Positions 1 to 51,192 of a stretch of 51,192 bases of DNA are shown here, piece after piece (within the stretch, counting starts at the first letter, position 1; every line of letters starts with the position of its first letter). The position numbers were made by a program, and so were the translations under genes. The notes under the pieces were generated by a model. The model had not been told where the DNA came from. It was given only the letters and a program-made list of their open reading frames with translations, and ran no database searches. The DNA lies in contig CACHMF010000009.1 in NCBI GenBank assembly GCA_902580855.1, positions 1 through 51,192 on the forward strand, in the 5' to 3' direction. The DNA comes from an uncultured Bacteroidota bacterium (lineage in GTDB: Bacteria > Bacteroidota > Bacteroidia > Flavobacteriales > UBA7312).

Positions 1-1691
1 CCATCATCAATACCAGCACAAGACACATTAGTAACTTGTGAATTATAAGGAAATAAATTATAAGAAATAACAACAGTTGCTATATCTTCAACACAGGGAG
101 GATTATAAACTGTATATGTATATGATCCAGCAGGGTCTACTAGTGGATCTATCACACTAGAAGTTATGATGTTTCCTGAAGGATCTTTCCAAACTCCACT
201 TGTTTGGGGATTACCTGCTAATAAGGAAAATAAATCAACTGGGCCATCTCCAGTACACATAACCATACTTCCATCTAGACCAGCCCATGGCTGTTCAATA
301 ACCTGAATATCCTGAAATGCGTTACCCGTGCAACCAGTTCCTGAAACATAATTATATTCAATCGTATAAATACCCTCTCCAGCAACAGCTGGATTAAATA
401 AACCGTTAGCTACTCCAACCCCAGAATAAACACCTCCTGCTGGCGTACCCCCAGAAAGGGCTAACGGAGAACCATTCTCACAAACAATTGGAAGCGGCGC
501 TAAAGAAGTAGGATTTCCTCCAACAGTAACACAATAGGAATAAGTAAATGTAGAAAAAATAGGACAGGCATCATCAGCAACCGTAACTGTAAAGCAATAA
601 GGACTAGAGCTTGTATCGTTGATAGAAGGAGTCCATTGTAAATTAGCATATGCACTATCTGTTCCATTATTAATAAAATTCATATTTACATTGGGGTCTA
701 GAATCCCCATATTCCATGACATAGTTAAATTATTTGAGTCTAAATCAAATGCATTAATGTTAACATCTAACAAATCTCCAGGACATACTATTGTATCTGT
801 ATTGTATGTATTTATTGGAAGTTCATCATAGCCTGTTAACTGAGGGACATTATTTCCTGGACAAGGTAATACCTGCACCTGAATATCTCTTATAATACTA
901 CCAATTAATACTCCGTTTCTATACTCTAATACTTCAATTGCAATTACAGTAACCTGCTGAACACCAGCTGTAGGGGTAACACAAAGATTCCCCGTCAGTG
1001 GGTCAAAAGATGTAATACCATCAAATGGGTTAAGATTAGAAAAAGGAGCTATATAAGTTACTGTAGTAGCCGCACCTGTTAAAGGTGTAATAATATTGTA
1101 TGCTAAAGAGTCGCCATCCGCATCAAAAGCTCCGTTGTTGTAACAATACAATTGTCCGTCACAGATATAAGATACTGGAGGGTTTGTGAATATGGGAGAT
1201 GTATTATTATCTGTGTAAGGTTGCGTGTTATTGATTAACGTTTCAACATATATATCATCGCCTCCTGGATTAGTTAAGTTGGTGATTGCACCATTTCTAC
1301 AGCATTCTGAAGTTGATATAATCCAATCATTACATTCAACCGGAAGGCAAACCTGAGCTTCATAAACATATTCTTGAATACCTGGATATGTTCCTCCAGT
1401 ACATGTAGTATTATAACCAGGGCAAATAGGTGAAATCTCAGTAAAACTAACTTGATTTGCTGTAGCTGACAAAAACTGTCCACATGAAACCGATTGTATA
1501 TCTAAAAATAATGAGCCAGGTGCTGAAATACCGTCACAATCTCTGTAAAACTTGACAGTAACAGTATAGCACCCTGGGTTCAAACTATCTACTTCGTAGG
1601 TAATCTCTAAACCAGCTGCATGGGTTGCGCACGCTTCTTTCGTAGTAAATCCTAACGATAAAATTAAAAGTACAAATAAAACTTTTTTCAT
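1..1691 (-). CDS. large secreted surface/adhesin-like protein, 3' end beyond window
   Basis: An open frame of about 563 codons runs from an ATG at 1689-1691 off the left edge without a stop. It begins with a clear signal peptide (MKKVLFVLLILSLGF, cleavage near ACA-THA), followed by THAAGLEITYEV, a beginning typical of long extracellular Bacteroidota proteins that end in a gliding-motility/T9SS type B sorting domain. The rest is Cys-containing, Thr/Asn/Pro-rich and beta-strand-like, with an Ig/cadherin-like segment near residues 175-285. The last visible residues (VTNVSCAGIDDG) look like the start of a SprB-type repeat, so much more protein is expected. It lies 10 bases downstream of the 1702-2775 gene and is probably cotranscribed. 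Role in adhesion or gliding is inference; the sorting domain is not in view. Confidence 0.8.
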   Translation of the reverse strand, partial: MKKVLFVLLILSLGFTTKEACATHAAGLEITYEVDSLNPGCYTVTVKFYRDCDGISAPGSLFLDIQSVSCGQFLSATANQVSFTEISPICPGYNTTCTGGTYPGIQEYVYEAQVCLPVECNDWIISTSECCRNGAITNLTNPGGDDIYVETLINNTQPYTDNNTSPIFTNPPVSYICDGQLYCYNNGAFDADGDSLAYNIITPLTGAATTVTYIAPFSNLNPFDGITSFDPLTGNLCVTPTAGVQQVTVIAIEVLEYRNGVLIGSIIRDIQVQVLPCPGNNVPQLTGYDELPINTYNTDTIVCPGDLLDVNINAFDLDSNNLTMSWNMGILDPNVNMNFINNGTDSAYANLQWTPSINDTSSSPYCFTVTVADDACPIFSTFTYSYCVTVGGNPTSLAPLPIVCENGSPLALSGGTPAGGVYSGVGVANGLFNPAVAGEGIYTIEYNYVSGTGCTGNAFQDIQVIEQPWAGLDGSMVMCTGDGPVDLFSLLAGNPQTSGVWKDPSGNIITSSVIDPLVDPAGSYTYTVYNPPCVEDIATVVISYNLFPYNSQVTNVSCAGIDD

Positions 1692-1701
1692 GTCTAAACT
1701 A

Positions 1702-2775
1702 TTATCTATACAGACTCACCGAGCCCTTGTGTTTATATTCTTTTCCATTTTCTCCGACAGCTGTCATAGAGTAAAAATATACTCCATCTCTTACAGGTTT
1801 TCCGGATTTATTACTTCCATCCCATCCTTTTTTAGGATCTGACCATTCATATATTTTCTTTCCCCATCGATTGTAAACTACGACCTTAAATTCTTGAATT
1901 GCATGATTTTCTAAAAAAGCAAATTCATCATTTGTTTGATCTCCATTTGGACTAAATACATTGTACATTTCAGCCCAATCTTCTAACTCTCCCTCTAATT
2001 CAAAACCTTGTACATCTATTGTATCAGTTGAAGTTGCATAACATTGAGAATTCTCATCTGTTACTGTTAAGGCCACCTCGTAAGCTCCCACTTCATTATA
2101 ATCATGAAAAGGATTCGTTTGAGATGAATTATTCTCATCACCGAAATCCCATTCATACAATCCTTCAGAACTAGTGTTAGAAAACTCTACATATAATGGA
2201 TGTATTCCTAAATATGTACTAGCCGTAAAACTTGACCAAAGATAAACAGTGTCAGATTGCTCACAACCGTTTTCATCAATTACAGAAAAAGCATAAAAGT
2301 TTCCGCTTTCGTAACCCACCATTGTATCTGAACTTATTTCTTGCCCTAGTTCATTAGTCCAAGAATACACATAATCACCAACCCCACCATAAACAGAAGC
2401 CACCAAACTTACGTCATTACACTCTAAACTCAAACCTAAAAACGCTGGTTGTTTAATTTTTACTTCAATCGTATCCATACAAAAAGCGTTATCCACAATA
2501 ATCACCTGATAAATAGCTGCAGGCAAAGATGTAAACACAGGATTATCTACCTGAGTTATACCATTATTTAAATTTATAGTGTATGGAGAAACTGCATCTC
2601 CAACATCTAAAACAAATCCTCCTAAAGCCTCTCCATTACAGTTGACATGCGTAGTATCAATTACTGATAAGTCACATTGGGCGTTCCCAAAAAAAACAGA
2701 AAACAATAAACAGATTAAGATTGAATTTTTTCTCACCTTTTTTCTTCTAGTATTTAATTCGACTAAAATAACCAT
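1702..2775 (-). CDS. secreted PKD-domain protein with T9SS type B C-terminal sorting domain
   Basis: A 357-residue protein with a signal peptide (hydrophobic ILICLLFSVFFG, cleavage near NAQ-CDL), one SprB-like repeat (from DTTHVNCNGEALGG, about residues 38-110), a PKD-like domain (YEWDFGDENNSSQTNPFHDY, about 205-255), and a gliding-motility-associated C-terminal domain: FSPNGDQTNDEF, then VVYNRWGKKIYEW and GWDGSNKSGKPVRDGVYFY. That ending is the type B signal for outer-membrane export by the type IX system. The ATG at 2775 gives a long charged leader before the hydrophobic core; a GTG at 2734-2736 (VRKNSILI) would give a more ordinary signal peptide and may be the true start. It is short for this family, where members often exceed 1000 residues, and may act with the larger protein just downstream. 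Confidence 0.88.
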   Translation of the reverse strand: MVILVELNTRRKKVRKNSILICLLFSVFFGNAQCDLSVIDTTHVNCNGEALGGFVLDVGDAVSPYTINLNNGITQVDNPVFTSLPAAIYQVIIVDNAFCMDTIEVKIKQPAFLGLSLECNDVSLVASVYGGVGDYVYSWTNELGQEISSDTMVGYESGNFYAFSVIDENGCEQSDTVYLWSSFTASTYLGIHPLYVEFSNTSSEGLYEWDFGDENNSSQTNPFHDYNEVGAYEVALTVTDENSQCYATSTDTIDVQGFELEGELEDWAEMYNVFSPNGDQTNDEFAFLENHAIQEFKVVVYNRWGKKIYEWSDPKKGWDGSNKSGKPVRDGVYFYSMTAVGENGKEYKHKGSVSLYR

Positions 2776-2842
2776 ATTTTACACATCCTACAAATGTTGA
2801 AAACTAGAGCATTTTTTAAGCTTATTCACCCGTCAAAAAATC

Positions 2843-2850
2843 TACATTTG
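2843..2850 (+). promoter_or_regulatory. -7 element TAnnTTTG upstream of pcrA
   Basis: TACATTTG matches the Bacteroidota -7 consensus exactly and lies 35 bases before the pcrA ATG. No clear TTG -33 element is seen about 20 bases upstream, so this is a moderate call. Confidence 0.45.
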
Positions 2851-2885
2851 AAACACATTCAAAAGTCAAAAATCAAATATCATTG

Positions 2886-5207
2886 ATGAGTTATTTAGAG
2901 GAACTAAACCCTGCACAAAGAGAAGCAGTAGAACAAACAGAGGGACCAGTAATGGTTATTGCAGGAGCAGGGTCTGGAAAGACACGCGTGCTTACCTATC
3001 GAATAGCACACCTAATAAATCAAGGCGTTGACAGTTTCAACATATTAGCTCTAACCTTTACCAACAAAGCAGCTAAAGAGATGAAAGAGCGTATAAGTCA
3101 AATTATTGGGGGAACCAATGCGCACAATCTTTGGATGGGCACTTTTCACTCCGTTTTCTCTAAGATATTACGCTTTGAAGCAGATAAACTCAACTATCCT
3201 TCCAATTTCACTATTTACGATACTGCTGATGCTAAAAGCCTTTTGAAAAGTATAATCAAAGAGCTGAATTTAGACAAGGATGTTTATAAATCTAATATTG
3301 TTTACAGTCGTATTAGTCAGTTAAAAAATTCTTTGATTTCACCAGCTGGATACCAAAGCAATGCAGAAATGAGAATGGATGACGCGCAACGAAAACTCAC
3401 CGAAATGAGTCGTGTGTACCAGACCTACCAAAAACGCCTATTCACTTCTGGGTCGATGGATTTCGACGATTTACTGTTTAACACCTATCTGTTATTGCGA
3501 GATTTTCCTGACGTACTGAACAAATACCAAAACAAGTTCAAATACATTTTGGTAGATGAGTACCAAGATACAAATCATGTACAATACATGATTGTAAAAC
3601 GACTTGCTGCTATGAACGAAAATATTTGTGTTGTGGGTGATGATGCTCAAAGTATTTACGCTTTCAGAGGGGCAAACATCCAAAATATTCTGAACTTCAA
3701 GGTTGACTATCCTGATTTTAAAACAGTCAAGCTAGAGCAAAATTATCGCTCTACGCAAACCATTGTAGAAGCAGCGAACAATATCATCAAGCACAATAAA
3801 AACCAAATAGAGAAAAAAGTCTTCACAAAAAACAGTAAAGGCGGACCAATTAGAGTTGTGAAAACCATGAGTGACAATGAAGAAGGATACATGGTTGCTC
3901 AATCAATTTTTGATATTAGAAACAATCATCAAATACACTATAAAGAATTTGCCATTCTTTACAGAACAAATGCACAATCTCGATCATTAGAAGAGGCGCT
4001 CAGAAAAAAGAATATTCCCTATAATATATACGGTGGATTATCTTTTTATCAGCGTAAAGAAATCAAAGATTTGTTAGCTTATTTCAGGCTAATCATCAAC
4101 TCTCAAGATGAAGAAGCTTTAAAACGTATTATCAACTATCCTTCCAGAGGAATTGGTATCACTACATTACAAAAACTCATAATTACAGCAAATAACAACG
4201 AGTGCAGCATTTTTGAATGTCTAGAAAATCCAATAATTCATACTCAAATTGGTGTAAATGCAGGCACATTAACCAAATTAAAAAATTTCACCACCCTCAT
4301 CAACAGTTTTAAAGCTCAATTAGAGAAAGACACATATGAATTAGCGGAAAGCATCGCTAAAATATCCGGATTATTGGGTGAATTATATAAAGACAAAACA
4401 CCTGAAGGTGTCAGTCGGTACGAAAATATACAAGAACTTCTAAACGCCATTAAAGACTTTTCCGAAAAAGAGAAAAACAGCGAAAATGGAGGTACACTTG
4501 AACATTTCATGCAAGATGTAGCTCTTTTAACAGATCAAGATACTGACAAAAAAGAAGATCGAAATAAAGTCACTCTAATGACTATTCATGCTGCTAAAGG
4601 ACTGGAATTTCAGTATGTTTACATTGTAGGATTGGAAGAAAATCTTTTTCCTTCGCAAATGTCTATTCAATCTAGAGAAGACTTGGAAGAAGAAAGAAGA
4701 CTTTTCTATGTAGCCCTTACTAGAGCAAAAAAGTTTGCCCAACTTTCTTACACAACTAGTCGTTTTAGATGGGGACAACTGATTGACTGCGAACCAAGTC
4801 GCTTTTTAAAAGAAATTGATGACTCTTATTTAGATTGGCATTTTCAAAAAAGAAAGCCTAACAATATATCCAATAAAAAAGCTTCCTTTAAATTTAATAT
4901 AAATACTAACAAACGCTATTTCACAAAAAGAAGCACGAATGACGGTAAATCCAGTGTAAATATTACAGCAAAATTTACACCCAGAAATTTAACAAAAGTG
5001 AACACTACTGCTAACAAAACAATGAATGAACAAAATAACAGTCATTTGTTACAAGTCGGAATGCAAGTAGAACATATTAAGTTTGGCAAAGGTAAAATCC
5101 TACAAATTGAAGGTACTGCTGGCAATAAAAAAGCCATCGTATTCTTTCAATCTGTTGGACAAAAACAACTTTTACTCAAATTTGCCAGATTGAAAATAAT
5201 CGGTTAA
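2886..5207 (+). CDS. pcrA: ATP-dependent DNA helicase, UvrD/PcrA family
   Basis: A superfamily 1A 3'-5' helicase of 773 residues, expected to unwind DNA in excision and mismatch repair and to clear replication blocks. All motifs are visible: Walker A GAGSGKT (residues 27-33), motif Ia LTFTNKAAKEMKER, motif II VDEYQDT, motif III VVGDDAQSIYAFRGA, motif IV LEQNYRST, motif V TIHAAKGLEFQYVY and motif VI EERRLFYVALTRAKK. The last 120 residues are a basic linker followed by a small VEHIKFGKGKI domain, the usual PcrA/UvrD C-terminus that binds RNA polymerase or partners. A TTG lies directly before the ATG (2883); the ATG at 2886 is preferred. Length matches the family. uvrD would be an equally valid name. 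Confidence 0.95.
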   Translation: MSYLEELNPAQREAVEQTEGPVMVIAGAGSGKTRVLTYRIAHLINQGVDSFNILALTFTNKAAKEMKERISQIIGGTNAHNLWMGTFHSVFSKILRFEADKLNYPSNFTIYDTADAKSLLKSIIKELNLDKDVYKSNIVYSRISQLKNSLISPAGYQSNAEMRMDDAQRKLTEMSRVYQTYQKRLFTSGSMDFDDLLFNTYLLLRDFPDVLNKYQNKFKYILVDEYQDTNHVQYMIVKRLAAMNENICVVGDDAQSIYAFRGANIQNILNFKVDYPDFKTVKLEQNYRSTQTIVEAANNIIKHNKNQIEKKVFTKNSKGGPIRVVKTMSDNEEGYMVAQSIFDIRNNHQIHYKEFAILYRTNAQSRSLEEALRKKNIPYNIYGGLSFYQRKEIKDLLAYFRLIINSQDEEALKRIINYPSRGIGITTLQKLIITANNNECSIFECLENPIIHTQIGVNAGTLTKLKNFTTLINSFKAQLEKDTYELAESIAKISGLLGELYKDKTPEGVSRYENIQELLNAIKDFSEKEKNSENGGTLEHFMQDVALLTDQDTDKKEDRNKVTLMTIHAAKGLEFQYVYIVGLEENLFPSQMSIQSREDLEEERRLFYVALTRAKKFAQLSYTTSRFRWGQLIDCEPSRFLKEIDDSYLDWHFQKRKPNNISNKKASFKFNINTNKRYFTKRSTNDGKSSVNITAKFTPRNLTKVNTTANKTMNEQNNSHLLQVGMQVEHIKFGKGKILQIEGTAGNKKAIVFFQSVGQKQLLLKFARLKIIG

Positions 5208-5248
5208 TAATTAAAAAAAAACCGTAGCTTCGAGGCAATAATTTAAGC

Positions 5249-5863
5249 ATGGAATTAGAATACAACACACAGCGAGAAAAACTCATTATTTCGGAATATG
5301 GGAGACATATTCAAAAAATGGTAGACTATGCAGCAAACCTAAATGATAGAGTAGAAAGACAAAAAATGGCAGAAGGAATCATCGACTTAATGGGCGAACT
5401 AAATCCTCACTTAAGAGATGTAGATGATTTTAAACACAAACTTTGGGATCACTTGTTCATCATGTCCGATTTCAAATTAGATGTAAATTCTCCTTATGAA
5501 AAACCAGAGCTTGAAAAATTATTTGAAAAACCTGAACCATTAGCCTATCCAAATAGTAAAATCATATTTAATCATTACGGAAAAGTGGTAGAAATGATGA
5601 TAGAGGAAGCATGCGCAATGGAAAAAGGTGAGCTAAGAGACAAACTCACTTTAGCCATTGCTAATCAAATGAAGAAGTCTTATATAAATTGGAATAGAGA
5701 TTCTGTAGAAGACAAACTTATCTTCAAACAATTAAAACAACTTTCTAACGGACAATTATCTCTTTCAGAAAACACTGAACTTGCTTCAGTAGCCGTAATA
5801 AAAAAAGGCAACAACAATAGAAAGAAAAAACAAAACAATAAACACCGTAATAAACGTTACTAA
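5249..5863 (+). CDS. DUF4290 domain-containing protein
   Basis: A 204-residue cytoplasmic protein matching the Bacteroidota-specific DUF4290 family (ELEYNTQREKLIISEYGRHI at the start, then GIIDLMGELNPHLRDVDDFKHKLWDHLF). No signal peptide or membrane segment. The C-terminal 20 residues are strongly basic (KKGNNNRKKKQNNKHRNKRY), which suggests contact with nucleic acid or acidic surfaces; this is inference. The stop codon overlaps the murA start by one base (TAATG), so the two are almost certainly translationally coupled. DUF4290-murA adjacency is, to my knowledge, common in this phylum; molecular function is unknown. Confidence 0.9.
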   Translation: MELEYNTQREKLIISEYGRHIQKMVDYAANLNDRVERQKMAEGIIDLMGELNPHLRDVDDFKHKLWDHLFIMSDFKLDVNSPYEKPELEKLFEKPEPLAYPNSKIIFNHYGKVVEMMIEEACAMEKGELRDKLTLAIANQMKKSYINWNRDSVEDKLIFKQLKQLSNGQLSLSENTELASVAVIKKGNNNRKKKQNNKHRNKRY

Positions 5864-7170
5864 TGGGATCATTCATTATTGAAGGCGGACATAAGTTAAA
5901 AGGAGAAATTCAACCACAAGGAGCCAAAAACGAAGCACTACAAATTTTATGTGCTGTACTGCTTACACCAGAAAAAGTCATCATCAATAATATTCCTGAT
6001 ATTGTTGATATTAATATCTTGATTGAACTACTAAAAGACCTTGGAGTAAAAGTTGAAAAGCTAAGTAAAGAAAGCTATTCTTTCCAAGCAGATGAAATCA
6101 ATCTAGACTACCTTACTTCTGATGAATTCAAAGCAAAAGGCACACGCATTCGCGGTTCTATAATGATAGTTGGACCACTTTTAGCACGCTTCGGAAAAGG
6201 ATTTATCCCAAGGCCTGGTGGCGATAAAATTGGAAGAAGAAGACTCGACACACACTTCATCGGATTCCAAAGGTTAGGAGCTGAATTCGAATATGATAGC
6301 AAAGAGAGCTTTTACCGAGTCACTACCAAGGGACTGAAAGGCACTTACATGCTTTTAGACGAAGCATCGGTTACAGGAACCGCCAACATTGTTATGACAG
6401 CAGTGATGGCTAAAGGAACGACTACTATTTACAATGCTGCCTGCGAGCCGTATCTACAACAGTTATGTAAAATGCTCAATAGCATGGGCGCCAATATTCA
6501 AGGAATTGGGTCCAACCTATTAACCATCGAAGGAGTTGATTACCTGGGCGGTTGCGAACACACTATTTTACCTGACATGATTGAAATTGGCTCATTCATC
6601 GGCTTAGCCGCTATGACTCAATCTGAAATCACTATTAAAAATGTTAGTTGGAGTAATTTAGGAGTTATTCCATCGGTGTTTCAAAAATTAGGAATTAAAC
6701 TAGAGCGAAAAGGCGATGATATTTACATTCCTTCTCAAGAATCGTATGAAATAGAAAACTTTATTGATGGATCGATCTTAACCATCGCTGATGCTCCTTG
6801 GCCAGGATTTACTCCTGACCTACTAAGCATTATATTAGTAGTTTCAACACAGGCAAAAGGAAGTGTACTCATTCATCAAAAAATGTTTGAAAGCCGCCTT
6901 TTCTTTACAGATAAACTAATTGACATGGGAGCTCAAATTATTTTATGTGATCCGCACAGAGCCTCGGTCATCGGCCTTAACAGAAAAACACCTCTTCGTG
7001 CTACAACAATGACTTCACCTGATATTAGAGCAGGAGTATCGCTATTGATTGCTGCACTTTCTGCAGAAGGAACAAGCACTATTCACAACATCAACCAAAT
7101 TGACAGAGGATATCAAAATATTGATGATAGGTTGAGAGCAATTGGCGCTAAAATTCAGCGTGTAGAATAA
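5863..7170 (+). CDS. murA: UDP-N-acetylglucosamine 1-carboxyvinyltransferase
   Basis: First committed step of peptidoglycan synthesis: transfers enolpyruvate from PEP to UDP-GlcNAc in the cytoplasm. 435 residues, normal for the family. Visible marks include QGAKNEALQ (conserved Lys/Asn near residues 22-23), RGSIMIVGPLLARFGKG (97-113), LPDMIEIGSFIGLAA, and the C-terminal TSPDIRAGVSLLIAAL. The mobile-loop residue that is Cys115 in Escherichia coli MurA is Asp121 here (PGGDKIGRRRLDTH, codon GAT at 6223-6225). The Cys-to-Asp form is known from mycobacteria and chlamydiae to stay active and to resist fosfomycin. Coupled by a one-base overlap to the DUF4290 gene; followed by a strong terminator. 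Confidence 0.95.
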   Translation: MGSFIIEGGHKLKGEIQPQGAKNEALQILCAVLLTPEKVIINNIPDIVDINILIELLKDLGVKVEKLSKESYSFQADEINLDYLTSDEFKAKGTRIRGSIMIVGPLLARFGKGFIPRPGGDKIGRRRLDTHFIGFQRLGAEFEYDSKESFYRVTTKGLKGTYMLLDEASVTGTANIVMTAVMAKGTTTIYNAACEPYLQQLCKMLNSMGANIQGIGSNLLTIEGVDYLGGCEHTILPDMIEIGSFIGLAAMTQSEITIKNVSWSNLGVIPSVFQKLGIKLERKGDDIYIPSQESYEIENFIDGSILTIADAPWPGFTPDLLSIILVVSTQAKGSVLIHQKMFESRLFFTDKLIDMGAQIILCDPHRASVIGLNRKTPLRATTMTSPDIRAGVSLLIAALSAEGTSTIHNINQIDRGYQNIDDRLRAIGAKIQRVE

Positions 7171-7204
7171 TTCAAATACATAACAAATAACGCTTTTTTG
7201 TCAG

Positions 7205-7231
7205 AGGCAGTGAGAAATCACTGCCTTTTTT
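7205..7231 (+). terminator. intrinsic terminator after murA
   Basis: Perfect 9-bp stem (AGGCAGTGA at 7205-7213 with TCACTGCCT at 7218-7226), GAAA tetraloop and a run of six T. It separates the pcrA-DUF4290-murA unit from grpE-dnaJ. Confidence 0.92.
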
Positions 7232-7260
7232 GTGAACTGCTGACATATTGTCCCCTTTTA

Positions 7261-7268
7261 TATCTTTG
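7261..7268 (+). promoter_or_regulatory. -7 element TAnnTTTG upstream of grpE
   Basis: TATCTTTG lies 44 bases before the grpE ATG and just after the murA terminator, as expected for a new transcription unit. No convincing -33 element was found. No HrcA CIRCE inverted repeat is visible in the interval. Confidence 0.5.
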
Positions 7269-7312
7269 GCACCTCATTTGCAATAATAAAAAGTAAACTA
7301 AAAAGACTCACC

Positions 7313-7840
7313 ATGAGCAAAAAAGAAGAGCAAGAAAAATTAGAAGAAGTAAAGCAAGAAGAACAAGTGCAGCAGGAAGAAGTAAAAGAGCTTACTCTGG
7401 AAGAGAAATTTGCTGAGCTTAATGATAAACACTTACGCCTACATGCTGAATTTGAAAATTTCAAGAGAAGAACAGCAAAAGAACGCATCGAACTTTACAA
7501 AACTGCTGGGGAAGATATTTTAGCAATACTACTACCTATCCTTGATGATTTCGAAAGAGCCATCAAAGCAAAAACAGATGCAGGAGAAGAGTTGAAAGAA
7601 GAGGAAGGCGTATTACTCATCTACAACAAAATGAAGTCTTCTTTAGAACAAAAAGGTTTAAAAGCTATGGAAGATACTATTGGGCAAGAACTCAATACCG
7701 ATTTCCACGAAGCCATCACTAATATTCCAGCTCCCAGTGACGATATGAAAGGAAAAATTATTGATGTTATTGAAAAAGGATATTTCCTAAACGATAAAGT
7801 AATTCGCTACGCTAAAGTGGTAGTTGCCAACAACGAATAA
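7313..7840 (+). CDS. grpE: nucleotide exchange factor GrpE
   Basis: GrpE releases ADP from DnaK and so drives its folding cycle. 175 residues: an acidic Glu/Lys-rich N-terminal coiled coil (residues 1-35), the long dimerisation helix containing [15 protein letters not shown] (about 44-58), then the compact beta domain ending in [20 protein letters not shown], the family's usual GY..hdRVLRPA.V.V ending. A single base separates its stop from the dnaJ ATG. dnaK is not in the window. Confidence 0.95.
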
Positions 7841-7841
7841 T

Positions 7842-8966
7842 ATGAGCAAAAGAGATTATTACGAAGTATTAGGCGTTTCAAAAGGAGCCAGCGAAAGCGA
7901 AATCAAGAAAGCATATCGAAAGATGGCTTTAAAATACCATCCGGACAAAAACCCAGATGACAAAGCTGCGGAAGAAAAATTCAAAGAAGCTGCGGAAGCA
8001 TACGAAGTCCTAAGTACTCCAGAGAAAAAACAACGATACGATCAGTTTGGACATGCTGGAATGGGGGGAGCCGCAGGGGGTGGATTCGGTGGTGGAATGA
8101 ACATGGAAGACATCTTCTCTCAATTTGGAGACATCTTTGGAGGAGGCGGAGGCGGCTTCGAAAGCTTCTTTGGCGGTGGTGGCCGCAGTGGCAGACGAAG
8201 AGTAAAAGGAAGTAACCTACGTATTCGCATCAAACTAAACCTAGAAGAAGTTGCCAACGGAGTTGACAAAAAAATAAAAGTCCAAAAGCTAGTTCAAGCA
8301 GATGGCGTTACTTACAACACTTGTGGCACATGTCATGGAAGTGGGCAGGTCACTAGAGTAGCCAACACAATACTTGGACAAATGCAAACAGCTAGTACTT
8401 GTCCAAGTTGTCACGGACAAGGAAAATCAATTGACAAACGACCAAAAGGCACAGATGCTAATGGTATGCTTAAACAAGAAGAAGTTGTCAGCATCAATAT
8501 TCCTGCAGGAGTAGAAGATGGTATGCAGTTAAAAGTTGCTGGAAAAGGAAACGCTGCTCCATTTGATGGTATTCCAGGAGATTTATTAGTGCTAATAGAG
8601 GTAGAAGAACACAAGAGTTTAAAACGAGAAGGACAAAACCTTCACTACGATTGCTACATCAATATGGCAGATGCTGCGCTTGGGTCTAGCGTAGAAATCC
8701 CTACTGTTAGCGGAAAAGTAAAAGTGAAAATTGAAGAAGGAACACAAAGTGGGAAAATTCTGCGCTTAAGAGGAAAAGGATTGCCAAGCGTAAATGGATA
8801 CGGAACAGGAGATTTACTTATCCACATCAATGTCTGGACTCCACAAAATCTATCGAAAGAGGAGAAATCATTCTTTGAAAAATGCAGAGAATCTAAAAGT
8901 TTCAACCCCAATCCAACACAAGAAGACAAATCCTTTTTTGACCGTGTGAAAGAGATGTTTAATTAA
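7842..8966 (+). CDS. dnaJ: chaperone DnaJ (Hsp40), reduced zinc-finger region
   Basis: Co-chaperone that stimulates DnaK ATP hydrolysis and binds unfolded substrate. 374 residues from the ATG at 7842; an in-frame TTG at 7824 lies inside grpE and is rejected. Order: J domain with HPD (33-35), Gly/Phe-rich linker (about 70-115), zinc-binding region, two beta-barrel substrate domains and dimerisation tail. Only two CxxCxGxG motifs are present, CGTCHGSG (Cys161, Cys164) and CPSCHGQG (Cys187, Cys190), instead of four. By position these are motifs 2 and 3, which form zinc centre II in the E. coli protein; motifs 1 and 4 (centre I) are replaced by non-Cys sequence. The same reduced form occurs in other Flavobacteriia as I recall. 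Confidence 0.94.
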
Positions 8967-8987
8967 ACCCTCAACAACATATATTAT

Positions 8988-8995
8988 TATCTTTG
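8988..8995 (+). promoter_or_regulatory. -7 element TAnnTTTG before the glycosidase gene, overlapping a terminator
   Basis: TATCTTTG exactly matches the -7 consensus. Its last two bases are the first bases of the dnaJ terminator stem, so transcription from here would begin within the left arm or loop and the new RNA would lack an intact hairpin. No clear -33 element. Confidence 0.45.
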
Positions 8996-9024
8996 GGCTA
9001 GTCGTTATATACTAGCCCATTTTT
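8994..9024 (+). terminator. intrinsic terminator after grpE-dnaJ
   Basis: Nine-bp stem TGGGCTAGT (8994-9002) with ACTAGCCCA (9011-9019), 8-base loop and five T running straight into the ATG at 9025. The hairpin would bury the ribosome site of the next gene in any read-through RNA. Confidence 0.85.
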
Positions 9025-10488
9025 ATGTCTAGATTCATTGTAATTATACTTTTATCATCTAGCCTTTCTATTTTCGGACAAGAAAGATTAAAGATGACTA
9101 TTGGAGCAGAAAAAGCAGTTCCAATAATGGGCTACAATGCTCCATTAACTCACTCTCCCGGCTGGGAAAACAATCAATTTTGCGAAGCCGTAAAATCGCT
9201 CCATCCAGGAATACTTCGTTATCCAGGAGGAAGTAATAGTTTTTATTGGGATTGGGAAAAAGGAAGAACCAAAAATTTTGAAGAATTAAGTCAAACTATA
9301 ATAAAGATAAATCCTGCTTACACTTCCGAATATTTAGAAACTAATGCTCAAACAGGTAAAGATTCTTTCTGGAAACAAATTAAAAGATACAACCGAAAAA
9401 ACTACACCTCAAACACCATTTCACAGTTTTCACAAGGTGTTCAAAGCACTCAATCAAAAGGAATATTTGTTTTAAACATCATCTCTAGCACTTTAAATGA
9501 TCAACTTAAAATGTTGAAGGAAGCTAAACTAAATGGTATGGAAATTGACAGAATTGAAATCGGTAACGAGATTAATCATAAACATAAATTACTTCAAGAA
9601 ATTTACCCAAATGCTAAAACATATGCTGACACTTGTGAAGTATGGATAAATCGCATTCAAGAATCCTTTCCTAATGTAAAAATAGGTGTTGTCGGAGGAA
9701 GTAAAGGGATTTTCAACAATTGGAACCAAGTCTTAACCAACAGACTGTCTGTATATCAAAACATTGGATTCATTCTCCATTACTACCCTATTTTCTCAGA
9801 AACAGTTGACTTAAATAATGCTTTAGAATATCAGCAGTTTATTGCTACCACCGCAGCAGATTTAGAAAAAAAACTACAAAACTGGGCATGGCATCAAACA
9901 CAATCTTTCCCAACTTGGGTAACCGAATACAACATCATTGAAAAAGGAAACAAAACGCTTCACAACACTTGGGCTCACGGGCTTTTTACAGCTATGCAAG
10001 TTCATCAACTCATTCAAAAAACCAATGCTGAAGTTTTCACTTTTCACTCCATTGGATTTGACAAATTCACTCCTTTTTCCGCTATTGATTTGACCAGCAA
10101 CAAAAATACTAAATACAAAAAAACAGCCTCAGGGATCAGCACTTCATTATGGAATAAATTGACCCAAAATGCTACTAGAATGCAATCAATACAACTAAAC
10201 AATCCTTCTTGGAGCTTAAGCCTTTTCACAAGCTTTAACCCTATTTTTGCTTACAAAGTCACCGGAGAAAAACAAAAGTTATTCATCTGCAACACTTCCG
10301 AAACAGCTTATCGGATCACACTAAGTGATGTAGGAATAAATGGAGGAGAAATAGAACAGTACTCAGGTAGTTTAACACATGATGTAAGAGGAGAATTAAA
10401 TCAAGGTGACGATTGGAAAGTCACAAAAAAAGCAGTCAACAACACAATAGAAATACCACCTTACTCGATTACTTTAATAGAAGAATGA
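9025..10488 (+). CDS. putative secreted glycoside hydrolase, TIM-barrel clan GH-A-like
   Basis: A 487-residue protein with a signal peptide (FIVIILLSSSLSIFG, cleavage near Q19). The arrangement resembles clan GH-A enzymes such as GH39, GH51 and GH79: RYPGGS near 65-70, a likely acid/base Glu182 in IEIGNEIN, a likely nucleophile Glu301 in WVTEYN, and a C-terminal beta-sandwich ending IEIPPYSITLIEE. The match is by motif order only, so substrate and exact family are unknown; arabinofuranosidase- or glucuronidase-like activity are possibilities. It has no T9SS sorting domain, suggesting periplasmic location. The start codon follows a terminator directly, but the signal peptide argues for this start. 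Its last four bases overlap the ABC ATPase start (ATGA). Confidence 0.65.
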   Translation: MSRFIVIILLSSSLSIFGQERLKMTIGAEKAVPIMGYNAPLTHSPGWENNQFCEAVKSLHPGILRYPGGSNSFYWDWEKGRTKNFEELSQTIIKINPAYTSEYLETNAQTGKDSFWKQIKRYNRKNYTSNTISQFSQGVQSTQSKGIFVLNIISSTLNDQLKMLKEAKLNGMEIDRIEIGNEINHKHKLLQEIYPNAKTYADTCEVWINRIQESFPNVKIGVVGGSKGIFNNWNQVLTNRLSVYQNIGFILHYYPIFSETVDLNNALEYQQFIATTAADLEKKLQNWAWHQTQSFPTWVTEYNIIEKGNKTLHNTWAHGLFTAMQVHQLIQKTNAEVFTFHSIGFDKFTPFSAIDLTSNKNTKYKKTASGISTSLWNKLTQNATRMQSIQLNNPSWSLSLFTSFNPIFAYKVTGEKQKLFICNTSETAYRITLSDVGINGGEIEQYSGSLTHDVRGELNQGDDWKVTKKAVNNTIEIPPYSITLIEE

Positions 10489-11372
10489 CAAACTTATTTG
10501 AAGCCAAAAACATCCATAAACAATATGCCGAACATAAGGCATTAGATGGGGTAAGCATACAAGTCCCACAAGGAAGTATTTATGGATTACTAGGCCCGAA
10601 CGGAGCTGGAAAAACTACCTTCATCCGTATCATCAATCAGATTACTGCTCCTGATAGTGGAAACATCACTTTTAATGGAGAGCCATTACAGCAAAAACAC
10701 ATTGCACAGATTGGCTATTTGCCTGAAGAGAGAGGACTCTATAAAAAGATGAAGGTAGGCGAACAAGCACTTTACCTTGCGCAACTGAAAGGATTGAGCA
10801 AAAAAAAAGCCAAAGAGAAACTACACTATTGGTTTCAAAAACTAGAAATCACTTCTTGGTGGGACAAAAAAGTAGAAGAGTTATCCAAAGGGATGGCGCA
10901 AAAAGTACAGTTTATCACCACGGTTTTGCACGAACCCAAACTGCTTATTTTCGATGAGCCATTCAGCGGATTTGATCCCGTAAATGCAGAACTCATTAAA
11001 AAGGAAATTTTAGCGCTTAAAGAACAAGGAGCTACCATCATCTTTTCTACTCATCGCATGGAATCGGTTGAAGAATTATGCGACCACATTGCCCTCATCA
11101 ATCAAGGGAAATGTATTTTACAAGGAAGTGTAGATGAAGTGAAATATGCTTATAGAAGTCACACCTACCAATTGCAGTTTGAAGGAGAGCTGAAAGCTGT
11201 AAACGATTTTGAAATCATTTCTCAAAAAGAAAATAATGCAGTCTTCCAAACCCTCAACGGAAAAGACTCCAATCACTTGTTACAGCAATTACTTCCTCAA
11301 GTTAAAATTGTCTCTTTCCAAGAGCAATTACCGAGCATCAACGATATCTTCATCCAAAAAGTCAGTGAATAA
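10485..11372 (+). CDS. ABC transporter ATP-binding protein, NatA/ABC-2 type
   Basis: A 295-residue ATPase subunit. Walker A GPNGAGKTT (near residues 36-44), a Q-loop region at IGYLPEERGLYKKM, signature region LSKGMAQKVQ, Walker B LLIFDEPFSGFDP and the H-loop STHRMESVEELC. The ending domain after residue 220 (DEVKYAYRSHTYQLQFEG and SINDIFIQKVSE) is the DUF4162-like tail seen with NatAB-type exporters. The ATG at 10485 overlaps the glycosidase stop; a longer frame from 10413 lies inside that gene and is rejected. It pairs with the permease at 11372 (one-base overlap). The substrate is unknown; sodium export is known for NatAB but cannot be assigned here. Confidence 0.92.
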   Translation: MTNLFEAKNIHKQYAEHKALDGVSIQVPQGSIYGLLGPNGAGKTTFIRIINQITAPDSGNITFNGEPLQQKHIAQIGYLPEERGLYKKMKVGEQALYLAQLKGLSKKKAKEKLHYWFQKLEITSWWDKKVEELSKGMAQKVQFITTVLHEPKLLIFDEPFSGFDPVNAELIKKEILALKEQGATIIFSTHRMESVEELCDHIALINQGKCILQGSVDEVKYAYRSHTYQLQFEGELKAVNDFEIISQKENNAVFQTLNGKDSNHLLQQLLPQVKIVSFQEQLPSINDIFIQKVSE

Positions 11373-12667
11373 TGAACAGCATCTTACTCATCATACAAAG
11401 AGAATACTTATCAAGAGTGCGTAAAAAGAGCTTCTTGATCATGACGCTCCTCACTCCTTTTTTAATGGCCGGAATTGTGGTGGTTCCCACCTACCTAGCC
11501 ATGAACTCAACAGAAGAGCGAAACATTGCCATTTTAGATGAAAGCAATCTCCTTCCAGTTTTAGAAGCTACGGATGAAATTACACACTTTCATTATGTTG
11601 AAGGAAATATTGAAACCGAAAAAGAACATTTAAATTCTGAAGTATTTTACGCCTTGGTGCACATCCCCCCTAGTGAAAGCTTGGAAGAGCTAAAGGATAA
11701 AATCACCATTTATTCAGACAAGCAAGTGAGTTTATCTGTGAGGGGGCAAATTGAAAACCTCATTGAAAACAAGGTAGAAAAAATCAAACTCGCTGAAGCA
11801 GGCATTGACACTCAAACCCTAAAAGATGCCAATATCCGTTTTGAACTGAACACCATTATTTTGGGTGCTGAAGGTGAAGAAGCCACAGGCAATGCCGAAG
11901 CAAGTTTGGGTATTGGATTCGTTTCTGGTTTTCTTATTTACATCTTCATTTTCATGTATGGAGCCATGGTAATGCGTGGAGTGATTGAAGAAAAAACCAA
12001 TCGTATTGTAGAGGTTATTATCTCTTCCGTAAAGCCCTTCCAGCTGATGATGGGTAAGATTGTAGGAGTCGCGTTAGTAGGGCTCACGCAATTTGTTTTG
12101 TGGATGCTACTCACTCTAGTGCTCACTACCGTAGCAGAAGGTTTTGTTTTGAGCTCGCCAGAAATGATGGCTAACACCTTTCAAGGTGCGCCTATGGAAA
12201 AGGGTATCATGATGAATCAAGTCAGTACTGCTTTTGGAGGCATCTCTTTAGGACAATTAACTTTTGCCTTCTTTTTTTACTTTTTAGGAGGATACCTTCT
12301 ATATAGTTCTCTTTTTGCAGCCGTTGGCTCTGCTGTAGATCAAGAAGCCGACACCCAACAATTCATGCTACCCATCACAATTCCTTTGGTCTTGTCATTT
12401 ATAATGATGCAGTTCATCATTGACAATCCGGATGGTAGCTTGGCTTATTGGTTTTCCATGATTCCCCTCACCTCTCCTATCATCATGATGGTGCGTATTC
12501 CTTTTGGAGTGCCTACTGGAGAGCTTTTACTTTCAATGGGAATATTGGTAACAGGCTTTATCTTCACCACATGGATAGCTGCTAAAATCTACCGAACTGG
12601 AATTCTGATGTATGGAAAGAAAGTAAGCTATAAAGAACTGTGGAAATGGCTAACATACAAAGGATGA
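11372..12667 (+). CDS. ABC-2 type permease, NatB-like
   Basis: A 431-residue membrane subunit for the preceding ATPase. It starts with a cytoplasmic segment IIQREYLSRVRKKSF, one membrane helix (LIMTLLTPFLMAGIVVVPTYL, about 23-43), a large exported domain (about 45-180), then five more hydrophobic helices, including GFLIYIFIFMYGAMVMRGVI, VGLTQFVLWMLLTLVLTT and LGGYLLYSSLFAAVGSAVD. The motif RGVIEEKTNRIVEVIISSVKPFQLMMGKI is the standard ABC-2 coupling region (compare EEKRTRTAELLLVTPVSP-type sequences). Overlaps the phosphatase gene by four bases (ATGA), so four genes from 9025 to 13572 appear coupled. Confidence 0.9.
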   Translation: MNSILLIIQREYLSRVRKKSFLIMTLLTPFLMAGIVVVPTYLAMNSTEERNIAILDESNLLPVLEATDEITHFHYVEGNIETEKEHLNSEVFYALVHIPPSESLEELKDKITIYSDKQVSLSVRGQIENLIENKVEKIKLAEAGIDTQTLKDANIRFELNTIILGAEGEEATGNAEASLGIGFVSGFLIYIFIFMYGAMVMRGVIEEKTNRIVEVIISSVKPFQLMMGKIVGVALVGLTQFVLWMLLTLVLTTVAEGFVLSSPEMMANTFQGAPMEKGIMMNQVSTAFGGISLGQLTFAFFFYFLGGYLLYSSLFAAVGSAVDQEADTQQFMLPITIPLVLSFIMMQFIIDNPDGSLAYWFSMIPLTSPIIMMVRIPFGVPTGELLLSMGILVTGFIFTTWIAAKIYRTGILMYGKKVSYKELWKWLTYKG

Positions 12668-13572
12668 GGAAAACAGCAATCATAGACTTAGGGACTAACA
12701 CTTTCAACCTATTAGTTGTTGAGGGAAATACTAGGCTTTACAAAACCAAAATTGCCGTGAAGCTAGGTGAAGGTGGTATTAACAAAGGATATATTACCGA
12801 AGCTGCTTTTAAAAGAGGTTTCGAAGCACTTAAAAAACACTTACAAACCATTGAAGATTATCGAGTAGATCGCACTTTAGCTTTTGCTACCTCTGCTATT
12901 CGTTCCGCAATTAATGGGGCTGATTTTGTATTAAAAGTCAAAACAGAATTGGGTTTACATATTGAGGTTATTGATGGAGACAAAGAAGCTGAACTCATCT
13001 ACTTTGGAGTACAACAAGCGCTCGATTTAGGTGATAGCAATAATCTCATCATGGATATTGGTGGTGGCAGTACAGAATTTGTTATCTGTAACAAGAAAGA
13101 AATCTTTTGGAAGCAAAGTTTTCAGCTAGGAGCGGCTCGTTTACTTGAACATTTTCAACCAAAAGACCCTATCACCTCAACAGAGGTTAAGTCGATTGAA
13201 AGCTATTTAGAAAATATACTGACACCTCTTTGGGTAGCTTTGAAAAAATTCCCTTGTGATGTCTTGGTCGGTTCTTCGGGTTCTTTCGATACCTTATCCG
13301 AAGTGATTGCACATCAGTTTTATGACATATCTATTTTAAAAGGAAAAACTAACTATGATTTTAAGCTAAGTGACTATAATTGGTTACATGATTACATCTT
13401 GAAAAGTAATTTAGAAAAACGCTTAAAAACACCCGGCATGATTCCTATGCGTGCCGACATGATTGTCATCAGCTCGATTTTTATCAACTACATTTTAGAA
13501 AGAAAACAAATACAATCTATGAAACTCTCTACTTATGCTTTGAAAGAAGGGGTTTTAAAGACTTTAAGCTAA
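12664..13572 (+). CDS. Ppx/GppA family phosphatase
   Basis: A 302-residue member of the sugar kinase/Hsp70/actin fold family that hydrolyses polyphosphate ends or pppGpp. Visible: phosphate-1 loop AIIDLGTNTFNLLV (residues 5-18), FATSAIRSAINGADFV (about 76-91), the phosphate-2 loop LIMDIGGGSTEFVI (about 117-130), and GSSGSFDTLSEV. It has only the two N-terminal ASKHA domains and lacks the C-terminal HD domains of long Ppx, as in many short Bacteroidota versions. I chose the ATG at 12664 because it overlaps the permease stop (ATGA); GTG 12640 and ATG 12646 are alternatives. Its 3' end overlaps alaS by nine bases tail to tail. Confidence 0.88.
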   Translation: MRKTAIIDLGTNTFNLLVVEGNTRLYKTKIAVKLGEGGINKGYITEAAFKRGFEALKKHLQTIEDYRVDRTLAFATSAIRSAINGADFVLKVKTELGLHIEVIDGDKEAELIYFGVQQALDLGDSNNLIMDIGGGSTEFVICNKKEIFWKQSFQLGAARLLEHFQPKDPITSTEVKSIESYLENILTPLWVALKKFPCDVLVGSSGSFDTLSEVIAHQFYDISILKGKTNYDFKLSDYNWLHDYILKSNLEKRLKTPGMIPMRADMIVISSIFINYILERKQIQSMKLSTYALKEGVLKTLS

Positions 13573-16161
13573 ATACTCCTTCGCTTTTTCTAGAGCGTTT
13601 GGTATTCCACTTACATCTTTACCTCCTGCTGTGGCAAAAAAGGCTTGGCCACCACCGCCACCTTTAATCTCTTGTGCTAATTCGCTTACCATATTACCCG
13701 CATGCAAATCTTTACTTTCAGCTAAGCTTTCGGAAATAACAACAGTAATCGTTGCCTTACCTCCATTGGCAGCGCCTAAAACAAGTAATAAATTATCTTG
13801 TTCTTTCTTCAATTCAAAAGCTAAGTTCTTAATCGCTTTAGCATCCAGTTCTACTTGAGCCGCAATGAAGTTTACGCCATTGATTGTTTCCATCCTTTTC
13901 AGTAAATTGCCTTTGATATTCCCTGTTTGTGCTTGAGTCATCTTAGCTACATGCTTACTTAAGGTTTGGTTTTCACTCAAAAGGTTCTGCACCCCTTTCA
14001 GCACATCTTGATTTTTAATCAACTCGCGTAAAGACTGAATGGTTTCCAATTGTTGGTTGTAAAAGTGTATCGCTTTTTCTGAGGTGATAGCCTCTATTCT
14101 ACGAATTCCTGCCGCAATAGCGCTTTCTGAAGTAATTTTAAACAGACCAATCTGCCCTGTTGCTGCAACATGGATTCCTCCACAAAGCTCAATAGAACTT
14201 CCAAACTGAATGGCACGAACAGTATCGCCATACTTTTCTCCAAACAAAGCCATAGCACCCATCTCTTGCGCTTGTAATAATGGAATGTTTCGGTGTTCGT
14301 TCAAAGCATAGTTGGCACGAATCTTCGCATTCACTTTTTGCTCAATCTCTGAAAGCTCCTCACTTGATACTTTCGAGAAATGAGAAAAATCAAAGCGCAA
14401 ATATTTATCATTCACCAAAGAGCCTTTTTGCTCTACATGCTCACCCAAAACTTCTCTTAATGTTTCGTGTAAGAGGTGTGTGGCCGAGTGATTATTTGCT
14501 GTTAACGATCGCTTTTCAACATCAACCTCTGCTTGGAATGTTACCTTTGGATCGGCTGGCAACTCCTCTGCAAAGTGAATGATTAGATTATTCTCTTTCT
14601 TGGTATCAATGATGGATGTCTTTTGTCCATTTGTTTCAATAAATCCATTATCACCTACTTGTCCCCCACCCTCCGGATAAAAAGGAGTAATATTGAAAAC
14701 CAATTGGAAAAACTCCTTTCCTTTTAGCTTTACTTTTCGGTATCGTGTAATCTTTACTTCGGCAGCAGTCTGGTCATATCCAACAAACTCTTCTACCTCA
14801 TCTTCTGACAGTTCCACCCAATCGTCTGTTTCTATAGCTGTGGCTTGGCGAGAGCGATTCTTTTGCTCCTGCAAACAAGCGTTGAAACTTTCTACATCTA
14901 CTGACAATCCTTTTTCAGAAGCAATTAACTGGGTTAAATCTAGTGGAAAACCATAGGTGTCATATAGCTCAAAAGCATCTTTACCAGCTATTGTTTTATC
15001 CTCTACAGACAGGTTTTTAAATCGACTAATTCCCTTTTCTAAAGTCTTCAAAAAAGAAACTTCTTCTTCTTTAATTACTTTCTCTATCAGCTGTGCTTGT
15101 GCCTTCAGTTCCGGGAACTGATCGCACATTTCCCTCACCAAAGTTGAAACCAATGCAAATAAGCTCGGCTGTTCAAAATTTAAGAAGGTAAAACCATAAC
15201 GAACAGCTCTTCTCAAGATTCTACGAATCACATAGCCTGCTCCTGTGTTGGAAGGGAGCTGTCCATCTGCAATAGAGAAGGAAATAGCGCGTAAGTGATC
15301 AGCTATCACACGCATGGCAATATCAGCTTTTTCTTCCGCACCATAAGTCTTGCCTGCTTTTTTAGCTATTACTTGAATGAGCGGTTGAAAAACATCCGTA
15401 TCATAATTGGATTGTACACCTTGCATCACCATACACAAACGCTCAAAGCCCATACCAGTATCAACATGTGTGTTGGGTAATTTCTCCAAAATGCCATTTG
15501 CTTTTCTATTATATTGCATAAACACCAAATTCCAGACCTCTATTACTTGAGGGTGGTCAGCATTAACGAGTGTTCTTCCGTCTACTTTAGTACGATCTTC
15601 ATCTGAGCGTATGTCAACATGAATCTCCGAACAAGGTCCACATGGACCTACATCACCCATTTCCCAAAAATTATCTTTTTTATTTCCTTTGATAATACGA
15701 TCTTCTACAATATGCTCTTTCCAAATATCGTATGCTTCTTGGTCTATTGCTAAATCATCATCCTCTGCACCCTCAAAAATGGTAACATATAAGCGGTCTT
15801 TATCAATTCTGTAAATCTCTGTCAACAATTCCCATGCCCACTCTATAGCCTCTTTCTTGAAGTAATCACCAAAAGACCAATTTCCCAACATCTCGAACAT
15901 TGTGTGGTGATAAGTATCGTGTCCAACCTCTTCTAAGTCGTTGTGTTTTCCGGAGACACGTAAACATTTTTGAGTATCACAAACGCGAGCATCCTTCACC
16001 TCACTATTACCTAAAAACAAATCTTTAAACTGATTCATTCCTGCATTGGTGAACATTAAAGTTGGGTCATTTTTAATAACCATTGGTGCTGACACAACCA
16101 CTTTATGTCCTTTATCCTCAAAAAATTGAAAAAATTTTGCACGTATCTCTCTGGAATTCAT
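13564..16161 (-). CDS. alaS: alanyl-tRNA synthetase
   Basis: Charges tRNA-Ala; 865 residues, the usual length. Visible: class II catalytic core with FTNAGMNQFKDLFLG, CLRVSGKHNDLEEVG and HHTMFEMLGNWSFGDYFKKEAI, MGDVGPCGPCSEIHVD, the recognition helices near INRILRRAVRYG-type sequence (VIRRILRRAVRYG), the editing domain with the zinc ligands HSATHLLHETL and CGGIHV, and a C-Ala domain with the GGGGGQAFFATAGG glycine-rich end. The ATG at 16161 gives MNSREIRAKFFQFFEDKGHK, the standard beginning. Monocistronic on the minus strand with its 3' end overlapping ppx. Confidence 0.97.
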   Translation of the reverse strand: MNSREIRAKFFQFFEDKGHKVVVSAPMVIKNDPTLMFTNAGMNQFKDLFLGNSEVKDARVCDTQKCLRVSGKHNDLEEVGHDTYHHTMFEMLGNWSFGDYFKKEAIEWAWELLTEIYRIDKDRLYVTIFEGAEDDDLAIDQEAYDIWKEHIVEDRIIKGNKKDNFWEMGDVGPCGPCSEIHVDIRSDEDRTKVDGRTLVNADHPQVIEVWNLVFMQYNRKANGILEKLPNTHVDTGMGFERLCMVMQGVQSNYDTDVFQPLIQVIAKKAGKTYGAEEKADIAMRVIADHLRAISFSIADGQLPSNTGAGYVIRRILRRAVRYGFTFLNFEQPSLFALVSTLVREMCDQFPELKAQAQLIEKVIKEEEVSFLKTLEKGISRFKNLSVEDKTIAGKDAFELYDTYGFPLDLTQLIASEKGLSVDVESFNACLQEQKNRSRQATAIETDDWVELSEDEVEEFVGYDQTAAEVKITRYRKVKLKGKEFFQLVFNITPFYPEGGGQVGDNGFIETNGQKTSIIDTKKENNLIIHFAEELPADPKVTFQAEVDVEKRSLTANNHSATHLLHETLREVLGEHVEQKGSLVNDKYLRFDFSHFSKVSSEELSEIEQKVNAKIRANYALNEHRNIPLLQAQEMGAMALFGEKYGDTVRAIQFGSSIELCGGIHVAATGQIGLFKITSESAIAAGIRRIEAITSEKAIHFYNQQLETIQSLRELIKNQDVLKGVQNLLSENQTLSKHVAKMTQAQTGNIKGNLLKRMETINGVNFIAAQVELDAKAIKNLAFELKKEQDNLLLVLGAANGGKATITVVISESLAESKDLHAGNMVSELAQEIKGGGGGQAFFATAGGKDVSGIPNALEKAKEYLA

Positions 16162-16239
16162 TTGATTAATTTATTACTCAATTCACAGTCGCTTGTTAGC
16201 ATTCTTTCATTTAGCAAAGCGTATGTGATTCGAAATCCT

Positions 16240-16247
16240 TAATTTTG
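16240..16247 (+). promoter_or_regulatory. -7 element TAnnTTTG upstream of the M23 peptidase
   Basis: TAATTTTG, exact consensus, 25 bases before the ATG at 16273. No clear -33 TTG. Confidence 0.45.
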
Positions 16248-16272
16248 CAACAAATTTAGCCAAATATACCGA

Positions 16273-17244
16273 ATGAAGAAGGTCAAATATTACTACGATA
16301 AAAAGACCCTTTCTTATAAGAAAATTGAAAGCTCTTGGAAAAAACGAATAAAAGATACATTCGTGTTTCTTTCTGCAAGTGCTTTTTTTGCGGCTATCAT
16401 GCTCATTGCTTTCTTCAACTTCTTTGATAGTCCAAAAGAAAAAATGTTGATTCGAGAACTAGACAATATGGTTTTGCAGTACGAATTGATGAATGAAAAA
16501 CTGTCACAAGTTTCTGCTGTCCTAGACAATGTCCAAGATCGTGATGATAATATTTACCGCGTTATTTTTGAAGCAGATCCTATACCAAGCAGCATTCGTA
16601 AAGCTGGAATAGGTGGAGTTAACAGATACGAAAAACTAGAAGGCTACAATAATTCGGAGTTGATTATTTCTACCGCGCAAAAACTAGACAAAATATCAAA
16701 ACAACTTTACATACAATCTAAGTCCTTTGATGAAGTGATTGAAATGGCAACAAAAAAATCAGATATGCTAGCTTCTATTCCGGCTATCCAACCTGTAACA
16801 AACAAAGAACTAAAACGCCTTTCTTCTGGCTACGGAAGAAGAATTGATCCTTACTATAAAAAACCAAAGTTCCATTACGGCGTAGATTTTTCAGCACCAA
16901 AAGGAACACCAATTTACGCTACTGGAAACGGAACCGTTAAAAAAACTAAGAAGAGCAGAAGAGGGTTTGGAAATCACATTGTGATTGATCATGGCTATGG
17001 CTATGAATCTTTGTATGCGCACATGCAGAAATATACAGTCAGAAGAGGACAAAAAGTTAAGCGTGGGGATTTAATAGGTTATGTAGGGAACTCAGGAAAA
17101 TCGACTGCTCCACACTTGCATTACGAGGTGCATAAAGATGGTAAAAAAGTAAATCCAGCCTATTACTTTCATAACGACCTTACACCAGAAGATTTTGATC
17201 GTATGCTTGAGTTAGCTGCACAAGAAAATCAATCATTCGACTAA
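16273..17244 (+). CDS. M23 family metallopeptidase (LytM-like), membrane-anchored
   Basis: A 323-residue cell-wall endopeptidase or divisome activator. A basic cytoplasmic start (KKVKYYYDKKTLSYKKIESSWKKRIK) leads to one membrane helix (VFLSASAFFAAIMLIAFFNFF, about 31-51), then a helical/coiled-coil periplasmic region (55-165), then the peptidase domain (about 178-300). Zinc ligands are visible: His and Asp of HYGVDFSAP, and the HLHYEV motif, plus the H of YAHMQKY. All catalytic residues are present, so it is likely an active peptidoglycan hydrolase rather than a degenerate EnvC/NlpD-type activator. Overlaps the MerR gene by one base. Confidence 0.92.
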   Translation: MKKVKYYYDKKTLSYKKIESSWKKRIKDTFVFLSASAFFAAIMLIAFFNFFDSPKEKMLIRELDNMVLQYELMNEKLSQVSAVLDNVQDRDDNIYRVIFEADPIPSSIRKAGIGGVNRYEKLEGYNNSELIISTAQKLDKISKQLYIQSKSFDEVIEMATKKSDMLASIPAIQPVTNKELKRLSSGYGRRIDPYYKKPKFHYGVDFSAPKGTPIYATGNGTVKKTKKSRRGFGNHIVIDHGYGYESLYAHMQKYTVRRGQKVKRGDLIGYVGNSGKSTAPHLHYEVHKDGKKVNPAYYFHNDLTPEDFDRMLELAAQENQSFD

Positions 17245-17579
17245 TGCCTTACAAGGAAAAACCAATAGAAAAACTTTACTACTCAATTGGAGAAGTGGCT
17301 GATTTATTTGAGGTAAATATATCTTTACTGCGTTTCTGGGAAAAAGAATTTGACATCCTAAAACCGAAAAAGAATAAAAAAGGTAATCGAATGTTTACAA
17401 CCAAAGACCTGAACAACCTCAAAATCATATATCACCTAGTGAAAGAAAGAGGTTATACTTTAGAAGGTGCTAAAAAGAAACTCAAAGAAAATAAAGATGA
17501 CACTATTAATAATATTGAGATTGTTAACCGCCTGAAAGACATTCGCCAATTCTTGGTAAAACTGAAAGAGCAGCTTTAA
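17244..17579 (+). CDS. MerR family transcriptional regulator (short form)
   Basis: A 111-residue protein with an N-terminal winged helix-turn-helix: YYSIGEVADLFEVNISLLRFWEKEFDILKPKKN, then GNRMFTTKDLNNLKIIYHLVKERGYTLEGAKKKL, the MerR pattern. After residue 80 only a short coiled coil (NIEIVNRLKDIRQFLVKLKEQL) remains, with no metal- or drug-binding domain. This form follows an M23 peptidase gene in many Flavobacteriia as I recall. Target genes are unknown. Its stop overlaps the hldD 3' end by four bases. Confidence 0.9.
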   Translation: MPYKEKPIEKLYYSIGEVADLFEVNISLLRFWEKEFDILKPKKNKKGNRMFTTKDLNNLKIIYHLVKERGYTLEGAKKKLKENKDDTINNIEIVNRLKDIRQFLVKLKEQL

Positions 17580-18532
17580 TTCTTCATCAAATATCCTTGT
17601 ATATAATCTTTCACCCCTTCTTCTAAAGAAGTGAATTCGGTTTCATATCCGATGGCACGAAGCTTATCTATATTGGCTTCGGTAAAGTATTGGTATTTTT
17701 CTCGAATATCTTCTGGTGTATCGATAAATGAGATATTTGACTTTTTACCCATAGCACTAAAAGTAGCTGTAGCTAAATCCAAAAAAGTACGTGCTTTTCC
17801 TGTCCCTAAATTATACAAACCACTATCCTTGCGGTGATGCATGAAGAAATACAATACCTCAGCCACATCTTTTACATAAATGAAGTCACGCAATTGCTCA
17901 CCATCTTTGTAATCTTCATTGTGCGAGCGGAACAGCTTCATTGCTCCTGTTTCACTTACTTGATTAAAAGTATGCCACACCACAGAGGCCATGCGCCCTT
18001 TGTGGTTTTCGTTTGGACCATAAACATTGAAGAATTTTAATCCTGCCCAGAAATAAGGACGCTTGACTTCGGAGAGCATCCATTTATCAAATTTATTTTT
18101 AGAGACACCATAATGATTAAGTGGTTTTAACTTTTTTACCAATTCATGTTTATCCACAAAGCCGTGCTCACCGGTTCCATAAGTGGCTGCGGAAGAAGCA
18201 TACACCAATGGCAAACCGTATTTCACACATAATCGCCAAAGCTGTTGACTATAGTTCAGATTCAACTCATCTAAAATAGCAGTATCTAATTCGGCTGTAT
18301 CGGTTCTTGCTCCAAGGTGAAAAACAAACTGAATTTGCTTTTCATTTTCTTCTAACCAAGAAAAGAACTGGTCCCTATGAATTTTCTCACAATAAGTCAA
18401 ATTTTCCCAATTGGCTTTTTTGGATACTATAGAAAAGTCATCTACTAACACGACGTCCTCATAACCTTCTTGGTTAAGTTTTTGAACAAAAAAACTAGCG
18501 ATAAACCCTGCAGCTCCGGTTACTACAATCAT
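17576..18532 (-). CDS. hldD: ADP-L-glycero-D-manno-heptose 6-epimerase
   Basis: Extended SDR enzyme that makes the ADP-L,D-heptose used for LPS inner core. 318 residues. Visible: NAD(P)-binding VTGAAGFIASF (4-14), Asp-rich second strand VLVDDFS, HLGARTDT, catalytic SSAATYG with Ser/Tyr-x3-Lys at NHYGVSKNKFD, FFNVYGPNENHKGRMASVV and QLRDFIYVKDV, which are the HldD pattern rather than GalE. Four-base overlap with mqnD upstream, so it is the last gene of an mqnB-mqnD-hldD unit. The link to menaquinone genes is probably only shared transcription. Confidence 0.9.
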   Translation of the reverse strand: MIVVTGAAGFIASFFVQKLNQEGYEDVVLVDDFSIVSKKANWENLTYCEKIHRDQFFSWLEENEKQIQFVFHLGARTDTAELDTAILDELNLNYSQQLWRLCVKYGLPLVYASSAATYGTGEHGFVDKHELVKKLKPLNHYGVSKNKFDKWMLSEVKRPYFWAGLKFFNVYGPNENHKGRMASVVWHTFNQVSETGAMKLFRSHNEDYKDGEQLRDFIYVKDVAEVLYFFMHHRKDSGLYNLGTGKARTFLDLATATFSAMGKKSNISFIDTPEDIREKYQYFTEANIDKLRAIGYETEFTSLEEGVKDYIQGYLMKN

Positions 18533-19338
18533 AATACAAAGATATCATTCGTTTGAATTCCGTTACGCTTAAACAATTCTTCCACCGCCTGCTTCCCTTC
18601 CACACCTAAATCCAAAGAAAAATCATTCACATAAAGCTTGATGTGTTCATACATCACTTGTTCGTCCATCTCTTGCGCATAACATCGGATGTATTCACTC
18701 GGACTTTTTGGATGGTCAAAAGCATATTGTACTGAACGCTTCAATACCCTTTGCACTTTTTGCTGTACCTCCAAATGTAAATTTCGTTTTACCACAATAC
18801 CACCAAGCGGAATAGGAAGTCCTGTTTCTGTTTCCCAAAACGCACCTAAATCTTGAACTTTTTCTAACCCTTTTTCTTGGTATGTGAATCGATTTTCATG
18901 TATTATAAGTCCTGCATCTACTTCCCCACCTATCACTGCTTGTTCAATATCAGAAAAAAGCATTTCTAACTTATTCTGTAAATGCGGAAAAGCAATACTC
19001 AACAATAAATTAGCGGTCGTGTTTTTTCCTGGAATAGCAATTTTTGAATCGGCTGTAAGTGGAGTATTTCCTATTTTTTGAATCAATAAAGGGCCGCAAT
19101 GTCTACCCAGGGCAGAACCACTGTTTAATAAGGAATAATCCTGTACGCAATTTAAAAATGCGTGGTAACTTAGCTTCGTTACATCTAATTCGTTGTTCAA
19201 AGCGCGCTGATTAAGTGCCTCCACATCTTCCATCACCACTTCAAAATTCAATCCTTCTGTATCTACTTTGGCATGTACCAAGGCATCAAACATGAAGGTA
19301 TCATTTGGACAAGGCGAAAAACCTAGGGTAAGCTTCAT
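18529..19338 (-). CDS. mqnD: 1,4-dihydroxy-6-naphthoate synthase (futalosine pathway)
   Basis: Converts cyclic dehypoxanthine futalosine to 1,4-dihydroxy-6-naphthoate in the alternative menaquinone route. 269 residues; periplasmic-binding-protein fold. The start LGFSPCPNDTFMFDALVHA is diagnostic for MqnD, followed by VEALNQRALNNELDVTKLSYHAF, SGSALGRHCGPLLI, IPGKNTTANLLL and GGEVDAGLIIHE. Coupled by four-base overlaps to mqnB upstream and hldD downstream. Confidence 0.95.
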   Translation of the reverse strand: MKLTLGFSPCPNDTFMFDALVHAKVDTEGLNFEVVMEDVEALNQRALNNELDVTKLSYHAFLNCVQDYSLLNSGSALGRHCGPLLIQKIGNTPLTADSKIAIPGKNTTANLLLSIAFPHLQNKLEMLFSDIEQAVIGGEVDAGLIIHENRFTYQEKGLEKVQDLGAFWETETGLPIPLGGIVVKRNLHLEVQQKVQRVLKRSVQYAFDHPKSPSEYIRCYAQEMDEQVMYEHIKLYVNDFSLDLGVEGKQAVEELFKRNGIQTNDIFVL

Positions 19339-19907
19339 AATTCAGCTAAAAATTTTGTAAGTTCTTTATTCAAATTTTGTATTGCTAAAGGAATATCCCA
19401 ATTGGATTTATTGCGTTTTTCAACATAATTAGAGATTGCTCTAAGCTGCAAACAAGGTACTCCTGCATGTTGACAAGCCAACATGCAAGCCGCCCCTTCC
19501 ATACTTTCCACTTGTGGATTTAAGCGATGAACAATTTGTGAGATGGCTTTATCATCACCATGCACCGTATTTACTGTAATTCCTCTCACCGTTGGTAAGT
19601 TGGTTTTCGCTGACATCTCAACTACTGTGGTTACCTCTAAGCCCATTTCAATTGGACTTAAAAACTGACTACCATCTTGCGCGCCTATCTCAGAAAACTG
19701 GTCTTGCACCACCTCTACCACACTACCTAGTGGAATAGAGCGGTTAAAAGAACCTGCAATACCTGCATTAACCACTAAATCGTAATGCTTTTCCGTAAGT
19801 AATTTACTCACTGCAATGGCGGTCGCCACCATCCCTACTCCTGTTACCAAATGAGGATAATCCGTTTGTACTTCTTGTGTTGTTGCCGATACAATCAAAA
19901 CATTCAT
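19335..19907 (-). CDS. mqnB: futalosine hydrolase
   Basis: Nucleosidase that releases hypoxanthine from futalosine; sister enzyme to MTA/SAH nucleosidase. 190 residues. Visible: N-terminal strand MNVLIVSATTQEV, VNAGIAGSFN, VVEVVQDQFSEIGAQDG, the ESMEGAA motif that binds ribose, and the closing RAISNYVEKRNKSNWDIPLA, which separates futalosine hydrolases from MTA nucleosidase. First gene of the minus-strand unit. A TATCTTTG element ends just four bases before the ATG, so the transcript may be leaderless. Confidence 0.92.
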   Translation of the reverse strand: MNVLIVSATTQEVQTDYPHLVTGVGMVATAIAVSKLLTEKHYDLVVNAGIAGSFNRSIPLGSVVEVVQDQFSEIGAQDGSQFLSPIEMGLEVTTVVEMSAKTNLPTVRGITVNTVHGDDKAISQIVHRLNPQVESMEGAACMLACQHAGVPCLQLRAISNYVEKRNKSNWDIPLAIQNLNKELTKFLAEL

Positions 19908-19911
19908 GAAG

Positions 19912-19919
19912 CAAAGATA
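19912..19919 (-). promoter_or_regulatory. -7 element TAnnTTTG directly before mqnB
   Basis: On the minus strand TATCTTTG is separated from the mqnB ATG by only CTTC. Normal spacing from this element to the transcription start would put +1 at or near the A of the start codon. Confidence 0.45.
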
Positions 19920-19942
19920 TAAATCTCAGCTAGAGAAATGTG

Positions 19943-19950
19943 TATATTTG
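19943..19950 (+). promoter_or_regulatory. -7 element TAnnTTTG before the PTPS/QueD gene
   Basis: TATATTTG, 25 bases before the ATG at 19976, facing away from the mqnB element 23 bases to its left. It supports the 19976 start over an in-frame GTG at 19940, which would lie upstream of the promoter. Confidence 0.45.
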
Positions 19951-19975
19951 CAACCTTGTAATTAGCATTTTAAAG

Positions 19976-20386
19976 ATGATTCATATTACCAGAAGAGAAC
20001 TCTTTTGTGCCGCACACATGTTGCGAAATGAAAATTGGGATGACAAAAAGAACTTAGAAGTCTTTGGAAAATGTTCCAACCCAAACTGGCACGGACATAA
20101 TTTTGAACTGTTTGTAACAGTAAAAGGAGAAGTAAATCCTTTGACAGGATTCGTTATCAACCTAAAGGAATTAAGTAATCTGATAGAGAAAAAAGTCATT
20201 AAAAAAATAGACCATAAAAATATCAACTTAGATGTAGATTTTATGGCTGGAAAGATGGCTTCGACAGAAGTGCTAGCTATTGCTATTTGGGAACAGTTAG
20301 AAGCAGGTGTTCTAGAGTTGGGTGGCATCCTACACTGCGTAAAATTACAAGAGACAGAAAACAACTTTGTAGAATACTACGGATAA
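19976..20386 (+). CDS. 6-pyruvoyl-tetrahydropterin synthase / QueD family protein
   Basis: A 136-residue T-fold enzyme acting on dihydroneopterin triphosphate. Zinc ligands are His14 (CAAH), His39 and His41 (WHGHNF). The catalytic Cys33 is five residues before the HGH (CSNPNWHGH). In the published sorting of this family, CxxxHGH marks QueD (queuosine route) and C-x5-HGH marks true 6-pyruvoyl-tetrahydropterin synthase, so the spacing here favours a tetrahydrobiopterin-type activity. It shares one base with folE (TAATG), whose product is its substrate, which fits either route. The final catalytic ending [15 protein letters not shown] is typical. I leave the symbol blank because ptps and queD cannot be told apart with certainty. 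Confidence 0.88.
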
Positions 20387-20982
20387 TGTATAAAAAAGAG
20401 GAAGTTTACGATTCAAAAATCATTGACAGCTTAAAGGAAAAGTACGAAGTGATTTTAGAAGAAATTGGAGAAGATCCAAACCGTGAGGGCTTATTAAAAA
20501 CACCGGAGCGTGTAGCAAAAGCAATGCAGTACCTAACACATGGTTACAACACCGATCCTTCTGAAATTTTAAAGTCGGCCATGTTTGCCGAAGATTATAA
20601 TCAAATGGTTTTGGTAAAAGACATTGAGCTATACTCTTTATGCGAACACCATATGTTACCATTTTTCGGAAAAGCACACATAGCCTACATTCCAAATGGA
20701 TACATTGTAGGACTCAGTAAAATACCAAGAGTAGTTGATGCTTTTTCAAGAAGATTACAAGTACAGGAGCGATTAACCAATGAAATTCGTGATTGCATTG
20801 AAGAAACATTAAAGCCAAAAGGTGTTGCTGTAGTAATTGAAGCGAAACACCTTTGTATGCAAATGCGCGGTGTACAAAAACAAAACTCAGCTACAACAAC
20901 CTCTGCCTTTTCAGGCGCTTTTATGGAAAGCGAAAAAACAAGAGCAGAATTCATGAACTTGATTTCTGTTAATTTATCATAA
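20386..20982 (+). CDS. folE: GTP cyclohydrolase I
   Basis: Makes 7,8-dihydroneopterin triphosphate from GTP, the entry step to folate, biopterin and queuosine. 198 residues from the ATG at 20386; the longer frame from 20287 lies in the upstream gene. Type IA marks: [18 protein letters not shown], zinc ligands in [22 protein letters not shown] and [12 protein letters not shown], and [22 protein letters not shown]. The intact Cys-His-Cys set says zinc-dependent enzyme. Coupled to the PTPS/QueD-family gene. Confidence 0.96.
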
Positions 20983-20988
20983 ATTAAC

Positions 20989-21016
20989 AACTAGTAACTA
21001 AAAACTAGCAACTAAA
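20989..21016 (+). repeat. tandem 14-bp repeat before fabD
   Basis: AACTAGTAACTAAA is followed at once by AACTAGCAACTAAA, one mismatch in 14. It fills most of the folE-fabD gap and could be replication slippage; no inverted repeat or T-run makes it a terminator. Confidence 0.7.
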
Positions 21017-21023
21017 TAAATCT

Positions 21024-21905
21024 ATGAAAGCATATGTTTTCCCTGGACAAGGGGCACAATTTTCAGGCATGGGCAAAGAACTTTACGAAGGATTTGAGCT
21101 GGCTGAAGAACTTTTTGAAAAAGCCAATGATATCCTTGGTTTCCGTATTACAGACATCATGTTTGAAGGAACAGCGGATGAGTTAAAAGAAACTAAGGTA
21201 ACACAACCGGCCATTTTTTTACACTCAGTTGTTTTATCTAAAGTACTGGGTGACTCTTTTCAACCAAAAATGGTAGCAGGACACTCTTTAGGTGAATTTT
21301 CTGCTTTAGTTGCAGCAAGCTACTTAACTTTTGACGATGGACTTAAATTGGTATCACAAAGAGCGATAGCCATGCAAAAAGCTTGTGAAGCCAACCCATC
21401 AACTATGGCTGCTATCTTAGGACTGGAAGATGAAGTAGTAGAACAAATATGCAATAGTATTGATAAAGTTGTAGTAGCCGCTAATTATAACTGCCCTGGC
21501 CAATTGGTTATTTCAGGAAGTAATGAAGCAATTGCTGAAGCTTGTATAAAGCTAAATGAAGCAGGCGCAAGAAGAGCACTACAACTTCCTGTTGGAGGAG
21601 CATTTCACTCCCCATTAATGGAGCCTGCTCGAGTTGAATTGGAAACAGCCATCAACAACACTTCTTTCAACGAAGGAATATGCCCTGTTTACCAAAATGT
21701 AACAGCAAGTTCTGTTATTAAACCAGAAGAAATTAAAGGAAATCTTGTGAAGCAATTAACTGCTCCTGTACGCTGGACACAATCAATGCAAGCTATGATT
21801 GCTGATGGCGCTACATCTGTTACAGAAATCGGTCCTGGAAAAGTTTTACAAGGATTATTCAAAAAATTAGATCGTGATTTCCCAACAGAAAGTGCCGCAC
21901 TATAA
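21024..21905 (+). CDS. fabD: malonyl-CoA:acyl carrier protein transacylase
   Basis: Loads malonate on ACP for fatty acid synthesis. 293 residues. Visible: FPGQGAQFSGMGKEL start, Gln of the oxyanion hole in that loop, nucleophile Ser in GHSLGEFSALVAA, Arg in SQRAIAMQ, catalytic His in GGAFHSPLMEPA, and TEIGPGKVLQGL near the end. Full length. Follows folE by 41 bases with a tandem repeat between; its last six bases overlap the 3' end of the minus-strand phosphatase gene. Confidence 0.96.
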   Translation: MKAYVFPGQGAQFSGMGKELYEGFELAEELFEKANDILGFRITDIMFEGTADELKETKVTQPAIFLHSVVLSKVLGDSFQPKMVAGHSLGEFSALVAASYLTFDDGLKLVSQRAIAMQKACEANPSTMAAILGLEDEVVEQICNSIDKVVVAANYNCPGQLVISGSNEAIAEACIKLNEAGARRALQLPVGGAFHSPLMEPARVELETAINNTSFNEGICPVYQNVTASSVIKPEEIKGNLVKQLTAPVRWTQSMQAMIADGATSVTEIGPGKVLQGLFKKLDRDFPTESAAL

Positions 21906-22637
21906 AGTGTGATTAAGGAGTTTTCCGCTCTCTACTAAATGATGCCAGGCCTTTGTGGTCTGGCATTTTTCGTAGATAGTAGCATGACCCATATTATGGC
22001 AATCAGTGCCTACAAAGTTTATGAGTTCTTTCTCAATCATCATGTTAGCTTTGTTTTGTACATCCGTACCATAGTGACCAATTAATGAAAGTAGGTTTAA
22101 CTGCATAAATACCGAGCGACTTTGCAAATCTTCATAGTCTTCCATATTCATAAATGAATATCGTTCCGGATGAGCTAATATGACTTTATAACCTTCTAGC
22201 TGTAATTGAAAAATCATTTTTTTAAAGTTCGGTGGAGCTTCCAAAAAAGACGTTTCAACCAAAATATAGTTATCACTAAAAGTAAGTAGATTACCAGCTT
22301 TTATCTTTTCCTCAAACTCATAATCCAAATAGTATTCAGCAGCAGCTTCTATTTCTACGCTAATATTTTGTTTTTGCAATTCAGTACGAACAAGCTCTAA
22401 ACCACCCAATATTGTTTTACTAGTGTTTTTATAAAAATCATTCATAACATGGGGTGTTGTAATGACTTTCTGAAAGCCCAACTCATGTAGAACTTTTATC
22501 ATATTGATGGATTCTTCTAAACTAATAGCTCCATCATCAATAGCTGGAATTAAATGTGAATGCATATCGGTTTTTAAGCAGTCGAAACCAATGGGGTCTA
22601 ATGGTTTTTCAAACCACTTTTTAAACCATTTTACCAT
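21900..22637 (-). CDS. PHP-domain tyrosine-protein phosphatase, CpsB/YwqE family
   Basis: A 245-residue metal-dependent phosphatase of the capsule-regulation type. PHP motifs: TDMHSHLIPAIDDGA (metal-binding HxH), TTPHVMNDFY, EAAAEYY (Glu ligand), LAHPERYSFM and GTDCHNMG (Asp-x-His). In Gram-positive bacteria this family dephosphorylates the tyrosine kinase that controls exopolysaccharide synthesis; in Bacteroidota it commonly sits by polysaccharide genes. Here its start overlaps the rfbB stop by one base, which supports a polysaccharide role. No cognate kinase is in the window. Confidence 0.87.
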   Translation of the reverse strand: MVKWFKKWFEKPLDPIGFDCLKTDMHSHLIPAIDDGAISLEESINMIKVLHELGFQKVITTPHVMNDFYKNTSKTILGGLELVRTELQKQNISVEIEAAAEYYLDYEFEEKIKAGNLLTFSDNYILVETSFLEAPPNFKKMIFQLQLEGYKVILAHPERYSFMNMEDYEDLQSRSVFMQLNLLSLIGHYGTDVQNKANMMIEKELINFVGTDCHNMGHATIYEKCQTTKAWHHLVESGKLLNHTL

Positions 22638-23683
22638 CAGCTGTATTGCTCTTTATAATAGTTTTGATATTCACCTGAAGTCACTCTATCCAACCACTCT
22701 TGATTGTTTAGATACCAATCTACTGTTTTACTCAACCCTTCTTCAAATTGCAAAGATGGTTCCCAGCCCAATTCTTTATTTATTTTACCTGCATCAATCG
22801 CGTAACGCTTATCATGCCCAGGGCGATCTTTCACATAGGTGATGAGTTTTTCGGCAGAACCTTGTTCTCTGCCCAATTTCTCATCCATAACTTTGCAAAG
22901 TAATTTTATAAGATCAATATTTTTCCACTCGTTAAAACCACCAATATTGTAAGTATCACCTTGTTTTCCCTTGTGATAAATAAGATCTATTGCTCTGGCA
23001 TGATCAACTACATACAGCCAATCACGTGTAAACAATCCATCGCCATACACTGGTAATGCTTTGTTATAGCGAATGTTATTGATAAATAACGGCAACAATT
23101 TTTCAGGAAATTGATTTTCCCCATAATTATTAGAGCAGTTTGAAATCACATATGGCAAACTGTATGTATTTCCATAAGCTCGGACAAAGTGATCAGAACT
23201 TGCTTTTGAAGAGGAATAGGGCGACTGCGGATCATAAGGTGTATCTTCTAAAAAGAAACCTGTTTGTCCCAAAGAACCATATACCTCATCAGTGGAAACA
23301 TGATAAAAAAGTTTTCCCTTTTCCTTTCCTTTCCATAGATTGCGAGCAGCATTTAATAGGTTAACAGTCCCTACTACATTGGTCATGATAAATTCCATTG
23401 GATTAGTGATAGAACGATCCACATGCGATTCTGCAGCAAGGTGCACTACCCCATCAAATTGGTATCTATCAAAAAGTTGACTGATACAAGACTCATCTAC
23501 AATATCCCCTTTTTCAAAAATATAGTTTGGCGCGTTTTCAATATCCTTTAAGTTTTCCAAGTTACCTGCATAGGTCAATTTATCTAAGTTCACAATTTGA
23601 TAGTCAGGATATTTATTCACAAACAACCGTACTACATGCGAACCAATAAAACCTGCCCCTCCTGTTATTAAAATTGTTTTCAT
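22637..23683 (-). CDS. rfbB: dTDP-glucose 4,6-dehydratase
   Basis: SDR enzyme that makes dTDP-4-keto-6-deoxyglucose for rhamnose and other deoxysugars in LPS or capsule. 348 residues. Visible: ITGGAGFIGSHVVRLF (5-20), HLAAESHVDRSI, STDEVYGSLG, catalytic YSSSKASSDHFVRAYGNTY (Tyr-x3-Lys), NCSNNYGENQFPEKLLPL, and DRPGHDKRYAIDAGKI, all diagnostic of RmlB/RfbB. Other rml genes are not nearby. First gene of a two-gene unit, with a TATATTTG element 19 bases ahead of the start. Confidence 0.95.
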   Translation of the reverse strand: MKTILITGGAGFIGSHVVRLFVNKYPDYQIVNLDKLTYAGNLENLKDIENAPNYIFEKGDIVDESCISQLFDRYQFDGVVHLAAESHVDRSITNPMEFIMTNVVGTVNLLNAARNLWKGKEKGKLFYHVSTDEVYGSLGQTGFFLEDTPYDPQSPYSSSKASSDHFVRAYGNTYSLPYVISNCSNNYGENQFPEKLLPLFINNIRYNKALPVYGDGLFTRDWLYVVDHARAIDLIYHKGKQGDTYNIGGFNEWKNIDLIKLLCKVMDEKLGREQGSAEKLITYVKDRPGHDKRYAIDAGKINKELGWEPSLQFEEGLSKTVDWYLNNQEWLDRVTSGEYQNYYKEQYS

Positions 23684-23702
23684 AGTACTTGTTGATGAAG
23701 TC

Positions 23703-23710
23703 CAAATATA
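23703..23710 (-). promoter_or_regulatory. -7 element TAnnTTTG upstream of rfbB
   Basis: TATATTTG on the minus strand, 19 bases before the rfbB ATG. No TTG at the -33 spacing. Confidence 0.45.
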
Positions 23711-23779
23711 GCTAATAAATCGTATTTTTTATCGATAAGCACTGGAGGATTTATTACTTTAGCCCCAAGGAATTTTCAG

Positions 23780-24508
23780 ATGAAAAAAAGCGTATTTATA
23801 CTTATTTACCTTTGCATAAACAGCTTATTTGCACAAAGCAATGATCCGGTCACTATAATTAATCCACATTACAGTTTACAGAAAGCTGCACTAGATATGG
23901 CTGACAACTACGGCATGAGCTCTGGACTAGGTTTAGATTTCATAAAAATCACCAAGAACAACTTTGTTTGGGGAGTGGGAACTCAATTCATTTTTGGAAG
24001 CAACATTAAAGACACCACTCTCTTAGTTCATCTAATGGACAACAGAGGAAATATCTTTGGTGATAATGGGGAAATATCCAGCATTACTCTATTCGAAAGG
24101 GGTTATCATTTTTCGTTTAAAGGCGGTTATTTTTATCCACTTATCGATAATACCAAAGGGCTAATTGCTTTAGGTGGTTTTGGTTTTATGCAGCATAAAA
24201 TCAGAATTCAAGTAGAAACCAATAATGTGCCGAATTTAGAAGATGAATATTTGAAAATGTACGATGGACTCAGCAATGGATTAAGCGCCAGTTTATTTAT
24301 TGGTTGGATGCACATGAGTGACAAAGGTAAAGGACATTTTTATGCAGGATTAGATTTAAATAATGGCTTCACTCAAAACCGCAGAAACTACAACTACAAT
24401 GTTAATGGTCCGATCACGAAACTAAGAAACGATTTACTGATAGGACTCAAGCTAGGATGGGTCATACCAATTAGTAAACGCACTAATCAAGAGTTTTACT
24501 ACAACTAA
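23780..24508 (+). CDS. uncharacterised exported protein, probably outer-membrane beta-barrel
   Basis: 242 residues with a signal peptide (SVFILIYLCINSLFAQ, cleavage near Q19). The mature part has alternating hydrophobic strands ending in aromatic residues and Gly-rich turns (LGLDFIKI, FVWGVGTQFIFGS, YHFSFKGGYFYPL, LIALGGFGFMQHK, LSASLFIGWMHMS, FYAGLDLNNGF, LLIGLKLGWVIPI), the pattern of a small outer-membrane barrel of roughly eight to ten strands. I do not recognise a named family. Its stop overlaps the waaA start by one base, so it may serve LPS or envelope assembly, but this is only context. Confidence 0.75.
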   Translation: MKKSVFILIYLCINSLFAQSNDPVTIINPHYSLQKAALDMADNYGMSSGLGLDFIKITKNNFVWGVGTQFIFGSNIKDTTLLVHLMDNRGNIFGDNGEISSITLFERGYHFSFKGGYFYPLIDNTKGLIALGGFGFMQHKIRIQVETNNVPNLEDEYLKMYDGLSNGLSASLFIGWMHMSDKGKGHFYAGLDLNNGFTQNRRNYNYNVNGPITKLRNDLLIGLKLGWVIPISKRTNQEFYYN

Positions 24509-25659
24509 TGCTTTACACTTTGGGCATATGGATTTACGAGCTTGGTATTCGCTTAGCTAGTTTATGGAACCCCAAAGCTAAAGCTTTTATAAATGGAAGA
24601 AAAGAGAGTTTTAGTAACTTACCAGAAGGAGCTATTTGGATGCACTGCGCCTCTTTAGGTGAGTTTGAGCAAGGCCGCACCTTACTAGAATATATCAAAA
24701 AGGAAAAGCCTGAAGAAAAGATTTTAATCACTTTCTACTCTCCTTCAGGGTATGAAAATGCACAAATAGAAGGAATAGCCGATGCTGTTCGCTACCTTCC
24801 ATTAGATTATCCACTAAGAATAAAAAGATGGGTAACTATCTTACAACCACAATGCTTACTATTGGTGAAAAACGATCTATGGCCCAATCTATTAAAAGCC
24901 ACAAAAGGAGAAAATGTTCCAACTCATATCATTTCAGGGCGATTTTCTCCAAAACAAAAACACTTAAAATGGATGCAACAGCCACTAAAAGGAATCACCC
25001 ATTTTTGGGTGCAAGATGAAACCTCTGCAAAACACATACGATCTTTTGGTATTAAGCAGATAACAGTAGTTGGAGATAGCCGATTTGATAGGGTTTACGC
25101 AAATGTCAAAAATAATAGGGATCTCCCGCTTATCCAAACATTTAAAGGAAAAGAGAAATTGGTAGTTATGGGCAGTACTTGGCCTGTAGACATCTCACTT
25201 TTAGAAGAAAAACCAACTTACAAACTAATTGTAGCACCACACGATTTAAAGTACGTTCCTGATATAAAAAAGCAATTAAAAGGATTGCTTTACAGCCAAG
25301 CAAATGAAGGCAATGTAAGAGATCATCAAGTTCTCATTATAGATAACATTGGGTTGTTGGCAAGCATTTACAAATATGCTGATGTAGCTTATATAGGTGG
25401 TGCTTATGGCAGTGGTTTGCACAATATTTTAGAAGCAGCTGCATATGGCTGTCCTTTACTGTTTGGACCCAAGTATCATAACTTTCCAGAAGCAGCAGAA
25501 CTAATAGGAGTTGGTGGTGCTATAAGCATCAATAATAAAAAAACATTCCAAAAAGCTATTTCCTATTATTTCGACAAAGCTCCAAAAGATGATATTCTAC
25601 AATATTGCGAAAGTAAAAGAGGGGCTAGCGAAAAAATGTGGCAAGGAATATTTAACTAA
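24508..25659 (+). CDS. waaA: 3-deoxy-D-manno-octulosonic acid transferase
   Basis: GT30 enzyme that adds Kdo to lipid A at the inner membrane. 383 residues, a little short of the 410-430 of proteobacterial forms. Visible: an N-terminal hydrophobic anchor (LYTLGIWIYELGIRLASLW), WMHCASLGEFEQG with the catalytic Glu, LITFYSPSGYE, YLPLDYP, NDLWPNLL (replacing ETELWPN), GDSRFDRV, and the GT-B C-terminal motif YIGGAYGSGLHNILEAAAYGCPLLFGP. Coupled to the preceding barrel protein by a one-base overlap. Confidence 0.93.
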   Translation: MLYTLGIWIYELGIRLASLWNPKAKAFINGRKESFSNLPEGAIWMHCASLGEFEQGRTLLEYIKKEKPEEKILITFYSPSGYENAQIEGIADAVRYLPLDYPLRIKRWVTILQPQCLLLVKNDLWPNLLKATKGENVPTHIISGRFSPKQKHLKWMQQPLKGITHFWVQDETSAKHIRSFGIKQITVVGDSRFDRVYANVKNNRDLPLIQTFKGKEKLVVMGSTWPVDISLLEEKPTYKLIVAPHDLKYVPDIKKQLKGLLYSQANEGNVRDHQVLIIDNIGLLASIYKYADVAYIGGAYGSGLHNILEAAAYGCPLLFGPKYHNFPEAAELIGVGGAISINNKKTFQKAISYYFDKAPKDDILQYCESKRGASEKMWQGIFN

Positions 25660-25731
25660 TTCACTTAGCCAATCTTAGATGTTTTTTCATTTTGATGCTC
25701 AAAATTATTGAAGTTTAAAAAATACTATTTC

Positions 25732-25756
25732 TTGATTCATTTTAATCAATTTTTTT
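25732..25756 (+). terminator. weak AT-rich hairpin with T-run after waaA
   Basis: TTGATT (25732-25737) can pair with AATCAA (25744-25749), followed by seven T. Only one G-C pair, so termination strength is doubtful. The 140-base waaA/25800 gap shows nothing else but a near-consensus TATCTTTA at 25771-25778. Confidence 0.35.
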
Positions 25757-25799
25757 AAGTCTTTCTTTTTATCTTTATACATAATTATAATCTTGAAAT

Positions 25800-25973
25800 A
25801 TGTTTGGGTTTTTTAAGAAGAAATCAGAGAAGGATAAACTGCTAGAACAGTACAATAAAAAGAAAAAACAAGCCTTTATTTTATCGAAGTCAAATAGAAA
25901 AGAAAGTGATAGGCTTGAAAAAGAAGCTTTTGATATTTTACAAAAAATAGATGCTTTACCACAAAAAGATTAG
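25800..25973 (+). CDS. small Lacal_2735 family-like protein
   Basis: A 57-residue ORF, ATG to TAG, rich in Lys and Glu. It begins MFGFFKKKSEKDKLLEQYNK and continues with a second helix (KSNRKESDRLEKEAFDILQKI). The MFG-(L/F)-FKKK start and the two charged helices match the small Flavobacteriia proteins annotated Lacal_2735 family. It is cytoplasmic with no signal peptide. Function is unknown. It precedes the GIY-YIG gene by 14 bases in the same orientation, so they may share a transcript. Confidence 0.72.
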   Translation: MFGFFKKKSEKDKLLEQYNKKKKQAFILSKSNRKESDRLEKEAFDILQKIDALPQKD

Positions 25974-25987
25974 TTTTTTACATTTTT

Positions 25988-26767
25988 ATGTTTTTAACTT
26001 TTGAAAAAGATGATGTAATAAACAAAAATATTCCACCAGAAATAATCGGTGTTTATTATTTTTTGGATTCATCAGACAATATTTTATACATCGGAAAAAG
26101 TATTGATGTTAAAAAACGTATGTCACAACATCTATACAAGGGAAGAAAACGTTTGTTATCTGCATATTGTAAAATTAGAGTTGTTCCTATGCACTCAGAA
26201 TTAGAGGCATTACTATTTGAATCTCAAGAAGTAAAGAAATATAAGCCAATTTTTAATAGAAAATTAAGGAAATCAAAACAATTAATTTCTTTATACTCAT
26301 GCAAAAATCAAACTAGTTATAGCTATTATTATTTAGGAAGAGATCAACAAAATGATTCTTTGATTGATTTTATGAGTATGAAAGCTGCCAAGTCTTTTTT
26401 GACTAAACTGACGTCTAAATATCAGCTATGCGAAAAAATCAATAAGCTTGACAAATCCTCAAGAATGTGTTTTCAGTATCATTTAAAAAAGTGTAATGGT
26501 GCTTGTATAAAAATAGAAAGCGTGGAAGGTTATAATTCTAGATATGAATCAAGCTATTCTCAAATTTTTAATAATCCAAAAGACTGTTGTTTGACTTTCA
26601 ACATTGAGGGAGTGAAGACATACGTAAATATTGAAAACAACAAGGTAGTTAAGTTTGGAGTAAAAGGTAAAAGCGCTTATTCTATTGATTTTCCATCCAA
26701 TGATGAAATCAGAATTGTTAACATGTATAAAAATAGATTTTCTAAAAATTTTGAAATAGACATTTAA
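25988..26767 (+). CDS. stand-alone GIY-YIG nuclease with UvrC-like cysteine region
   Basis: 259 residues. The GIY-YIG nuclease domain (about 17-95) is complete: GVY (21-23), YIG (34-36), Arg44, metal-binding Glu78 and KPIFN (86-90). After it a region resembling the UvrC/Cho part that follows the nuclease has Cys148, Cys161, Cys169 and Cys173 (CFQYHLKKCNGAC). Their spacing, 13-8-4, is close to the 12-8-4 of the Cys set reported as [4Fe-4S] ligands in E. coli UvrC. The UvrB-binding UVR motif, RNase H-like and HhH domains of UvrC are absent, and no DnaQ exonuclease domain precedes it. It may be a Cho-like backup incision enzyme; the last 60 residues are unassigned. The coding sequence appears more AT-rich than its neighbours. 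Confidence 0.82.
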   Translation: MFLTFEKDDVINKNIPPEIIGVYYFLDSSDNILYIGKSIDVKKRMSQHLYKGRKRLLSAYCKIRVVPMHSELEALLFESQEVKKYKPIFNRKLRKSKQLISLYSCKNQTSYSYYYLGRDQQNDSLIDFMSMKAAKSFLTKLTSKYQLCEKINKLDKSSRMCFQYHLKKCNGACIKIESVEGYNSRYESSYSQIFNNPKDCCLTFNIEGVKTYVNIENNKVVKFGVKGKSAYSIDFPSNDEIRIVNMYKNRFSKNFEIDI

Positions 26768-26780
26768 AGCGTTCAAAAAG

Positions 26781-26814
26781 AACGGAAGAGAATCTTTCGA
26801 TAATCTTCCGTTTT
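26781..26814. terminator. bidirectional terminator between GIY-YIG gene and tRNA-Leu
   Basis: Nine-bp stem AACGGAAGA (26781-26789) with TCTTCCGTT (26804-26812), loop of 14. Four T follow on the plus strand; on the minus strand the stem is followed by TCTTTTT. It can end both the GIY-YIG gene and the tRNA transcript. Confidence 0.8.
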
Positions 26815-26815
26815 G

Positions 26816-26901
26816 TACTCGAGGCGGGACTTGAACCCGCACGGACATTACTGTCCATTGGATTTTAAGTCCAACGTGTCTACCAATTCCACCACTCGAG
26901 C
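26816..26901 (-). tRNA. tRNA-Leu (UAA)
   Basis: Read on the minus strand. Acceptor GCTCGAG pairs with CTCGAGT (G-U at the first pair); D arm GGTGGAATTGGTAGACAC; anticodon loop CTTAAAA, anticodon TAA in stem TTGGA/TCCAA; long variable arm TGGACAGTAATGTCC typical of class II tRNA; T loop GGTTCAAGTCC. CCA is not encoded. 86 bases. Confidence 0.96.
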
Positions 26902-26909
26902 ATGGTAGT

Positions 26910-26931
26910 AAAAAAACCCTCTTAATGAGGG
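26910..26931 (-). terminator. hairpin with T-run between tRNA-Gly and tRNA-Leu
   Basis: On the minus strand CCCTC, loop ATTAA, GAGGG, then seven T. It lies directly downstream of tRNA-Gly and upstream of tRNA-Leu and has the form of a short intrinsic terminator (five G/C-rich pairs). Confidence 0.65.
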
Positions 26932-26933
26932 CT

Positions 26934-27008
26934 TGGAGCGAGTGATGGGATTTGAACCCACGACCCTCACCTTGGCAAGGTGATGCTCTACCCCTGAGCT
27001 ACACTCGC
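26934..27008 (-). tRNA. tRNA-Gly (GCC)
   Basis: Minus strand. Acceptor GCGAGTG/CACTCGC, D arm GCTCAGGGGTAGAGC, anticodon loop TTGCCAA with GCC, T arm GTGGGTTCAAATCCCAT, discriminator T and an encoded CCA (complement of TGG at 26934-26936). 75 bases including CCA. Confidence 0.96.
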
Positions 27009-27019
27009 AATCGGGAGGG

Positions 27020-27050
27020 CAAATGTAATACTTTTTATACTTTAGCCAAA
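27020..27050 (-). promoter_or_regulatory. full Bacteroidota promoter for the tRNA genes
   Basis: On the minus strand TTTG (27047-27050) is 19 bases from TACATTTG (27020-27027), an exact match to TTTG-N19-TAnnTTTG. The element ends 11 bases before the mature tRNA-Gly 5' end. It is the best-matching promoter in the window. Confidence 0.85.
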
Positions 27051-27066
27051 CCCTCTTTTTGTTTTT

Positions 27067-29685
27067 TTACTGCCCCGTTAGTTTTTTTATCTCATTCAGT
27101 TTAATGAGGGCTTCTACAGGTGTTAGGGTGTCAATATCCAAATCACGAATTTCATCTCTTATTTGTTCCAAAACAGGATCGTCTAACTGAAAAAAACTGA
27201 GCTGCATATCATCTTGTTTTGTAATTACTTTAGCTGTTTCACCAAATTCATCCACTGCATGTGATTGTTCCAATCGATGCATAATTTTTTTAGCTCTCTG
27301 CAACACTGTTTTAGGCATACCAGCTAGTTTAGCAACATGAATACCAAAACTATGCGCACTTCCACCAGGCATTAGTTTACGTAAAAAGATAATTTTATTT
27401 CCCAACTCTTGCACTGAAACATTAAAGTTTTTTATACGCTCAAAGTTGTTACACATTTCATTCAACTCGTGATAATGAGTAGCAAAAAGAGTTTTCACCT
27501 TTGTAGGATGCTGGTGTAAATACTCAGCAATAGCCCATGCAATAGAAATTCCATCATAAGTGCTAGTCCCTCGACCAATTTCATCTAAAAGAATTAAACT
27601 TCTGTCCGAAACATTATTCAATATACTCGCTGTCTCATTCATCTCTACCATAAAAGTAGATTCTCCCATAGATATATTATCGGATGCTCCAACCCTTGTA
27701 AAAATCTTATCTACCAAACCAATATCTGCTGCTTCTGCAGGAACAAAGCAACCAATTTGAGCCATCAAGACAATGAGAGCGGTTTGCCTTAACATGGCCG
27801 ATTTACCCGACATATTTGGCCCTGTAATCATTATGATTTGTTGCTTCTCTCTATCCAAATACAGATCATTAGCAATGTATTCCTCCCCCAAAGGAAGTTG
27901 TTGTTCTATAACAGGATGTCTTCCGTTTTTAATTTTTAGTTCAAAAGCCTCATTGATACTTGGCTTCGCATAATGCTGTCGCTGAGAAACCTTTGCAAAA
28001 GAGCACAAGCAATCCAATTTAGCAATCAACTGCGCATTGAGCTGAACGGGCTGTATATAGTCGATCAAAGCCAATACCAAATCGTTGAACAAGCGACTTT
28101 CTAAAGCGGTTATTTTCTCCTCCGCTCCTAATATTTTTGACTCTAACTCTTTTAGTTCTTCCGTAATATATCGTTCTGCATTGACCAATGTCTGCTTACG
28201 AATCCACTCTTCTGGCACTTTGTCTTTATGCGTATTACGAACCTCTAAATAATAGCCAAACACATTGTTGAAGGCAATCTTTAATGAAGGGATTCCAGTA
28301 AGCTCAGTTTCTCTTTCCAAAATCTGCTGCAAATGCTCTTGACTAGATTGGGCAATATTGCGCAAATCGTCTAATTCAGCATTCACCCCTACTGCCATTA
28401 CCCCGCCTTTAGCCAATGCAACCGGCGGCTCTTCTTGTACTTCATTCGCTATTCTGTCTCTAATTAAAGTACATGGATTTAATTGCTCCGCAATGGTTTT
28501 TAAAGCATTGTTTCCAGCCGATTGACAAGCTGCTTGAATAGGTTCAATGGCTGTCAGTGCCCTTTTCAACTGCACCACTTCTCTTGGGTTAATGCGCCCT
28601 GTTGCCACCTTGGATATTAAGCGTTCTAAATCGCCAATTTCTTTAATGTGTGTTTGTAATAATCCAAACAGACTCATGTCCTTCATCAACTGCTCCACAA
28701 CGGACAAACGTTCTTCAATAGGTTGCCTGTCCATTAATGGAAACGCTAACCAACGCTTCAACATACGAGAGCCCATAGGCGTAATGCTATGGTCTAATAC
28801 ATCTACCAATGTGATAGCTCCTTCATTAGCCGAATAAAACAACTCCAAGTTCCGAATGGTAAAACGGTCCATCCACACATGATGTTCTTCTTCTATTCGA
28901 TGCAAATTCGCGATATGCTTCACTTGGTGATGCTGTGTTTCTGCCAAATAATGCAAGGCCGCTCCAGCAGCAATCGTGCCCGCTTCTAAATCATCCACGC
29001 CAAACCCCTTCAAGGAGTTAATATCAAAATGCTTGAGTAATTTTTCTTGAGTAAACTCTGGTGCAAACACCCAATCCTCTAAAGTGAAGGTGTAAAACTT
29101 ATCTCCAAAAGCTTCTATAAACTTTTGTTGATATTGTTTTTGAAACACCACCTCATTAGGGGCAAAACTTTGCAATAGCTTTCCAATGTATTCACTGTTT
29201 CCTTCAGCGACTAAAAACTCACCTGTGGAAATATCCAAAAAAGAAACACCAATAGATTTAGTAGCAAAATGCACGCAAGCCAAAAAGTTATTGGCTTTGT
29301 GGTCTAACACCTTATCGTTATAAGAAACACCTGGTGTAACCAACTCTGTCACCCCTCTTTTCACAATTCCCTTGGTTGCCTTTGGATCTTCTAACTGATC
29401 GCAAATAGCAACTCGTTCTCCTGCTCTTACCAACTTAGGCAAATAAGTGTCTAAAGCATGGTATGGAAAGCCCGCCAACTCTTCATTAGAAGAGCCGTTA
29501 GAACGCTTAGTTAAAGTAATGCCTAAAATCTTAGATGCCTTGATAGCATCTTTCCCAAAAGTCTCGTAAAAATCGCCTACTCGAAATAGTAAAATAGCCG
29601 ATGGATATTTCGCCTTAATACTGTTGTACTGCCCCATTAATGGAGTTTCCTTATTCTTTTTCTTCGTTCCTGTTTTTGTCGTCAC
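27067..29685 (-). CDS. mutS: DNA mismatch repair protein MutS
   Basis: Recognises mismatches and starts repair. 872 residues, full length. Visible: mismatch-binding domain I with DFYETFG (Phe-x-Glu motif, about residue 39-44), connector and lever domains, clamp, then the ATPase: Walker [31 protein letters not shown], Walker [24 protein letters not shown] and the helix-turn-helix [19 protein letters not shown]. The ending ([13 protein letters not shown]) fits the short C-terminal tail. Its start has [20 protein letters not shown]; an internal Met17 is an alternative, but the N-terminus of MutS normally includes TPMM.QY, so either fits. Confidence 0.97.
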
Positions 29686-29707
29686 TACAGTTAAATGCTT
29701 ACTTTTG
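29675..29707 (+). promoter_or_regulatory. promoter for the SpoU methyltransferase gene
   Basis: TTTG (29675-29678), 21-base spacer, TACTTTTG (29700-29707); start codon 17 bases later. The -33 part lies within the mutS start region, so the divergent genes have overlapping control regions. Confidence 0.65.
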
Positions 29708-29724
29708 TAATCTCAATTTAAAGG

Positions 29725-30255
29725 ATGCGTAAGTTAAAAAATAACGAGTTAAATAGACTAAATTTACAAGAATTTAAAACCAGTCAGAAAACACCTCTTG
29801 TAATTGTGCTCGACAATGTTAGAAGCGCACACAATGTAGGTTCTGTTTTTCGAACTTCCGATGCTTTTTTAGTAGAGAAAATCTGTTTGTGTGGCATCAC
29901 ACCGACTCCACCACATAAGGAAATTAGAAAAACTGCATTAGGCGCTAGTGAATCTGTGAACTGGCAATACTACGCCAACAGTATGGAATGTATCCAAGAA
30001 CTGAAAACATGTGGTTATCACATCATCAGTATTGAACAAGCTGACAAAGCTATTATGCTGTATGATTTTAATCCAAAAAAAAATATGAAATACGCATTGG
30101 TGCTTGGAAACGAAGTAAAGGGTGTAGATCAATCAATCGTAAGCGCAAGTAATACGGTTATTGAAATTCCACAATACGGAACCAAGCACTCCTTAAACAT
30201 ATCAGTAAGTTCTGGAGTAGTTATTTGGGATTTTTTCCAAAAACTTCAAGTATAA
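29725..30255 (+). CDS. TrmH/SpoU-family RNA 2'-O-methyltransferase
   Basis: A 176-residue SPOUT methyltransferase that would 2'-O-methylate a tRNA or rRNA ribose. The three SpoU motifs are present: motif 1 LDNVRSAHNVGSVFRT with Asn and Arg (about 31-46), motif 2 LVLGNEVKGV (about 127-136), and motif 3 IEIPQYGTKHSLNISVSSGV (about 149-168), which forms the trefoil knot and binds SAM. There is no extra N-terminal RNA-binding domain, so it is the short type. The modified position is not predictable. Ends just before a bidirectional terminator. Confidence 0.9.
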   Translation: MRKLKNNELNRLNLQEFKTSQKTPLVIVLDNVRSAHNVGSVFRTSDAFLVEKICLCGITPTPPHKEIRKTALGASESVNWQYYANSMECIQELKTCGYHIISIEQADKAIMLYDFNPKKNMKYALVLGNEVKGVDQSIVSASNTVIEIPQYGTKHSLNISVSSGVVIWDFFQKLQV

Positions 30256-30257
30256 AA

Positions 30258-30279
30258 AAATCCCGCAAGAGCGGGATTT
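30258..30279. terminator. bidirectional terminator between SpoU methyltransferase and OmpA genes
   Basis: Nine-bp stem AAATCCCGC (30258-30266) and GCGGGATTT (30271-30279) with an AAGA loop, flanked by A-run on the left and T-rich tract on the right. It separates two convergent genes. Confidence 0.9.
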
Positions 30280-30284
30280 AATTT

Positions 30285-31829
30285 TTATTCTGCAATTTCG
30301 AAATCTACCCTTCGATTTATTTCACTTAGGTAATCATCTATAGTAATTCCTCTTCCTTCTATCTCAACCTGAATAGCTGGAGTTAAAGCTAAAGGTGTAG
30401 TTTCTCCTTTCGAATCAGCTTTTAACCTATTCGCGTTTATACCATAAACATCTTTTAGATGATTAATAACCATATTCGCTCTATCCAATCCCAATTGATA
30501 ATTTGTATATACATCACCATAACTATCGGTATGTCCTACAACAACTAAAATTAAATCTGGATTATTTCTTAATGTTTTTGCCACTATAGCTAATTGCTTA
30601 ATATCTTCATTTCGTAAACTCATACTAGATGAAGAAAAGTAAACAGATGGTAATAAAGAAGAAGATACTCCGCCTGTGGCTTTGAGAGTAACACCCTGAG
30701 AAGTTACTAAAGAACCTGATTTTGTGTTTAATTCTAAGTCTTGACTATTTGGAATTCCATCTCCGTCATCATCCAATTCTTTTCCAAATTCATCTACAAT
30801 AGCATCTTTATTTGAAAAGGGGTCTGCATCTAGATAATCAGCCACACCATCCATATCTACATCTAAAGCATTACCGCCTCCATCTACAGAAACACCTTCA
30901 GGAGTTTCTGGATTTTTGTCAAATTGATCGGCTACCCCATCACCATCAGAATCCTTAGTTAAGCCATCAATTTGTTTATGGGCTTTTTTCTGAGAATGAT
31001 ACATTTTGTCAAGTGGGCTATACCACTCTACCGAAAGTTTTTTATTTCCAATCTTATAAGAAACACCTAGAGAAAAATACACAAACTTGTCATTTTTTGC
31101 TCCGTTAACATCTTTTCCTGAAACTGCCGCAGCATCTAATAAATCTGTAAATGCTTGATAATATTTAGCAGATGCTTTTAAATCTAGTTTATCATTTAAT
31201 CGATATTTTCCTGCTAGACCTAACTTAAATAATGATTCTGTTTGCCTTGCTTTGGTTTCAATATTATCAACATTCATTCCTGGAAAATCATTATATCCTC
31301 TTGCGGCAACAAGAATATTACTATTTAGTTCTGTTTGCAAGGTTCTAAATGCAATTAGCCCAACACCTGCCTCCCCTAAAAACAACCATTTTTTACCAAA
31401 AGGATTATTGGTCTTTATCATGAGATTTGACAAATTATAAACTAAACTCACATCACTCATCCAATAATCACCCTCAAACTTCACAGACATAGTGTCTACT
31501 ATAGGATTATGCCCTGTATTGCAGCCTATACATTCTCCTCCTTTTCTTCTGATACCTGCAAAACCACCTCTATTTAAAGAAATGTTAAATCCGTATAAAT
31601 TATTTAGCATTTTTGAAACTGATAAATCGGCCCCATAACGCATCTCTTTAAACTGTCCTAATTTTGCAGGATACCAATCATACTCTTTGATATCACCATA
31701 AAACTGTACCTGACCAAAACCAAAACCTACATTCCAACTATTTAACTGACTAGTTGATTGAAATTGGTTATCCTGAGCGAATACGTATACAAAAGGAAGT
31801 AAACATATCGAAAGAAAAAGGTTTTTCAT
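30285..31829 (-). CDS. OmpA family outer-membrane protein with thrombospondin type 3-like repeats
   Basis: 514 residues. Signal peptide (FLSICLLPFVYVFAQ), a beta-barrel-like N-terminal domain (about 20-270; WNVGFGFGQVQFYGDIK at its start), an acidic calcium-binding TSP3-like stretch (about 290-350; DSDGDGVADQFDKNPETPEG, DVDMDGVADYLD, DDDGDGIPNSQD), then an OmpA C-terminal domain (about 385-514; VVGHTDSYGDVYTNYQLGLDRA) that binds peptidoglycan. Typical of Flavobacteriia OprF-like proteins that tie the outer membrane to the wall. A TAGTTTTG element precedes it by 17 bases. Divergent from a lipoprotein that also has an OmpA-like part. Confidence 0.9.
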   Translation of the reverse strand: MKNLFLSICLLPFVYVFAQDNQFQSTSQLNSWNVGFGFGQVQFYGDIKEYDWYPAKLGQFKEMRYGADLSVSKMLNNLYGFNISLNRGGFAGIRRKGGECIGCNTGHNPIVDTMSVKFEGDYWMSDVSLVYNLSNLMIKTNNPFGKKWLFLGEAGVGLIAFRTLQTELNSNILVAARGYNDFPGMNVDNIETKARQTESLFKLGLAGKYRLNDKLDLKASAKYYQAFTDLLDAAAVSGKDVNGAKNDKFVYFSLGVSYKIGNKKLSVEWYSPLDKMYHSQKKAHKQIDGLTKDSDGDGVADQFDKNPETPEGVSVDGGGNALDVDMDGVADYLDADPFSNKDAIVDEFGKELDDDGDGIPNSQDLELNTKSGSLVTSQGVTLKATGGVSSSLLPSVYFSSSSMSLRNEDIKQLAIVAKTLRNNPDLILVVVGHTDSYGDVYTNYQLGLDRANMVINHLKDVYGINANRLKADSKGETTPLALTPAIQVEIEGRGITIDDYLSEINRRVDFEIAE

Positions 31830-31846
31830 TTTAAAAATATTTATTA

Positions 31847-31854
31847 CAAAACTA
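31847..31854 (-). promoter_or_regulatory. -7 element TAnnTTTG upstream of the OmpA gene
   Basis: TAGTTTTG on the minus strand, 17 bases before the ATG at 31829. A TTG occurs 16 bases further upstream (31871-31873), shorter than the usual 19-21. Confidence 0.5.
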
Positions 31855-31948
31855 ATGAATGTTTTTCAATCAATTACACAAGCTCACTTATCAACAAAAT
31901 AGCATTGAAAAGTCATGATATGTAAGATAGTGAATATGCTATTTTGTA

Positions 31949-31956
31949 TATCTTTG
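31949..31956 (+). promoter_or_regulatory. -7 element TAnnTTTG upstream of the lipoprotein gene
   Basis: TATCTTTG, 33 bases before the ATG at 31990. Because it lies inside the longer frame that begins at 31915, it supports the 31990 start. Confidence 0.5.
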
Positions 31957-31989
31957 TGTTTAATTAATATTAATCCATACTACCTAGTA

Positions 31990-33627
31990 ATGAAAAAGAG
32001 AAAAAATATGGGAATACCCTTCATTGTAGCTTTTGCATTTGTTCTAAATAGCTGCGGGCTGACTTCAATGATTTCAAAATTTGAAAGTATAGACTTCACT
32101 GTAACGCCAAAGGAAGTTGAAGTTCACGGTGGAAAAGTAGCGATTGAATTAGATGTTACTGTTCCAGAAAAATATTTCAACAAAAGTGCTACAATGAGCT
32201 TCACTCCAAAATTAGTTTGGGAAAATGGAGAAATATCATTTAAATCTGTCATACTTCAAGGCGAAAAAGTTTCAAGTAACGGAATTACAATCGGCTATGT
32301 AACTGGAGGTAAATTTAGTTATAGTGATGCTATTAACTACAATAAAGATATGCTTACTGCAGATTTATTTGCCACTGCAACAGCTACATTAAATGACAAA
32401 ACTAAAACCTTAGGGATAGAAAAAATTGCAGAAGGGGTAATGGCAACCGCCACTCGAGTTGCCAACAACGAAGTTCCTGCTATTGCTGCACACTCTTACG
32501 AGCACGAAACTATATTGGAAGAAACGGCTACTATTTACTTCTCAGTAAACCAATCTAATGTTCGCTACTCTCAAAAGAGTTCTGACGACATGAAGCGTTT
32601 GAAAGAATTCGCAAAGCTAGGTTATAAAACACATAGTATTGAAATCTCCTCTTTTGCTTCTCCAGAAGGAACGCTAGATGTTAACGATAAAGTATCTGAC
32701 AACAGAGCCAAGTCAACATTCAACTACGCTAAGCAATTGTTAAGAAACTTAAAAGTAGATGGCGCACGCAACAACGATCTATACATACAATCATCTAAAG
32801 GTGAAGACTGGGGTGGATTTAATTCATTGGTAAAGGCTTCTCAAATGAAAGACAAAAGCAAAGTATTAAACATTGTTCGAAGCCAAAACGACCCTCAAAA
32901 AAGAGAAGAAGCTATTCGTGATATGGCAGAGATTTACGATGCTTTAGAAGATGATGTATTACCTAAACTAAGAAAAGCAACTATCACATTACGCGTATAT
33001 CAACCAAAGAAAACAGACGAAGAAATTTCTACTTTAGCCACAGAGAATCCTGCTGAGTTAGACAACAAAGAACTATTGTTTGCTGCTGAGCTTACAGATA
33101 GCGACATGGCTATTTACACAACAGCAATCACACAGTTCCCGAATGATTATAGAGGATTTAACAACATTGCTGCCCTACACCTAGCTGAAGGTGATCTGAC
33201 AAAAGCAAAAACTTGGTTAGATAAAGCAAACGCTATTTCTGCTAACGAAGATCCTGTTTTAGAAAACTACGGAATCATTGCTGCCAGGGAAGGAGATATT
33301 GACAAAGCACAAACTTTATTCGATCAAGGAAATGCATCTGATGTTAACCAAGGAATCCTAGATATTCGTCAAGGAGATTATAAAGGTGCTGTAAGTAAAT
33401 TAAACGGTAGGGGTTACAATGCTACATTGGCTAAAATCATGAATGGAAATAATGTGACTACTACAACTACTACAGCTGCTGCTCATTACTTAAATGCAGT
33501 TTCTGCTGCTCGTTCTGGAGACAGTACCTTAGCATTAGAAAACTTAAACAAGGCAATTGCTTTGGATGCTAGTTTAAAAGCCGAAGCACAAAACGATATT
33601 GAATTTACTGGAATTACAATTGAGTAA
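31990..33627 (+). CDS. lipoprotein with OmpA-like and tetratricopeptide-type repeats
   Basis: 545 residues from the ATG at 31990. Lipobox at IVAFAFVLNSCGL, with Cys22 as the lipidated residue. A beta-rich N-terminal domain (about 30-175) leads to an OmpA-like segment (ATIYFSVNQSNVRYSQKSSDDM, about 182-203, then EISSFASPEG and a matching helix) interrupted or extended by about 100 helical residues, then TPR-like helical pairs from about 395 (FNNIAALHLAEGDLTKAKTW, LENYGIIAAREGDIDKAQTL, YLNAVSAARSGDSTLALENL). Resembles outer-membrane lipoproteins that tie to peptidoglycan in Bacteroidota. Function is not assigned. The alternative start at 31915 adds a second hydrophobic stretch and would bury the lipobox. 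Confidence 0.82.
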   Translation: MKKRKNMGIPFIVAFAFVLNSCGLTSMISKFESIDFTVTPKEVEVHGGKVAIELDVTVPEKYFNKSATMSFTPKLVWENGEISFKSVILQGEKVSSNGITIGYVTGGKFSYSDAINYNKDMLTADLFATATATLNDKTKTLGIEKIAEGVMATATRVANNEVPAIAAHSYEHETILEETATIYFSVNQSNVRYSQKSSDDMKRLKEFAKLGYKTHSIEISSFASPEGTLDVNDKVSDNRAKSTFNYAKQLLRNLKVDGARNNDLYIQSSKGEDWGGFNSLVKASQMKDKSKVLNIVRSQNDPQKREEAIRDMAEIYDALEDDVLPKLRKATITLRVYQPKKTDEEISTLATENPAELDNKELLFAAELTDSDMAIYTTAITQFPNDYRGFNNIAALHLAEGDLTKAKTWLDKANAISANEDPVLENYGIIAAREGDIDKAQTLFDQGNASDVNQGILDIRQGDYKGAVSKLNGRGYNATLAKIMNGNNVTTTTTTAAAHYLNAVSAARSGDSTLALENLNKAIALDASLKAEAQNDIEFTGITIE

Positions 33628-33646
33628 TTGAAAAAGACTTTAATAA

Positions 33647-33672
33647 AAAGCAACCAAATGGTTGCTTTTTTT
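33647..33672. terminator. bidirectional terminator after the lipoprotein gene
   Basis: AAAGCAACC pairs with GGTTGCTTT around an AAAT loop, followed by a run of seven T on the plus strand; the minus strand also has a T-rich tail. It serves the lipoprotein and the convergent kinase, whose stop codon is at its right edge. Confidence 0.88.
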
Positions 33673-34303
33673 ATACTAAGGAAATGCGATGCAAACCGAC
33701 CTCATATTCCTTTTCTAATAAGGAAATCATCTGTTGATACACCAGAGCGTCCTCAACAAAATCTAACTTAGTCACATCTATTATGAGAACTGGGAAATCT
33801 GTTTGTTTTTTGAAATAATCAAAGTATCGTTCCTGAATCTGCAAGAGATATTCATCGGATATATTCTGCTCATAATCTCTACCTCTTTTACGAATATTTG
33901 CTTGCAGACGATTTATATCCGAATGGAGGTACAACAACACATCTGGCCTAGGTAGGTTTTTCAAGGCAATATCAGATAAGCGATTAAACAGCAAAAGTTC
34001 ATCTTCTTTTAAATTGTTTTGTGCAAACAGTTTCGATTTCATGAAAAAGTAATCGGAAACCACTTGCGTAACAAACAAATCTCCTGAAGTCAATTCTCCC
34101 AATTGCTGATAACGCTCAGCCATGAAAAATAACTCCAAAGGAAATGCATGTCGCTCAGGATGCTCGTAAAACTTTGGCAAAAAAGGATTATCAGCAAATT
34201 GTTCTAAAATGAGTTTGCATTGGAACTGCTCTGCTAACATTTCAGAAAATGTAGTTTTTCCAGAACCAATATTTCCTTCTATCGCTATAAACGGATGCCT
34301 CAT
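33671..34303 (-). CDS. deoxynucleoside kinase family protein, divergent type
   Basis: A 210-residue kinase of the dNK/dGK fold. P-loop IEGNIGSGKTT (8-18), the FADNPFLPKFY substrate loop, PLELFFMAERY, and the LID-type RKRGRDYEQNISDEYLLQI. In place of the usual (D/E)R(S/T) catalytic motif it reads QVVSDYFFMKSKLFA, which I believe is general for this Bacteroidota subfamily; the enzyme may use another base or a different nucleoside. Overlaps folK by four bases (ATGA), so it is coupled to folate synthesis. Substrate (deoxyadenosine, deoxyguanosine or thymidine) is unknown. A second, canonical relative lies at 39733. Confidence 0.85.
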   Translation of the reverse strand: MRHPFIAIEGNIGSGKTTFSEMLAEQFQCKLILEQFADNPFLPKFYEHPERHAFPLELFFMAERYQQLGELTSGDLFVTQVVSDYFFMKSKLFAQNNLKEDELLLFNRLSDIALKNLPRPDVLLYLHSDINRLQANIRKRGRDYEQNISDEYLLQIQERYFDYFKKQTDFPVLIIDVTKLDFVEDALVYQQMISLLEKEYEVGLHRISLV

Positions 34304-34785
34304 ATCTTTCTCACTTCACTATTATCTTTACAATCTACCAACAACTCTTGTATACTCTTTTGTAATATTGGATGCACAAAATCGGGAATCAACTCCACTA
34401 ATGGGAGTAATGTAAACTTTCGCAAATGGAGTCTTGGATGTGGTAAAATAAGTTGATCAGTTTCTAATACTTTATCATTTACAAAAAGTACATCTATATC
34501 AATTTCTCTAGCCGAATATCCTATATTATCTTTTCGCTTTCTACCTAAATCCTTTTCTATTTGCAAACAAGTTTGAAGAATCTCCCCTGTTGTCAAATCG
34601 GTTTCCAATATTAAAACTTGATTTAGAAAATCGTTTTCATGTTCAAACCCCCAAGATGGAGATTGATATAAAGAAGACTGCAATTTCAACTTACCCAATC
34701 GCTCAATAATCAAACTTCGGGTTTGTTGAAACAAGAACTGACTATCTCCCAAGTTACTACCTAATAACAAAACAGCTTTATTCAT
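34300..34785 (-). CDS. folK: 2-amino-4-hydroxy-6-hydroxymethyldihydropteridine pyrophosphokinase
   Basis: HPPK, folate pathway step before dihydropteroate synthase. 161 residues. Visible: VLLLGSNLGDSQ (5-16), YQSPSWGFEHENDFLNQV, TCLQIEKDLGRKRKDN, the metal-binding SAREIDIDVLFVN (DxD), and LPHPRLHLRKFTLLPLVEL. All catalytic residues are present. First gene of a folK-kinase pair. Confidence 0.95.
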   Translation of the reverse strand: MNKAVLLLGSNLGDSQFLFQQTRSLIIERLGKLKLQSSLYQSPSWGFEHENDFLNQVLILETDLTTGEILQTCLQIEKDLGRKRKDNIGYSAREIDIDVLFVNDKVLETDQLILPHPRLHLRKFTLLPLVELIPDFVHPILQKSIQELLVDCKDNSEVRKI

Positions 34786-34840
34786 GTAGTGCTAAAATAA
34801 ACAAAGCTTTGAGCTGTTTCTATACTGTTAATAAGTTTCG

Positions 34841-34848
34841 TAGTTTTG
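34841..34848 (+). promoter_or_regulatory. -7 element TAnnTTTG upstream of sppA
   Basis: TAGTTTTG, 22 bases before the ATG at 34871. No good -33 element at the usual spacing. Confidence 0.45.
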
Positions 34849-34870
34849 TTATTCAATTAAATTTAAACAA

Positions 34871-36637
34871 ATGTTAAACTTTTTGAAAAGTATTTTATCG
34901 ACTGTTTTAGGAATGGTAATTGGCTTCTTTTTAATTCTTTTTATTGGATTAGGAATAATTGTAGCCTTATCAGAAGGAGATGGAGAAACAATTGTAAAAG
35001 AAAATTCCATTTTAAAAATAACACTAAGTGACCCTATTATTGATAGAGGGAGTGACAACCCAATAGATTTTGACATCCTTAGTATGGAAAGTAAAAACAA
35101 GATGGGCCTAACAGACATTCTTAACAGTATTGAAAAAGCAAAAACGGATGACCGAATCAAAGGAATTTATATGAATGTAGAAATGCCAAACGCAAGCTTG
35201 GCTAGCTTAGAAGAAATTCGTGAAAAGCTTTTGGAATTTAAAAGCGAGACAGACAAATTCATAATAGCATACAGTGAAATTTATTCTCAAAAAGCATACT
35301 ACATTACCTCTGTATCTGATGAAGTTTACCTACATCCAGAAGGTATTCTAGAATTTGTAGGTTTAGCCTACCAAGGGATGTTTTACAAAGGAGCTTTAGA
35401 AAAATTAGATGTTGAACCACAAATTATCCGTCATGGAAAATTCAAAGCTGCTGTAGAACCTTATATGCTCGACAAAATGAGTGATGAAAATAGACAGCAA
35501 ATAACTAAGTTTCTGAAATCCATTTGGAGCAATATGTTGGCTGACATTTCAGAAAGTAGAAAGATTAGTACAGATGAGTTATTTCAAATAGTACAGCAAT
35601 TTAAAGTCCGAAAAGCAAGTGATGCTGTTACGCTTGGATTAATTGATGCTAACCTTTATAAAGATCAAGTATTGGACTCTTTACGCCAAAAACTAAACAT
35701 AGAAGCAGATGAGGAAATTGAAGTAACTGGATTAGCAGCATATAAAAACGTAAAATTAGAAGGAAATAAAAAGAAGTACACTAAAGATAAAATAGCTATT
35801 ATCTATGCTTATGGCGAAATTAGTGGTGGCGAAGGAGATGACGAAAACATAGGCTCTGAGCGAATTTCTAGAGCAATTCGAGATGCACGAACAGATGAAA
35901 AAGTGAAAGCTATTGTTTTACGTGTGAACTCTCCTGGAGGTAGCGCCTTAGCTTCAGAAACGATCTTAAGAGAAATGATATTGGCAAAAGCAGAAAAACC
36001 AATTGTAGTTTCTATGGGAGATGTTGCTGCTTCAGGCGGTTACTACATTGCTTGTCATGCCGATACGATAGTAGCAAACCCAACAACCATTACCGGATCT
36101 ATTGGCGTGTTTGGGTTGCTCATGAATACTCAAAAATTAATGAAAAATAAATTGGGTATAACAATCGATACCGTAAGAACCAATAAATATGCTGATATGG
36201 GTAGTATGTTCCGTTCTTTAACAATAAAAGAAAGGAATATCATTCAAAAATCAGTAGAAGATATTTACGACACTTTCGTTACGCATGTATCAGAAGGAAG
36301 AAGTATGAGCAAGGAAGCTGTTGACGCTATTGGACAAGGGAGAGTTTGGACAGGAACAGATGCGCGTGATTTAGGCTTGGTAGATGTTTTAGGTGGATTT
36401 GAAGATGCGATTGACCTTGCTGCAAATATGGCTAATTTGGAAAACTACCGCATTAGTTACTTACCAAAACAAATAGATCCTATGGAAGAATTGATTAAGG
36501 ATTTAACAGGTGGTGCAAAAGTATCTATTTTAGAAAACGAACTAGGGGAATCCTACCAATTATATAAAGAGGTAAATAATATTTTAGAAATGGATGAAGT
36601 GCAGATGCGAATGCCCTATTTTTTTGAAATCAACTAA
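34871..36637 (+). CDS. sppA: signal peptide peptidase SppA, long (67K) type
   Basis: Serine-lysine protease that degrades leftover signal peptides at the membrane. 588 residues with an N-terminal helix (TVLGMVIGFFLILFIGLGIIVAL). Two tandem clp-like domains: the general base Lys near residue 141 (SQKAYYITSVSDEVYLHPEG) in the first and the nucleophile Ser388 (GDVAASGGYYIACHADTIVA) in the second. The order matches the E. coli enzyme. The helical tail (MEELIKDLTGGAKVSILENE) is normal. Followed after three bases by the YhhQ-type gene, so they are probably cotranscribed. Confidence 0.95.
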   Translation: MLNFLKSILSTVLGMVIGFFLILFIGLGIIVALSEGDGETIVKENSILKITLSDPIIDRGSDNPIDFDILSMESKNKMGLTDILNSIEKAKTDDRIKGIYMNVEMPNASLASLEEIREKLLEFKSETDKFIIAYSEIYSQKAYYITSVSDEVYLHPEGILEFVGLAYQGMFYKGALEKLDVEPQIIRHGKFKAAVEPYMLDKMSDENRQQITKFLKSIWSNMLADISESRKISTDELFQIVQQFKVRKASDAVTLGLIDANLYKDQVLDSLRQKLNIEADEEIEVTGLAAYKNVKLEGNKKKYTKDKIAIIYAYGEISGGEGDDENIGSERISRAIRDARTDEKVKAIVLRVNSPGGSALASETILREMILAKAEKPIVVSMGDVAASGGYYIACHADTIVANPTTITGSIGVFGLLMNTQKLMKNKLGITIDTVRTNKYADMGSMFRSLTIKERNIIQKSVEDIYDTFVTHVSEGRSMSKEAVDAIGQGRVWTGTDARDLGLVDVLGGFEDAIDLAANMANLENYRISYLPKQIDPMEELIKDLTGGAKVSILENELGESYQLYKEVNNILEMDEVQMRMPYFFEIN

Positions 36638-36640
36638 TTT

Positions 36641-37315
36641 TTGAAATCTAAAGCACAAAAACTCTATTTAATATTAGCGGGATTGTTTATTGCTGCTTTG
36701 GTAAGTTGCAACCTTATATTTCAGAAGTTTTTTAGCTGGTCTCCTTTCGGCATATATACATTTGAAATCTCGGTAGGCATAATCCCTTACCCCATTACTT
36801 TTTTGGTAACAGACATTATCTCTGAAATTTATGGAAGAAAAAAAGCCAACCAAGTAGTAGTTGCCGGCTTGTTTGCTAGCGTATTTGTATTAGGAATCGT
36901 AATGTTAGCAGAAAGCGTACAAGCTACTTATTGGTCTCCTGTAAACGATGACACTTTCTCTAGTGTATTCGGATTAACAGGTATTTCAGTAGGTGCTTCA
37001 ATGATGGCTTACCTATTAGCTCAGTTTATCGATATTCGCATTTTTCATTTTTGGAAAAACCTAACAAAATCTAAACACCTATGGTTAAGAAACAACTTTT
37101 CTACTTTTGCTTCTCAACTAGCAGATACCGCTACAGTTTTAGGTTTGCTATGTTTTGCTGGAGCTATTGAATGGAATAAATTTGAGATATTACTCCTGAA
37201 CGGATTTTTATTCAAAGTATTGATGGCACTTATTGACACCCCTATACTTTACTTAGCTACAGGCATTATTCGTAAAAAGTTCAATTTGAAATTTGGTGAA
37301 GAGCTAAAATTCTAA
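36641..37315 (+). CDS. queuosine precursor transporter, YhhQ/VUT family
   Basis: 224 residues with about six membrane helices. Family marks are present: YLILAGLFIAALVSCNLIFQKFF near the start, GIIPYPITFLVTDIISEIYGRKKANQVV, and FIDIRIFHFWKNLTKSKHLWLRNNFSTFASQLADT. E. coli YhhQ takes up preQ0/preQ1 for tRNA queuosine synthesis; function here follows from the family. The start is a TTG: the sppA stop lies two codons upstream in the same frame and no suitable ATG follows for over 90 residues, so TTG 36641 (MKSKAQKLYL) is the only sensible start. Confidence 0.9.
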   Translation: MKSKAQKLYLILAGLFIAALVSCNLIFQKFFSWSPFGIYTFEISVGIIPYPITFLVTDIISEIYGRKKANQVVVAGLFASVFVLGIVMLAESVQATYWSPVNDDTFSSVFGLTGISVGASMMAYLLAQFIDIRIFHFWKNLTKSKHLWLRNNFSTFASQLADTATVLGLLCFAGAIEWNKFEILLLNGFLFKVLMALIDTPILYLATGIIRKKFNLKFGEELKF

Positions 37316-37329
37316 AACAACAATAAATA

Positions 37330-38136
37330 CTACTCTGACTGTGAATAGGAAAAATCTACCATATATCCCTCATGAGCTCGCACATTAAATACTCGCCCAC
37401 TGTCCAATAATAAATATTGTCCTTTTATACCTCTTAACTCCCCTTCTATCACTGGAGATTTGTTAGAAAGCTTTACACTGCTAATTTTTTTCGGATATTC
37501 TAAAACTGGATAGCTGATTTCAGTTACTGTGTTATCATCTAATACATATTGCTTCAACTCATCAGGAACATGAGATGATAACTCATTTTTCATTTGCACC
37601 ATGTCTATGTAATCAGGAATACCTGCTAGCATTTTTCTCCAATTTGTTTTATCAGCCACAAACTGCTTAATTGCTACCTCTATATCTCCTGAAAATCTTC
37701 TATTTGGTACTTTTGCTAAAATAATAGCTTGACTTGCACCTTGATCCATCCAACGAACAACACCCTGAGATTCTCTAGTAATCCCTACCTTTATTCCTGA
37801 TGAATTAGCTAGATATACATAGTGTGATGCTAACTGAAAATTTCTCTCCCATTCTAAATCACGCTCTTCAATATCAAGATGTGCTGTACATAGTTCAGGC
37901 TTGAAAATACTTTGAGAAGCTTGTGGTGCCTCCCAATAACAAGTGTAACAAAAACCTGAACGGTAAAATTTAGTATCACGCCTTCCACACATGCAAAAAA
38001 CTTCCCCATTCCAAGACAATTTAATTTGACTGCCTATTAAATCATTCATTACATACTTTTCACCATTAATTTCCAAGGAATACTTAACAACATCAGCTAA
38101 GCTTGTTTCCATTTTTTTGATTGTGTTCTCACGCAT
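37330..38136 (-). CDS. DUF2797 domain-containing protein
   Basis: 268 residues. Marks of the DUF2797 family: two zinc-type pairs (CMCGRRDTKFYRSGFCYTCYWEAP), ELCTAHLDIEERDLEWERNFQ, HYVYLANSSGIKVGITRESQGVVRWMDQGASQA. The last part has a GIY-YIG-like feel (VYLANSSGIKVGIT), and the family has been linked to that nuclease superfamily, but no catalytic residues can be claimed. Two possible starts, Met1 and Met9 (METSLADV), eight residues apart. Convergent with the YhhQ gene, 14 bases away. Function unknown. Confidence 0.88.
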   Translation of the reverse strand: MRENTIKKMETSLADVVKYSLEINGEKYVMNDLIGSQIKLSWNGEVFCMCGRRDTKFYRSGFCYTCYWEAPQASQSIFKPELCTAHLDIEERDLEWERNFQLASHYVYLANSSGIKVGITRESQGVVRWMDQGASQAIILAKVPNRRFSGDIEVAIKQFVADKTNWRKMLAGIPDYIDMVQMKNELSSHVPDELKQYVLDDNTVTEISYPVLEYPKKISSVKLSNKSPVIEGELRGIKGQYLLLDSGRVFNVRAHEGYMVDFSYSQSE

Positions 38137-38173
38137 AATTTTCGTAATTTACCAACGCTAATTATACTAAAAA

Positions 38174-39697
38174 TTGCTGAATTTAACACTTAAAAGTTCC
38201 GTAATGTCGTGGGTGATGCGTAAGCGCATGCATCAAATTGATTTATTTAGAAAATACCCACACGAAGTACAAGAAGAGTGGCTTCAAAAACTCATTAACA
38301 ACGGAAAGAATACTGATTTCGGTAAACAATATGATTTTGAAAACATTCAAAACTACGAACAGTTTAAAACAAAAACACCTATTAGCACTTACAAAGATTT
38401 AGAAAACTATATTAAAAGTATTCGTCAAGGATTCCAAAATATTTTATGGCCTAGCGAAACTAAGTGGTTTGCAAAATCTTCCGGAACAAGCGGGAGCAAA
38501 AGCAAATTTATCCCAGTAACAGAAGAATCACTCATTGATTGTCACTTCAAAGGAGGGAAAGACATGCTTTCTATTTACTGTGACAATTATCCTGAAACTA
38601 CCATCTTTAATGGAAAGAGTTTAATATTAGGTGGTAGTCATGAAGCATCTTTAAACGAGAATGGAAAAGAAGGCGATTTATCTGCCATTATTATGGACAA
38701 TCTTCCGTTTTGGGTTAACATACACAGAACACCTAGTAAGGATATTGCTTTAATGAATGATTTTGAAGCAAAAATTGAGAAGATAGCTAATATTAGCTCG
38801 AAAGAAAATGTTACCAATATAGCAGGGGTTCCTTCTTGGATGCTTGTTTTATTTAAACGAATTTTAGAAGAAACGGGCGCCAAACACATACACGAAGTAT
38901 GGCCTAATTTAGAACTTTACATGCATGGAGGTGTAAGCTTCAGCCCTTATCGAAAACAATTTAAAGAGCTACTTCCAAATGGTGTTAACTTTCTAGAAAC
39001 ATATAATGCTTCAGAAGGTTTTTTTGGCATTCAAGACAAACGTAACAATGAAGAAATGCTTTTAATGTTAGATTATGGAATCTTCTATGAATTTATACCA
39101 ATGGATGATTATGATCTAAAAAAAACTGTCCCAATTTGGGGAGTGGAACAAGACAAAAACTATGCCTTAGTCATAACCACAAACGCGGGTCTTTGGAGAT
39201 ACCTAATTGGAGATACCATAACTTTTACAAACACTCAACCTTATAGATTTAAAATTACAGGAAGAATCAGTCAGTTCATAAATACTTTTGGGGAAGAATT
39301 AATGATTGAAAATACAGATAAAGCTCTTTCTATTGCTTGTCAAAAAACTAACTCTAATATATTAGAATACACTGTAGCTCCAATATACATGCAATCGCAG
39401 AACAAGGGTGGACATGAATGGATTATAGAATTTGAAAGCACACCTAAAGATTTAGATTTTTTCACACACGCCTTAGATGATGCTTTAAAATCTGTCAACT
39501 CTGACTATGAAGCCAAACGATTTAAAGACATGGCGCTAAAAGAACCAAAAATACATATTGCCAAAAAGAACTTATTTTACCAGTGGATGAAAAAACAAGG
39601 AAAGCTTGGGAGACAATTTAAAGTTCCAAGACTTAGTAATGAACGCACACATTTAGAAAGCTTGTTAAATTTAAATAATGAACCTTTGAATTGCTAG
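38174..39697 (+). CDS. GH3-family acyl-adenylate-forming enzyme
   Basis: 507 residues of the GH3 (auxin-responsive promoter) fold, an ANL-superfamily member that joins amino acids to carboxylates in plants. Visible: IHQ-type beginning KRMHQIDLFRKYPHEVQEEW, the ATP motif WFAKSSGTSGSKSKFIPVT (about 98-116), LETYNASEGFFGIQ (motif 2), GLWRYLIGDTITF (motif 3) and FKITGRISQFINTFGEEL. Common in Bacteroidota, with no known bacterial substrate. The TTG start at 38174 adds 10 residues that match the short hydrophobic leader of relatives; the ATG at 38204 is the alternative. Confidence 0.87.
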   Translation: MLNLTLKSSVMSWVMRKRMHQIDLFRKYPHEVQEEWLQKLINNGKNTDFGKQYDFENIQNYEQFKTKTPISTYKDLENYIKSIRQGFQNILWPSETKWFAKSSGTSGSKSKFIPVTEESLIDCHFKGGKDMLSIYCDNYPETTIFNGKSLILGGSHEASLNENGKEGDLSAIIMDNLPFWVNIHRTPSKDIALMNDFEAKIEKIANISSKENVTNIAGVPSWMLVLFKRILEETGAKHIHEVWPNLELYMHGGVSFSPYRKQFKELLPNGVNFLETYNASEGFFGIQDKRNNEEMLLMLDYGIFYEFIPMDDYDLKKTVPIWGVEQDKNYALVITTNAGLWRYLIGDTITFTNTQPYRFKITGRISQFINTFGEELMIENTDKALSIACQKTNSNILEYTVAPIYMQSQNKGGHEWIIEFESTPKDLDFFTHALDDALKSVNSDYEAKRFKDMALKEPKIHIAKKNLFYQWMKKQGKLGRQFKVPRLSNERTHLESLLNLNNEPLNC

Positions 39698-39732
39698 AAA
39701 TTCTCTTAAATTAGTGGCTAAATTTTATTGAA

Positions 39733-40347
39733 ATGCACGTAGCTATAGCAGGAAATATTGGTTCAGGAAAAACAACATTAACAGGCCTATTATCAAAACA
39801 CTATAAATGGGATGCTCATTATGAAGATGTAGATGACAACCCCTACCTTAATGACTTTTATAAAGACATGCAGCGCTGGTCATTCAACTTACAAGTATAT
39901 TTCTTGAAGAGTCGTTTTGGTCAAGTGAAAGAAATCCATTCAAACGAAAAAAATGTGATTCAAGATAGAACCATTTACGAAGATGCTTTCATTTTTGCAC
40001 CGAACCTACATGCAATGGGATTGATGAGTACAAGAGACTTTGAAAATTACCTTTCATTGTTTCAACTGATGGAAACATTTATTCCTGCTCCAAGCTTATT
40101 GATATATCTAAGGTCTTCTGTGGCGAATTTGGTAGGACAGATTCAAAAAAGAGGTAGGGATTACGAAAACTCTATACGTATAGATTATCTTACACGACTA
40201 AATGAAAGATATGAGGCTTGGATTTCTCAATATGATAGAGGGAAACTGTTAATCATAGATGTGGATGACATGGATTTTGAAAACAACAAAGAGGATTTAG
40301 GAGCTATAATTAGTCGAATTGACGCAGAAATAAACGGATTGTTTTAA
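39733..40347 (+). CDS. deoxynucleoside kinase
   Basis: A 204-residue canonical family member. P-loop AGNIGSGKTTLTGLL (6-20), EDVDDNPYLNDFYKD, the (D/E)R(S/T) motif as VIQDRTIYEDAFIFAPN with the catalytic Arg, and LID IQKRGRDYENSIRIDYL. It would phosphorylate deoxyadenosine/deoxyguanosine or similar at the 5' position for nucleotide salvage. The relative at 33671 lacks the DRT motif, so the two probably differ in substrate and may work as a pair, as dAK/dGK subunits do in Lactobacillus. Confidence 0.9.
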   Translation: MHVAIAGNIGSGKTTLTGLLSKHYKWDAHYEDVDDNPYLNDFYKDMQRWSFNLQVYFLKSRFGQVKEIHSNEKNVIQDRTIYEDAFIFAPNLHAMGLMSTRDFENYLSLFQLMETFIPAPSLLIYLRSSVANLVGQIQKRGRDYENSIRIDYLTRLNERYEAWISQYDRGKLLIIDVDDMDFENNKEDLGAIISRIDAEINGLF

Positions 40348-40364
40348 AGAAAATCAATACACAT

Positions 40365-40397
40365 AAAAAGCCCACCAATCAATGGTGGGCTTTTTAT
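40365..40397. terminator. bidirectional terminator between deoxynucleoside kinase and hppA
   Basis: Strong stem of GCCCACCA (40370-40377) and TGGTGGGC (40383-40390), extended by A-T pairs, with a five-base loop; T-runs on both strands. It ends both convergent genes. Confidence 0.93.
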
Positions 40398-40413
40398 TAT
40401 ATGTATTTAATAA

Positions 40414-42894
40414 TTACTTATCCAGTATTTTTTGAGGCTCTCTCAACTGCATTTTTCCTTCAATTGAACCTTCGTTAATCTTAAAAGTAAATAATGCGTT
40501 TAATGGAATTTCGTTTACCATTAATTGACCTTTCGTTTTATAAGTTCCATCAAGATTTGGGATTTTACTTGATGAAAAATAAACACTTGAATTATTAAAT
40601 TTATTAACACCTTTTCCTTCTTTGACTTCACCTAAAAAGAAACTTACATTGGCGAACTCGTCATTATATTCTAACTGTGGCTTTTCAAGGGAATAAACAC
40701 CAGATTCATCCCCCATCGAAACTTCAACAAATGATGCTTCCTCAGTAGTTGTAGTACCATTCATAGCGATGGAAGGAGCAATAACCAATGCTACAACTGA
40801 CATTAATTTCAATAAGATATTTAATGATGGTCCTGAAGTATCCTTAAATGGATCTCCTACAGTATCACCAACAACAGCGGCTTTGTGTGCTTCTGTTCCT
40901 TTCTTTCCTTGTTCTTCAATCATCTTTTTAGCGTTATCCCAAGCACCGCCTGCATTTGATTGGAAGATTGCCATCAAAACACCACAAGTAGTTACACCTG
41001 CCAATAATCCACCTAGCATTTCAGCACCACCAATAAAACCAATCAATACTGGAACAATTATTGCCAATAAACCCGGTGCAACCATTTCACGTATTGATGC
41101 CTGTGTAGAAATCTCCACACATTTATCGTATTCTGCCACACCATTAGCTGCATCAAAGATTTTTCTATCTTCAGCAGAAGCTTTAGACATATCAGAGTTA
41201 TTCTTACGCATTACTTCTAATGCTGCTTTTAATGCTGGTATATCTTTGAATTGGCGTCTAACCTCTTCAATCATAGCCATAGCTGCTCGACCTACTGCAT
41301 TCATAGACATCGCAGAGAAAACGAATGGCAACATACCACCAATTAATAATCCAGCCATGATATCAGGACGAGAAACATCGATAGAAGTAATACCTGCAGT
41401 CTTCATATATGCTGCGAATAATGCTAAGGCTGTAAGTGCTGCAGAAGCAATTGCAAAACCTTTACCGATAGCTGCTGTAGTATTACCTACTGCATCTAAT
41501 TTATCTGTACGTTCTCGAACTTCTGAAGGCAATTCAGCCATCTCAGCAATACCACCAGCGTTATCAGAAATTGGACCGTAAGCATCAACTGCTAGCTGTA
41601 TACCTGTGTTTGCTAACATACCTACTGCAGCGATAGCAATACCATACAATCCAGCAAATTTATGAGAGACTAGGATTGCTGCTGCAATTAAAATGATTGG
41701 AATAGCAGTAGACATCATACCTACACCTAAGCCAGCAATTATGTTCGTTGCTGATCCTGTTTCAGACTGCTCAACAATACCTGTAACTGGCTTTGTACCT
41801 GTTCCTGTATAATACTCTGTTACTTTACCAACAGCAAGACCTGCTACCAAACCTGCAATTGTTGCCCAGAAAACACCCATTGCTGTGTATTGTGTTCCTG
41901 ATTCAACCCAAGTTTCTGGGAGCATCGTATTAATAATAAAATAAGAAGCAACCAACATTAAACCTGCTGAACCGAACTCACCAATATTTAATGCGGAATG
42001 TGGAGAACCACCTTCTTTAACTTTTACAAAGAACGTTCCGATGATGGACATTATGATACCTACAGCAGCTAAAGCCATTGGTAGGTAGACAGCTCCCAAA
42101 CCATCAAAAGCATCTTCGAACTCTGGTAATGTTGCATAAGTAGCACCTAATACCATTGTACCAATAATAGAACCAACATAAGATTCAAACAAGTCTGCAC
42201 CCATTCCGGCTACATCACCTACATTATCACCTACGTTATCTGCAATTGTTGCAGGGTTCAATGGGTGATCTTCAGGAATACCTGCTTCAACCTTACCTAC
42301 TAGGTCAGCGCCTACATCAGCAGCTTTAGTATAAATACCACCACCCACACGAGCAAATAATGCAATAGAAGAAGCACCTAAAGAGAACCCTGAAAGTACA
42401 TTAAGTACTTCTGCTAACTCCCATCCTTGACCACTGTATATCACAAATAATGTTGATAGTCCTAATACCCCAAGACCAACAACACCTAATCCCATAACCG
42501 CACCACCAGCAAATGCAACTTCTAATGCTTGACCTAATGAAGTCCTAGCTGCGTTAGTTGTTCTTACATTTGCTTTAGTAGCTACTTTCATTCCGATGAA
42601 ACCTGCTAAAGCAGAACAGATAGCACCAACAATAAAAGATACAGAAACCATTCCGTTAGATCCCTCTTCAGAGTTGCCTTTGAAGAATAATAAAATAGCT
42701 ACCGCTACTACGAATACTGATAAAATTTTGTATTCCGCTTTTAAGAAAGACATTGCACCGTCTGCAATATTTTTTGCGATTTTCGACATTTTCTCATCAC
42801 CCTCTTCTTGTTTAGAAACCCAAGCATTCTTCCAGAATACAAATGCTAGAGCCAAGACTCCGAAAAGGGGTAAATATTTTACAATCATTTCCAT
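40414..42894 (-). CDS. hppA: membrane-bound K+-dependent pyrophosphatase with C-terminal extension
   Basis: A polytopic inner-membrane pump (about 16 helices) that uses pyrophosphate to export H+ and/or Na+. 826 residues. Catalytic motifs are intact: [20 protein letters not shown] and [27 protein letters not shown] with Ala in the position that is Lys in K+-independent types marks a K+-dependent enzyme. The normal end ([13 protein letters not shown]) is followed by about 115 extra residues with no membrane helix, beta-rich, including [20 protein letters not shown] and [15 protein letters not shown], which recalls a YceI-type half domain. The extension follows a helix and is probably on the periplasmic side. 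Downstream of pdhB by 25 bases; probably one operon. Confidence 0.93.
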
Positions 42895-42919
42895 AATTTA
42901 AAATTTAGTATTTATTTAT

Positions 42920-43897
42920 TTAAATATACATTACTTCTTTAACGGCCTTTACGACCTTGTCTTTGTTTGGTAAGTAAGCATCTACCAAAGTTGGTGCATA
43001 TGCCATTGGAGTATCTAAAGCAGTTACTCTCTTTACAGGGGCGTCTAAATCATCAAATGCATCCTTTTGCACTTTGTAAGCAATTTCGGAAGAAATAGAA
43101 GCTAATGGCCATGCTTCCTCAAGTACTACTATACGATTTGTTTTTCTTACAGAAGTTAAAATAGCATCAAAATCGATTGGTCTAACTGTTCTTAAATCAA
43201 TTACTTCTGCCTCAATCCCTTCTTCCGCTAACTCATCAGCTGCGTTATATGCTTCCTTGATGATTTTACCAAAAGACACAATCGTTACATCTTTTCCTTC
43301 TCTTTTGATATCAGCTACACCTAATGGCAAAATGTATTCACTTTCTGGAACTTCTCCTTTATCACCATACATCTGCTCTGACTCCATAAAAATAACTGGG
43401 TCATTATCACGAATAGCCGCTTTCAAAAGGCCTTTTGCATCATACGGATTAGATGGCACTACTACCTTTAAACCAGGACAATTTGCAAACCAACTTTCAA
43501 AAGCTTGTGAGTGAGTAGCTCCCAATTGCCCTGCTGATGCTGTTGGACCTCTAAATACAATAGGCACATTGAACTGACCACCAGACATTTGACGCATTTT
43601 CGCAGCATTACTAATAATCTGATCGATAGCTACTAAAGAAAAGTTGAACGTCATAAACTCAATGATAGGTCTTAAACCATTCATCGCAGAACCAACTCCA
43701 ATTCCTGCAAAACCAAGCTCCGAGATAGGTGTATCAATAACACGCTTTGGACCAAATTCAGCTAGCATTCCTTTTGATGCCTTATAAGCACCATTGTACT
43801 CTGCAACCTCTTCTCCCATCAGATAAATACGCTCATCTTTACGCATTTCTTCACTCATCGCTTCGGCAACAGCTTCTCTAAATTGAATTTCTCTCAT
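42920..43897 (-). CDS. pdhB: pyruvate dehydrogenase E1 component, beta subunit
   Basis: Oxidative decarboxylation of pyruvate, with TPP. 325 residues of the separate E1-beta type. Visible: REIQFREAVAEAMSEEMRKD, LMGEEVAEYNGAYKASKGM, IDTPISELGFAGIGVGSAM, EFMTFNFSLVAIDQI with the cofactor-near residues, GPTASAGQLGATHSQAFE, KVVVPSNPYDAKGLLKAAIR, and VIDLRTVRPID. The E1-alpha and E2 genes are not in the window, so the E1 genes are unlinked here, as in Flavobacteriia. A promoter lies 26 bases ahead; hppA follows. Confidence 0.94.
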   Translation of the reverse strand: MREIQFREAVAEAMSEEMRKDERIYLMGEEVAEYNGAYKASKGMLAEFGPKRVIDTPISELGFAGIGVGSAMNGLRPIIEFMTFNFSLVAIDQIISNAAKMRQMSGGQFNVPIVFRGPTASAGQLGATHSQAFESWFANCPGLKVVVPSNPYDAKGLLKAAIRDNDPVIFMESEQMYGDKGEVPESEYILPLGVADIKREGKDVTIVSFGKIIKEAYNAADELAEEGIEAEVIDLRTVRPIDFDAILTSVRKTNRIVVLEEAWPLASISSEIAYKVQKDAFDDLDAPVKRVTALDTPMAYAPTLVDAYLPNKDKVVKAVKEVMYI

Positions 43898-43923
43898 CTT
43901 ATATTCGTATATTATAAGGGTCG

Positions 43924-43952
43924 CAAAAATAATAAATTTTAGATATTGACAA
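43924..43952 (-). promoter_or_regulatory. promoter for pdhB-hppA
   Basis: Minus strand TTG (43950-43952), 18-base spacer, TATTTTTG (43924-43931), 26 bases from the pdhB ATG. A near-consensus pair facing away from the etfB promoter, which starts 48 bases to the right. Confidence 0.65.
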
Positions 43953-44000
43953 TGGCTTTATACTCAAGTAAATAATCAATGTAATTATGACGAAAATCAA

Positions 44001-44031
44001 TTGTATGTGGCGCATAATTATTTTAAATTTG
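44001..44031 (+). promoter_or_regulatory. promoter for the etfB-folA operon
   Basis: TTG (44001-44003), 20-base spacer, TAAATTTG (44024-44031), then 31 bases to the etfB ATG. It is the only clear promoter seen ahead of the seven-gene unit. Confidence 0.7.
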
Positions 44032-44062
44032 TTCACGTTTGTAAAACATTAATTATTTCATA

Positions 44063-44803
44063 ATGAAAATACTAGTCTGTATTAGTAGTGTGCCTGATAC
44101 AACTTCAAAGATTAACTTCACTTCTGATAAATCGGCTTTAGACACTAATGGTATTCAATTTATCATCAATCCTTATGATGAGTTTGTATTAACAAAAGCC
44201 ATCAAATTAAGAGAACAACATGGTGGGACAGTAACAGTAGCACATGTTGGACCTGCTAATAATGAGCCTACTTTGAGAAAAGCTTTAGCAATTGGTGCAG
44301 ATGACGCTATTCGTGTAGATGCAGAAGCAACAGACAGCTTTTTTGTAGCTAACGAGCTTGCAACTATTGCAAAAGATTTTGATTTAATCATGGCTGGTCG
44401 CGAATCGATTGACTACAACGGAGGATCTGTACCAGCAATGATAGCAGAAATCCTTGACCTAGGGCTTATCAACGGATGTACAGGATTAGAAATTAATGGA
44501 AGTAATGTCTCTGGTGAAAGAGAAATTGAAGGAGGAAAAGAAAGCTTATCTGCTTCACTACCAATAGTTATTGCTGGTCAAAAAGGTTTGGTTGAAGAGT
44601 CTGATCTATTAATCCCCAACATGAGAGGGATCATGACAGCACGAACAAAACCTCTTAATGTAGTGACTGCACAAGCTAACGAGGAAAGAACTGTTAGTAT
44701 TTCTTTCGAAAAGCCAGCAGAAAGGGCTTCCTGCAAATTAGTTGAATCAGGTAATGAAGCAGAATTGGTTGCTTTATTACACAACGAGGCAAAAGCTATT
44801 TAA
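44063..44803 (+). CDS. etfB: electron transfer flavoprotein, beta subunit
   Basis: 246 residues; binds AMP and, with EtfA, carries electrons from acyl-CoA and other dehydrogenases to the quinone pool. Visible: MKILVCISSVPDTTSKINF start, INPYDEFVLTKAIKLRE, ADDAIRVDA, and the AMP-loop region around LIMAGRESIDYNGGSVPAMIAE (typical GxxxxDxxxxQ.GP.LA-like). 27 bases ahead of etfA. First gene of the operon. Confidence 0.95.
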   Translation: MKILVCISSVPDTTSKINFTSDKSALDTNGIQFIINPYDEFVLTKAIKLREQHGGTVTVAHVGPANNEPTLRKALAIGADDAIRVDAEATDSFFVANELATIAKDFDLIMAGRESIDYNGGSVPAMIAEILDLGLINGCTGLEINGSNVSGEREIEGGKESLSASLPIVIAGQKGLVEESDLLIPNMRGIMTARTKPLNVVTAQANEERTVSISFEKPAERASCKLVESGNEAELVALLHNEAKAI

Positions 44804-44830
44804 TCAAGAACTAATAAAACACTTTACACA

Positions 44831-45793
44831 ATGTCAGTTTTAGTATTTGCAGAAAGTTGGGACGGAAAATTCAAAAAAGGAACCTTTGAAGCCGTTACCT
44901 ATGCACATGAAACAGCAAAAAAATTAGGCGTTTCCACAACAGCTGTCACTATTGGCAAACTTGCAGATGATGCTGCTCAATTAGGTAACTATGGTGCCGA
45001 TAAGGTTATTTGTATTAGTAATAACATAAATACCTGCGACAGCCAAGGAATGTCAGCAGCCATTGCTGAAATAGCAAACAAAGAAGGTGCTAGTTTAGTA
45101 ATAATCGCTAACAGCAACACTGGTAAAACAATTGCTCCAAGGTTAGCTGTAAAATTAAGTGCAGGTTTTATCAGCAATGTTGTTGACACTCCTAGCAACG
45201 ATACACCATTTACAGTAAAGAAAAAAGCATTCTCTGGTAAAGCTTTTGAAAACGCGCAATGTAACAACGATAAATGTGTTCTAGCTTTAGCACCTAATGC
45301 ATTCCACATTGTGGAAACAGCCGGTAGCGCAACTGTAGAAAGTTTTGATGCTGCAAATAGAGTAAGTAAAGTAACTTCCACTAATGTAGAGAAAGCGACA
45401 GGAAAAATTAGCTTAGCTGAGGCCGAGATTGTTGTTTCTGCAGGTAGAGGTTTAAAAGGTCCTGAAAACTGGGGCATGGTAGAAGAATTAGCTGAGCTTT
45501 TAGGGGCAGGAACCGCTTGTTCTAAGCCGGTATCAGACATCGGGTGGAGACCACATGCAGAACATGTTGGCCAAACTGGAAAAGCGGTAGCACCAAACCT
45601 TTACATTGCTATTGGTATTTCAGGAGCTATTCAGCACCTAGCAGGTGTTAACTCATCTAAGGTCATGGTAGTAATCAACACAGATCCTGAAGCACCATTC
45701 TTCAAATCTGCCGACTACGGAATTATTGGTGATGCTTTCGAAGTTGTCCCTCGTCTTATTGAAGAAATTCGTAACTTTAAGGCAAACAACTAA
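44831..45793 (+). CDS. etfA: electron transfer flavoprotein, alpha subunit
   Basis: 320 residues, FAD-binding. N-terminal domain as in EtfB-like folds (SVLVFAESWDGKFKKGTFEA); the FAD domain shows AEIVVSAGRGLKGPENWGMV, ELLGAGTACSKPVSDIGW, HAEHVGQTGKAVAPNLYIA, IGISGAIQHLAGV and VVINTDPEAPFFKSADYGIIGD, all standard. Followed after three bases by the bifunctional nuclease gene. Confidence 0.96.
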   Translation: MSVLVFAESWDGKFKKGTFEAVTYAHETAKKLGVSTTAVTIGKLADDAAQLGNYGADKVICISNNINTCDSQGMSAAIAEIANKEGASLVIIANSNTGKTIAPRLAVKLSAGFISNVVDTPSNDTPFTVKKKAFSGKAFENAQCNNDKCVLALAPNAFHIVETAGSATVESFDAANRVSKVTSTNVEKATGKISLAEAEIVVSAGRGLKGPENWGMVEELAELLGAGTACSKPVSDIGWRPHAEHVGQTGKAVAPNLYIAIGISGAIQHLAGVNSSKVMVVINTDPEAPFFKSADYGIIGDAFEVVPRLIEEIRNFKANN

Positions 45794-45796
45794 CAC

Positions 45797-46381
45797 ATGC
45801 AACTCATCCAACTAGACATAGTTGGTTTGTCATACAGTCAAACCCAAACAGGGGCATACGCCCTTGTTTTGGGCGAGCTGACTGGAAACAGAAGACTTCC
45901 TATTATTATTGGCAGTTTCGAAGCTAAGGCAATAGCTGTAGCACTCGAGTCCGAAATTAAACCGGAACGCCCCATTACACACGATTTATTCACCACTTTT
46001 TGCAAAGGATATGATATCCGTGTGCAAAAGGTTGTTATATCCTCTATTAAAGACGGAATTTTCTCTTCTATCATCTATTGCGTAGACAACAATGGAAAAG
46101 AAATAGAGTTGGATGCGCGAACTTCCGATGCTGTTGCAATAGCCGTTCGCTTCAACGCTCCAATTTTTACCTACCTAGCCATTATGGAAGATGCTGGAAT
46201 TATATTAGATAAAGACATAACCCCTTCCGTTGAAACGAAAAAAGTAGGCTTCCCAGAGATTGAAAGTGAATTTGCTTCCTTATCTTTGAACGAATTGGAG
46301 GAAGCGCTAGACAAAGCAGTCAGTGAAGAAGACTACGAACGCGCCTCCAAAATTAGAGACGAGATTAACAAACGCCAATAA
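45797..46381 (+). CDS. bifunctional nuclease family protein (BFN/DUF151) with UVR-type tail
   Basis: 194 residues. DUF151 domain (about 1-140): QTQTGAYALVLGELTGNRRLPIIIGSFEAKAIAVALE, PRPITHDLF-type ERPITHDLFTTFC, ELDARTSDAVAIAVRFNAPIF. A UVR motif at the end (SLNELEEALDKAVSEEDYERASKIRDEI, about 161-190) is the helix pair seen in UvrB/UvrC and ClpC. The DUF151 fold is linked to DNase/RNase activity in plants and mycobacteria; role in Bacteroidota is unknown. It is embedded in the etf-folA operon. Confidence 0.92.
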   Translation: MQLIQLDIVGLSYSQTQTGAYALVLGELTGNRRLPIIIGSFEAKAIAVALESEIKPERPITHDLFTTFCKGYDIRVQKVVISSIKDGIFSSIIYCVDNNGKEIELDARTSDAVAIAVRFNAPIFTYLAIMEDAGIILDKDITPSVETKKVGFPEIESEFASLSLNELEEALDKAVSEEDYERASKIRDEINKRQ

Positions 46382-46390
46382 CCACACATT

Positions 46391-48067
46391 ATGCTGAAGC
46401 GATATTTTTTACTTCTTCCCATTCTTATCTCTTCAGTTTCATTCGCACAAAACATCAGTCAAAAATGGATGTTCGAAAGCATTCATTTAGCAAATGATAC
46501 CAGCGAGAAAAACTTAAAACCCATTGCAGATGGCGATTTTATGCTGCTACATGAAGACGGCACTTTCGAATACGAACTGAGTAGCATTCCGTTAATTGCC
46601 AAAGGAAATTGGGAACTAAACAATCAACTTTTAACTTATCATTACACCCTCCCTACTGACACTAGCAGGAGCTATAATATCAACATCTCTAACACCCACT
46701 TGGTATTAGAAGAAAATGGCGTATTATTTACTTTCAAGGCAGCCAAAATCGAACCTCAAAAAAGGAGTGGATTCAGTTTAATGACATTATTAAGAGGACT
46801 GCTTGGGATAGCTACTTTAATAGGAATTGCTTTTGCTTGTTCGCGCAACAGAAAAGGAATTGATTGGCAATTGGTTTGGAAAGGACTACTCATACAATTA
46901 GTATTTGCAGTACTTATTTTAAAAGTCCCTTTTGTACAAAGTGGCTTTGAGTGGCTAAGTGCAGTTTTTGTCACCATTTTAGGATTTACTAGAGAAGGTT
47001 CATTGTTTCTTTTCGGAGACTTAATAGAAAATGTAAACTCATTCGGATTCATTTTTGCTTTCCAGGTACTGCCTACTATTTTATTTTTCTCGGCATTAAC
47101 CTCGCTCCTTTTCTACTTCGGCATCTTACAAAAGATCGTATATGCTTTTGCTCTTTTCATGAAGAAAACCCTCAAGCTTTCAGGATCGGAAAGTTTAGCC
47201 GCAGCAGGAAACATTTTCTTAGGACAAACCGAATCGCCACTACTCATCAAACCCTACATTAATAAGATGACCTTGTCGGAATTGTTATGCTTAATGAGTG
47301 GAGGAATGGCAACTATTGCGGGTGGTGTGCTTGCCGCATACATTGGGTTCTTGGGAGGAAACGATCCGGAAGCACAGCTCTTTTTCGCCAAGCATTTGTT
47401 GGCTGCATCCGTAATGTCGGCTCCTGCAGCTGTAGTAGCTGCTAAAATTCTGTTGCCCGAAACAGAAGAGGTTAATGAAGACATGAATATTTCGGAAGAG
47501 CAACTCGGCACAAACGCTTTAGAAGCCATCAGCATAGGAACAACTCAAGGATTAAAATTGGCTATAAATGTGGGTGCAATGCTCCTTGTATTTATCGCTT
47601 TTATCTCCATGGCCAATTACTTTTTAGAAGATTTTATTGGCGATTTCACAGGACTGAACAATTGGGTTGCTAGCATCAGTAACGGACAATATGAAGGCTT
47701 TACTTTGCAGTTTATTTTGGGCTACACATTAGCCCCGATTACTTGGCTGATGGGCGTATGCACACAGGATATTGTATTAGTAGGACAACTCTTAGGAGAA
47801 AAAACCATTCTCAATGAGTTTGTAGCTTATGTTTCTCTAGGAGATTTGAAAGCAAGCGGGAAGTTTTTTGAAGAAAAATCCATTATTATTGCTACTTATA
47901 TTTTGTGTGGATTTGCCAACTTTGCATCCATAGGAATACAGATTGGCGGTATTGGTGCTTTAGCGCCTAAACGCACCAAAGATTTATCCAAATTAGGAAT
48001 TTTGGCACTGATAGCAGGAACATTAGCTTCCTTGTTTACAGCCGTAATTGTGGGAATGATTTTATAA
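46391..48067 (+). CDS. concentrative nucleoside transporter (CNT/NupC) with an exported N-terminal domain
   Basis: 558 residues. A signal peptide ([16 protein letters not shown], about 4-20) is followed by a beta-rich domain (20-120; [45 protein letters not shown]) like the lipocalin-like or DUF4923-type domains of Bacteroidota. Then come about ten membrane helices of the CNT core: [40 protein letters not shown] (the GQTE substrate motif), [20 protein letters not shown], and [19 protein letters not shown]. It takes up nucleosides with Na+ or H+. The location before thyA suits pyrimidine salvage. The first domain makes it about 130 residues longer than the usual 400-residue core. Confidence 0.9.
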
Positions 48068-48077
48068 AAAAGAAAGA

Positions 48078-48872
48078 ATGCAACAATACTTAGACTTGAT
48101 GACGAGAGTGATGCAAGAAGGCACACTCAAAGCAGACCGAACAGGAACAGGAACTAAAAGCGTATTTGGCCACCAAATGCGTTTCGATTTGTCGGAGGGG
48201 TTCCCATGTGTAACCACTAAAAAGTTGCATTTACGTTCCATCATACACGAGTTATTATGGTTCTTAAAAGGAGATACGAATATCCAATACCTAAAAGAAA
48301 ATGGAGTGCGCATTTGGGATGAATGGGCTGACGAAAATGGCGATTTAGGCCATGTATATGGTTACCAATGGAGAAGCTGGCCTACTCCTGATGGCAAGCA
48401 CATTGACCAAATTTCTCAAGTAGTGGATGCGCTTAAAAACAATCCGGATAGCAGAAGAATTATTGTGAGTGCTTGGAATGTAGGAGAGATTGAGCAAATG
48501 GCTTTACCTCCTTGTCATGCTTTCTTTCAATTTTATGTGGCAGACGGAAAACTATCGTGCCAATTATACCAAAGAAGTGCCGATATCTTTTTAGGTGTTC
48601 CATTCAACATTGCTTCTTACGCTTTACTAACCATGATGATGGCACAAGTGTGTGATTTAAAAGTAGGTGATTTCGTTCATACCTTGGGAGATGCACACAT
48701 CTACACCAATCACTTTGAGCAAACAGAACTGCAATTAAGTCGCGACCCTAGGCCACTTCCAAAGATGAAAATCAATCCAGAAGTGAAGAATATATTCGAC
48801 TTCAAGTATGAAGATTTCGAATTGGTTGATTACGATCCACATCCACACATTAAAGGAATTGTAGCAGTATAA
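48078..48872 (+). CDS. thyA: thymidylate synthase
   Basis: Makes dTMP from dUMP with methylenetetrahydrofolate. 264 residues, as in E. coli. Visible: [43 protein letters not shown], catalytic Cys in [36 protein letters not shown] and [12 protein letters not shown]. Complete. Its last base is the first base of the next start codon. Confidence 0.97.
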
Positions 48873-49981
48873 TGGCAAAAATCATTGTTCTTGGAGCAGG
48901 TCTAGTAGGCAATGTAATGGCTAAAGATTTAGCCAAACAACATGCTGTCACTTCTGTAGATATTAGCGCACAAGCTTTAGCTCCACTTCAGGCACACAAT
49001 ATACAAACCATACAAGCAGATTTATCGGATAAAAACACTTTAACCAACATCATTCAAGATTTTGATTTGGTGATAGGTGCTGTTCCTGGATTCATGGGAT
49101 ACCAAATGCTAAAAACTGTTATTGAAGCAGGAAAAAATATTGTGGATATTTCCTTCTTTCCAGAAGACCCTTTTGGATTGGATACACTTGCGAAAGAAAA
49201 AGGAGTGGTTGCAGTAATGGATTGTGGTGTTGCTCCTGGTATGGGAAACATCATTTTAGGGCACCATGATGCGCAAATGCAAATTTCGGATTACGAATGT
49301 TTGGTAGGTGGCTTACCAGAAGTACGCGAATGGCCTTACGAATACAAAGCGGTGTTCTCTCCTATTGATGTGATTGAAGAATACATTCGTCCTGCACGCT
49401 ATGTGCAAAACAGCCAACTCATCACTAAAGAAGCATTATCGGACACTGAACTGATAGAGTTTGAAGGAGTAGGCACTCTAGAAAGTTGGAATTCCGATGG
49501 GTTGAGAAGCTTGATTGACACCATGCCACACATCCCTAATATGATTGAAAAAACCTTGCGCTACCCAGGTTGTGTAGAGTATTTAAAGGTATTGCGAGCA
49601 AGCGGATTTTTCTCTTATGAGGAGATTGAAGTGAACGGACAAAAGGTGCGACCGATAGATGTAACCGCTAAATTACTCTTTCCAAAATGGCAGTTAAAAG
49701 AAGGTGAAAAAGATTTTACCGTCATGCGTATTATTATGAAGGGAAATGAAAATGGGAAGGATACAACCTATCGTTATGACTTATTAGATAGATACCAAGA
49801 CGAAACCATTTCCATGGCGCGCACCACAGGATTTACCTGCACAGCAGTTGCCAATTTAGTGGTAAACGGAACATATAAGCGAATTGGAATTTCTCCTCCT
49901 GAATACTTAGGCGCGCATTTTGAATTTGTGCGCAATTACCTAGCAGAAAGAGGTGTTATTTATAAAGTGAATAAAAAATAA
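48872..49981 (+). CDS. saccharopine dehydrogenase-family oxidoreductase
   Basis: 369 residues. NAD(P)-binding start [21 protein letters not shown] (Rossmann GxGxxG, 8-13), DISAQALAPL, LVIGAVPGFMGYQMLKTVIE, VDISFFPEDPFGLD and DCGVAPGMGNIILGHH, followed by a C-terminal dimer/substrate domain with FSPIDVIEEYIRPARYV. It resembles lysine 6-dehydrogenase and saccharopine reductase of the LYS9 group. It overlaps thyA and folA by one base each, so it sits between two folate-cycle enzymes; the substrate is unknown and a plain lysine-catabolic role is not shown by context. Confidence 0.88.
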   Translation: MAKIIVLGAGLVGNVMAKDLAKQHAVTSVDISAQALAPLQAHNIQTIQADLSDKNTLTNIIQDFDLVIGAVPGFMGYQMLKTVIEAGKNIVDISFFPEDPFGLDTLAKEKGVVAVMDCGVAPGMGNIILGHHDAQMQISDYECLVGGLPEVREWPYEYKAVFSPIDVIEEYIRPARYVQNSQLITKEALSDTELIEFEGVGTLESWNSDGLRSLIDTMPHIPNMIEKTLRYPGCVEYLKVLRASGFFSYEEIEVNGQKVRPIDVTAKLLFPKWQLKEGEKDFTVMRIIMKGNENGKDTTYRYDLLDRYQDETISMARTTGFTCTAVANLVVNGTYKRIGISPPEYLGAHFEFVRNYLAERGVIYKVNKK

Positions 49982-50487
49982 TGAAGGTATCTTTAATAGT
50001 AGCAGTAGCCGAAAATGGTGTAATTGGAAAAGATAATGATCTCATTTGGGATTTACCCAAAGATATGCGTTTTTTCAAAGAAACCACAATGGGACACCAT
50101 GTGATTATGGGACGTAAAAACTTTGAATCTATTCCAGAACGCTTTCGCCCACTTCCGAATAGGACTAATTTAGTCATTAGCAGACAAATTGATTATCAAG
50201 CTGAAGGCTGTGTAGTTCTTAACTCTTTAGAAGCCGCTTTAAAAGTCGCTCAAGAAAATGGTGATCCAGAACCATTCATTATTGGTGGCGGACAAATTTA
50301 TAAGCTGGCACTATCTAACAATTTAGTTGATAAGATTTACCTCACAAAAGTGCATTATTCATTTGAAGGAGATACCTTTTTTCCTGAACTATCTGCAGAA
50401 TGGAAAGAAATATCACGAGTAGATCATCAAGCAGATGAGAAAAATATTTACAATTTTAGTTTCATTACCTACGCAAAAGGCAAATAA
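49981..50487 (+). CDS. folA: dihydrofolate reductase
   Basis: Regenerates tetrahydrofolate after the ThyA reaction. 168 residues. Visible: SLIVAVAENGVIGKDNDLIW (3-22), LPKDMRFFKETTMGHHVIMGRKNFESIP, the NADPH loop PLPNRTNLVISR, FIIGGGQIYKLAL and the C-terminal YNFSFITYAK. Last gene of the etfB-folA unit. Only nine bases separate its stop from the clpX stop on the other strand. Confidence 0.96.
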   Translation: MKVSLIVAVAENGVIGKDNDLIWDLPKDMRFFKETTMGHHVIMGRKNFESIPERFRPLPNRTNLVISRQIDYQAEGCVVLNSLEAALKVAQENGDPEPFIIGGGQIYKLALSNNLVDKIYLTKVHYSFEGDTFFPELSAEWKEISRVDHQADEKNIYNFSFITYAKGK

Positions 50488-50496
50488 ACCTTTACT

Positions 50497-51192
50497 TTAT
50501 GCTGCTTTTAGCTTATGCAGTTTTGATTTGCTAACTTTATCTTTAGCATAATCCAAAGTCACTTCAAAGGTTTTTATTGATTCATCAGATGGACCATCAT
50601 ACATAGCGTCTATCATAATCGCTTCACAAATGGAGCGAAGTCCTCTTGCACCTAGCTTAAAATCTACTGCTTGTTCTACAATAAAATCTAATGCTTCATG
50701 AGTAAATCTCAATTCAATATCATCCATTTTAAACAGTTTTTCGTACTGCTTCGTTAGGGAGTTTTTCGGCTCTGTTAATATTTGTCTTAGCGCCTCATTA
50801 TCCAATGGATTTAAGAAAGTAAGTACGGGCAAACGACCAATCAATTCGGGTATTAATCCGAAGCCTTTTAAATCTTGAGGAGCAATATATTGTAAGAGGT
50901 TTTCTTTATCCACCTTCTCTTTTTTAGTAGATGCATATCCAATGGCTTGCGTACTTAATCGCTTACCTATTACCCTGTCAATACCATCAAAAGCACCACC
51001 ACATACAAACAAAATATTGCGTGTATCAATTGCTACCATTTTTTGTTCTGGATGCTTTCTACCTCCTTGTGGTGGCACTTGCACGACAGATCCTTCCAAC
51101 AATTTCAACATAGCTTGCTGCACTCCTTCTCCACTCACATCTCTAGTAATTGAAGGATTGTCGCTTTTACGCGCAATCTTATCTACCTCATC
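50497..51192 (-). CDS. clpX: ATP-dependent Clp protease ATP-binding subunit ClpX, 5' end beyond window
   Basis: The visible 232 C-terminal codons remain open at the right edge. They start at the Walker B region [21 protein letters not shown], then [27 protein letters not shown] (sensor/arginine-finger area), [35 protein letters not shown] and [18 protein letters not shown], the family's typical order. ClpX unfolds substrates for ClpP. The zinc-finger domain and Walker A lie outside the window. Confidence 0.96.

Follow-up and report, generated by a model that had tools for sequence, protein, structure and literature searches.

The locus raises the question of what a short gene encoding a GIY-YIG nuclease domain and a set of four cysteines represents: a new kind of incision enzyme, the remnant of a larger one, or a variant of one already known. 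The stretch analysed (the window, 51,192 bases) belongs to contig C9 of a 1.34-Mb assembly judged to be 75% complete. The product, a protein of 259 aa, is most likely a new branch within a known kind of enzyme, a UvrC relative similar to E. coli Cho. Its architecture is ordinary. What is new is the lineage, a patchily distributed clade in small-genome Flavobacteriales that is distinct from both DnaQ fusions and Cho of the E. coli type, and the nuclease is of modest interest on account of its C-terminal domain and of the genes that surround it in relatives. The features concerned are the following.

25656..25668, plus strand: exact CTAA-N5-TTAG, core of the Bacteroidetes SOS (non-canonical LexA) motif, overlapping the kdtA stop
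25760..26758, plus strand: DNA homology with the congener's block of Lacal_2735 and Cho-like genes (blastn, 88% over 1002 columns; flanks unrelated)
25770..25777, plus strand: candidate Bacteroidota -7 promoter element TATCTTTA, at -30 from the Lacal_2735 start; TATCTTTG in the congener
25800..25973, plus strand: small protein of the Lacal_2735/DUF6435 family, 57 aa (NF033487, 66.7 bits)
25988..26767, plus strand: stand-alone Cho-like (UvrC N-terminal type) GIY-YIG nuclease, 259 aa (NCBIfam, Pfam, tree)
26003..26272, plus strand: GIY-YIG catalytic domain, approximately residues 6-95 (phmmer; VIA-align Z 9.9 to 1ycz)
26429..26506, plus strand: four-cysteine (C4) region, residues 148-173 (Cys148, 161, 169, 173), candidate [4Fe-4S] or structural metal site (cysteine positions, profile matches)
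26555..26764, plus strand: C-terminal domain, residues 190-259, predicted by AlphaFold2 as strands, then a helix, then a strand

Locus and domain make-up

The two ORFs of the pair are co-oriented and 14 bases apart. An earlier note on this DNA had given the same spacing and likened the smaller ORF to Lacal_2735, which its score against the family model (cut-off 32 bits) bears out. Upstream of the pair is a kdtA-like gene (24508-25659), so named from its best NCBIfam match, which is below the cut-off of that model; the 140 bases between it and the Lacal_2735 ORF contain no listed ORF of at least 50 aa. Downstream are tRNA-Leu and tRNA-Gly genes, then mutS on the opposite strand. With G+C contents of 0.271 and 0.276, the pair comprises the two lowest-GC ORFs of the 41 examined, and the AT-richness relative to its surroundings that had been noted is thus real. 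A foreign origin on the ground of low GC was considered and rejected: the GC3 of 0.223 is within the range of the window, and 9 of 9 orthologs are also GC-poorer than their flanks.

The claim of a stand-alone and complete UvrC-type GIY-YIG domain is well founded. The Pfam GIY-YIG family scores 29.5 bits (cut-off 22.6), and despite the fact that this model is matched only in part, the domain is complete, because it is spanned both by a phmmer alignment of residues 15-95 with Thermotoga maritima UvrC and by the match of the predicted fold to 1ycz (VIA-align, residues 6-91, rmsd 1.5, 83 aligned). The AlphaFold2 model has a mean pLDDT of 90.1 and a pTM of 0.72. In the phmmer alignment Y23, Y34, K37, R44, E78 and N90 fall on Y19, Y29, K32, R39, E76 and N88 of T. 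maritima UvrC, which we take to be catalytic residues; the mutants Y19F, Y29F and N88A of that protein are named in structure titles. All ten orthologs keep these six residues unchanged.

Other parts of UvrC were not detected. In line with the earlier note, no UvrB-binding, RNase H-like, HhH or DnaQ part was detected in the protein: UVR, UvrC_RNaseH, HhH and exonuclease families give no Pfam match at E<=1. The full-length UvrC of the same genome, the only further match to the 259-aa protein there (E<=1), gives Pfam matches for its GIY-YIG, UVR, RNase H-like and HhH domains, and the RNase_T domain of a control fusion (L079) is detected as well. On the small domains the silence of Pfam is weak evidence, because E. 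coli Cho, also run as a control, gives no Pfam family whatever at E<=0.01. In the profile search against the UvrC and Cho families that the earlier note had proposed, Cho (NF007833) is the best NCBIfam match (104.3 bits, 6.6e-30), but it is below the equivalog cut-off of 367, as UvrC is below its own (74.4 bits; cut-off 285.45). The description of the protein as a Cho-like variant stands as far as a stand-alone GIY-YIG domain with C4 is concerned; the tree places it outside the E. coli-type Cho clade.

Four cysteines and the C-terminal domain

Cysteines occupy residues 61, 105, 148, 161, 169, 173, 200 and 201, and the set Cys148/161/169/173 with its 13-8-4 spacing had been described correctly, being exact by residue count. 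Its likeness to the 12-8-4 spacing of E. coli UvrC (cysteines 154/166/174/178) is incidental, given that every UvrC-length homolog but E. coli's (18 of 19) has 17-8-4. All 9 readable orthologs and all 8 other stand-alone proteins have the 13-8-4 spacing, as do 96 of the 97 fusion-length frames that have a C4 region. The lack of conservation that the earlier note had contemplated was not seen: all ten orthologs have three of the C4 cysteines, and the nine that can be read at the position of the fourth, Cys169, have that one too (G125 has an N). The C4 set does not distinguish the protein, though, as had been supposed, but is general in the UvrC/Cho group, E. coli Cho included. Besides the 97 of 100 fusion-length frames, it is present in 13 of 13 Cho-like proteins, 19 of 19 UvrC-length homologs and 8 of 8 other stand-alones, and in 0 of 2 other GIY-YIG proteins. 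To keep it is thus the rule, and excerpts of a 2006 classification already list it for Cho (PMC1564403).

Profile comparison of the C4 region gives 98.0% with E. coli-type Cho and 99.8% with the DnaQ fusions. A JACS study of 2020 on the UvrC cluster is said to have identified the E. coli UvrC cysteines as ligands of a [4Fe-4S] cluster. UvrC binds a [4Fe-4S] cofactor according to excerpts of a paper citing that work (PMC9426483). Residues 141-180 are modelled confidently (block means 94-97) with little regular secondary structure after residue 144, and this low-structure stretch around the cysteines, as predicted, fits a metal-bound loop. Two fusions (L011 and L012, family f14) lack the fourth cysteine and another (L014, family f2) lacks most of C4; they provide a natural contrast for what these cysteines do.

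The C-terminal domain is less readily placed. Profile matches of residues 190-259 are 0.4% to the corresponding domain of E. coli-type Cho and 4.7% to that of the fusions, a test that may lack power because the fusion domain too goes unmatched. Full-length profile comparison with the fusions extends to about residue 227, and the models of the two share a similar order of strands, helix and strand; on these grounds a distant kinship of the C-terminal part with the fusion domain is likely. No match to a solved structure stood out for this domain when its fold was searched within the whole model, and this does not imply a new fold, because the domain was predicted only within the whole protein.

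Orthologs, phylogeny and genomic setting

Relatives were sought among the best 80 matches of a genome scan, in 395 genomes drawn from the order, which comprises more than these, and in a draw of 395 from across the phylum. At the top of the order-wide list are ten orthologs, the query and nine proteins of 41-82% identity, in frames of 261-281 aa. They come from G000 (the genome of the window) and its congener G001 in family f1, from G064, G116, G125, G160, G178 and G288 in f11, and from G072 and G092 in f15. The spread is patchy: 2 of the 10 genomes of the own family (own included), 6 of 52 in f11 and 2 of 12 in f15; in a set of 60 genomes that includes the own, only G001 besides it has an ortholog. 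The order-wide list continues with mostly fusion-length frames, the best at 37-41% identity, and two short frames (G334, G265), and the phylum-wide search added only fusion-length frames at E<=1e-40. Fusion-length here means 381-560 aa; proteins were assigned to groups from locus lists and frame length, and some starts were placed inside the exonuclease part. Pfam verified the exonuclease in one fusion (L079), and a short motif did so in many. Within the ten ortholog genomes, several of them incomplete, no second match reached E<=1e-18, the level at which the fusions score. Judging from rhodopsin genes and from record names, the clade is probably marine.

A maximum-likelihood tree was built from 76 of 152 distinct homologs, comprising after filters the 10 orthologs, 35 of 38 chosen fusions, 13 of 19 UvrCs, 11 of 13 Cho-like proteins and 7 of 8 other stand-alones; a truncated protein (L100) and two unrelated GIY-YIG proteins were left out. 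With the 13 UvrCs as outgroup, the ten orthologs form one clade (100/99), the 35 DnaQ fusions a separate one (98/98), and the 11 Cho proteins, ten of them taken from viral-contig records and the other from E. coli, a third (100/95). The seven other Bacteroidota stand-alones branch from an unresolved fork that also gives rise to the ten orthologs and the fusions. The 259-aa gene is under purifying selection: compared with that of G001 (88% amino-acid identity over 239 readable codons), dN is 0.057 and dS 0.396, a dN/dS of about 0.14. For the Lacal_2735 ORF dN is 0.029 and dS 0.280.

In several relatives, the gene adjoins genes that point to DNA damage. A photolyase-type gene is directly downstream in G072 (genus g37), G160 (g21) and four genomes of g36, that is, in 3 of 6 genera, for which the chance probability is 7e-7 by a crude estimate that ignores shared descent of gene order. 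In G160 a DPRP gene comes after the photolyase-type gene. In L063, a g36 locus, the nuclease comes after a rhodopsin gene and blh, and a DPRP gene is about 2.6 kb further on; neighbouring proteins were scanned in this locus only, and L064-L066 have a similar ORF order. All told, positions 5927-12664 of L063 hold rhodopsin, blh, the Cho-like nuclease, a photolyase-type FAD protein, a flavin reductase and DPRP within about 7 kb. In the congener G001 (g1) the order is Lacal_2735, nuclease, umuD, umuC, an HhH-GPD glycosylase gene flanks the block at its other end, and blh and rhodopsin genes start about 2.5 kb from the block, so that umuC, umuD, the nuclease, Lacal_2735, the glycosylase, blh and rhodopsin share 7 kb (L058, 6063-13037). 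Neither photolyase nor umuDC adjoins the nuclease in g56 and g31 (G178, G092). Excerpts of two papers describe photolyase clusters in proteorhodopsin-bearing marine Flavobacteriia (PMC5932025, PMC2668756), and these excerpts contain no mention of this nuclease.

Within the window, photolyase, rhodopsin and umuDC neighbours are absent beside the gene; the umuDC of the same genome is on contig C8, away from the pair, and no photolyase FAD domain was found in the 75%-complete assembly. Among stand-alones outside the clade, the Empedobacter relative adjoins umuDC. The one in G265 (L068, 7561-13374) adjoins an HTH regulator (S24 match below cut-off) and polymerases of the Y-family and DnaE types, an arrangement that looks SOS-mutagenesis-like. 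The neighbours of the Echinicola, Weeksella, Flavobacterium and Galbibacter stand-alones, inspected by eye, are not suggestive of DNA repair. No ordinary start codon precedes the GIY-YIG motif in the Galbibacter frame (L100).

E. coli Cho is under SOS control. The copy of CTAA-N5-TTAG at the kdtA stop is 131 bases before the Lacal_2735 start; the whole window has 3 copies against 1.5 expected. It is the only copy in the upstream regions of 17 stand-alones (0.16 expected; not in the other 16), and the upstream regions of 98 fusions show no clear excess, with 2 copies against 1.1 expected, and 3 against 2.05 for the other motif. Excerpts of PMC8565304 give CTAA-N5-TTAG and GGA-N5-TCC as SOS motifs of Bacteroidetes and include a GIY-YIG-bearing exonuclease of this group among predicted SOS targets. 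The upstream motif may be taken as a lead for SOS control, on weak evidence only. The consensus of the Bacteroidota -7 element is TAnnTTTG, and TATCTTTA, TATCTTTG in the congener, is possibly such an element.

Probable function and competing explanations

We put at about 0.65 the probability that the protein is an accessory, UvrAB-dependent nuclease of the Cho type that makes 3' incisions at UV or bulky damage, and infer for it a dependence on UvrB, a cut on the 3' side, a bound metal and a docking role. UvrA and UvrB would locate and verify the lesion, the GIY-YIG site of the 259-aa protein would nick the damaged strand on its 3' side, and the full-length UvrC of the same genome would cut 5' with its RNase H domain. 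The C4 region may bind a [4Fe-4S] cluster or another metal and so aid DNA binding, and the C-terminal domain would be the docking part in place of the missing UVR motif. The profile match to E. coli-type Cho is 99.2% over the GIY-YIG domain, in addition to that over C4, and Cho makes only 3' incisions, in nucleotide excision repair, according to excerpts of PMC1564403. A role in DNA damage is indicated by the photolyase-type, umuDC and polymerase genes that adjoin the nuclease in relatives. UvrB scores over its cut-off in 9 of the 10 ortholog genomes, the own included. Against this reading are the Cho score (104.3 versus 367), the position outside the E. coli-type Cho clade, and the fact that the gene in the window adjoins kdtA-like, tRNA and mutS genes in an arrangement common to relatives without the pair. 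Also counting against it are G160 with no UvrB over the cut-off, G178 and G092 with neither photolyase nor umuDC as neighbour, this genome with no photolyase FAD domain found, and an SOS-type motif that recurs upstream of none of the other 16 stand-alones.

It is unlikely, on present evidence, that the protein instead nicks damaged or otherwise specific DNA structures independently of UvrB, together with photolyase-family or translesion proteins. The undetected UVR motif, a C-terminal domain without a demonstrated match to that of Cho, and the photolyase-type neighbours in 3 of 6 genera would be in keeping with such an activity, as would G160 (f11), where no UvrB exceeds the cut-off though nuclease and photolyase genes are present. 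However, that assembly is fragmented and 93% complete, so the missing UvrB may be an assembly gap; UvrB is found in the other nine genomes, and E. coli Cho is likewise without a UVR match, yet is reported in nucleotide excision repair (PMC1564403, excerpts). A more elaborate proposal, improbable in our estimation, is that of a separate branch of excision repair in sunlit-water Flavobacteriales, in which a mini-Cho with its own C-terminal domain would act with photolyase-family flavoproteins in a rhodopsin/UV cluster. It would cut at lesions to which photolyases bind without being able to reverse them, and might do so without UvrB.

Very unlikely, too, is a GIY-YIG nuclease gene of mobile or homing type that has inserted beside tRNA-Leu. 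The patchy presence of the gene would suit it, as would the surroundings, which differ between the two congeners. Against the 13-kb locus of G001, positions 25760-26758 are the sole blastn match of the 51-kb window at E<=1e-5. Either the pair moves as a unit of 1 kb or the genes around it have been rearranged. In G008 and G007, of the same family and with both flanks visible, the kdtA-like gene leads to tRNA-Leu over 174 and 368 bases without the pair; in G009, of the same family, another gene is between the same flanks, likewise without it. The domain order is nevertheless of the UvrC/Cho type, with C4, and the neighbours in relatives are DNA-repair genes. Integration at tRNA-Leu with a duplicated end was rejected, no second copy of the tRNA end being found with up to 3 mismatches allowed, and no notable terminal repeats were found around the pair. 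A phage origin was also considered. Of 16 matches in a search of viral contigs, 12 are Cho-like proteins (L151-L162, 274-314 aa); since 10 of these 12 match within 3,000 bases of a contig end, the genes are likely host DNA beside prophages, and this origin was rejected.

A dedicated two-component system of the Lacal_2735 protein and the nuclease is more doubtful still. The 14-base spacing, a block conserved as a whole between G000 and G001, and the purifying selection on both genes speak for it, but the co-occurrence that the earlier note had wished to see checked did not reveal a conserved unit: of the ten ortholog genomes only two, from a single genus, have the genes side by side; seven carry the Lacal_2735 gene at another place, and in one it was not found, so that a conserved partnership is rejected outside the genus. 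A search on Lacal_2735 and DUF6435 found no paper in the collection covered. Least credible is a DnaQ-UvrC fusion that has lost its exonuclease half and is drifting, since, for all that the nearest relatives outside the clade are mostly of fusion length and have a similar C-terminal order of secondary structure, the separate clades show that it did not arise by recent truncation of a fusion among those sampled, the dN/dS is low, all ten orthologs are short frames, and the locus has no decayed exonuclease domain beside the gene of the sort the earlier note had considered, with no ORF of at least 50 aa listed in the 140 bases after kdtA.

The accessory Cho-type nuclease that we favour compares with known systems as follows. 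Like E. coli Cho (YdjQ; 295 aa versus 259), it combines GIY-YIG with C4, and UvrB-binding, RNase H and HhH parts went undetected; unlike it, it has a 13-8-4 rather than a 15-8-4 cysteine spacing, belongs to a separate clade (27% identity over the aligned part), and has a C-terminal domain that is not recognisably homologous, as far as a test of possibly low power can tell. The DnaQ(RNase_T)-GIY-YIG fusions of Bacteroidota (COG0847 type) have the closest GIY-YIG and C4 regions and the same 13-8-4 spacing, whereas the 259-aa protein has no exonuclease domain and a clade of its own; excerpts of the 2006 classification include Cho+Exo and Cho-like+Exo classes comparable to these fusions (PMC1564403). 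Other Bacteroidota stand-alones (Echinicola, Weeksella, Empedobacter, Galbibacter, a Flavobacterium MAG, G334 and G265) share the short frame and the 13-8-4 spacing, but the seven in the tree fall outside the ten-member clade. With UvrC the protein shares the GIY-YIG fold, the catalytic residues and the C4 region, but shows no detectable UVR, RNase H-like or HhH part, all of which are matched in the UvrC of its own genome.

The ten orthologs, of about 260 aa, offer a compact natural set for the role of C4 and the need for a [4Fe-4S] cluster, free of the rest of UvrC. The links to photolyase, rhodopsin and umuDC suggest a second incision nuclease among the sunlight-repair genes of some small-genome bacteria, which would extend the photolyase clusters reported for proteorhodopsin-bearing Flavobacteriia (PMC5932025, PMC2668756, excerpts). 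Elsewhere in the window, a DUF2797 protein (37330-38136) has a strong Pfam match, and a GH3-family protein (38174-39697) is encoded near a membrane H+-pyrophosphatase (40414-42894).
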